From NCBI GenBank assembly GCA_947475715.1, contig CANJNY010000036.1:1-37234 (forward strand): DNA of 37,234 nt, read 5' to 3'. Made by a program: the position numbers and the translations under genes. The stretch comes from Prolixibacteraceae bacterium. GTDB lineage: Bacteria; Bacteroidota; Bacteroidia; Bacteroidales; Prolixibacteraceae. The notes below the pieces were generated by a model. That model did no database searches and was not told the origin of the DNA. It saw nothing but the letters and a program-made list of their open reading frames with translations. Below are positions 1 through 37,234 of this stretch, one piece after another. Position 1 is the stretch's first letter; every line of letters starts with the position of its first letter.

Positions 1-215
1 AAAAAGCTCCCTGAAATCGTGGTGCAAATGTAAACGGTTTTCCTCCCCATATTACCTTTCTGAAATAAAAAATGATTTTATTTTTACTTTTATCTATATC
101 AAACGAGCATATATCATCATTTCAGCAGGATAGCTATGTTAACTAAATGTTAAGGTGATAAAAGCAGCTGAAAAAATAGTTGATTTAGGGTTAAACAGTC
201 ATCAGGGAAAGGGGT
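1..215. other. Intergenic region downstream of lipB
   Basis: No gene is visible here. On the minus strand, positions 25-32 read TACATTTG, a match to the Bacteroidota -7 consensus TAnnTTTG. It may be the promoter of a gene lying to the left of the window on the minus strand. No convincing TTG partner is seen 19 nt upstream, so this is weak. Confidence 0.3.
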
Positions 216-920
216 TCAGATGGCATTAGAACCGAATACTTCAGCAAATTTCTCCAGAACAAGCTCTTTTAAATGTTCAAAATCCTGCTTGAAGCCCAGT
301 TCTTTTTCAATCGAAGTAACCCCTTTGTCCGAAAAACCACACGGATTAATATGTTTAAAGTATTCCAAATTGGTATTTACGTTCAATGCAAAGCCGTGCA
401 TGGTGACAAAACGGGAGCTTTTTACCCCGATTGCACATATTTTTCTCGCTGAAGATTTTCCTGCATCGATCCAGACACCGGTTGCATCCGGATCGCGTGA
501 AGCTTCAATACCATATTCAAGGAGTGTCCGGATTACCGTCTCCTCGATGTTATAAATATACTGTCGCAGTCCAATCCCGAAATTCTCAAGATCCAGTATT
601 GGATAACCCACAAGTTGTCCGGGGCCATGATAGGTGATATCTCCCCCTCTGTCAGTTTTGAAAAACAGAGCATCCTTTGCCTGTAGTTGAATGTAATTTA
701 ACAACAGGTTATGCTCGTCACCACTTTTACCAAGCGTATAGACATGGGGATGTTCTACAAAGATCAGATAATTGGGTGCCGGGGCCAGGGAGTCATCATC
801 AATATTGGATTGTCCTTTCTTCAGATCCACAATCTGCTTCATCAATTCTTCCTGCCGTTTCCAGGTAACCATATAATCGGATATCCCTAAATCAAGATAT
901 TTTACGTTTTTATTTTTCAC
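216..920 (-). CDS. lipB: Lipoyl(octanoyl) transferase LipB
   Basis: Transfers the octanoyl group from octanoyl-ACP to lipoyl domains of 2-oxoacid dehydrogenases and the glycine cleavage H protein, the first step of endogenous lipoate synthesis in the cytoplasm. The family signature RGGDITYHGPGQ lies at residues 91-102, the catalytic lysine is in KICAIG (K160), and the acyl-accepting cysteine is in NPCGF (C184). The length, 234 aa, is normal for LipB. The start is GTG, directly followed by an AT-rich stretch. It is divergent from the transporter gene at 1077. No lipA is seen nearby. Assignment is very secure because both catalytic motifs are intact. Confidence 0.96.
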   Translation of the reverse strand: MKNKNVKYLDLGISDYMVTWKRQEELMKQIVDLKKGQSNIDDDSLAPAPNYLIFVEHPHVYTLGKSGDEHNLLLNYIQLQAKDALFFKTDRGGDITYHGPGQLVGYPILDLENFGIGLRQYIYNIEETVIRTLLEYGIEASRDPDATGVWIDAGKSSARKICAIGVKSSRFVTMHGFALNVNTNLEYFKHINPCGFSDKGVTSIEKELGFKQDFEHLKELVLEKFAEVFGSNAI

Positions 921-1076
921 TTAATACAATTTGATTTTTAAGCTTCCATGCTTCAGTTTTGATCACCAAGAAGAGTTGAATTTTTCAGAGTACCAAGATA
1001 TACATTTTAAAGTATCCCTAAACTGTCGGTTCTATTCCAATTTTTCTAATTTTGAGCTTTTTAAAACCGGAACTGA

Positions 1077-2531
1077 ATGAACATAATCACTGTATTAAAA
1101 AGATACCCCACCACTTTTTGGATCGCGAACATGATGGAGTTATTTGAGCGATGGGCGTGGTATGGCTTTTATATCATCTTTGCCCTATACTTAACAGGTT
1201 CAACCGACGAGGGAGCATTAGGCTTTTCACAAACACAAAAAGGGCTCATTATGGGGATAGGTACCGCCTTTCTCTATCTGCTCCCCATTGTAACCGGTGC
1301 ACTGTCGGACCGGATAGGTTACCGAAAAACGCTTTATATGGCATATACGATATACACTATTGCGTTTTTATTGATTCCCATATTCAAATCATTCAACTCC
1401 GTCTTTGTCATTTATCTGCTTCTTGCCATTGGAGCAGCACTCTTCAAACCGATTATCGCGGCAACGGTTACCAAAACCACAGATGTACAGACCTCCTCCA
1501 TCGGATTTGGCATTTTTTACATGATGGTAAATATCGGTGGATTTATCGGACCCTTTGTAACGGGATTTGTGAGAAAATTTTCATGGGATTACGTATTTTA
1601 CTCCTCAGCTGCAGTTATTGCCTTTAATTTTATTCTGCTCACCTTCTTTTATAAGGAACCGGTTCAGAAAAAACCGGAAGATAAGCAGCATTACACATTC
1701 ATGGAACAAATCCGACATATTTTTGGAAATATTGGCAAGGCGCTGTCTGACTGGAGATTTGCACTGTTTCTCGTGATCATCGCCGGATTCTGGACCATGT
1801 TTATGCAATTTTATATGACCTTGCCGGTATTTATCGACCAATGGGTAAACACAGCACTACTCTACGATTTTTTGAATTCATATTGGCCCTGGCTTGCCAG
1901 CCAACTGGGAACAAAGGAAGGAACTATCCCGGCCGAATATATTTTGAATGTTGATGCCGGATACATTATTCTGCTTCAAATAGCTGTTTCTGCAATTGTG
2001 ATGCGATATAAACCATTAAGTGCCATGATCGCCGGAATCCTCATTGCATCAATCGGACTGGGATTAAGCATGGCAACACAAAACTCATTATTTATTATTA
2101 TCGCTTTACTCGTCTTCTCAATCGGCGAGATGATGAGTTCTCCAAAAATTACAGAATACATTGGCCGAATAGCACCTTCGGATAAAACCGCACTCTACAT
2201 CGGATGTTCCTATATTCCGGTTGCACTGGGAAATCTTTTTGCAGGGATTGTTTCCGGAAATGTTTATCAGAATATCTCGGATAAGATAACCCTTACTCAA
2301 AAAGAGGCATTATCCCGCAATATAGACCTTCCTGCCATTAGTGGACACTTTACAAAAAATGACTATTTCAGAAGTGCAGCAGCAAAGATGAGCATGAATA
2401 CTGATCAGCTTACCCAATATTTGTGGGATAAATATCACCCATCCTCTTTTTGGTTTGTCGTCGCCGGTATTGGAATCGTTGCTTCTGTTGTTCTGCTTAT
2501 TTATGATCAGTTTATTATCAAAAGAAGGTAA
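1077..2531 (+). CDS. POT/MFS-type transporter
   Basis: A 484-aa polytopic inner-membrane protein with about 12-14 hydrophobic segments. The N-terminal ELFERWAWYGFY resembles the ExxERFxYYG signature of proton-dependent oligopeptide transporters (POT/PTR2), and DRIGYRK after the third segment is the usual MFS loop 2-3 motif. By family it would carry di- or tripeptides or related solutes by proton symport; the substrate cannot be read from sequence. The C-terminal half has a long soluble-looking loop around residues 400-445 before the last membrane segment. It is divergent from lipB. The next gene starts a few tens of bases after its stop, so the two may be cotranscribed. Confidence 0.8.
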   Translation: MNIITVLKRYPTTFWIANMMELFERWAWYGFYIIFALYLTGSTDEGALGFSQTQKGLIMGIGTAFLYLLPIVTGALSDRIGYRKTLYMAYTIYTIAFLLIPIFKSFNSVFVIYLLLAIGAALFKPIIAATVTKTTDVQTSSIGFGIFYMMVNIGGFIGPFVTGFVRKFSWDYVFYSSAAVIAFNFILLTFFYKEPVQKKPEDKQHYTFMEQIRHIFGNIGKALSDWRFALFLVIIAGFWTMFMQFYMTLPVFIDQWVNTALLYDFLNSYWPWLASQLGTKEGTIPAEYILNVDAGYIILLQIAVSAIVMRYKPLSAMIAGILIASIGLGLSMATQNSLFIIIALLVFSIGEMMSSPKITEYIGRIAPSDKTALYIGCSYIPVALGNLFAGIVSGNVYQNISDKITLTQKEALSRNIDLPAISGHFTKNDYFRSAAAKMSMNTDQLTQYLWDKYHPSSFWFVVAGIGIVASVVLLIYDQFIIKRR

Positions 2532-2557
2532 ATTTGTACATCCCAATTGTTGTCATC

Positions 2558-3712
2558 ATGTTGAAGCTACAAATATTAACGATCATTCATAAAATATTCC
2601 GGATTGGATTATTAATCCTTCTGCTGGCCATCACTGCTGAATCAGCTATTGCTCAAAATGACTATTCCTTTTTTAAAAACTATGAACCGTTTAAACCTGA
2701 CACTTGCAGAAAATTTCATATCGCCATTGACAATGTAAACTTTTTCAAAAACAATGAAAATAAACTAAACCGTCAGGCCGATTATACGATTACCGGAACT
2801 TTACTGCGTCCTAAGGCGGTTTATTATGCCGATCAAAGACTCAGGCTTGAACTGGGCGGGCATATTTTGAAATACAATGGAAGGGAAGATTATGCTCATA
2901 TTACTCCCTGGTTCAATGTCCATTATCAGCCAACTGATAAAATTGCTGTTATTCTCGGGAATCTTAATGCCGATCAGGGTCATTTACTTCCGGAACAACT
3001 TTACAATCCCGAACGATTTTACACAGCAATACCAGAAGCCGGACTTCAGGCCAGATATAACACGAAACGATTTTCAACAGATCTTTGGATCGACTGGCAG
3101 CAGATGATTCTGCCCGGAGATCCCTACAAGGAGAAATTTGTATTTGGAGCGAGATCCAATCTTGAGATTTTGAGTAATAACAAAACCTTGTTATCCTTTC
3201 CGTTTACCTTTTACGGTAAGCATGAAGGTGGAACCATTGGAACAGCGCCAGGTTTAGCCAAAAGTTTTATAACCATAACCCCCGGACTAGTTTTCAATAA
3301 AATCATTTCAGGATCAAAAATCACTGACTTCAAATTTCTTACCTCTTTTTCACTTTCGACCTATCCAAAGGACAACGTGATTTTTAACCAGAGTAATGGG
3401 TGGGGGTTCTACGCCAGCGGATCTGTCAATTCATTATTCGGCGGACTGACCGCAGCGTTTTGGCATGGACATCTCTTTTACACACCACAAGGGAGTCCGA
3501 TATTTCAAAATTATTCCGGAAATGGATCTGGTTGGTTATCGAATCACGAATTTATTGATTTAAAGTACCACTATCAGCATCAAATAATGAAAGAGACCTA
3601 CTTTGGATTCATGTTTGATTACTATTTCGATACAAATCGAATGACAGCCGTGAATAGTGCAGGATTATACCTGGTTGTGAATTTAAAGGTGGTTACCAGT
3701 CGGAAAAAATAA
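2558..3712 (+). CDS. Putative secreted outer-membrane barrel-like protein
   Basis: I do not recognise a named family. The preferred ATG at 2558 gives a basic N-terminus, a hydrophobic stretch (GLLILLLAITAESAIA) and a likely signal peptidase site before QNDYSF; a TTG eight codons upstream is the alternative. The mature part alternates aromatic and polar residues and is rich in Y, F, N and G (for example TPWFNVHYQPTDKIAVILGN and YHYQHQIM), as expected for an outer-membrane beta-barrel, and the last strand ends near the C-terminus (AGLYLVVNLKVV). It lies just after the transporter gene with no terminator between them, so a joint role in uptake is possible but unproven. Confidence 0.65.
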   Translation: MLKLQILTIIHKIFRIGLLILLLAITAESAIAQNDYSFFKNYEPFKPDTCRKFHIAIDNVNFFKNNENKLNRQADYTITGTLLRPKAVYYADQRLRLELGGHILKYNGREDYAHITPWFNVHYQPTDKIAVILGNLNADQGHLLPEQLYNPERFYTAIPEAGLQARYNTKRFSTDLWIDWQQMILPGDPYKEKFVFGARSNLEILSNNKTLLSFPFTFYGKHEGGTIGTAPGLAKSFITITPGLVFNKIISGSKITDFKFLTSFSLSTYPKDNVIFNQSNGWGFYASGSVNSLFGGLTAAFWHGHLFYTPQGSPIFQNYSGNGSGWLSNHEFIDLKYHYQHQIMKETYFGFMFDYYFDTNRMTAVNSAGLYLVVNLKVVTSRKK

Positions 3713-3792
3713 GTCAGAAACGTCCTGTAAAACAATTCAGACTCCGGGAAATGGTTTGCATTGATTTAGTTGAAGTTATTTTTCTCAGGAAG

Positions 3793-3822
3793 TTGTAAAA
3801 TCAAAAATATTCTATACTTTTG
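3793..3822 (+). promoter_or_regulatory. Bacteroidota-type promoter of the rplM operon
   Basis: TTG at 3793-3795, a 19-nt spacer, then TACTTTTG at 3815-3822 match the -33/-7 elements of Bacteroidota housekeeping promoters. Transcription would start near 3827-3830, giving a leader of about 160 nt before rplM. Confidence 0.8.
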
Positions 3823-3826
3823 CAGT

Positions 3827-3913
3827 CCCGATTTTATCTTTATTTGCTGAAGTATCAATCGGGTATGGTAGCAACCTTAGCAAAATGTTATTAACAATTC
3901 ATTGTTAATAACA
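3827..3913 (+). ncRNA. Structured 5' leader of rplM (candidate ribosomal-protein leader)
   Basis: Two helices are visible between the promoter and the L13 gene. The first is a 7-bp stem CCCGATT (3827-3833) with AATCGGG (3857-3863), starting right at the predicted transcript 5' end. The second is a perfect 12-bp hairpin, TGTTATTAACAA (3886-3897) with TTGTTAATAACA (3902-3913) around a TTCA loop. There is no U-tract, so it is not a terminator. It is well placed for autogenous control by L13 or another r-protein. Function is inferred. Confidence 0.55.
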
Positions 3914-3986
3914 CTGTTACAATACCTATTGATCGTGTGAATCAGCAAAAAAGAGATTATGTCACATTTAATAATTTGAAACGAAA

Positions 3987-4442
3987 GTGGATACTTTAAG
4001 TTACAAAACGATATCGTTGAATAAAGCAACGGTAAACAAAGAGTGGGTCGTGATCGACGCCACAGATCAAATTCTGGGTCGTTTAGCCGCTAAAGTGGCA
4101 ATTGTCCTCAGAGGCAAACACAAGGTAGGTTACACCCCTCACGTAGATTGTGGTGATAACGTGATCATTGTCAATGCTGAAAAGGTACGGTTAACCGGGA
4201 ATAAATGGAAATTGAAGGAATATATCCGTCATACGGGTTATCCTGGAGGTCAGCGCACCCAAACAGCAGCTGATATCCTGAAGAAATATCCTGAAAGACT
4301 GATGGAAAAGGCTGTTAAGGGGATGCTCCCCAAGAATAGCCTTGGAAGCAAACTTTTCACCAATCTGCATGTTTTTGTTGGCGCAAATCATGACAAGGAA
4401 GCACAGCAGCCAAAATTTATAAACCTGGACAATATTAGATAA
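3987..4442 (+). CDS. rplM: Large ribosomal subunit protein L13
   Basis: A 151-aa 50S protein that assembles early on 23S rRNA. The sequence has the L13 hallmarks [19 protein letters not shown] near the N-terminus, [18 protein letters not shown] in the middle, and MLPKNSLG before a short C-terminus. The start is GTG, which removes any need for a longer N-terminus. It is the first gene of the conserved rplM-rpsI-rpsB-tsf cluster, with only five bases to rpsI, and sits behind a clear promoter and a structured leader. Confidence 0.98.
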
Positions 4443-4447
4443 GTATC

Positions 4448-4837
4448 ATGGAAATAATTAACACTATTGGCAGAAGGAAAACCGCTGTTGCCCGTGTATA
4501 TCTCTCTGAAGGAAAAGGAAACATCACCATCAATAAAAGGGATATTAACGAATATTTTCCTATTGGAACATTACAGTACATTGTACATCAGCCTTTAAAT
4601 CTTTGTGAGGTTGCCGGACAATACGATATCAAGGTCAATCTTGATGGAGGTGGTTTGAATGGTCAGGCTGAAGCCCTTCGCCTGGGTATTTCACGCGCAC
4701 TGCTTAAAATTAACGAGGCTGAGTATCGTCCAAAGCTTAAAGCTGCCGGATTTCTGACCCGTGATCCACGCGAGGTGGAACGTAAGAAACCAGGGCGTCC
4801 GAAAGCACGTAAACGTTTCCAGTTCTCTAAACGTTAA
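4448..4837 (+). CDS. rpsI: Small ribosomal subunit protein S9
   Basis: A 129-aa 30S protein whose basic C-terminal tail reaches the P-site tRNA. Typical S9 features are [12 protein letters not shown] at the start, [19 protein letters not shown] in the centre, and the terminal [20 protein letters not shown] followed by QFSKR, which keeps the universal KR ending. It is translationally close to rplM (5-nt gap). About 115 nt with a hairpin separate it from rpsB. Confidence 0.98.
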
Positions 4838-4881
4838 TCGACAGATTACAAGAATTTTTAATAAATATTGTTTAGCATCTA

Positions 4882-4921
4882 AATTACCCGGACTCCAAAT
4901 CTTTTGGACTACCGGGTAATT
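4882..4921 (+). promoter_or_regulatory. Hairpin in the rpsB leader
   Basis: A perfect 10-bp outer stem AATTACCCGG (4882-4891) with CCGGGTAATT (4912-4921), continued by an inner TCCAAA (4894-4899) with TTTGGA (4903-4908), ends 30 nt before the rpsB start. No T-run follows. It may be an autoregulatory site for S2, or an RNA processing site between rpsI and rpsB. Function is inferred from position. Confidence 0.5.
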
Positions 4922-4951
4922 GACTGAACAGAACGTAAACAAATCATTATT

Positions 4952-5845
4952 ATGCCAAGAACAGAATTTAAACAATTGCTAGACGCAGGGGTACATTTTG
5001 GTCACCTCAAGCGCAAATGGAATCCAGCCATGGCTCCTTACATCTTCATGGAGAAGAACGGAATCCACATCATCGATCTTCAGAAAACAATCGTTAAGAT
5101 TGACGAAGCTGCAGAAGCACTGAAGCAGATTTCAAGGTCAGGTCGCAAAATCCTTTTTGTTGCCACCAAAAAACAGGCTAAATCGATTATCGCTGAAAAA
5201 ATTACAGCCATCAATATGCCATACGTGGCAGAACGCTGGCCCGGTGGAATGCTTACCAACTTCCCTACAATCAGGAAAGCGGTTAAGAAAATGTCATCGA
5301 TCGACAAGATGATGAAAGATACAGCCTGGGATAACCTTTCAAAACGTGAAAAACTGCAGATTACCCGTCAAAGGGCTAAACTGGAAAAGGTATTAGGATC
5401 TATCGTTGATCTTACCCGTCTTCCTGCTGCACTATTTATTGTTGACGTACTGAAGGAGAAAATTGCTGTTCGTGAGGCTCAACGTCTTTCGATTCCAATT
5501 TTTGCAATGGTTGACACCAACTCAAATCCTGAAGGAATTGACTTTATCATCCCGTCAAATGACGATGCATCTCAGTCTATCGACTTAATCATCACTACGA
5601 TGTGTGAAGCCATTAAAGATGGTCTTTCGGATCGTAAAGTTGAACGTGAAAAAGACGAGACAGACGAGAAACCATTGGCACTTAAAAAAGGTGGTCGTAA
5701 GGCTGTTGTTAAAATTATCGTAGAAGACGACATTGAAGAGATCGATGAGAAAGAAGATGAATTATTGGACGATACAATTGCTGATTTATTAGCCGATGAT
5801 GATCTTCTTGACGAAGAAGTAATTGATGAGGAGATTGCTGAATAA
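4952..5845 (+). CDS. rpsB: Small ribosomal subunit protein S2
   Basis: A 297-aa 30S protein, required for S1 binding in many bacteria. The core motifs are present: LLDAGVHFGHLKRKWNPAMAPYIF, FVATKKQAK, ERWPGGMLTNFPTIRK and AMVDTNSNPEGIDFIIPSNDDA. After about residue 230 comes a long acidic tail (many D/E, for example EDDIEEIDEKEDELLDD), which makes it longer than the roughly 240-aa E. coli protein; acidic extensions of S2 occur in Bacteroidota. It is followed 58 nt later by tsf, the usual pair. Confidence 0.98.
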   Translation: MPRTEFKQLLDAGVHFGHLKRKWNPAMAPYIFMEKNGIHIIDLQKTIVKIDEAAEALKQISRSGRKILFVATKKQAKSIIAEKITAINMPYVAERWPGGMLTNFPTIRKAVKKMSSIDKMMKDTAWDNLSKREKLQITRQRAKLEKVLGSIVDLTRLPAALFIVDVLKEKIAVREAQRLSIPIFAMVDTNSNPEGIDFIIPSNDDASQSIDLIITTMCEAIKDGLSDRKVEREKDETDEKPLALKKGGRKAVVKIIVEDDIEEIDEKEDELLDDTIADLLADDDLLDEEVIDEEIAE

Positions 5846-5903
5846 TTAAGCAATTGATTTAAAATAAGATAGTTTTTAAATTGTATAATAAAATTTTTGA
5901 ACA

Positions 5904-6728
5904 ATGAATATTACTGCTGCTGATGTTGCAAAGTTGCGTAAAGCAACCGGTGCTGGTATGATGGATTGCAAAAATGCCCTTACAGAGGCTGAAGGCAATT
6001 TTGACCGTGCCATCGAAATCATCCGCGAAAGAGGTAAGTTGGTTGCGAGCAAACGTGCTGACAGAGAATCTTCTGAAGGTGTTGCAATGGCCAAAGTATC
6101 TGAAGACAAAAGTTTCGGTGCGGTATTGTCCTTAAACTGCGAAACAGACTTCGTAGCTAAAAATGATAATTTCATCGCCCTTACCGATAAAATCCTCTCT
6201 CATGCCATTGCTGCTAAATGTACTACACTTGATGAAGTCAAAGCATTGGTAATGGATGGCAGAACAATCGGAGAACAAGTGCTTGAACAGACAGGTATTA
6301 TCGGAGAAAAAATCGAGTTGCCATACTACTCTTTTATTGCTGCCGAAAATGTAGTCGCTTATATCCATTCGGGAAATAAACTTGCAACGCTTGTAGGTTT
6401 TACAAAATCAATTGAGAATCAGGCAGGAAGAGATATCGCAATGCAAATTGCAGCAATGTCTCCAGTGGCTGTTGACAATGATGATGTGGCTCCTGAAATT
6501 GTTGAACAGGAATTAAAAATTGCCAAGGAAAAATTCCGTCTGGAAGGAAAGCCTGAAGCGATGCTTGATAAAATTGCCCAGGGAGCGCTGAACAAGTTCT
6601 ACAAGGATAGTACCCTTTTGAACCAGGACTTCGTAAAGGACAATAAAACCACTATTCGTCAATATCTTAATAGTGTTGACAAGGATGTAAAAGTTACTTC
6701 ATTTATCCGTTACACACTTAACGTATAA
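5904..6728 (+). CDS. tsf: Elongation factor Ts
   Basis: The nucleotide exchange factor that releases GDP from EF-Tu. The N-terminal UBA-like domain (VAKLRKATGAGMMDCKNAL) and the signature CETDFVAKND, which contacts EF-Tu, are both clear. The length, 274 aa, is normal. It forms the usual pair with rpsB and is the last gene of the operon, closed by a strong terminator 22 nt after its stop. Confidence 0.98.
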   Translation: MNITAADVAKLRKATGAGMMDCKNALTEAEGNFDRAIEIIRERGKLVASKRADRESSEGVAMAKVSEDKSFGAVLSLNCETDFVAKNDNFIALTDKILSHAIAAKCTTLDEVKALVMDGRTIGEQVLEQTGIIGEKIELPYYSFIAAENVVAYIHSGNKLATLVGFTKSIENQAGRDIAMQIAAMSPVAVDNDDVAPEIVEQELKIAKEKFRLEGKPEAMLDKIAQGALNKFYKDSTLLNQDFVKDNKTTIRQYLNSVDKDVKVTSFIRYTLNV

Positions 6729-6750
6729 CCGATTACAGATCGGATTTATT

Positions 6751-6779
6751 AAAAGAGCCTCATAATTGAGGCTCTTTTT
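6751..6779 (+). terminator. Rho-independent terminator after tsf
   Basis: AAAGAGCCTCA and TGAGGCTCTTT form a stem around TAAT, followed by a T-run. The T-run overlaps the -33 element of the pyrH promoter, so one operon ends exactly where the next begins. Confidence 0.92.
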
Positions 6780-6807
6780 GATTAAACTCATTTTTGGTGT
6801 AAATTTG
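6777..6807 (+). promoter_or_regulatory. Promoter of pyrH
   Basis: TTTG at 6777-6780, a 19-nt spacer, and TAAATTTG at 6800-6807 match the Bacteroidota consensus. The predicted start lies about 10-15 nt before the pyrH ATG, giving a very short leader. Confidence 0.75.
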
Positions 6808-6825
6808 TTGCGCTAAACATTTCAG

Positions 6826-7536
6826 ATGATAAAATATAAACGAGTCTTGCTCAAGCTATCCGGCGAATCATTAATGGGAAACCAGCAGTATGGAATAGAT
6901 CCCTTAAGACTAGCGGATTATGCTGCTCAGATTAAAGAGGCTGCTGATCTCGGGGTCGAGATCGGCATCGTAATTGGTGGAGGAAATATTTTCAGAGGAC
7001 TAAGCGGCGCCTCCAAAGGTTTCGACCGGGTCAAAGGAGATCAGATGGGGATGCTGGCAACGGTAATCAACAGCCTGGCTCTTCACTCTGCACTCACCGT
7101 TGCCGGGGTTAAATCGAGAGTTCTGACAGCTATCCGAATGGAACCCATCGGAGAGTTCTATTCCAAAGACAAGGCGATAGAAACGCTTGAAAAAGGGGAA
7201 GTTGCCATTTTCTCAGCCGGGACTGGTAATCCATATTTCACTACGGATACCGGCTCATCGCTTCGCGGAATTGAAATCGAAGCTGACGCCATGCTCAAAG
7301 GGACCCGCGTTGACGGAATCTATACTGCAGACCCGCATAAAGACCCGAATGCTATAAAATTTGATGAAATCACATTCGACGAAATCTATACCCGCGGATT
7401 GAAAATCATGGATCTTACAGCCACCACAATGTGCAAAGAGAATAATTTACCCATTGTAGTGTTCGATATGGACACTGTGGGAAACCTGATTAGGGTACTA
7501 AAAGGTGAGCCGATCGGGACTGTGGTTCATAACTGA
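6826..7536 (+). CDS. pyrH: UMP kinase
   Basis: Phosphorylates UMP to UDP in pyrimidine nucleotide synthesis; the bacterial enzyme is a hexamer of the amino acid kinase fold. The phosphate-binding KLSGESLMG, the IGIVIGGGNIFRG loop, DQMGMLATVINSLAL and the ATP-site GTGNPYFTTDT are all present. The length, 236 aa, is normal. The usual order rpsB-tsf-pyrH-frr is kept, although pyrH has its own promoter and a 318-nt gap separates it from frr. Confidence 0.97.
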   Translation: MIKYKRVLLKLSGESLMGNQQYGIDPLRLADYAAQIKEAADLGVEIGIVIGGGNIFRGLSGASKGFDRVKGDQMGMLATVINSLALHSALTVAGVKSRVLTAIRMEPIGEFYSKDKAIETLEKGEVAIFSAGTGNPYFTTDTGSSLRGIEIEADAMLKGTRVDGIYTADPHKDPNAIKFDEITFDEIYTRGLKIMDLTATTMCKENNLPIVVFDMDTVGNLIRVLKGEPIGTVVHN

Positions 7537-7800
7537 TTTCAAAGGGCGGCTTGCAACTGGCAACTGGCGGATGGCAACTGGAATTTAGCAGCTCGGGGCT
7601 GGCAGTTAGGTTTACAAATAATGTTTGAGTCAACTTCAAAAAGTATAATACAATAAATTGCCATCAAGTCACGAAAAATCGGGACGACAAAATCAAACTG
7701 TAGCTTTTTAAGCCAGCCGCCAGAAGCCAATTGCCAGTTGCACTCCGTAAACTGATCGACAGTTAAATTTCGTACACATTTCATTCAGGAGCTGCTTTTC
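7537..7800. repeat. Intergenic inverted repeat between pyrH and frr
   Basis: This gap holds no convincing gene. It is bracketed by inverted arms: TGCAACTGGCAA (7552-7563) and its exact reverse complement (7731-7742), each followed by degenerate copies of CAACTGG or GCCAG. On the left the unit is iterated (CAACTGG at 7555, 7561 and again near 7575). The arms are about 165 nt apart and could form a long hairpin. It may be a degenerate non-autonomous repeat element. An 81-codon minus-strand reading frame in it consists mostly of the repeat and was not called. Confidence 0.5.
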
Positions 7801-7817
7801 AGATTTTATTTTTATCG

Positions 7818-7825
7818 TACCTTTG
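7818..7825 (+). promoter_or_regulatory. Likely -7 element of the frr promoter
   Basis: TACCTTTG fits TAnnTTTG and lies about 30 nt before the frr ATG. The -33 region is T-rich without an exact TTG, so only the -7 box is called. Confidence 0.5.
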
Positions 7826-7854
7826 TCCTAACAATAAGTTAATTTATTCGCCAT

Positions 7855-8421
7855 ATGAACGACGAAATACAAATGATCATTGATGATTCCACGGAAAGAA
7901 TGGAACACGCCATTGCACATCTTGACCATGAACTCGCACACATTCGTGCCGGCAAAGCCAGTCCACGAATGATTGAAAGCGTGATGGTTGATTATTATGG
8001 AGTTCCAACTCCAATTATGCAGGTTGCAAACGTAAACACCCCCGATGCGAGAACAATTGCGATACAGCCCTGGGAAAAGAAAATGATTCCAGCGATCGAA
8101 AAAGCGATTATCAACTCTAATCTTGGTTTTAACCCGGATAACAATGGAGACTTTATCCGTATAAATGTCCCTGTTCCAACGGAAGAGCGACGCAAAAATC
8201 TTGTAAAGGATGCCCATAAAGAGGGGGAGACTGCAAAAGTAAGTATCCGTTCTGCCCGTAAAGATGGGAATGACTATTTAAAAAAACTCCTTAAATCGAA
8301 AGAGATCTCTGAGGATGAAGAAAAAGATACAGTCGAAAAAATTCAGATTCTGACTGATCGGTTTACCAGAAAAGTGGATGAACTTATTGCCTTCAAGGAA
8401 AAAGAGATCCTTACCGTATGA
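7855..8421 (+). CDS. frr: Ribosome recycling factor
   Basis: Splits post-termination ribosomes together with EF-G. The 188-aa protein has the family profile: MEHAIAHLDHELAHIRAGKASPRM at the start, YYGVPTPIMQVANVNTPDARTI, and the helical RRKNLVKDAHKEGETAKVSIRSARKD near the middle. Its stop overlaps the next ATG by four bases (ATGA), so the thioredoxin-like gene is translationally coupled to it. Confidence 0.97.
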   Translation: MNDEIQMIIDDSTERMEHAIAHLDHELAHIRAGKASPRMIESVMVDYYGVPTPIMQVANVNTPDARTIAIQPWEKKMIPAIEKAIINSNLGFNPDNNGDFIRINVPVPTEERRKNLVKDAHKEGETAKVSIRSARKDGNDYLKKLLKSKEISEDEEKDTVEKIQILTDRFTRKVDELIAFKEKEILTV

Positions 8422-8906
8422 GAACTATTATTTCAATTATTTTCTGCTTTTTTTTGTACAATGGATTCAGTCAGGAAATTGTTACAATCTACAATCCGGA
8501 TAGTGATGTTGCCTCTGCCATCAATCAGGGAGTCCGAAAGGCAAAGGGTGAAAACAAACACATCTTTCTCCAGATCGGAGGTAACTGGTGTTCATGGTGC
8601 CGGAAATTTCATAAAATCTGTGCTGAAGATCCTGACATAAAAGCCCAAATGGATAAGAACTACATCACGATCAGGGTCAATTACAGTAAAGAAAATCGGA
8701 ATCTGGAGGCCCTGAAAAAGCTGGAATATCCCCAAAGATTTGGATTCCCTGTATTTGTGATTTTGGATTCAAACGGCAAAAGAATCCATACGCAAAGCTC
8801 TTCCTACCTCGAGGAAGGCGATGGCTATTCGACAAAAAAAATAATTGAATTTCTAAATCAATGGTCACCCGAAGCGCTAAATCCAGGGAATTACAAGGAA
8901 AAGTAA
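8418..8906 (+). CDS. Exported thioredoxin-fold protein
   Basis: A 162-aa protein with an N-terminal signal peptide (ISIIFCFFLYNGFSQ) and a thioredoxin fold of the Thioredoxin_7/DUF255-like kind. The redox motif WCSWC sits in GGNWCSWCRKFHKI, and the cis-proline is likely in GFPVFVILD. The role is probably a periplasmic thiol-disulfide oxidoreductase or reductase partner; the substrate is unknown. It overlaps frr by four bases but has no obvious functional link with ribosome recycling. Confidence 0.85.
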   Translation: MRTIISIIFCFFLYNGFSQEIVTIYNPDSDVASAINQGVRKAKGENKHIFLQIGGNWCSWCRKFHKICAEDPDIKAQMDKNYITIRVNYSKENRNLEALKKLEYPQRFGFPVFVILDSNGKRIHTQSSSYLEEGDGYSTKKIIEFLNQWSPEALNPGNYKEK

Positions 8907-8945
8907 TGATCATTTACTAAAAGATTAGAAAAAAGTATACAATGA

Positions 8946-8979
8946 CCCGGTGAGTATTCCGAAAGGAACGCTCCCCGGG
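8946..8979 (+). terminator. GNRA-capped hairpin after the thioredoxin-like gene
   Basis: CCCGG/CCGGG, GAG/CTC and TTCC/GGAA pair around a GAAA tetraloop with small internal mismatches. It is followed by an AT-rich but not purely T stretch. It is probably the 3' end structure of the pyrH/frr region, although the lack of a clean U-tract leaves the terminator call uncertain. Confidence 0.5.
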
Positions 8980-9015
8980 ATATATTTATTTTGACCCTAT
9001 CCTCAATTAAACCTA

Positions 9016-9035
9016 TTTGACTTTAATCGGTCAAA
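9016..9035. promoter_or_regulatory. Short inverted repeat upstream of the barrel gene
   Basis: TTTGAC (9016-9021) and GTCAAA (9030-9035) are separated by 8 nt, about 50 nt before the start codon. It could be an operator or a small hairpin. No regulator can be named. Confidence 0.3.
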
Positions 9036-9083
9036 GACCTATTCAGGTTCAATAAATTGAATCTTAAAAAAGCAATCCGCTGC

Positions 9084-10301
9084 ATGAAATTATCTTTATA
9101 TGTCACTCTCACATGTGCAGTAATATGTTTATTATCATTTAATTACATGGCCAGTGCACAATCAGAAACGCAATCACAAAATGAGAACGTATTAAGTAAA
9201 ACCAAAGACATTGTCGATATGTTACAGGGCGGGTTTAAGACCCATTTACGTAAGGACAGTGTTTTATCCAAAGGGAACGGCCCATTTATTTCGATTATGC
9301 CCATTATAGGGTACGCCATGCAATCGGGACTAACCGGAGGAATTGTGACCAATACTTCATTTTATACCGACGAGCATCGGGCGAGATATTCAAATCTGCT
9401 TATCAATGGTTATACTTCCCAGTACCATCAATTTTGGGTTACTGCCAACAACAGTATTTTTTTTGAGAAGCAAAAAATCCATCTTTTGGGTGATATCCGA
9501 TATTATAATTTCCCCACCCAGACCTTTGGATTGGGAACAAACACCACCTTAAATGATGCGTTGGATATAAAATATTCCTATCTGCGCATATCTCAGATTA
9601 TCTACCGCGAACTGGCACCCAATATCTTTGCAGGAGCAGGATTTAATATAGACTATCATTGGAACATTACTCCGGATACGATTCCCGGGAAGGCATTAAG
9701 TGATCTGCACGAATTCCAAAAAGGGAGCCGCTCCTTCTCTTCAGGAATCTCCTTTAATCTTCTTTATGATAACAGAAGAAATTCTGTGAATCCGAAAGAA
9801 GGGTATTATGCCAACATCCAATTTCGTCCAAATCTGACCTTATTGGGAAGTGATACGAATTGGCAATCCTTATTGATTGACCTTAGGCATTATATTAAGT
9901 TTCCGGCCTCATCACATAATGTTCTTGCATTCTGGAATTACAATAATTTTACGTTGAATGGGACACCGCCTTATCTTGATAAACCCAGTATAGGGTGGGA
10001 TTCATTTTCAAATACAGGGCGGGGATATGTTCCGGGAAGATATACCGGAAATAATATTATCTATCTGGAATCAGAATACCGGTTTGGCATCTCCCGCAAT
10101 GGGTTACTTGGGGGAGTAGTCTTCGGTCATGCCGAAAATATCGTTCAGAATTGGTCCGAAAAACATTCGATTATTCCGGGTGCAGGGTTTGGATTACGAA
10201 TCAAGATGAATAAATATTCAAACACAAACCTGGCCATAGATTACGGATTTGGAGTAAATGGATCTCACGGATTCTTCTTTAATCTGGGCGAAGTATTTTA
10301 A
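9084..10301 (+). CDS. Outer-membrane D15/BamA-type beta-barrel protein
   Basis: The C-terminal half matches the bacterial surface antigen (D15) barrel found in BamA/TamA: SGISFNLLYDNRRNSVNP at mid-protein is the typical strand-turn region, then long alternating strands and a final FGVNGSHGFFFNLGEVF ending in an aromatic residue. The N-terminus is a signal peptide (MKLSLYVTLTCAVICLLSF, cleavage near ASAQ). No POTRA domains fit in the short stretch before the barrel, so it is not BamA itself but a lone barrel of the family, of unknown role. ATG at 9084 is preferred; a TTG at 9057 would add nine residues before the signal peptide. It is convergent with the SPOR gene and shares a terminator with it. 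Confidence 0.82.
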   Translation: MKLSLYVTLTCAVICLLSFNYMASAQSETQSQNENVLSKTKDIVDMLQGGFKTHLRKDSVLSKGNGPFISIMPIIGYAMQSGLTGGIVTNTSFYTDEHRARYSNLLINGYTSQYHQFWVTANNSIFFEKQKIHLLGDIRYYNFPTQTFGLGTNTTLNDALDIKYSYLRISQIIYRELAPNIFAGAGFNIDYHWNITPDTIPGKALSDLHEFQKGSRSFSSGISFNLLYDNRRNSVNPKEGYYANIQFRPNLTLLGSDTNWQSLLIDLRHYIKFPASSHNVLAFWNYNNFTLNGTPPYLDKPSIGWDSFSNTGRGYVPGRYTGNNIIYLESEYRFGISRNGLLGGVVFGHAENIVQNWSEKHSIIPGAGFGLRIKMNKYSNTNLAIDYGFGVNGSHGFFFNLGEVF

Positions 10302-10314
10302 TCCTGCCAGATCA

Positions 10315-10350
10315 AAATAAAAAAAGAGGGAAAACCCTCTTTTTTTATTT
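10315..10350. terminator. Bidirectional terminator
   Basis: A perfect 16-bp stem made of an A-rich arm plus GAGGG, an AAAA loop, and CCCTC plus a T-rich arm. It works on both strands and overlaps the stop codon of the convergent SPOR gene. Confidence 0.92.
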
Positions 10351-10818
10351 TTTAATCAACAACCACGAATCTCCATACTTAGGAAATTGCTGACGAATTT
10401 CACCAAGTTTGGCACGGGCAGAAGACTCATCGTCATAACTATTTACGCAAACGCGATAAAACCCAGCCTCATTAACAAGAATTCCGGGAAAGAAATCTTC
10501 TGCAGCCAGCGCTTTTTTGAACTTCTGAGCATTTTCGTATACGCCAAAACTGCCTAAAATAATATAAAATCTTTTGGATCCAAGATCACTGGCTTCTCCC
10601 TTAGCCGCAGTTATACGCTCTTCTTTCCCTTTTGCAGTAGAACTTCCTCCGGTACTGTAGGATTTAGCAACAGTTTCCGACTTTTTGCTTTCCGATTTCG
10701 TACTTTCCGGACTTACGCTTTCCGATCTTACAGGCTCAGGCTTGGGTGCAATTTTTTGCGTTTTGCAACCTACTGCCATCAAAACAATTAAGACAAGGAG
10801 AATACTCAGTACTTTCAT
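10345..10818 (-). CDS. SPOR-domain lipoprotein
   Basis: A 157-aa protein. The lipobox LMAVGC at residues 13-18 predicts lipidation. A low-complexity linker rich in S, E and K (SESVSPESTKSESKKSET) is followed from about residue 80 by a SPOR domain (KRFYIILGSFGVYENAQKFKK through GFYRVCVNSYDDESSARAKL), which binds denuded peptidoglycan glycans at division sites. The likely role is in the cell envelope during division or remodelling. The stop codon lies inside a shared bidirectional terminator. Confidence 0.85.
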   Translation of the reverse strand: MKVLSILLVLIVLMAVGCKTQKIAPKPEPVRSESVSPESTKSESKKSETVAKSYSTGGSSTAKGKEERITAAKGEASDLGSKRFYIILGSFGVYENAQKFKKALAAEDFFPGILVNEAGFYRVCVNSYDDESSARAKLGEIRQQFPKYGDSWLLIKK

Positions 10819-10978
10819 AGGATAAATTTTTTGGTGATTTTATTCAGCGAAGATATAAAAAGAATTTAAAACTTGAATTATTCAAATCAATTTCTTAAAT
10901 TTACATAAGTAACCAGGGCATTCTCAGCTTATTTTGAGTCCTGGCAAACAAGACCAATCACTGATATATTAAAACTAT

Positions 10979-11482
10979 ATGAGAAATCAAAAATATCCGC
11001 TTATCTTTATTGTTGAAGACAATCCCACCTACAACAAATTGATTTTCAATCATCTTCGAAGTCACAAGCTCATCAATACCGAGAGCTATTTAAGTGGTGA
11101 AGAGTGTCTGAAAAATATCCATCACAAACCAGATATCATTATTCAGGATTATCTGCTTGATGGAATAAGTGGCCTTGATGTACTCGTAGCGACAAAAAAG
11201 AAATGTCCGTCAACCGATTTTGTATTCCTTTCGGGACAAGACAATATTGAGATTGCCATAAATTGTATGCGTTTCGGAGCCTATGATTATATTGTAAAGG
11301 ATCAATATGCCCTGATTAAACTATCCGATAAGATTAATAAGATCCTTATACACCGCGAGCTGATTAATAACAATAAACGTTTTAAACGCGGGATACTATT
11401 CTTTTCTATCGCCCTGTCCATCATTATTCTAATCTTTGCGATACTTGCGATACTATACCCAAACACATTTTCGGTTCACTAA
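10979..11482 (+). CDS. Receiver-domain protein with C-terminal membrane anchor
   Basis: Residues 5-125 are a CheY-like receiver: acidic pair E13/D14, phospho-acceptor D57 in IIIQDYLLDG, the switch Ser in VFLSGQD and the conserved Lys in IVKDQ. Instead of an output domain, the protein ends with one strongly hydrophobic helix (residues about 139-160, FFSIALSIIILIFAILAIL). It is 167 aa in total, so this is a receiver tethered to the inner membrane by its C-terminus. No histidine kinase is adjacent. The 5' leader contains a small hairpin (CCAGG 10913-10917 with CCTGG 10940-10944). Its partner is unknown. Confidence 0.85.
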   Translation: MRNQKYPLIFIVEDNPTYNKLIFNHLRSHKLINTESYLSGEECLKNIHHKPDIIIQDYLLDGISGLDVLVATKKKCPSTDFVFLSGQDNIEIAINCMRFGAYDYIVKDQYALIKLSDKINKILIHRELINNNKRFKRGILFFSIALSIIILIFAILAILYPNTFSVH

Positions 11483-11506
11483 AATTTATCTCCTTAAACC
11501 TCCAGT

Positions 11507-13186
11507 TTATTTTTTCGGATGAAGTGTCGTTGGCAATAAAGCAGAAGAGTATTCTGCCGGTGAATTTAACAGCGATAGAACGCGTTTGATCTCAATATCG
11601 GTTCCCAATGCAGCAATAATTGCCCCTTTTTGGAAATAATAGCGTGAAACGATTTCATCTTTAATCAAGTCGCGAATCTCATCACTAAACTTTCCAAGAT
11701 CAAGACTCAGATTTAAAGTTAACCCTTTTTCAAGCGCTGCAAATTCATTTTGTGCCCCCTCGAAGTACCTTTCCCTTTTGGCTGTTTCAATCAACGTTTT
11801 TAGTGTTTGTTCACTGCGCGATTGATATGAAAACTTCTTTTCCAGGAGAAACTGACGAAACTCATTATAAATATCGTCACCCACCACAAATTTTTCAGGA
11901 GCTTCAATAGTCTTCTGTTTATAGGCAAAATCTGTTGCAAAGTCAAAAATCATATAATCCTGAACCAGCTTATAAGCCAGCGTACTGAGGGTATCCTGAA
12001 AAACCCGGATATCAGGAGTTACACCACCTCCGTCCTTAACTTTGCGTCCGTTTTTAGTCTTAAACTCCGAAGTAAGTGAGTCAGGGATATTCCCAACACT
12101 TCCATCGGTATTCCGATGGGAATAATCGAGCGCCTGTATACACCTCCCGCTGGGAATGTAATATTTGGCGGTTGTTACTTTTAATTTGGTATTATAACTG
12201 AGATCTCTCGTTGTTTGAACCAATCCTTTACCGAATGTACGATTACCGACAATTACTGCCCTGTCAAGATCCTGAAGGGCTCCGGCGACAATTTCGGAAG
12301 CCGACGCAGAACCACTATTTACCATAACAATCAGAGGCATTATTGAATCGACGGGCTGATCTGTTGCCCGATAGGTCTTATCCCATTGCGAGACTTTTCC
12401 TTTGGTAGTGACAATCTCCTGACCGTGATTTACAAACAGATTAGTCACCTTTACTGCTTCACCGAGCAAACCACCCGGATTACCGCGAAGATCAAGAACC
12501 AATGAAGTGGCTCCCAACGTATCCCTAAGGTTTAAAATTGCCTTTCGGATGTTTTCCGAACAACCATCGGTAAAGCTCGACAACCTGATATATCCGCTTT
12601 TACCGCCAATCATCCCGTAATAGGTTACCGGGTCAATCTGAATCTCTTCGCGAACGATATCAATCGTAAAAGGCTTTTTCTCCCCCGGACGCTGCATCTT
12701 CACCTTTACAGGATTTTTAGCAGGTCCCTTAAGAATTTCCGAGACATCCGAAACAACCATCTTATCGACCGGTTTCCCATCGACTTCAAGGAAAATATCC
12801 CCGGCACGCAAACCACTCTTTTGCGCAGGAAATCCTTCGTATGGCTCTGCCACAATAATCTGATTCTTCCGCTTACTGATCATCGCTCCGATTCCGGCAT
12901 ACTCCCCGGTAGTCATAAACTTAAAATCATCCATCTCCGATTCCGGGATAAAGACAGTATATGGATCAAGGGTATCAAGCATTTCATCAATCCCCTTTTT
13001 GATCAGTTTATCAGGTTTTACTTCGTCAACATAGAACAAGTTCAATTCCCTGACTAGGGTGTAAAAAATGTCCAGATTTTTGGAAATTTCAAAATTCTTC
13101 TGGTCGCTTTTAAACCCCCAAAAAGAGAGCCCAAGTATAATGACAATGGAAACTCCAAGGGCCCCTTTCAATATTTTGTTACTCAT
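11507..13186 (-). CDS. C-terminal processing peptidase, S41 family
   Basis: A serine endopeptidase of the CtpA/Prc type acting in the periplasm. An N-terminal membrane anchor (GALGVSIVIILGLSFWGF) is followed by an N-terminal helical region, a PDZ domain (about 90-165, with GLRAGDIFLEVDGKPV), and the S41 core with LVLDLRGNPGGLL. The serine is in NSGSASASEI (residues 290-299) and the lysine in FGKGLVQ (K320), which form the Ser-Lys dyad. A C-terminal extension of about 170 aa is typical of the Bacteroidota members. The length, 559 aa, is normal. It is convergent with the receiver gene and divergent from rsgA. Confidence 0.93.
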   Translation of the reverse strand: MSNKILKGALGVSIVIILGLSFWGFKSDQKNFEISKNLDIFYTLVRELNLFYVDEVKPDKLIKKGIDEMLDTLDPYTVFIPESEMDDFKFMTTGEYAGIGAMISKRKNQIIVAEPYEGFPAQKSGLRAGDIFLEVDGKPVDKMVVSDVSEILKGPAKNPVKVKMQRPGEKKPFTIDIVREEIQIDPVTYYGMIGGKSGYIRLSSFTDGCSENIRKAILNLRDTLGATSLVLDLRGNPGGLLGEAVKVTNLFVNHGQEIVTTKGKVSQWDKTYRATDQPVDSIMPLIVMVNSGSASASEIVAGALQDLDRAVIVGNRTFGKGLVQTTRDLSYNTKLKVTTAKYYIPSGRCIQALDYSHRNTDGSVGNIPDSLTSEFKTKNGRKVKDGGGVTPDIRVFQDTLSTLAYKLVQDYMIFDFATDFAYKQKTIEAPEKFVVGDDIYNEFRQFLLEKKFSYQSRSEQTLKTLIETAKRERYFEGAQNEFAALEKGLTLNLSLDLGKFSDEIRDLIKDEIVSRYYFQKGAIIAALGTDIEIKRVLSLLNSPAEYSSALLPTTLHPKK

Positions 13187-13338
13187 TTGATATAAATCGG
13201 TTTATAATTATCATTCATCGTGTAAGTATGCAAAAGTAATAAATCAGACTTAATAAAATGATAATTGATCAATAGAATCAACAACAGTGTAGGTTCAAAA
13301 GTTTAGCGTATTTTTATCCCGCAAAATAAATTTTTAAA

Positions 13339-14286
13339 TTGGGTAAAGGATTAGTCATTCGGTCAACAGGAAGTTGGTATTCGGTAAAAACGGATACCGG
13401 TGAGTTTATTGATTGCCGCGTAAAGGGAAAGCTTCGGATGAAAGAGGTTCGCACAACCAATCCCATTGCAGTGGGAGATCGTGTCGAATTTGAACTTTTA
13501 CATGATGCCACGACCAAAGAAGGGGTGACAGGAATCATTTCAGGAGTTGAGCAGAGGAAAAACTATATTATCCGAAAGGCCTCTAATCTGTCACGTGAAA
13601 GTCAGATCATAGCCGCAAATATTGACCAGGCATATATTGTTGTCACAGTTAATTACCCGGTAACTCTGCCGGGATTTATCGACCGGTACCTGGTTTCGGC
13701 CATGGCATACCGGATCCCGGCAGCCCTAGTATTTAACAAGCTTGACCTTTATAATGAGAAAGATTATGAAAAGCTCGAAGAGTACCTTCAAACCTATGAG
13801 TCTATAGGTTACAAATGTTTTCAGGTTTCAGCCGAAAAAAACTTCAATATAAATCTTTTACAGGATGATATTCAGGGAAAAATCAGTCTCTTTTCAGGTC
13901 TTTCCGGCGTGGGAAAATCTTCAATTCTGAACCGCATTGACCCCGATTTAAAACTCAAAACCGGAATTATATCCGAACATCATCAACAGGGAAAGCATAC
14001 CACCACCTTTGCTGAGATGTTTGAAACGAACGAAGGAACCTTTATCATTGACACCCCCGGAATCAGAGGATTCGGAGTGATTGATATGGAGAAAGAGGAG
14101 ATTCCACACTATTTCCCCGAGATGTTTGGACTACTTGATCAGTGTCGGTTTTTCAACTGTACCCACACCCATGAACCAGGCTGTGCCGTGAAAACGGCCT
14201 ATGAAAAAGGTGATATCCCGGCAACCAGATATGAGTCTTACCTGTCGCTGATCAATGAGGATAATGGACGATACCGGCAAGGATAG
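13339..14286 (+). CDS. rsgA: Ribosome small-subunit-dependent GTPase RsgA
   Basis: A circularly permuted GTPase that acts late in 30S maturation. After an N-terminal OB fold come G4 (NKLD, residues 133-136), the P-loop GLSGVGKSS (187-195), G3 DTPG (238-241), and a C-terminal zinc site built from C269, C274, H276 and C282 (CRFFNCTHTHEPGC). The length, 315 aa, is normal. The start is TTG at 13339; no ATG lies near in frame, and the OB fold begins directly after it. Confidence 0.95.
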   Translation: MGKGLVIRSTGSWYSVKTDTGEFIDCRVKGKLRMKEVRTTNPIAVGDRVEFELLHDATTKEGVTGIISGVEQRKNYIIRKASNLSRESQIIAANIDQAYIVVTVNYPVTLPGFIDRYLVSAMAYRIPAALVFNKLDLYNEKDYEKLEEYLQTYESIGYKCFQVSAEKNFNINLLQDDIQGKISLFSGLSGVGKSSILNRIDPDLKLKTGIISEHHQQGKHTTTFAEMFETNEGTFIIDTPGIRGFGVIDMEKEEIPHYFPEMFGLLDQCRFFNCTHTHEPGCAVKTAYEKGDIPATRYESYLSLINEDNGRYRQG

Positions 14287-14411
14287 GACCACCCATTTGG
14301 GAGAAATTTATCTTCGTATGATTTCAATAAAACTAAAATAACAGATCCAAAACCTGTCCAGGGGAATTGACCCGGAACTGATTAAAATCATCTTTTTAAA
14401 CAAAAGAATAG

Positions 14412-14443
14412 TTGAATGGTTTTTTTTTCAATTATTATTTTTA
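14412..14443 (+). promoter_or_regulatory. Candidate promoter of the tyrA attenuator transcript
   Basis: TTG at 14412-14414 and TATTTTTA at 14436-14443 are separated by 21 nt; the second box differs from TAnnTTTG at one base. It lies about 30 nt before the leader-peptide ATG, the expected place for an attenuator promoter. Confidence 0.45.
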
Positions 14444-14473
14444 ATTTTACGCCAAATAATAATAAAGATTAGA

Positions 14474-14542
14474 ATGATTATAAACAATACTTTTTACTTT
14501 TGGTTTGGTTATCTCGGCCTTCGTATGGGGACTGGACGGTAA
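14474..14542 (+). CDS. Aromatic leader peptide of the tyrA operon
   Basis: A 22-codon ORF, ATG at 14474 and TAA at 14540-14542. Residues 7-13 are FYFWFGY: three Phe, two Tyr and one Trp in seven codons. The last codons (ACT GGA, 14531-14536) can pair with TCCAGT (14582-14587) in the 5' arm and loop of the terminator that follows. The ORF lies 98 nt upstream of tyrA. This is the classic architecture of a leader peptide whose ribosome senses aromatic aminoacyl-tRNA levels. The ORF is seen directly; its role is inferred from composition, pairing and the genes downstream. Confidence 0.8.
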   Translation: MIINNTFYFWFGYLGLRMGTGR

Positions 14543-14563
14543 GGTATTGTCGAACAAACAATA

Positions 14564-14611
14564 TTAAATCAAAAAGAGGTCTCCAGTTTTGGAGACCTCT
14601 TTTTGATTTAA
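14564..14611 (+). terminator. Attenuator terminator upstream of tyrA
   Basis: A perfect 22-bp stem (14564-14585 with 14590-14611) around a GTTT loop, core GAGGTCTCCA/TGGAGACCTC, with TTTTT in the 3' arm. It ends 28 nt before the tyrA ATG, so transcripts into the operon must read through it. A smaller hairpin, TATTGT with ACAATA, lies just before it. The segment 14527-14536 can pair with its 5' arm and would prevent it from forming. Confidence 0.88.
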
Positions 14612-14639
14612 AGAATTCAGAAATAAAAAAATTAGGATA

Positions 14640-15536
14640 ATGAAACTCGCAGTAATTGGACTTGGGCTCATCGGCGGATCGATGGCAAAAGATTTGCGCA
14701 GAACCAGATTTGCAACTGAGATCATAGGGGTTGATAACCATCCTCTGAATGCCCGGTTAGCGGTCGAAATGGGTATTGCTGACCGCATTGAGCCTATTGA
14801 GGTTGCTGTGAAAGAGGCTGATATTGTTCTAATTGCGATTCCTGTAGATAAAATTGTCTCTTTACTCCCTTACATTCTTGATCACATCTCCTCCTCCACA
14901 ACGGTGATCGATGTTGGATCAACCAAGCGTGAAATAACTGAGGCTGTTAAGGATCACCCCTTACGAGGTAATTTTATCCCTTCGCATCCCATGTCAGGAA
15001 CCGAAAACAGCGGACCATCGGCAGCGATTGAGCATCTTTTTGAAAATAAGATCTGTATAATCTGTGATCATGAGAAGTGCAGGCCACAGCATCTTGCTCT
15101 TGCCGAAAAAATGTATCAGTCACTGGGAATGCCCATTGCATACATGTCGAGTGATGAACAGGACCACACTACCGCTTTTATCTCCCATTTGCCACATGCC
15201 ACATCCTTCGCACTGGCAAATGCAGTATTAGCCATCGAAGACCGCAACATTATTTTCGATCTGGCTTCAGGAGGTTTTCAATCGACCGTGAGACTGGCCA
15301 AAAGTTCACCCCAGATGTGGTCCCCCATCTTTTGGCAAAACAGAGATTATATTTATGAAGCTCTTGAGGTCTATATCCGCCACCTTGAAGAGTTTAAACA
15401 AACCCTCAAACAAAATGATCATGAAGGACTCACCGCCTTGATCATAAATGCCAATAAAATCAGGGGTGTACTCGAAGGAGAGAATTCATCCCTAACAAAA
15501 AACGAAGAAACAATTATTAAATTTTACACAAAATAA
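14640..15536 (+). CDS. tyrA: Prephenate dehydrogenase
   Basis: Oxidatively decarboxylates prephenate to 4-hydroxyphenylpyruvate in tyrosine synthesis. The NAD(P)-binding fingerprint GLGLIGG is at residues 7-13, followed by an acidic residue at the end of strand 2 (GVDNH). SHPMSGTENSGP, DHTTAFISHLPHATSFALAN and FQSTVRLAKSSPQMWSPIFW are the substrate-site and dimer motifs of the family. It is 298 aa with no ACT domain visible, so feedback control may rest elsewhere. It is the first gene after the attenuator, and only 6 nt separate its stop from the next gene. Confidence 0.94.
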   Translation: MKLAVIGLGLIGGSMAKDLRRTRFATEIIGVDNHPLNARLAVEMGIADRIEPIEVAVKEADIVLIAIPVDKIVSLLPYILDHISSSTTVIDVGSTKREITEAVKDHPLRGNFIPSHPMSGTENSGPSAAIEHLFENKICIICDHEKCRPQHLALAEKMYQSLGMPIAYMSSDEQDHTTAFISHLPHATSFALANAVLAIEDRNIIFDLASGGFQSTVRLAKSSPQMWSPIFWQNRDYIYEALEVYIRHLEEFKQTLKQNDHEGLTALIINANKIRGVLEGENSSLTKNEETIIKFYTK

Positions 15537-15542
15537 ATAAAC

Positions 15543-16637
15543 ATGGGATCATTATTAGACATCCGACCGATTAGTCACTGGTTACCAAATATAGATAATC
15601 CACTGCTAATAAGCGGGCCTTGCAGCCTTGAATCGGAAGAGCAGACAATGGCGACAGCGAGGGAACTTGCAAAAGATAAACGGGTAATGGTGTTCCGCGG
15701 AGGAATTTGGAAACCGCGCACACGTCCGGGTTCATTCGAAGGAATGGGTACCGTTGCCCTGAAATGGCTTCAACAGGCTAAGGAGGAGACAGGCTTACTC
15801 ACTGGCACAGAAGTAGCTAATGCACAACATGTTGAAGAGTGCCTGAAAGCCGGTGTGGATATTCTCTGGATTGGAGCAAGATCAACGGCCTCCCCTTTTG
15901 TGGTACAGGAAATTGCAGATGTCCTAAAGGGAACCGATCAGATTGTGATGGTTAAAAACCCGGTAAATCCAGATGTACAGTTATGGATGGGGGCATTGGA
16001 AAGACTAAATCATGTCGGAATAAAAAATCTGGTTGCGATTCATCGCGGCTTCACCCCCTTTGGCGATTCAAAATACCGCAATTATCCAAACTGGAAAACA
16101 GTGATTGAGTTAAGGCAATTAATGCCAAACCTCCCGATCATCTGCGATCCGAGTCATATTGCCGGCAAACGTGAATATCTGTTCGAAATTTCGCAAAAGG
16201 CTTTTGATCTTGGATTAGACGGGCTCATGCTTGAATCACATATTGACCCTTCGTGCGCGTTAAGCGACAAGGATCAGCAGGTAACTCCTTCGGAATTAGG
16301 AAAAATACTGGATAAGCTGGTTATCAGATATGCCAGTTCCAATGATCCGCAGTTTGAAAATATGCTCGATGCACTTCGTTCAAGGATAGATGGGATTGAC
16401 CATGAGATCATGGAAATTCTTGCTTCAAGAATGGAGATTGTTAAACAGATCGGAACCTACAAGAAAGAGAATAAAGTTACTGCCCTTCAGATTAACCGCT
16501 GGACTCAGATTATGGAGGATCGCCTGAAGATTGCACGCAAACTAAACCTCGATGAAACACTGGTTAAATTAATGTTCCAGCTGATCCACGAGGATTCTGT
16601 GCGCATGCAGACCGAGATAATGGATAACGATTTATAA
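15543..16637 (+). CDS. DAHP synthase / chorismate mutase bifunctional enzyme
   Basis: Residues 1-265 form a type I-beta (KDPG aldolase-like) 3-deoxy-7-phosphoheptulonate synthase with GPCSLE (25-30), FRGGIWKPRTRPGSFEG, GTEVAN, WIGARS, AIHRGF and CDPSHIAGKR. Residues about 270-355 form an AroQ chorismate mutase (ALRSRIDGIDHEIMEILASRMEIVKQIGTYKK). The pair catalyses entry into the shikimate pathway and the branch towards prephenate. Such fusions are common in Bacteroidota, where the mutase domain also transmits feedback inhibition. It is cotranscribed with tyrA behind an aromatic-rich leader. No pheA or aspC lies beside it in this window. Confidence 0.95.
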   Translation: MGSLLDIRPISHWLPNIDNPLLISGPCSLESEEQTMATARELAKDKRVMVFRGGIWKPRTRPGSFEGMGTVALKWLQQAKEETGLLTGTEVANAQHVEECLKAGVDILWIGARSTASPFVVQEIADVLKGTDQIVMVKNPVNPDVQLWMGALERLNHVGIKNLVAIHRGFTPFGDSKYRNYPNWKTVIELRQLMPNLPIICDPSHIAGKREYLFEISQKAFDLGLDGLMLESHIDPSCALSDKDQQVTPSELGKILDKLVIRYASSNDPQFENMLDALRSRIDGIDHEIMEILASRMEIVKQIGTYKKENKVTALQINRWTQIMEDRLKIARKLNLDETLVKLMFQLIHEDSVRMQTEIMDNDL

Positions 16638-16656
16638 ATTCAAAATTGATTTCGAT

Positions 16657-16689
16657 AGTGACCGGCTGACTACAAGTTACCCGGTCACT
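16657..16689. repeat. REP pair of the RAYT2 family, also a likely terminator
   Basis: AGTGACCGGCTGACT (16657-16671) and AGTTACCCGGTCACT (16675-16689) are two oppositely oriented copies of the palindrome found around and inside the RAYT2 gene at 34.8 kb. Together they form a hairpin, followed by CTTCTTTTT on the plus strand. It lies between the convergent aromatic operon and rnpA and probably ends the former. Confidence 0.8.
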
Positions 16690-16698
16690 TCTTTTTAA

Positions 16699-17100
16699 TC
16701 AAATCGGCTTTGGGATTTCCTGATTTGATTTAAATCGTGCGATAATTTTCACCATCGCTTTTTCTATCTGTGCAAAGTCAAGCTCCTCCTTTGCAATATA
16801 AACAATCATAAGGGCCAATTGGTGACCGCTACCTTCAAATAAATCGTAAAGGTGGTGCTTATGGATTCTATAGCCCTCCCTGAGTCTGCGCTTAAGCAAA
16901 TTCCGGTCATGAGCCCTCTTAAAAAGTCGTTTGGGAACACTAAAGACAACCTGAGCAGGATTTGATACGATTAATACCTCATGCTTCCACACCACCTTTA
17001 ACGGATAACACAGAAACGAGGAACCGGTCAGAAAGAGCTCTCCGATGATCTTTTGGCTGCAAAGCTTCTCCTCTTTTCGAAATGTATAAGCAATCATCAA
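16699..17100 (-). CDS. rnpA: Ribonuclease P protein component
   Basis: The protein subunit of RNase P, which assists the RNA in maturing tRNA 5' ends. The RNR signature is clear (FKRAHDRNLLKRRLREGYR), as are the FRKEEKLCSQK start and the VSNPAQVVFSVPKRL strand. The length, 133 aa, is normal. The first of two adjacent ATG codons is used; starting at the second would remove only one residue. It is not next to rpmH here. A terminator for the upstream hemD lies just before its start, so it needs its own promoter or read-through. Confidence 0.94.
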   Translation of the reverse strand: MMIAYTFRKEEKLCSQKIIGELFLTGSSFLCYPLKVVWKHEVLIVSNPAQVVFSVPKRLFKRAHDRNLLKRRLREGYRIHKHHLYDLFEGSGHQLALMIVYIAKEELDFAQIEKAMVKIIARFKSNQEIPKPI

Positions 17101-17111
17101 ATAATGGGGAC

Positions 17112-17141
17112 AAAAAAGGGGGAAATCACTTTCCCCCTTTT
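17112..17141 (-). terminator. Terminator after hemD
   Basis: A perfect 12-bp stem AAAAGGGGGAAA/TTTCCCCCTTTT around TCAC. On the minus strand it is followed by a run of T, as expected for a terminator downstream of hemD. It lies in the 62-nt gap before rnpA. Confidence 0.88.
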
Positions 17142-17162
17142 AGTGAAAATGGTATAGGATCT

Positions 17163-17915
17163 TTATTTATTATTTTTATTCCATTCAGCAATGAAGCGTT
17201 CCAGAGCTGCAGGCATCGAAGGAGCTTCAGGAATTGGAGCTTCAACATCAAGACGCAAACCGGCATCACGAACAGCCTGTGCTGTTGCAGGGCCAAAGGT
17301 TGCTATTTTAGTATCATTTTGCTCGAAGTCCGGAAAATTCTGCATTAATGATTTAATCCCAACCGGTGTGAAAAATACAAGCACATCATAATTAACATCC
17401 TTTAAATCGGATAAATTGGCACTAACCGTGCGATACATGATAGCTTCTGTAACCTGTATTTTCGCCTTTTCGAGTAACGTAGGAATTTCATCCTTATGCA
17501 CATCTGATAACGGAATAAGGAATTTATCCTCCTTATGTTTCATCAAAACCTCCACTAAATCGGCGAACTTACCATTGCCATAAAAGATCTTTCGCTTCCT
17601 GTAAACGATATATTTCTGCAAATAGAAAGCGGTGGCTTCCGATATACAGAAATACTTCATACTGTCAGGAATCGTCAAACGCAACTCCTGAGATATCCGA
17701 AAAAAGTGATCAATAGCTGCCCTGCTGGTAAATATAATAGCAGTATGGTCGAGAATCTGGATTCTGTCTTTGCGAAAATCTTTTGATGGTACGCCCTCAA
17801 CCTGAATGAATTGACGAAAATCAATCTTCAAATTGTGCTTAACTGCCAAATCGTTATAAGGTGAATTACCTGGGCTCGGCTCTGGTTGCGATACTAATAC
17901 TCTTCTAATTCTCAA
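17163..17915 (-). CDS. hemD: Uroporphyrinogen-III synthase
   Basis: Cyclises hydroxymethylbilane with inversion of ring D in the haem pathway. The family is weakly conserved, but the 250-aa length, the early LVSQPEPSPGNSPY, AIIFTSRAAIDHFF, DVLVFFTPVGIKSLMQNF and the C-terminal KIATFGPATAQAVRDAGLRLDVEAPIPEAPSM are typical of HemD in Bacteroidota. The gene beside it encodes a DUF4271 membrane protein, a neighbour seen repeatedly in this phylum, which strengthens the call. The two are in the same direction with a gap of about 40 nt and probably cotranscribed. Confidence 0.9.
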   Translation of the reverse strand: MRIRRVLVSQPEPSPGNSPYNDLAVKHNLKIDFRQFIQVEGVPSKDFRKDRIQILDHTAIIFTSRAAIDHFFRISQELRLTIPDSMKYFCISEATAFYLQKYIVYRKRKIFYGNGKFADLVEVLMKHKEDKFLIPLSDVHKDEIPTLLEKAKIQVTEAIMYRTVSANLSDLKDVNYDVLVFFTPVGIKSLMQNFPDFEQNDTKIATFGPATAQAVRDAGLRLDVEAPIPEAPSMPAALERFIAEWNKNNK

Positions 17916-17954
17916 CTTATTCCCTTTTAAAAATTCGTATTTCTCAAAACCACT

Positions 17955-19010
17955 CTATGATGCGATTATTAGTTTGAAAATCAAAAGCAACGGTAGAATT
18001 TCAAGGGTACAAAGGTACAAAATCAAATAGAAAATTGAAATGCCTTTTTGATATCCCAAATAAATACTTCTAATCACCGTAGAGAGATACATCAAAACAA
18101 TCAGGACTGCCATCACCCAGATGGTAATAAAATTGGTCTGAGGCAGGATAGTGTGTACTGTAATAACAGGCAATAAAACAAACCCTAAAGCCCTATAATA
18201 CAGCCTAATATTAAATACCAATTCATCTGCCTGATCCTTTAACATCGCCATTGAACCCACTAAACGATGTACTAAAATCTTAATAAAAAAGTATAAATTA
18301 ATAACCAAAAACAAACCAATAAAAAGGAGAATCAACGGATATCCAGGGATAGAAAACTTGAAATATTGGGCAATCTGAAACACCGAAAGGGGGAGATTAA
18401 AGTAAAAAATCAGGTCAAGGCGAAAAGCTCCGTACATGGTTTTGTATCCTCGCTGACGAAATAAACGTGAGGCTGAATTAAAATTAAGAATACTTGAGAA
18501 TATTTGTGCCAGATACTGAGGAAATTCAACTCTTACAGATGCAAAGATCATCCACAAAATCAAAATCATACCTAAAACCCAATCCTGGCTTAATACAATA
18601 CGCTCTTTACCCACTATCCCATAAGGCTTTACCGTTGTCGAAATAACCGTACGCTGTGCTTGCAGAAAAGCTGAGTCTGAAAGCGCATTTACAGTCCCAA
18701 AATAGACTGTATCTCCGGCAGTAGTATAATAGCCCGGGTTTCCGGTATAGATATTTGATCTGGAATCTTTGAGATATACTTCTTCGGAATAATTTTTCTT
18801 CTGTAAAACCGCTTTTTCAAGGTGCTTCCTGACATAGTTGCCTCCCGCTGATGCTGTATTCTTATTTTTCTGTAAGCCTCCGGAATGGGTGCCAATACTA
18901 CTATGCTGACCTTTCACTTCCCGCTGGGGGGGAAGATCCGCAATAGTGTTATTTGGAAAATCATTTTCTGCCAATTGGGAAACAAACATACAGCAATCTT
19001 TTTGAGCCAT
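17955..19010 (-). CDS. DUF4271-family membrane protein
   Basis: A 351-aa protein with a soluble, Ser/Thr/Asn-rich N-terminal half of about 145 aa and then about six hydrophobic segments (for example WVLGMILILWMIFASVRV and PLILLFIGLFLVINLYFFI). It fits DUF4271, a Bacteroidota family commonly found next to hemD. Function is unknown. A TATCTTTG promoter element (19012-19019) ends two bases before the first ATG, so transcription would start at or inside that codon. The true start may then be the second ATG, at 18989, seven codons later. Confidence 0.8.
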   Translation of the reverse strand: MAQKDCCMFVSQLAENDFPNNTIADLPPQREVKGQHSSIGTHSGGLQKNKNTASAGGNYVRKHLEKAVLQKKNYSEEVYLKDSRSNIYTGNPGYYTTAGDTVYFGTVNALSDSAFLQAQRTVISTTVKPYGIVGKERIVLSQDWVLGMILILWMIFASVRVEFPQYLAQIFSSILNFNSASRLFRQRGYKTMYGAFRLDLIFYFNLPLSVFQIAQYFKFSIPGYPLILLFIGLFLVINLYFFIKILVHRLVGSMAMLKDQADELVFNIRLYYRALGFVLLPVITVHTILPQTNFITIWVMAVLIVLMYLSTVIRSIYLGYQKGISIFYLILYLCTLEILPLLLIFKLIIAS

Positions 19011-19011
19011 G

Positions 19012-19019
19012 CAAAGATA
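19012..19019 (-). promoter_or_regulatory. -7 element of the DUF4271/hemD operon
   Basis: TATCTTTG on the minus strand is an exact TAnnTTTG match. No clear TTG is found 19 nt upstream. Its closeness to the first ATG decides the start of the gene. Confidence 0.5.
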
Positions 19020-19089
19020 AAAAATAAAGGAAAGATCTAAATCACTTCAAAAGATATGGCATACTTAGAATTTATTACGCCTTGGAAAA

Positions 19090-21126
19090 TTAAGGGTTTT
19101 TAGAACTCAGATTACGATAATCGACCTCATAAAGCCACGAAGGCTCCGATTCTTTACCTCCTATCTGATGAACCAGCTTAAAAACTCCCGGATATTTTTG
19201 TTCAACAAAGAACAGATGACGTTGAATATTGTTAATAATTACTTCCGATTTCATGTTCGCCTTACCACGTAAACTTGAAACCAGAACATAATCAACTTTG
19301 TTATTCTTCAGATCACGATACAACGAATCGGGAGAGACGGCGTACCATGATAATGTCGAGCTCCGAAACTTTCTAAGTAACGAGTCCGTTGTAAATGGTT
19401 TGACATTTAACTGACCTAATTGTTTAAGCTGATTTTTTCCCTCTTCACCCTTAAATTCATAAACTCCGTATATCTCAACCCCTTCAACTACGCAGCCTAC
19501 CTTATCCTTACGAAGTGAAACCTGGAGATCAACCGGAGCCGGAATGTTTAAAATTTTATTGGGAATAATACTCAATTCCCCGGTCCGTTTTTTCAGATCA
19601 GTAAGAAATTGCTCAGGAGCAGCGGTCGTAAGACGATACATCCCATAAAAATCCCTCCCTTTACTATAAATAAACGACATGGAAGGCTTTCGGGAAGCTA
19701 CCACCTTCGAAACGGGGATATTTTTACCCACCCATTCACTCATGAGGAGAAAATTCTGCCAATCGGGGGTAAATCCATAATAAAGATCTCCTTCAATATT
19801 TTTTGCCAAAACTTTTTGATTGACTTTAATCTTCTCAATTGTCTGTCCAAGTGTTTTGAAAAAAATAATTGAAAAAATAATGGGAAGCAGCAGAATCATA
19901 AAGCCTAATCTTTTGATCATGGATAACTGCTGAATTCCCCATGCCATCAGGAGCAGCATCATGGGAATATATATTATAACCATTCGCATCTGATCCCAAT
20001 GCTGTTGAAGCGCCAGAAACGTTGCTCCCATGGATGCACCAAGATTTAATGCGATAAACAACATCACTCTACTACGCCTGAAAGCAAAATATAATCCCAG
20101 TATTAAAAGCCCGATGATAAGAGCTGTCACAACCCAGCTTATCTCTGTCGATCCGGTATCCTTTAACCCTATACCAATCATAAAATGTTTGGATAAATAT
20201 AATCGCGAGTTTTCAAAAAGCCGGACGATCATCCCAGAGAAGTTTTCATATCCCGCTTCAGGCTTATAATAATTCTTTAACAGGATTTCATGAAAGGGTC
20301 TTGATCCTTTGGAAATATCAGATCCCCAAACGATAAGCTTATAAATCTTGTATGGGATTAAGAAAATCAGATACGATACCACAACGCTGGCTGCGGAGCG
20401 AAAATTCTTATTCAGCAACAGCATTAAAACAATAATAAACAAAGTGATGATACCAATCTCTCGTGTAAGACTGGCCAGAAAGATACAAAATCCCACTGCC
20501 AGCCATTGTAATGATTGAGCTTTTAGTGTTAGATTATTTTCGGGATTTTCAATAAGAAAAAACCTGGTATAGAAATAGACCAGAAGCGATTGAAGAAACA
20601 TATATATCGCCTCAGTATAGGTCTGACTGGCAAAATACAGGATCGTCGAATTAACAGATACGATTAACAATAGTATCGCCAGTAAAGTAGGGGAGATCAG
20701 CTTTCTGAATGTATGGTAATAAAGAAAAAGATGGGTAACAATGAATAAAAACGATAGTAGCTTCAACCAAATCAAATTCAAACCAAAAATCTGAATTATT
20801 AAACTCAAAATGATTGAATATAGGGGTCCATGCCACGTTGGAAAGGAGCGACCCTTAATAAAATCGTTGGCCATCTCAATATAACCCGAATCATCACCTC
20901 CCGTACTTATCTTAACATCAAAAAGAAATACTCCCAATATTACAGTGAAAAATAAGGAGATATAGAAAATAAGATTTAATTTTGGGCGAATCCACTCATC
21001 TGAAATTTCCAATAAAGTTCTTGATGGCACCTGATTTCTTTCTTTTCTGGATTTTCCTGAGGAGCGCGATGATTTAGCATTTAAGAGGTTTGAATTCGAT
21101 CTGTTAATCTTTGAAGTTAGGGCCAT
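19090..21126 (-). CDS. GT39/ArnT-like membrane glycosyltransferase
   Basis: A large polytopic protein. A basic cytoplasmic N-terminus (residues to about 65) precedes the first membrane helix, then comes GGDDSGYIEMANDFIKGRSF, whose acidic pair in the first extracytoplasmic loop matches the catalytic Asp region of PMT/ArnT-type enzymes. About ten further helices and a C-terminal soluble region of about 230 aa follow. Such enzymes transfer a sugar from a polyprenyl-phosphate carrier on the periplasmic side. Neither acceptor nor sugar can be read. The ATG at 21126 is preferred over a TTG at 21177. It is divergent from the methyltransferase/GT2 gene, which likely supplies the same glycan pathway. 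Confidence 0.7.
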   Translation of the reverse strand: MALTSKINRSNSNLLNAKSSRSSGKSRKERNQVPSRTLLEISDEWIRPKLNLIFYISLFFTVILGVFLFDVKISTGGDDSGYIEMANDFIKGRSFPTWHGPLYSIILSLIIQIFGLNLIWLKLLSFLFIVTHLFLYYHTFRKLISPTLLAILLLIVSVNSTILYFASQTYTEAIYMFLQSLLVYFYTRFFLIENPENNLTLKAQSLQWLAVGFCIFLASLTREIGIITLFIIVLMLLLNKNFRSAASVVVSYLIFLIPYKIYKLIVWGSDISKGSRPFHEILLKNYYKPEAGYENFSGMIVRLFENSRLYLSKHFMIGIGLKDTGSTEISWVVTALIIGLLILGLYFAFRRSRVMLFIALNLGASMGATFLALQQHWDQMRMVIIYIPMMLLLMAWGIQQLSMIKRLGFMILLLPIIFSIIFFKTLGQTIEKIKVNQKVLAKNIEGDLYYGFTPDWQNFLLMSEWVGKNIPVSKVVASRKPSMSFIYSKGRDFYGMYRLTTAAPEQFLTDLKKRTGELSIIPNKILNIPAPVDLQVSLRKDKVGCVVEGVEIYGVYEFKGEEGKNQLKQLGQLNVKPFTTDSLLRKFRSSTLSWYAVSPDSLYRDLKNNKVDYVLVSSLRGKANMKSEVIINNIQRHLFFVEQKYPGVFKLVHQIGGKESEPSWLYEVDYRNLSSKNP

Positions 21127-21163
21127 AATTACATTCCGGTAAATCGTTTTCGCAAAAGTTTGT

Positions 21164-22660
21164 ATGTTTGTGCACAAATGTAAGCTATTTAAGAATTCAA
21201 AGTTTAATATCCATCCTAATACCCTCTTTAAATTGACAACAAAAAAAGCGATAAAAGAATATTTTGAAACTACCGCCTCCCGAAGACTAATTTGGAAAAA
21301 GCGAAATAGTTTTTATCATAAATCTCTGGAAAAATATTTTTCATTTTCAATCCCTGAAGGTTCCCGGGTTCTGGAGGTCGGGTGTGGAACAGGAGAGCTG
21401 CTTGCAGCAGTGAAACCAGCTTACGGAGTTGGCATTGATTTTTCACCAACAATGATCAAAATTGCTGCGGCACGCTATCCTTCTCTCAACTTTCGCATTC
21501 AAGATATTGAAGATGAATATATTAACGAAACCATAGCGCAATCAGCTGAACAATTTGACTATATTATTCTCTCCGATTTATTGCATCTTCTTTGGGATGT
21601 ACAGAAATCACTGAGCCATATCAGAAAATTCTGTCACCCATCCACCAGAATAATAATCTCAAACTACAACTTCCTTTGGGAACCGGTACTAAAATTCGGA
21701 GAACGAATTGGCTTGAAACAGCGATCCTTTAATTCAAACTGGTTGTCGTACAAAGATATTGTCAATCTCTTGGAACTCGAGGGTTTTAAGGTTATTACCG
21801 CAACTCAAAAGTTGCTGATTCCCAAATACATCCCACTACTTAATCTTATTTTCAATAAAATATTGGTTAATCTTCCAATAATCAACGATCTGGGACTGGT
21901 TACAATCATGACTGCGCGGATAGAAAATTATGAGCGAAATGATTATACGGTCTCCATCATCATCCCGGCACAAAATGAAATGGGGAATATTAAGAATGCT
22001 ATCCTAAGAACACCCTCGTTTGGCATTTCGCAGGAATTTATTTTTGTCGAAGGACGTTCTTCAGACGGAACCTATGAGGAGATGTTAAGAGTCCGCTCTG
22101 AATTCCCCGATATAAACATTCAGGTTCTGAAGCAAAGTGGAAAAGGGAAAGGCGATGCAGTGCGTGCAGGCTTTGATGCATCTACAGGAGCAATACTGAT
22201 GATTCTGGATGCAGATCTGACTACACCTGCTGAAGACCTTCCTAAATTCTATGATGCGATTGCGAACGGTAAGGGAGAGTTTATCAATGGTTGCAGATTG
22301 GTTTATCCGATGGAAAAACAGGCCATGCGATTTTTGAATTTACTGGCCAATAAATTTTTTGGACTTTTCTTTAGTTACCTGCTCGGACAACGGCTAAAGG
22401 ATACCCTTTGCGGCACAAAAGTGTTATTTAAAAAGGACTATGAGAAAATAAAAGCCAACCGGGCATACTTTGGTAATTTTGATCCCTTTGGAGATTTTGA
22501 CCTGCTGTTTGGAGCCGCAAAATTAAATCTCAATATGGTAGAGGTTCTGGTAAGGTATAAAGACCGGCAATATGGTTCAACACAGATCAGCCGGTTTAAG
22601 CATGGCCTTATTTTATTACGAATGAGCCTTTTTGGTGCAAAAAAGCTAAAATTTAAATAA
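21164..22660 (+). CDS. Methyltransferase / family 2 glycosyltransferase fusion
   Basis: Two domains in one 498-aa chain. Residues about 60-235 are a class I SAM methyltransferase with motif I VLEVGCGTGELLAA and GIDFSPTMIKIA. Residues about 263-490 are a GT2 enzyme (GT-A fold) with VSIIIPAQNE at its start, VEGRSSDGT, GKGKGDAVRAGF and the metal-binding LDADLTT. The GT2 half resembles dolichyl/polyprenyl-phosphate sugar synthases. Together with the GT39-like protein next door, this suggests polyprenyl-sugar formation and its use outside the membrane. The first ATG (21164) overlaps a TATGTTTG box, so the start may be the TTG at 21233. No membrane helices are evident at the C-terminus. Confidence 0.82.
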   Translation: MFVHKCKLFKNSKFNIHPNTLFKLTTKKAIKEYFETTASRRLIWKKRNSFYHKSLEKYFSFSIPEGSRVLEVGCGTGELLAAVKPAYGVGIDFSPTMIKIAAARYPSLNFRIQDIEDEYINETIAQSAEQFDYIILSDLLHLLWDVQKSLSHIRKFCHPSTRIIISNYNFLWEPVLKFGERIGLKQRSFNSNWLSYKDIVNLLELEGFKVITATQKLLIPKYIPLLNLIFNKILVNLPIINDLGLVTIMTARIENYERNDYTVSIIIPAQNEMGNIKNAILRTPSFGISQEFIFVEGRSSDGTYEEMLRVRSEFPDINIQVLKQSGKGKGDAVRAGFDASTGAILMILDADLTTPAEDLPKFYDAIANGKGEFINGCRLVYPMEKQAMRFLNLLANKFFGLFFSYLLGQRLKDTLCGTKVLFKKDYEKIKANRAYFGNFDPFGDFDLLFGAAKLNLNMVEVLVRYKDRQYGSTQISRFKHGLILLRMSLFGAKKLKFK

Positions 22661-22704
22661 CAACAGCTTTATGAATCCCATCGTAGCACAATTAAAGAAA
22701 TCAG

Positions 22705-23457
22705 ATGAATGATATTTCGATAAATCAACACAATATAGAGATACAGCAAAACCTTCAATATTGGGCAAATAAACCGATTCTTCAGACAATCTATCTGGAG
22801 TTTTATCGGAGAATCAGTGAGCAAATCGATTTTTCAACTCAAGGAAAAATCGTTGAGCTTGGATCGGGTATTGGAAATATTAAAATGATAATTCCCAATG
22901 CAATCTGTACCGATTTGTTTGAGAACCCCTGGATCGATCAGGTGGAAAACCTCTATTCCTTAAGCTTTGCCGACAACTCGGTTTCAACACTAATCCTATT
23001 TGATGTTTTTCATCATATTCAATACCCCGGATCAGCACTTCAGGAATTTAACCGGGTCCTGGTCCCAGGTGGTCAGGTTGTAATTTTTGATCCTTCGATC
23101 AGCTTTACCGGCCTGATCGTTTATGGATTATTTCATCATGAGCCAATCGGATGGCTTAAGAAAATAAAATGGTTCGCTCCGAAAAGTTTTAAACCCTGGG
23201 AGTCTTCTTATTATGCTTCTCAAGGGAATAGCACCAGAATCTTCTTCTCAAAAAAATACCAAAGTAAATTACCTGATTTCAGCATAAAGGTAAAATTAAG
23301 ATTCTCCGCACTTTCATATATACTATCCGGCGGGTATAGCAAACCACAACTATTCGCATCAAACCACTATAATGGGATAAAAAGAGTTGAAAAAATACTT
23401 GACTATTTTCCAATACTTTTCAGTACACGGTCATTGGTCGTACTAAAAAAGAGATGA
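22705..23457 (+). CDS. SAM-dependent methyltransferase
   Basis: A 250-aa class I methyltransferase of the Methyltransf_11 kind: motif I is IVELGSGIGNIK, an acidic motif II lies near CTDLFENPWID, and LILFDVFHHI followed by FNRVLVPGGQVVIFDPS are motifs IV-VI. It starts 44 nt after the fusion gene, on the same strand, and probably belongs to the same glycan or lipid modification cluster. The substrate is unknown. Confidence 0.8.
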   Translation: MNDISINQHNIEIQQNLQYWANKPILQTIYLEFYRRISEQIDFSTQGKIVELGSGIGNIKMIIPNAICTDLFENPWIDQVENLYSLSFADNSVSTLILFDVFHHIQYPGSALQEFNRVLVPGGQVVIFDPSISFTGLIVYGLFHHEPIGWLKKIKWFAPKSFKPWESSYYASQGNSTRIFFSKKYQSKLPDFSIKVKLRFSALSYILSGGYSKPQLFASNHYNGIKRVEKILDYFPILFSTRSLVVLKKR

Positions 23458-23535
23458 TCCATTGAAAAAATGAGAACTCAAAAAGCTCATTTCAATATTA
23501 ATGCATGAGCTGGTAAAGGTTTATAAGCTGTGCTA

Positions 23536-24597
23536 CTATACAAAATATTTTTTGAAGTGGCGTCCAATATTGCAGGAGGGAATTAACTGAGAATTATTAA
23601 GTATTGTATCCGCAAAATGACCGGCATACCACGGAATCTGCAAACTTCCTTTCGCACCAAAGCCATTAAATATTGCCAGTTGCTTCAATTTGGGATGTTC
23701 TCCAAGAAAAGGATGCCGGTCAAGTGTGCATGGACGGATATTGGACTGATGATCGATGACCGTAGAATGAGCTAATCCGGGTGAAAATTTGCTGATCGCA
23801 TTGATCAACTCCTCCTTCCCTTTCTCAGTAGTAAACGTATTCAAATTGTCCCGGTCAAATGTTGCCCCGATTCTTGCTTGTTTGGTGTTAACAGGAATTA
23901 ACCAATTCCCGTAATTCAGAATTTTATCGGGTAATTCACTTTGATGCTCCAGTGTTAAAATCTCACCCTTTACCGGTTGAAAAGGAAGCCACGAAAACCA
24001 GGGATTTTGTGTTGCCCGGTGCCCTTCTGAAAAAATAATCTTCCCGGGACAGATATCCTGCCACCGCAATGTAGGTTCAAACTCAATATCCTGATAATCA
24101 ATTTCAGCCTTCCTGTAGTAGTTTTGGGAAATCAAAAAAGCCTTAAGACAATTCAGCAACGGCCGGGTTAATAAATAACCGGTTTGTTTTTGTTCCAGAA
24201 AACCGTATGGTGTTGCAATATCTCCTAAGGTCTGATCCTGAATCTGCAACTTATCGATATATTGAGTATATTCAGGATTATTAAGTCGTTTTTCGGCATT
24301 GGTCAAATCATTTATACCACTAAAGATCCGCACCATCGGCATCTCAATGAAAAACTGCTGACCAAAAACCTCAGCTAAATTCGAATAGATTTTTTTTGCC
24401 GCAGGGAGTAATATTTCCAGATCCGACGATTTTACAAAACGCATGCCGGTAATCGGATTAATAAGTCCGGCGGCAATCTGCGAGGCATTCTCATTTCCAT
24501 TGTCAACAACAACCACTGAACACCTCCGTTGAATAAGTTCCCACGCCAACAGGCTACCCGCCAATCCCTGCCCAATGATAAGATAGTCAACCTTCAT
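23536..24597 (-). CDS. FAD-dependent oxidoreductase (DAO family)
   Basis: A 353-aa protein that opens with the dinucleotide-binding motif YLIIGQGLAGSLLAWELIQR, then an acidic end of strand 2 (VVVVDNG). QIAAGLINPITGMRF, FQPVKGEILTL, IGATFDRD and the late NIRPCTLDRHPFLGEHP are typical of the DadA/glycine oxidase superfamily. The family oxidises amino or hydroxy groups; the substrate is not evident. It is convergent with the methyltransferase gene, and its upstream region leads into the REP block of RAYT1. Confidence 0.85.
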   Translation of the reverse strand: MKVDYLIIGQGLAGSLLAWELIQRRCSVVVVDNGNENASQIAAGLINPITGMRFVKSSDLEILLPAAKKIYSNLAEVFGQQFFIEMPMVRIFSGINDLTNAEKRLNNPEYTQYIDKLQIQDQTLGDIATPYGFLEQKQTGYLLTRPLLNCLKAFLISQNYYRKAEIDYQDIEFEPTLRWQDICPGKIIFSEGHRATQNPWFSWLPFQPVKGEILTLEHQSELPDKILNYGNWLIPVNTKQARIGATFDRDNLNTFTTEKGKEELINAISKFSPGLAHSTVIDHQSNIRPCTLDRHPFLGEHPKLKQLAIFNGFGAKGSLQIPWYAGHFADTILNNSQLIPSCNIGRHFKKYFV

Positions 24598-24686
24598 TTA
24601 TAAAACCTGTTCTTTAAAATGGATATCCTTTAAATTTCGAAGTCAAAGATACAACTAGAATTCAAGTCAGACAGAAAAATGCATAT

Positions 24687-24795
24687 AGTGAAGGCTTCAC
24701 TGTAGAATAAAATTAAAAAGTATTGTTATATTTAGCGAAGGCTTCACTGTACAATAAATTTAAAAATTATTCTTATCTTTAGTAAAACCTTCAAT
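24687..24795. repeat. 47-bp tandem REP block upstream of RAYT1
   Basis: Three copies of the 15-bp palindrome AGTGAAGGCTTCACT begin at 24687 (exact), 24734 (one change) and 24781 (degenerate, AGTAAAACCTTCAAT). They are spaced exactly 47 bp, and the AT-rich DNA between them is also repeated. The last copy ends 2 nt before the RAYT1 ATG, so the repeat array forms the leader of the gene. Confidence 0.85.
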
Positions 24796-24797
24796 GT

Positions 24798-25445
24798 ATG
24801 ATTTTTGAAACAAATAACATCTATCATATTTACAATCAAGGGAACAATCATCAGAAGATTTTCTTTTATCATAAAAACTACTTGTACTTTTTAAGAAAGA
24901 TAAAAGATCATATTCTGCCTTATGCCGATCTACTGGCATGGTGCCTGATGCCTAACCATTTTCATCTGTTGGTCTTTGTCAATAAATTGGAGCTCGGCAG
25001 TGAAGCCTTCACTAAGGGCGAAAAAAAAATTTATGATACGTTAACTCAAAGTGAAGGGTTCACTACCCTAAATGATTCAATCGGTACTATGCTTCGCTCA
25101 TATACCAGAGCAATCAACATTCAGCAAGAGAGGAGCGGATCGCTTTTCAGAAGAAAGACAAAGGCTAAATTTATTGCCAGAGTTGGAAACGAAGTAATAC
25201 CCTCAATGGACAAAACACCTCCAGATAAGGTAGCGGATAAGAAGGCTTCACTTACCGCACTTATCTCCGACAGAGAATACCTTCAAGACTGTTTCAACTA
25301 TATTCATGATAATCCTGTTGAAGCAGGTTTAGTTACGCATATTAAAGAATGGGAATTTTCCTCTTATCTGGATTATACTGATTTGAGAAAATGGAATCAG
25401 GTAAATATTGAACGAGCCAATGAACTCGGTCTTGAAGTGCACTAA
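24798..25445 (+). CDS. REP-associated tyrosine transposase, RAYT1 (Y1/HUH family)
   Basis: A 215-aa single-strand DNA transposase of the IS200/REP type. The start is the typical YHIYNQGNN; the HUH metal site is HFH at residues 54-56 in CLMPNHFHLLV; the likely catalytic tyrosine is Y102 in LRSYTRAIN, with RSGSLF after it; the late YIHDNPVEAGLV and WEFSSY are family motifs. All key residues are intact. REP copies are embedded in the coding sequence at 24999-25013 and 25050-25064 (encoding SEAFT and SEGFT) and partly at 25241-25252. Such proteins are domesticated transposases thought to spread REP sequences rather than move themselves. RAYT2 at 34851 is its paralogue. Confidence 0.92.
   Translation: MIFETNNIYHIYNQGNNHQKIFFYHKNYLYFLRKIKDHILPYADLLAWCLMPNHFHLLVFVNKLELGSEAFTKGEKKIYDTLTQSEGFTTLNDSIGTMLRSYTRAINIQQERSGSLFRRKTKAKFIARVGNEVIPSMDKTPPDKVADKKASLTALISDREYLQDCFNYIHDNPVEAGLVTHIKEWEFSSYLDYTDLRKWNQVNIERANELGLEVH
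24999..25064. repeat. REP copies inside the RAYT1 coding sequence
   Basis: AGTGAAGCCTTCACT (24999-25013) and AGTGAAGGGTTCACT (25050-25064) are in-frame copies of the flanking palindrome, directly after the HUH motif. A partial copy, GAAGGCTTCACT, is at 25241-25252. The reading frame is open through all of them. Confidence 0.88.
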
Positions 25446-25508
25446 AGTGAAGCCTTCACTGGAAGTTTTAATTAAAATAAAGGATAAATCTAAAATGAAG
25501 GCTTCACT
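25446..25508. repeat. REP pair downstream of RAYT1
   Basis: AGTGAAGCCTTCACT (25446-25460) starts right after the RAYT1 stop codon. A second copy (25494-25508, one change) lies 48 bp later and supplies the TGA stop codon of the minus-strand rhamnosidase gene. Confidence 0.88.
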
Positions 25509-28233
25509 TTAGATCCCCATTCATTATCGATTTAAAAAAAAATCGCCCCGATTCAACCAAATAAACAGCATTCTCATTCTCCATCCGCAAAAGCTTCACC
25601 CCATCACATTTTGAGATCAGCTTTCCGGACTCTGTAACCTGCGATAGCTCCTTTGCAGGGAGAAAAATAGTCGCCGTGGTATTCACCGGGATTGTCACAT
25701 CAAGGGACAGCCACTTCCCATCAACTTTCCATGAAGTGACGATTTTGCCATGAATGGAATTATAACTTGTTATGGCAAAGGTGAGACCTTCCCTGATAAC
25801 GGGTGCTATACGGATCCGCGAATATCCGGGTGACTCCTCGCTGATTCCTCCAATCATCCTGAAAAGGTATTCTCCAACTGCCCCAAACGAATAATGATTC
25901 AGTGAGTTCATCTCCCCTTTCGGAGTTACTCCATCCCAGCCATCCCAACGTTCCCAGATTGTTGTAGCCCCCACCGTAACCGGATAGAGCCATGAAGGGC
26001 TTGTTCGTGTCAGTAACACTTTGTAAGCATCACCATCCAGTCCTGCCAGGTGTAATGCAGGCAGCAATCGGGGAGTCCCAATAAATCCTGTTGTTGGATG
26101 CCAGTCGAACCGCTGAATCTCTTCGATAAAACGTTGGCTCATAATCTCTTTCAGTATTGGAGGAACCAGTCCCATTGTAAATGCCAGTGCATACCCACTT
26201 TGACTACTCTTAAAAATACGTCCATCCCCATCAATGTATGCTTTGGCAAAGGCCTGTGCGATCTGACCGGCATGTTCTCGGAAATTTACGGCATCCTGCT
26301 TCTCTCTGATTGCCTCAGCCATTTCGGCCATTAACTGAAAATCGAAGGCGGCATAAGCTGATCCGATAACCTCCTTACTTGCACCACCGCCATTACTGAG
26401 CCAGTCACCATTTCCAACCCGACCCGTAAAAAGAAAATCCTTGCTCTCTTTGGTCAGCCACTCCAGATTCCGTTTCATTGCCTGATAATGTTCGCGAATC
26501 ACGTGGGTGTCGCCATAAGTGCGGTAAATTTCATAGGGACAGATAATCCCCGCATCCGACCATCCAATATTGGGCCCATCTCCAGGACCAAAGGTTGGCG
26601 CATGATCGGCAAAATGACCATCCGGCATCTGCGCCTCTTCGCAAACATCCACCAGCCATCGGCTGAAAAAGGCGGAGACATCCATATTATAGACAGCTGT
26701 CCGCATAAAAAATTGGGCATCTCCGGTATAGCCGCACCGTTCATTACGTTGGGGACAGTCGGTGGGAACACCCATGTAGTTGCCCCGTTGTGACCATAAG
26801 ATATTTTTTGCCAGCCTGTTGACCAAAGAATCAGAGCAATTAAACTGACCTACTTCAGGACAATCGCTATGGAATACGATACCGGTGAGGCTCTCCAGAT
26901 TAGGTTTCTGTTTCAACCCACGCACCTCAACATATTGAAAGCCATGATAGGTGAAATCAGGTTCAAAAGTTTCGATTCCATTACCCCGGAAAGTATATTG
27001 GTCCAGCTGAATCCGGTGCTCACTCACAACGGTAAGATTTCCCAGAAAAACTGTTCCATCGGGATTTCTCATCTCACCATGCTGAATTTCAATGGTCTCC
27101 CCCGCCTTACCCTGAAATTTAAAACGACACCAGCCAACCATGTTCTGATCGAACGCGAAGACATAAACCCCCGGTTTTGGCTCGGCTATCGAAACCGGTT
27201 TCAGCTCCTGACTCTTCCGTATGGGCTCATTGCGCTGGCCTGCCAGTTTTCCAACCTGAAAATCAATACCCGGTGATGGAGCAATCGCAGCGGACCATTT
27301 CGAATCATCGAAACCAGCGCCATCCCAACCCTGAAAATCTTTACGGGCGTCATAAGTCACCCCTTCGTAGATACCGGCAAACTGAAGCGGGCCATCTGTG
27401 TTCGCCTGCCAGCTTTCATCACTCACGATTGTCTCTCTGCTGCCATCTGAAAATTCTATCTCCATCTGCGCCAATAACAACGGTTGGGTGCCATAGATCG
27501 CAGAAAGCTTCTCCTTCCAGTGTTGCCAGCCTCCGCAATACCAACCATTGCCCAGGACTGCTCCAAGGACATTTGAACCTTTGTGTACCAACGAAGTAAC
27601 ATCATAGGTTTGATATTGAATCCGTTTATTATAATTCGTCCATTCGGGAGCGAGCAGATGATCTCCAACATGTTCTCCATTAAGCCTTAACTCATAAAGC
27701 CCTAATGCAGTGGCATAAACAGTTGCGCGACGAACGGTATGATCGAGCGCAAACGGTTTGCGTAAATAGCGTGGTCTTGGCCATTCGGCAGGTTTTGGAT
27801 CATAAGCCCCAATCCATTTTGCCTGCCAATCCGTTGAATTCAGCAAACCCATTGACCAGAAGGAAGCTTTACTCCATGCGGAGGGTTTCCCTTTTGAATC
27901 CCAAACACGCAATTTCCAAAAGCATTCACTACCGGACTTCAGAGGTTTTCCGGAATATTCCAGCTGGGTAGTCTGATCCGATAAGACCTTACCGCTATTC
28001 CAAAGATCACCTTCATTACGGGCAAGTTGATCCGCAGTTTGAGCAACCAGTATTTGATAGGCGGTCTGACGCTCTCCACGCAACGGCGACTCCAGAATCC
28101 AGCTCAATCGTGGATTCACGATATCAATTCCTGCCGGATTGGTCATGTATTCACACCTCAGGTTCCCAATCGTTACACCTGAAGCGGCTAAGGAGGATAT
28201 AATTGCAATAATTATCAGAAAGTTACTTTTCAT
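25504..28233 (-). CDS. Alpha-L-rhamnosidase, GH78
   Basis: Removes terminal alpha-L-rhamnose from plant or microbial glycans. The 909-aa protein has an N-terminal signal peptide (FLIIIAIISSLAASG), a beta-sandwich region opening with LRCEYMTNPAGID, the Bac_rhamnosid domains, and an (alpha/alpha)6 catalytic barrel with DCPQRNERCGYTGD (D492, E498, D505) and the base region TIWERWDG (E761), which correspond to the known acidic active-site set of GH78. A C-terminal beta-domain follows. It is a periplasmic or secreted glycan-degrading enzyme; no SusC/SusD pair is next to it. Its stop codon lies within a REP copy, so the 3' end has been altered by the RAYT1 element. Confidence 0.93.
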   Translation of the reverse strand: MKSNFLIIIAIISSLAASGVTIGNLRCEYMTNPAGIDIVNPRLSWILESPLRGERQTAYQILVAQTADQLARNEGDLWNSGKVLSDQTTQLEYSGKPLKSGSECFWKLRVWDSKGKPSAWSKASFWSMGLLNSTDWQAKWIGAYDPKPAEWPRPRYLRKPFALDHTVRRATVYATALGLYELRLNGEHVGDHLLAPEWTNYNKRIQYQTYDVTSLVHKGSNVLGAVLGNGWYCGGWQHWKEKLSAIYGTQPLLLAQMEIEFSDGSRETIVSDESWQANTDGPLQFAGIYEGVTYDARKDFQGWDGAGFDDSKWSAAIAPSPGIDFQVGKLAGQRNEPIRKSQELKPVSIAEPKPGVYVFAFDQNMVGWCRFKFQGKAGETIEIQHGEMRNPDGTVFLGNLTVVSEHRIQLDQYTFRGNGIETFEPDFTYHGFQYVEVRGLKQKPNLESLTGIVFHSDCPEVGQFNCSDSLVNRLAKNILWSQRGNYMGVPTDCPQRNERCGYTGDAQFFMRTAVYNMDVSAFFSRWLVDVCEEAQMPDGHFADHAPTFGPGDGPNIGWSDAGIICPYEIYRTYGDTHVIREHYQAMKRNLEWLTKESKDFLFTGRVGNGDWLSNGGGASKEVIGSAYAAFDFQLMAEMAEAIREKQDAVNFREHAGQIAQAFAKAYIDGDGRIFKSSQSGYALAFTMGLVPPILKEIMSQRFIEEIQRFDWHPTTGFIGTPRLLPALHLAGLDGDAYKVLLTRTSPSWLYPVTVGATTIWERWDGWDGVTPKGEMNSLNHYSFGAVGEYLFRMIGGISEESPGYSRIRIAPVIREGLTFAITSYNSIHGKIVTSWKVDGKWLSLDVTIPVNTTATIFLPAKELSQVTESGKLISKCDGVKLLRMENENAVYLVESGRFFFKSIMNGDLK

Positions 28234-28332
28234 TATCCTGCAGTTTAGTTCGTATGATTTGAGAAAGTTAACAAATCTGATAAAGCATATTGATGTTTAT
28301 TCAATTTTATTATTAGGTGCATAGCACCACCA

Positions 28333-29028
28333 CTATGTTAGCGGTTTTGCAGAAATGAGCCACCGCCAGGCCCCGGTAAGGGCATAATATTCGGCATGCA
28401 CAATTTTATCTTCGTAATTTTCAAGTGCCTTTAGCATTGACTCGCGGTTTCCAATATTGCCAACGACGACACATACCTTACCGCCGGGTAAAAGATAATC
28501 GGGTGCTTCAGTAAGAAAGCGCGAAAATAATTCTCCGCCAAAATCACAGGAGATAATCTCCAGTGGCTCCTCGATGGGCTTATCCAACAGGGGGATATTA
28601 AAGAAGATCACATCATATTTTTGATTCTCCACTGCCGAAAAAAGGTCAGACTGAAGGACACTGACCGATATGCCATTATCAAGCGCGTTGTTTTTTGCAC
28701 ATTCAACAGAAACGGGGTCTATATCGAGCAGTGTAACATCGAGACCAGTGGCAGCCAGAACGATACCTATAGCACCGCTGCCTGTTCCCAATTCGAGTAA
28801 CCGGCTTCCGGGTGAAGGGAGCTGGCTAAACATTCCGCGGATCGCAAACCGGGTGGAGCCAAATTCATGGGGTTGGTAGATCCCTGAAGGACAATTAAAC
28901 GTCAATCCGGCGACTTCATAAACACCTGCGGTCTTATGCCGGGTTAAAAATTTTGCATTTGCAGCATCATGATCCGGGTGATCAAAATTCCAGTAACTAT
29001 CGTCTAAATCTGAGAAATTCTTTTTCAT
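28333..29028 (-). CDS. HemK/MTS-like small SAM methyltransferase
   Basis: A 231-aa class I methyltransferase with motif I LLELGTGSGAIGIVLA, motif II LLDIDPVSVECAKNNA, and FFNIPLLDKP where the HemK/RsmC/PrmC group has NPPY. NIPL in place of NPPY is unusual and leaves the substrate class open (RNA, protein glutamine, or a small molecule). GSTRFAIRGMFS in the N-terminal part is also family-like. It is upstream of the rhamnosidase on the same strand (99-nt gap, with a small GGTGC/GCACC hairpin in it) and divergent from cas9. Confidence 0.72.
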   Translation of the reverse strand: MKKNFSDLDDSYWNFDHPDHDAANAKFLTRHKTAGVYEVAGLTFNCPSGIYQPHEFGSTRFAIRGMFSQLPSPGSRLLELGTGSGAIGIVLAATGLDVTLLDIDPVSVECAKNNALDNGISVSVLQSDLFSAVENQKYDVIFFNIPLLDKPIEEPLEIISCDFGGELFSRFLTEAPDYLLPGGKVCVVVGNIGNRESMLKALENYEDKIVHAEYYALTGAWRWLISAKPLT

Positions 29029-29068
29029 ATTGGGATAACAAGGTAAAGATAAAAAGGTTGTGGTGAAC

Positions 29069-29083
29069 AGTGACCAGTTGACT
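29069..29083 (+). repeat. Solitary REP of the RAYT2 family
   Basis: AGTGACCAGTTGACT differs by one base from the AGTGACCGGTTGACT copies at 35034 and 35550. Like the copy at 35550, it is followed by an A-rich run and then TAACC, so flanking DNA is shared too. Confidence 0.7.
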
Positions 29084-29298
29084 AAATAACCAATCTGAAA
29101 TCCAGAAACTGGGTTCGCAAAACTTTCAAAAATTTAGCCTTCTGTAGGCCAATTATTTATAATATTAATCCAACAATATGTAAAAATAGTTTTGTAAATT
29201 TAGAGAACCTAATAAAAGAGATTGATTTTACCTTAAACCGTTTACCTAAAACAATTCCATCATCCAAAAATCCGGTTTACATAGTAGTTGGAGTGAAC

Positions 29299-29317
29299 GT
29301 ATAACAGATTGTTATAC
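29299..29317. promoter_or_regulatory. Inverted repeat upstream of the tracrRNA/cas9 region
   Basis: GTATAAC, AGATT, GTTATAC: a perfect 7-bp inverted repeat with a 5-nt spacer, lying just beyond the tracrRNA terminator. It may be an operator or a small hairpin. No function is known. Confidence 0.35.
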
Positions 29318-29362
29318 AAAGGGTAATCCTATTTCAAAGGCATAATTCAATCAATTACAGGC

Positions 29363-29450
29363 AAAAAAATACCCCCGTATTGTAAGACGAGGGTGGCTTA
29401 AATGTTTTCACAACGGAATAATCCTTATTGTGATTTGCTTCAAATTGTAC
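29363..29450 (-). ncRNA. tracrRNA of the type II-C system
   Basis: Read on the minus strand, TACAATTTG then AAGCAAATCACAA (29429-29450) is complementary to the first part of the CRISPR repeat: 22 bp with a single bulged U in the crRNA. It is followed by GGATTATTCC and a Cas9-binding tail with a final stem ACCCTCGT/ACGGGGGT (one G-U pair, 8-nt loop) and a run of seven T at 29369-29363, a standard Rho-independent end. Length is about 88 nt. Its promoter would lie at 29453-29481. It is divergent from cas9. Confidence 0.9.
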
Positions 29451-29452
29451 CG

Positions 29453-29481
29453 CTAAAGTAATACTAATTTATGAAAAACAA
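29453..29481 (-). promoter_or_regulatory. Candidate tracrRNA promoter
   Basis: On the minus strand, TTG (29481-29479), an 18-nt spacer and TACTTTAG (29460-29453, one base from TAnnTTTG) would start RNA near 29448, just at the anti-repeat. The box pair ends only 7 nt before the cas9 start codon. Confidence 0.5.
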
Positions 29482-29487
29482 AAATAT

Positions 29488-32400
29488 ATGAAAAGAATTT
29501 TAGGACTTGATTTGGGAACAAACAGTATTGGATGGGCAATTGTGAGTGAAGCAGAAAATGAAAATGAGAAATCTTCCATTAAAAAAGTTGGTGTCAGAGT
29601 AATTCATTATGACAATTTTGTAAGTACTGAAACCGGGAAAGAATCCAAAGAACCTGAAAAGGATTTTAATGGAGGAAAGGGAATTTCACCAAATGCTGGA
29701 AGAACAAAAAAGAGAGCCGCACGAAGAAATCTTCAACGCTATAAACTTCGTAAAGAAAATCTTATTGAGATTTTAAAAGAAAATGGTTTTATAAATGATG
29801 AAACCATTTTATCGGAAAATGGCAATAAAACGACTTTCGAAACATACCGATTACGCGCCAAAGCAGCAACTGAGAAGGTTACCTTGGAACATTTTGCACG
29901 TATATTAATAATGATTAATGGGAAACGAGGTTACAAAAGTAGTAGGAAAGCTAAATCTAAGGACGAGGGGGAGCTCATTGATGGGATGGAGATCGCCAAA
30001 AGGCTCTACAATGAATATATCACACCTGGACAATTGGTTTATCGAATCTTAAAAGAAGGTAAGAAATATATCCCCGATTTTTACCGATCAGATCTGCAAA
30101 ATGAATTGGATAAAATATGGGAGTTCCAAAAACAGTTCGTACCAGAAATTCTTTCTGATGATTTTAAAAAACAAATTTCCGGAAAAGGTAAGATGAATAC
30201 CACTAAAATATTTCTTGCAAGATTTGGCATTTATTCTGCGGATAATAAGGGAAGTGATAAAAGGTTGCAAGCCTATCAATGGCGTGTAGACGGATTAACA
30301 AAGCAATTATCCAAAGAAGAACTTGCTTTTGTTATTAGTGATGTGAATGGGACGATTAGTGGATCAAGTGGTTATCTTGGATCAATAAGCGACAGAAGTA
30401 AAGAACTTTACTTTAATAAACAAACAGTTGGACAGTATTTAATGTCACAGTTAGAACATAGCCAACATACAAGTTTAAAAAACCAGGTTTTTTATCGCCA
30501 GGATTATTTGGATGAATTTAATGCTATTTGGGAAATGCAAGCCACTTTTCATAAAAATCTTACAAATGAGTTAAAGCAAGAGATTCGTGATGTCATCATT
30601 TTTTATCAGCGTAGACTAAAAAGTCAAAAAGGGTTAATAAGCTTTTGTGAATTTGAAAATCGTCAGGTAGAGATTGAAATTGATGGAAATAAAAAGACAA
30701 AAACAGTAGGTTATAAAGTCTGTCCAAAATCATCTCCACTATTTCAGGAATTTAAAATCTGGCAGATTCTAAACAACATTCAGCTTATTGATAAAACTGG
30801 AGCCAAACGGTCATTGAACCAGGAAGAAAAGGACATTTTGTTTTGCGAGCTCAACCTTAAAGATAAGATTTCAAAGAATGATGCTTTAAAGCTTTTATTT
30901 AAAAATCACAAACAGCTTGATTTAAATTTTAAAGATATTGAAGGAAATAGAACACAGGCGAGCCTCCTTAAAGCATATCAAACCATTATTGAATTAAGCG
31001 GCCATGGGGAACATGATTTCGCGAAAATGAATACTTCTGATATAATGAATATAGTAATGCCTGTTTTCAAAAGTCTCAGATACAACACTGATATCTTATA
31101 TTTCGATTCAAATTTAGATGGAAAAGAATTTGAAATCCAACCACAATATCAATTTTGGCATTTACTGTATTCATTTGAAGGAGATAGTTCAAATACGGGA
31201 AATGAAAAGTTAATCAAAAAAATAACCGAGCTTTATGGCTTTGAAAAGGAATATGCCTCAATACTCGCCAATACGACTTTCCAACCTGATTATGGAAGTC
31301 TTAGTACTAAAGCAATTCGTAAAATTCTTCCATATTTAAAAGAGGGAAATGAATTTAGCCTGGCTTGTGAATATGCCGGATATCGGCACTCTAAAAGTTC
31401 ACTGACTAAACAAGAACTTGAGGATAAGGTATTAAAAGATAGACTCGAAATTTTACCTAAAAACAGTTTACGTAATCCGGTTGTAGAAAAAATATTGAAC
31501 CAGATGATTAATGTTGTGAATGAAGCCATTGAATCTTATGGTAAGCCCGATGAAATACGAATTGAATTGGCGCGTGAATTAAAGAAAAGTGCCGAAGAAC
31601 GGGAGCAAGCCACAAATGCCATCAATAAAGCAACCACTGACCATGAAATCTATAAAGGAATTCTTCAGAAAGAATTCGGATTAACGCATGTAAGTCGTAA
31701 TGATATTATTCGCTACAAACTTTACAAAGAATTAGAGTTCAAAGGTTATCAAACTTTATATTCAAATACCTACATCTCACCAAATAAATTATTCAGCAAG
31801 GAATTCGACATCGAACATATAATTCCTCAATCCAGATTATTTGATGATTCATTCTCCAATAAAACGATTGAAAGCAGAAGTGTAAACATTGAAAAAGGGA
31901 ATGATACGGCTTTTGATTATGTGCAATCAAAACAAGGTGAAATTGGGCTGGAAATATATTTGAATCGTATTGAAGATTTGTTTAAATCTGGAAATATCTC
32001 GAAAACTAAATATAATAAACTAAAAATGAAGGGTTCTGATATTCCCTCCGATTTCATTGCCCGTGATTTAAGAGATACGCAGTACATCGCAAAAAAAGCA
32101 AAAAATATTCTGGAAGAGCTCGTAAAGGAAGTGGTGTCTACAACTGGTTCAATAACTGATCGGTTGAGAGAAGATTGGCAATTGATTGATATAATGCAAG
32201 AACTCAATTGGGATAAATACGATAAGCTTGGTTTAACCGAAATAATTGAGAATAGAGAAGGTCATAAAATAAAACGTATAGTTGATTGGACAAAACGGAA
32301 CGATCATAGACATCATGCCATGGATGCTTTAACCATTGCATTCACAAAACGAAGTTTAATTCAATACCTTAACAATTTAAATGCACGTAGCGACAAAGCC

Positions 32401-33663
32401 GGTAGTATTTATGGAATTGAGGCAAAGGAACTATACAGGGACGACAAAGGAAAACTTAAATTTAAACCTCCGATGCCTTTAAACGACTTTAGGGCTGAAG
32501 CTAAAAAGCATTTAGAGAATACGCTGGTTTCGATAAAGTCAAAAAATAAAGTAAGTACAATCAATATTAATGCTAGCAATAAGAAAAATGGAGTCAATAA
32601 AAAGAAACAATTAACTCCTCGTGGGCAGTTACATTTGGAGACTGTGTATGGGAGCATTCAACGGTACGTAACAAAATTTGAAAAAGTGGGATCCCACTTT
32701 AATGAAGAACAAATCTTGAAAATTGCAAAAAAAAGTTTCCGAGAGGCTTTATTAAATCGATTGAAAGAATTTGATAGCGATCCGAAAAAAGCATTTACAG
32801 GTAAGAATAGTTTGGATAAAAATCCTTTGTTTATTGATGTATTACAAACTCAAAAGGTACCTGATAGAGTTAAGCTTGTTGATACTGAAACCATTTATAC
32901 TATTCGTAAAGACATTTCCCCTGATTTGAAAATTGACAAAGTGATCGATTCAAATATAAAAGCAATACTGGAGGCTCGATTAGAAGAGTTTAATGGAGAT
33001 AGCAAAAAAGCATTCTCAAACTTAGATGAAAATCCAATCTGGCTGAATATAGAAAAGGGAATAGCAATTAAAAGGATTTCGATTACTGGTATTACCAATG
33101 CTATTGCTTTGCACAGTAAAAAAGACAAAGAGGGGCGCTTGATTTTAGACAAAGATGGCAAAACACAGCCTGTTGATTTTGTAAATACCGGAAACAACCA
33201 CCATGTGGCGATTTATAAAGATGAAAATGGCAATTTGCAAGATAATGTAATTCCTTTTTTTACAGCAACGGAGCGCATTAGTCAAGGCCTACCCATAATT
33301 GATAAAAGTTTTAGAAATGATGACGGTTGGCAATTTTTATTCAGCATGAAGCAAAATGAATATTTTGTCTTTCCAAATGAAAAAACAGGATTTAATCCAA
33401 TGGATATTGATTTATTAAATCAGGACAATTATCAGATGATTAACCCAAATTTGTTTAGGGTGCAAACGATGTCAAAAGTTGTATATGGAACAAATATAAT
33501 AAGAGATTATAAATTCAGAAATCATCTGGAAACAGCCGTTAAGGATATTAAAGAATTAAAGGACATTACATTTAAGCAATATAAAACATTGATTTTTTGC
33601 AAAGGGATTGTTAAAGTCAGGATAAATCATATCGGTCAAATTGTATCGGTTGGGGAATATTAA
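29488..33663 (+). CDS. cas9: CRISPR-associated endonuclease Cas9, type II-C
   Basis: A 1391-aa RNA-guided DNA nuclease. RuvC-I is RILGLDLGTNSIGWAIV (D8); an Arg-rich bridge helix follows (RTKKRAARRNLQRYKLRKENL); RuvC-II is EIRIELAREL (E693); HNH is FDIEHIIPQSRLFDDSFSNK (H777) with the later NIEKGN; RuvC-III is HRHHAMDALTIAF (H943, D946). All catalytic residues are kept, so cleavage of both strands is expected. It is longer than the 1.1-kaa Neisseria type II-C enzyme but within the range of Bacteroidota proteins. No csn2 or cas4 is seen, which supports II-C. The gene is AT-rich compared with cas1, perhaps showing a separate history. Confidence 0.98.
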   Translation: MKRILGLDLGTNSIGWAIVSEAENENEKSSIKKVGVRVIHYDNFVSTETGKESKEPEKDFNGGKGISPNAGRTKKRAARRNLQRYKLRKENLIEILKENGFINDETILSENGNKTTFETYRLRAKAATEKVTLEHFARILIMINGKRGYKSSRKAKSKDEGELIDGMEIAKRLYNEYITPGQLVYRILKEGKKYIPDFYRSDLQNELDKIWEFQKQFVPEILSDDFKKQISGKGKMNTTKIFLARFGIYSADNKGSDKRLQAYQWRVDGLTKQLSKEELAFVISDVNGTISGSSGYLGSISDRSKELYFNKQTVGQYLMSQLEHSQHTSLKNQVFYRQDYLDEFNAIWEMQATFHKNLTNELKQEIRDVIIFYQRRLKSQKGLISFCEFENRQVEIEIDGNKKTKTVGYKVCPKSSPLFQEFKIWQILNNIQLIDKTGAKRSLNQEEKDILFCELNLKDKISKNDALKLLFKNHKQLDLNFKDIEGNRTQASLLKAYQTIIELSGHGEHDFAKMNTSDIMNIVMPVFKSLRYNTDILYFDSNLDGKEFEIQPQYQFWHLLYSFEGDSSNTGNEKLIKKITELYGFEKEYASILANTTFQPDYGSLSTKAIRKILPYLKEGNEFSLACEYAGYRHSKSSLTKQELEDKVLKDRLEILPKNSLRNPVVEKILNQMINVVNEAIESYGKPDEIRIELARELKKSAEEREQATNAINKATTDHEIYKGILQKEFGLTHVSRNDIIRYKLYKELEFKGYQTLYSNTYISPNKLFSKEFDIEHIIPQSRLFDDSFSNKTIESRSVNIEKGNDTAFDYVQSKQGEIGLEIYLNRIEDLFKSGNISKTKYNKLKMKGSDIPSDFIARDLRDTQYIAKKAKNILEELVKEVVSTTGSITDRLREDWQLIDIMQELNWDKYDKLGLTEIIENREGHKIKRIVDWTKRNDHRHHAMDALTIAFTKRSLIQYLNNLNARSDKAGSIYGIEAKELYRDDKGKLKFKPPMPLNDFRAEAKKHLENTLVSIKSKNKVSTININASNKKNGVNKKKQLTPRGQLHLETVYGSIQRYVTKFEKVGSHFNEEQILKIAKKSFREALLNRLKEFDSDPKKAFTGKNSLDKNPLFIDVLQTQKVPDRVKLVDTETIYTIRKDISPDLKIDKVIDSNIKAILEARLEEFNGDSKKAFSNLDENPIWLNIEKGIAIKRISITGITNAIALHSKKDKEGRLILDKDGKTQPVDFVNTGNNHHVAIYKDENGNLQDNVIPFFTATERISQGLPIIDKSFRNDDGWQFLFSMKQNEYFVFPNEKTGFNPMDIDLLNQDNYQMINPNLFRVQTMSKVVYGTNIIRDYKFRNHLETAVKDIKELKDITFKQYKTLIFCKGIVKVRINHIGQIVSVGEY

Positions 33664-33714
33664 ACAAAGAACTTAAGAGAACAAGAAGAATTTAAGGCAA
33701 ACTTGAGTATATAT

Positions 33715-33894
33715 TTCCCGAAACCCTCAAGCACTCCTGCAAGAAGGTTTCGGGAAGATCCGAAAGTTCCATGCAAGGGTGAAAGATGGTTTCGGGAAAA
33801 CCCGAAAGGTTCCCGCACACTGCAGGAAGGTTTCTGGAACACCCGAAAGTCCCAAACACACGTGAAAGATGGTTTCGGGCGTTCCCGGCAATGA
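33715..33894. repeat. 42-bp palindromic tandem repeat ahead of the DUF6261-like gene
   Basis: GGTTTCGGG or a near copy begins at 33746, 33788, 33829 and 33871 (periods 42, 41, 42). In most units it pairs with a following CCCGAAA-like arm, best at 33790-33807 (TTTCGGG, AAAA, CCCGAAA). An opening inverted copy, TTCCCGAAACC (33715-33725), is the exact reverse complement of 33746-33756. The block fills most of the gap between cas9 and the next gene. A 63-codon reading frame through it is frame-broken by the 41-bp period and is not a gene. Confidence 0.85.
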
Positions 33895-33963
33895 AAATTA
33901 AATAAATACGTTACCGATTCATAAGATCGTTCCTTGAGTATTAATCCTTTTAATTTAATTCGT

Positions 33964-34692
33964 ATGATTAACGCGATTGATCTGGCAAAACTTCGCAATG
34001 GCGAGTTTCTGCAATTTGGGACCAACTTTTCCGGCTTGGTCGAAGCAAACAACCCTAAAGGACTTAATGTCGAAACGCAACACGTAGTTTTTAAAATCAA
34101 AATCGGTGAGATGGGTGAACTCTTTAAAATGGAGCGGGCCAGCCCAATCACCCAGGAACTCCTCCTCCTTGATGAACGACGCGACAGAGCTATCTCTGGA
34201 ATAACCGTTGTAATCTCGGGCTATTGCTCCCATTTTGTAGCCGAAAAAGCGCTAGCAGCAAACCTGCTGACCAATGACCTGCTCCTCTTCGGCGCCGGAG
34301 TCTCCCGCCAGAATCTCCCATCCGAAACTGCTTTAATCAATGGAATCGTCAAAGACTGGGAGACAAAACCTGAGCTCACCGCCGCCCTTGCCACCCTTAG
34401 CCTAACACCATGGGTTGAGGAGCTAAAAACGGCCAACCAATCGTTCGACCAGAAATATATCGAAAGGACTCAGGAGTATGGTGCTGCAAACCCTGAAACG
34501 CTTAAGTCCAAGCGGGAAGAGACCATGAATGCCTATTATGAGCTAAGAAAATTCCTTGAGGCATACGCTACAATTCAAAACACTCCGGAATATATTAAAA
34601 CGATCAGCGAGCTGAATGCACTGATTGATCAATACAATCAACTTTTAAACAGCCGGATAAAGGAAGCAGTTAATCCTCCGGCAGCAAATTAA
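33964..34692 (+). CDS. DUF6261-like hypothetical protein
   Basis: A 242-aa protein without a signal peptide or membrane segment, helical and Ala/Leu/Glu rich. The opening INAIDLAKLRNGEFLQFGTNF resembles DUF6261, an uncharacterised Bacteroidota family, from memory; this is not a domain match I could run. ITVVISGYCSHFVAEKALAA and the C-terminal coiled-coil-like stretch (TISELNALIDQYNQLLNSRI) are visible. ATG at 33964 is preferred over a TTG ten codons upstream. It lies between cas9 and cas1, behind 42-bp palindromic repeats. A role in CRISPR immunity is not supported by sequence; it looks more like a passenger of a repeat-linked module. Confidence 0.6.
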   Translation: MINAIDLAKLRNGEFLQFGTNFSGLVEANNPKGLNVETQHVVFKIKIGEMGELFKMERASPITQELLLLDERRDRAISGITVVISGYCSHFVAEKALAANLLTNDLLLFGAGVSRQNLPSETALINGIVKDWETKPELTAALATLSLTPWVEELKTANQSFDQKYIERTQEYGAANPETLKSKREETMNAYYELRKFLEAYATIQNTPEYIKTISELNALIDQYNQLLNSRIKEAVNPPAAN

Positions 34693-34740
34693 CTTTTGAC
34701 AAGGGGTTAGGGTATTGATAAGTTGGAAGTTGGAAGAAAA

Positions 34741-34830
34741 AGTGAACGGGTGACTGTGTTCGTGCACTGAAAGTTGGATGAAAAAGTGAACGGGTGACTG
34801 TGTTCGTGCACTGAAAGTCACCCGGTCACT
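34741..34830. repeat. REP block upstream of RAYT2
   Basis: AGTGAACGGGTGACT at 34741-34755 and again at 34785-34799 (a 44-bp direct repeat), then AGTCACCCGGTCACT at 34816-34830 in inverse orientation. The last two form a hairpin with a 16-nt loop, and the block ends 20 nt before the RAYT2 ATG. The 46-nt unit 34785-34830 recurs almost unchanged at 35440-35485, on the other side of the gene. Confidence 0.9.
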
Positions 34831-34850
34831 TCACCGCAAATCGGGGAAAT

Positions 34851-35444
34851 ATGGATGTTGAGAAAGGACATATTTATCATATCTACAACCAGGGTAATAA
34901 CCGTGAAAAGATCTTTTTCGGAAAGGAGAATTACCGCTATTTCCTAAAAAAGATTGAAAACCATATCTGTCCTGTTGCAGAGCTGTTGGCCTGGTGCCTC
35001 ATGCCTAACCATTTTCATCTGATAGTTGCGTTAAGTGACCGGTTGACTTTCAGTCACCCGGTCACTCAGGAACACCCGGTCACTCTTAACAGTTCAATCG
35101 CTGTTATGCTCCGCTCCTACACCCGCGCAATCAATATTCAGGAGAACCGTTCAGGATCTTTATTTAGGGAAACAACCAAAGCAATCTGGCTGGGAAGTAT
35201 TGAAAGTGAAAAACTGAAATTCGAAAACCGCAATATGATAACTCAAGTAACAAATCAGGATTCAGACGAGGAATATCTGTTCACTTGTTTCAGATATATT
35301 CATCAGAATCCGGTTAAAGCCCGATTAGTTAAAAATGAAGCAGACTGGGAATTCTCCTCTGCAAAGGATTTTGCATTATTAAGAGGTGGAAAACTGATTA
35401 ATTGGGAGTTATGTGAACAATTGGGGTTATTAACTTTAAAGTGA
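34851..35444 (+). CDS. REP-associated tyrosine transposase, RAYT2 (Y1/HUH family)
   Basis: A 197-aa paralogue of RAYT1, sharing YHIYNQGNN, LLAWCLMPNHFHL (HUH at H54 and H56), MLRSYTRAINIQ (likely nucleophile Y90), RSGSLFR, YIHQNPVKARLV and WEFSS. All catalytic residues are intact. The coding sequence holds copies of its own REP at 35034-35048, 35052-35066 and partly 35070-35084, encoding LSDRLTFSHPVTQEHPVT just after the HUH site, the same place as in RAYT1. The TGA stop codon lies inside the downstream REP (AAG TGA). It is inserted between cas9 and cas1. Confidence 0.92.
   Translation: MDVEKGHIYHIYNQGNNREKIFFGKENYRYFLKKIENHICPVAELLAWCLMPNHFHLIVALSDRLTFSHPVTQEHPVTLNSSIAVMLRSYTRAINIQENRSGSLFRETTKAIWLGSIESEKLKFENRNMITQVTNQDSDEEYLFTCFRYIHQNPVKARLVKNEADWEFSSAKDFALLRGGKLINWELCEQLGLLTLK
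35034..35084. repeat. REP hairpin inside the RAYT2 coding sequence
   Basis: AGTGACCGGTTGACT, three bases, then AGTCACCCGGTCACT: a tight inverted pair, followed by a partial third copy ending CACCCGGTCACT at 35084. The reading frame stays open across it. Confidence 0.9.
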
Positions 35445-35564
35445 ACGGGTGACTGTGTTCATACTCTGAAAGTCACCCGGTCACTTTGATGCGGTGAAAG
35501 TCACCCGGTCACTTGGAGAACTGCCTTCGAAAAAACGAGCAAACTTATCAGTGACCGGTTGACT
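35440..35564. repeat. REP block between RAYT2 and cas1
   Basis: Four copies: AGTGAACGGGTGACT at 35440-35454 (containing the RAYT2 stop), AGTCACCCGGTCACT at 35471-35485 and 35499-35513, and AGTGACCGGTTGACT at 35550-35564. The last copy ends 16 nt before the cas1 ATG, so any cas1-cas2 transcript starts in or passes through this block. Confidence 0.9.
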
Positions 35565-35580
35565 AAAAAATATAACCTAA

Positions 35581-36495
35581 ATGATCAAACGCACCCTGTT
35601 TTTTGGGAACCCTGCTTATCTGCGATTTAAGGATCAGCAGCTGGTAATTACCCTTCCGGAGGGATCTGCTATTCCGGGCCAGGAGCAGACCATTACCATC
35701 CCCATAGAGGATGTTGGGGTGATTGTGATTGAACACCCGCAAATCACCCTCACTCATCTGCTGCTAAGTGCCCTACTGGAAAATAATGTTGCCGTGATAA
35801 CCTGCGACAGCCGACACATGCCATCGGGTTTGCTGCTACCTCTTGAGGGAAATACCACACAACAGGAGCGGTTTCGTCATCAGATCAATGCCTCTGAGCC
35901 ACTACGAAAACAGTTGTGGCAGCAAACAGTTCGGCAAAAGATCCTGAATCAGGCGGCAGTGTTAAAACAACAGGGGAGGAAAACCGAAAATATGCGATAC
36001 TGGGCAGACCAGGTTAAAAGTGGCGACACCGAAAACCATGAAGGTCGTGCTGCTGCCTACTATTGGGGAGAACTTTTTGATTCGTCGCTTGATTTCAGGC
36101 GCGATCGGGATGGCTTTGCCCCTAACAACCTGCTCAATTACGGCTATGCCATTCTGCGAGCTACCGTTGCCAGGTCATTGGTCGCATCAGGGATGCTTCC
36201 TACTTTTGGAATCCACCATCATAACCGTTATAACGCATATTGCCTTGCCGATGATATGATGGAGCCCTATCGCCCCTATGTCGATCAACTGGTACTTCAA
36301 ATCATAGATGAGGATGAAATACCGGAAGAGCTGACCAAGGTACACAAGGCAAAATTGCTTCAGATCCCGGTTTTGGATGTGCTGATTAACGACCGCAGGA
36401 GTCCATTAATGCTGGCGACACAGCAGACTGCCGCCTCGCTGGCCAAATGTTTTCAGGGGGAGTTAAGGAAGGTGGAGTTTCCGGAGATGAATTAG
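35581..36495 (+). CDS. cas1: CRISPR integrase Cas1, type II
   Basis: The metal-dependent integrase that inserts new spacers, working as a complex with Cas2. It is 304 aa. The N-terminal beta-domain starts with RTLFFGNPAYL, and VITCDSRHMPSGLLLPL is typical of type II Cas1. The catalytic residues are E154 in NHEGRAAAYYW, a histidine in GIHHHNRYNAY (H212-214), and the acidic cluster in LADDMMEPYRP (D224, D225, E228). It is separated from cas9 by 1.9 kb of foreign-looking DNA and is directly joined to cas2, whose ATG follows the stop codon with no gap. Confidence 0.97.
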   Translation: MIKRTLFFGNPAYLRFKDQQLVITLPEGSAIPGQEQTITIPIEDVGVIVIEHPQITLTHLLLSALLENNVAVITCDSRHMPSGLLLPLEGNTTQQERFRHQINASEPLRKQLWQQTVRQKILNQAAVLKQQGRKTENMRYWADQVKSGDTENHEGRAAAYYWGELFDSSLDFRRDRDGFAPNNLLNYGYAILRATVARSLVASGMLPTFGIHHHNRYNAYCLADDMMEPYRPYVDQLVLQIIDEDEIPEELTKVHKAKLLQIPVLDVLINDRRSPLMLATQQTAASLAKCFQGELRKVEFPEMN

Positions 36496-36828
<333 letters not shown>

Positions 36829-36844
36829 CATTATAAAAGAATGG

Positions 36845-36884
36845 AGCATTAAAAAACCGGCCTTAGTTCCGGTTTTTTAATGCT
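36845..36884. terminator. Bidirectional terminator between cas2 and the CRISPR array
   Basis: A perfect 16-bp stem (36845-36860 with 36869-36884, core CCGG flanked by six A/T pairs) and an 8-nt loop. It has T-runs on both strands, so it can stop the cas operon from the left and array transcripts coming from the right on the minus strand. Confidence 0.93.
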
Positions 36885-36910
36885 GATAACCCCTCAATTT
36901 TTTTATTCTG

Positions 36911-36956
36911 ATTTGAGCTTTAACAATCACGTATACTGCATGTTGCACAGGGGTAT
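36911..36956. CRISPR. Possible degenerate terminal repeat and spacer
   Basis: ATTTGAGCTTTAACAA (36911-36926) weakly resembles the end of the plus-strand repeat (ATTTGAAAGCAAATCACAAC). If it is a decayed repeat, exactly 30 nt, the normal spacer length, lie between it and the first perfect repeat at 36957. The resemblance is slight. Confidence 0.3.
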
Positions 36957-37234
36957 GGTGATTATCAGTAAGCAAAGATACAATTTGAAAGCAAATCACA
37001 ACTACTTTTAGTAATTCTCCTGGTATCCGGTTGGTGATTATCAGTAAGCAAAGATACAATTTGAAAGCAAATCACAACAACTGACGCCTGTTGTGTTATA
37101 TACTGTAAGGTGATTATCAGTAAGCAAAGATACAATTTGAAAGCAAATCACAACACCGGCCCTATTCAATTAAGATCGAACCGGGGTGATTATCAGTAAG
37201 CAAAGATACAATTTGAAAGCAAATCACAACAATA
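36957..37234 (-). CRISPR. Type II-C CRISPR array (partial)
   Basis: Four identical 46-bp repeats at 36957-37002, 37033-37078, 37109-37154 and 37185-37230, with three 30-bp spacers (period 76). The array continues beyond the window. On the minus strand the repeat begins GTTGTGATTTGC, the usual 5' end in this type, and pairs with the tracrRNA, so crRNAs are made from the minus strand towards cas2, and the leader should lie to the right. Repeats are perfect, so the array is probably young or active. I saw no match of a spacer to other parts of the window. Confidence 0.97.
36973..37208 (-). promoter_or_regulatory. Promoter-like boxes inside each CRISPR repeat
   Basis: On the minus strand, bases 23-30 of every repeat read TATCTTTG, a perfect TAnnTTTG box (36973-36980, 37049-37056, 37125-37132, 37201-37208), with TTG at bases 2-4, 18 nt upstream. 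Transcription would begin about base 35-37 of the repeat and run into the next spacer. Confidence 0.6.

Follow-up and report, generated by a model that had tools for sequence, protein, structure and literature searches.

How the transcription of an aromatic amino acid operon may be tied to the supply of its end products in Bacteroidota, a phylum in which, to our knowledge, the regulation of amino acid synthesis has been little studied, is the question raised by a short intergenic region in the genome of a Prolixibacteraceae bacterium. The region belongs to a stretch of 37,234 nucleotides (contig CANJNY010000036.1 of assembly GCA_947475715.1), hereafter called the window, in which the end of rsgA (14286) is separated from the start of tyrA (14640) by a gap of 353 nt that holds a short leader ORF and a hairpin. 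An earlier note on this DNA had read the two as a leader-peptide attenuator. Our comparison of relatives indicates that the finding is real and that this interpretation is right in essentials, which we regard as well supported, with one pairing corrected and one helix added. By far the best explanation, to which we give a probability of roughly 0.93 on the evidence of sequence, is that a ribosome-mediated transcription attenuator controls the tyrA-DAHP synthase operon.

Leader ORF, predicted terminator and operon in the window

The leader ORF, as read from the plus strand, comprises 22 codons (MIINNTFYFWFGYLGLRMGTGR) and extends from the ATG at 14474 to the TAA at 14540-14542. Its codons 7-13 (14492-14512) specify Phe-Tyr-Phe-Trp-Phe-Gly-Tyr, just as the earlier note had it, and would constitute the regulatory codons, i.e., the zone in which a ribosome may stall. 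The genes presumably regulated follow on the same strand: tyrA (14640-15536), encoding prephenate dehydrogenase (Pfam PDH_N and PDH_C), and, after a spacing of 6 nt, a DAHP synthase-chorismate mutase fusion (15543-16637; Pfam DAHP_synth_1 and CM_2). Taken alone, the aromatic ORF of the window is only mildly unusual (p = 0.008 for a chance short ORF with at least six aromatic codons in seven, on the sense strand of a region of 353 nt matched for dinucleotides), and it is conservation that decides.

Between the leader ORF and tyrA, the plus strand carries a predicted intrinsic terminator hairpin (14564-14611), whose arms (14564-14585 and 14590-14611) form a perfect inverted repeat of 22 bp around a 4-nt loop (14586-14589); as the note had stated, it ends 28 nt (14612-14639) ahead of the tyrA ATG. 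A terminator scan called it, with 20 pairs (the maximum of the scan), for the minus strand and not for the plus strand; we think that the plus-strand call is missing owing to the position of the U tract within the long stem. In most relatives, a shorter stem followed by a T-run was seen by eye.

Conservation of the leader and of a candidate promoter in the family

A tyrA gene was found in 125 of 140 family genomes, representing all 23 genera; the named contigs among these relatives include those of Prolixibacteraceae and of uncultured Bacteroidia. We examined the region upstream of tyrA in 122 of the 125 genomes, leaving out three (G007, G085 and G119) in which the matches lie at contig ends. 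An aromatic leader ORF was present in 122/122 regions (119 found by script; L077, L080 and L103 by eye), so that codons for the end products of the pathway stand in a short ORF directly 5' of the operon throughout, and a terminator-like hairpin was seen by eye after the leader in each of them, including L113, where the terminator finder script had missed it. The earlier note had proposed such an alignment of relatives and had named as refutation the loss of the ORF or of the aromatic codons from relatives in which the terminator is retained; we looked for this loss, and all 122 regions keep both, while the antiterminator pairs covary, as described below.

Since the leader start of L077 is missing at a contig end, further counts refer to 121 full leaders, which are 15-24 codons long. 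Four or more consecutive Phe/Tyr/Trp codons occur in 120 of them; a Trp codon is present in 83 and absent in 38. Phe and Tyr are about equally frequent (means 3.6 and 3.8) in these leaders of an operon without pheA, a balance that would suit a chorismate mutase-DAHP synthase operon feeding both. Among the 30 longer family loci (L001-L030, flanks of up to 1.5 kb), DAHP synthase follows 3' of tyrA in all 30, and no match to pheA or an aminotransferase was found beside tyrA. In 67 representatives, the TT- and TA-initial codons of the aromatic core end in T or C 430 times versus once in A or G, compared with 127 versus 28 for the same codon classes in frame +1 and 94 versus 222, with 36 stops, in frame +2. 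These counts, which a U-rich sequence alone would not give, indicate that selection is on aromatic residues and not on U-richness.

Small departures in the position of the stop codon were also observed. In L115, L140 and L143 (family genus g9), the stop codon of the leader comes several codons early and is followed closely by the antiterminator strand, which a terminating ribosome could still reach. In L094 (G056), the leader appears to end early, just 5' of the antiterminator strand, owing to a small difference in length from its relatives, as judged by eye; this appears to be a sequencing error or drift.

A candidate promoter precedes the leader. A TAnnTTTG-like box, TAATTTTA (14442-14449, plus strand), was picked by eye as the possible -7 element and aligns with the boxes of close relatives, but its last base differs from the Bacteroidota consensus TAnnTTTG and the automatic search preferred TATTTTTA, at 14436, as the best box of the window, which scores 8. 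A -33/-7 pair scoring 9 or 10 of 10 was found in 33 of the 67 representatives, whereas mononucleotide shuffles would give 2.8 of 67; in 28 of these 33 the box starts 26-35 nt 5' of the leader ATG. The promoter region of the window is overlapped by a second short aromatic frame (14412-14444), LNGFFFNYYF as read from a TTG, which is probably due to chance.

Alternative helices in the leader RNA

Covariation was scored in an alignment (A1) of 63 of the 67 representatives, L025, L029, L030 and L086 having been dropped because of trimming failures, and compared with 500 shuffles and with slid controls; kinship among the sequences makes the shuffle counts overstate significance, and the controls are to be taken as guides rather than as probabilities. 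L058, which is shortened in A1, was left out of the folding and segment-swap tests, and L103 was left out of the swaps as well. For the terminator helix, 94.2% of alignment cells are paired, double changes occur in 7 of 10 pairs and the covariation score exceeds those of all 500 shuffles and of the slid controls. Sequence and comparison thus both place a predicted intrinsic terminator between the leader ORF and the first gene.

The antiterminator would be formed by region 2 (GGGGACU, 14527-14533), which lies in the last leader codons, and the core of the terminator 5' arm (GGUCUCC, 14578-14584), which covariation marks as common to antiterminator and terminator. Standard pairs make up 96.8% of the cells of this helix in A1, and double changes occur in 5 of 7 pairs, with combinations that include GGGAUC/GGUCCC, GGAGAUC/GGUCUCC and GGAAUC/GGUUCC. 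At 0.391, the covariation score of the helix is higher than in all 500 shuffles (mean 0.273) and in every slid control; by the number of doubly changed pairs, the helix is only moderately above the shuffles (5 versus 3.2, with 28 of 500 as high). When the segments were compared without an alignment in 61 leaders, the duplex energy was -11.3 for a leader's own segments versus -9.5 for swapped ones, and 0 of 200 permutations were as good. From the last part of the leader ORF and the 5' arm of the hairpin, the RNA would thus build an antiterminator that excludes the terminator. The earlier note had placed this pairing between ACTGGA (14531-14536) and TCCAGT (14582-14587). Both motifs are present in the window and the region in which they pair covaries, but the conserved register is that of 14527-14533 with 14578-14584: the ACTGGA/TCCAGT register is complete in only one of 13 genus members, namely the window itself; the nearest relative has 5 of the 6 pairs, and the other 11 have 2-4.

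A further helix, a protector stem, had been missed in the note. Its 5' strand, segment A (14484-14493), lies in the Asn-Asn-Thr-Phe codons, and its 3' strand, segment B (14541-14550), starts in the stop codon. In A1, 77.6% of the cells of A:B are paired, with double changes in 8 of 11 pairs, and the covariation score is 0.246 versus 0.168 in the shuffles, of which 0 of 500 were as high; it is also above the slid controls. By the number of doubly changed pairs, A:B does not clearly stand out from the shuffles (8 versus 7.0, with 144 of 500 as high). The duplex energy in the same 61 leaders, again obtained without an alignment, was -8.8 for own versus -6.0 for swapped segments, and 0 of 200 permutations were as good. 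A predicted protector (1:2) structure is thus provided by A:B, although it is absent in L103, whose divergent leader is without segment A. According to folding, a segment C (14558-14565) may pair with 14543-14550 of B inside the antiterminator; comparison supports this pairing only weakly, with 6 of 200 permutations doing equally well. Another protector pairing tried inside the ORF (alignment columns 50-54 with 67-71) showed no covariation above shuffles.

Taken together, the comparison brings out an ORF conserved at the amino-acid level and three predicted helices, of which the antiterminator would exclude the other two. The pairing of the RNA could also account for those conserved residues of the peptide that lie outside the aromatic block.

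Predicted folding states and proposed mechanism

In the predicted fold of the whole window leader, A:B forms together with the terminator, 14484-14491 being paired with segment B; the fold has a z score of -5.4 against 200 dinucleotide shuffles, which is largely owing to the terminator. We then folded the nascent leader as far as the 5' arm of the terminator, with the part covered by a ribosome and the part preceding it masked. The stall-masked leader of the window yielded exactly the pairing of 14527-14533 with 14578-14584, with B:C nested inside. Across 62 leaders, the antiterminator was the predicted fold in 15 when nothing was masked, in 56 when a stalled ribosome was assumed and in 0 with the ribosome at the stop codon, compared with 5 of 1240 mononucleotide shuffles of the stall-masked piece; the masks delete segments by construction, and these numbers speak to whether the geometry fits and not to kinetics. 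Against the model stand the 6 stall-masked leaders in which the antiterminator is not the fold and the 15 in which it forms without a ribosome. As modelled, therefore, the stall/stop geometry that the earlier note had proposed appears to work, since the stall mask frees region 2 for the antiterminator and a ribosome at the stop codon prevents this pairing.

We propose the following mechanism, in which translation and stalling, termination in the cell and the identity of the amino acids sensed are what we infer from these patterns. Transcription would start just 5' of the short leader ORF. Under a shortage of charged tRNA for Phe, Tyr or Trp, a ribosome would stall at leader codons 7-13 and cover segment A, so that the protector stem could not form; region 2 (14527-14533) would then be available for pairing with the 5' arm of the terminator (14578-14584), and, with this antiterminator in place, RNA polymerase would read through into tyrA. 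A point against the model is that, with an assumed footprint, only part of A would be covered by a ribosome stalled at the last of the aromatic codons. When amino acids are plentiful, the ribosome would reach the stop codon at 14540 and cover both region 2 and B, allowing the terminator to form. If no ribosome is present, the A:B stem would keep region 2 in its loop, and termination would be favoured too. A single leader may in this way sense Phe, Tyr and Trp together, as the earlier note had suggested, although 38 of the 121 family leaders have no Trp codon.

Related leaders outside the family and elsewhere in the genome

Searches beyond the family were made with a covariance model of the family element (R1), which rests on one family and gives only rough E-values. 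R1 matched 65 of 295 genomes of the order at E <= 0.01, four of the 65 belonging to the family of the window, and 14 of 296 genomes of the phylum at E <= 0.001, one being that of the window; matches outside the family are neither complete nor all to the same kind of element. The phylum search gave 14 loci beside the window, namely nine aromatic leaders before pheA, two Thr/Ile leaders and three at which nothing was recognised.

Among 51 regions outside the family (a set taken from genomes already found by R1, hence biased towards similar elements, and from which L231, at a contig end, was left out), 43 have an aromatic leader before a recognised aromatic operon, and 8 are without such an operon. 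The operons contain differing combinations of pheA, an aminotransferase, DAHP synthase-chorismate mutase and tyrA; the first gene, as assigned by Pfam in all eight cases tested, encodes a prephenate dehydratase in five and an aminotransferase in three. Leader composition varies along with these genes. The leaders of the two pheA-only operons read FFFFFF, and those of the five aminotransferase-tyrA-DAHP synthase operons are Tyr-rich, e.g., YYYYY (L195) and YYYWYYY (L191), with L190 and L192 mixed. Counting F and Y over the whole chosen ORF, and with some near-copy leaders in the set (L222/L225, L237/L242, L214/L216, L217/L218), we found F/(F+Y) to be higher in the 36 operons with pheA than in the 7, from 7 different families, without it (Mann-Whitney p = 7.6e-5, no tree correction); L185, a pheA-tyrA operon with a Tyr-rich leader and F/(F+Y) of 0.22, runs counter to this trend. 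Trp codons are seen in 16 of the 28 operons that include tyrA versus 1 of the 15 that do not (Fisher p = 0.0012, no tree correction), and the Tyr fraction in the 43 operons outside the family was not significantly related to the presence of tyrA (p = 0.085, no tree correction).

Of the eight regions without an aromatic operon, we take two to carry attenuator-like leaders of other pathways and the other six to be chance or unrelated terminators. In one of the two, L224 (G342:C5:18147-18295, minus strand), the leader MRNTINNIINISIIILLWERDRK, rich in Ile and with some Leu, precedes LeuA-type and aconitase-family genes; in the other, L241 (G416:C35:24695-24827, plus strand), the leader MNIVITNWWWHNNSLKLVSNLPM, with three Trp codons, precedes a trpB-like gene (PALP family) and a gene for anthranilate synthase component I. 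A leader reading MYNQFIISSIIIAGVISHSGKE was also observed in L165 (G286:C140:6418-6541, minus strand), before a class IV aminotransferase gene and an ilvD-family gene. L198 (G568:C1:644721-644851, minus strand) and L199 (G510:C2:604582-604713, minus strand) have leaders rich in Thr and Ile codons that open with MIFNTSIITTIIITTG; the gene 3' of the L198 leader encodes an aspartokinase-like amino acid kinase with ACT domains (Pfam), and that of L199 is assigned by sequence resemblance only. We regard the two as candidates for a thr-type attenuator elsewhere in Bacteroidia.

A second copy of the element in the window's own genome was not apparent among 11 further R1 matches, the best of which is the minus strand of the same site (E 0.008), followed by matches with E of at least 0.014; no aromatic leader was seen at the seven strongest of them. 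The genome also has a separate pheA, followed by a flavodoxin gene, and no leader was found among the short ORFs listed in the 500 nt upstream of it. A degenerate tandem array of a 21-nt unit, in about 15.6 copies, lies 5' of this pheA of G000:C23, at positions 2201-2527 of L184.

Alternative explanations and evolution of the leader

The same RNA switch could also be set by a nascent-peptide arrest sequence, of which TnaC and SecM represent types, if the peptide sensed a free ligand in the ribosome and stalled there. Such a peptide would be in keeping with the conservation of the aromatic block at the amino-acid level and of residues flanking it, e.g., Asn-Asn, which are often conserved; however, the Asn codons covary with segment B, so that the RNA can explain them, the order and number of F, Y and W differ between genera, and the composition tracks the presence of pheA, as codon counting predicts, unlike a fixed arrest motif. 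We consider this explanation very improbable. Smaller still is the likelihood we assign to a bidirectional terminator that merely insulates tyrA from rsgA, with the short ORF being incidental: the hairpin lies 277 nt past rsgA and accompanies tyrA in relatives, covariation links its 5' arm to the last part of the leader ORF, and codon selection is confined to one frame, even though a perfect 22-bp palindrome does scan as a minus-strand terminator and the aromatic ORF, taken alone, is only mildly unusual (p = 0.008). Finally, the terminator might be controlled by a ligand- or tRNA-binding element, i.e., a riboswitch or T-box, as a conserved structured 5' leader ahead of biosynthetic genes could suggest, yet no curated Rfam family reached its gathering score anywhere in the window, a test that covers the described classes, and the codons together with the switching helices explain the conserved positions; this is the least probable of the three.

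Returning to the ribosome-mediated attenuator, we lean slightly towards a single ancestral device that, in much of the class, has remained linked to the aromatic operon, with its leader being retuned by codon replacement upon gain or loss of pheA, the aminotransferase or tyrA, and with one ribosome stall integrating the supply of Phe, Tyr and, in many lineages, Trp. If this is true, the leader would be a readable record of the end products to which each operon answers, and also a rare tyrosine-sensing attenuator. Relatives whose operons differ in content also differ naturally in their Phe, Tyr and Trp codons and offer ready-made test pairs for what each leader senses. Moreover, a working attenuator, if true, would imply a coupling of transcription and translation tight enough for a stalled ribosome to steer RNA polymerase.

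Relation to known systems

Vitreschak and colleagues are said to have predicted, in 2004, attenuators in Proteobacteria and some other phyla. The remark in the earlier note that attenuation of this kind is best known from Proteobacteria is fair, but cases in Bacteroidota have already been predicted, as far as the available text of the sources tells (PMC1173090, PMC2864571, PMC9723704). For the operon of B. thetaiotaomicron pheA-hisHb-aroA-aroQ-tyrA, Table 7 of Song et al. (2005; PMC1173090) lists a putative attenuator taken from a prediction website; pathway operon and phylum are the same as here and the attenuator is likewise predicted, whereas the available text of that paper describes no leader peptide or comparative support. 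The F. psychrophilum transcriptome study (PMC9723704), as available, presents strong hints of attenuation by leader peptides ahead of amino acid operons and, in Flavobacteriaceae, structured 5' elements before pheA and hisG, including a conserved pheA element without an Rfam match; leader-peptide attenuation before amino acid operons is thus suggested there too, although the lineage and the first gene are different and its accessible text gives no leader sequence or mechanism. Short ORFs reminiscent of leader peptides are mentioned in the accessible text on the B. thetaiotaomicron transcriptome (PMC7366714), and that of Stav et al. (2019; PMC6429828) mentions uORFs with Phe and Tyr at shikimate genes; these share with our leader the Phe and Tyr codons upstream of aromatic pathway genes, but come from the five genomes of that study, for which the accessible text names neither organism nor sequences. 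A paper on leader peptides (PMC4833913) adds, in its accessible text, nothing on this leader.

Rfam families provide a second set of comparisons. The window leader has 29 weak Rfam matches (E <= 10). Phe_leader (RF01859) stays below its threshold, with 37.1 bits versus a gathering score of 55, and this match is judged to be mostly hairpin because the minus strand scores nearly the same (35.2). An identity with BTnc060 was considered and dropped (20.8 bits, E 0.49, not significant; no paper was found under that name). Bacteroid-trp (RF01692), listed by Weinberg et al. (2010; PMC2864571), is likewise a cis-regulatory RNA in Bacteroidota, whose name, in the part of that source available, points to trp genes; it is not among the 29 weak matches (E <= 10) of the leader and has no match at E <= 0.01 in the genome of the window or in 12 genus mates. 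In the literature within our search, outside which most subscription papers lie, we met no description of this leader peptide, of its covarying helices or of the relation to operon content. The kind of attenuation is classical and attenuators were predicted in Bacteroidota before; what is new, judging from the sequences, is this leader with strong comparative support.

In the E. coli trp and pheA leaders, three alternative helices occur and the stop codon adjoins the antiterminator strand. By analogy, the logic of the leader described here is that of the trp attenuator, with putative protector strands flanking the regulatory codons. The E. coli attenuators (Rfam Trp_leader and Phe_leader, RF01859) and the present one would have in common a leader ORF with codons for the end products of the pathway, protector, antiterminator and terminator helices, and a stop codon by the antiterminator strand. 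Unlike in E. coli trp and pheA, the codons for Phe, Tyr and Trp are mixed in a single leader here, and the predicted protector segments flank these regulatory codons.
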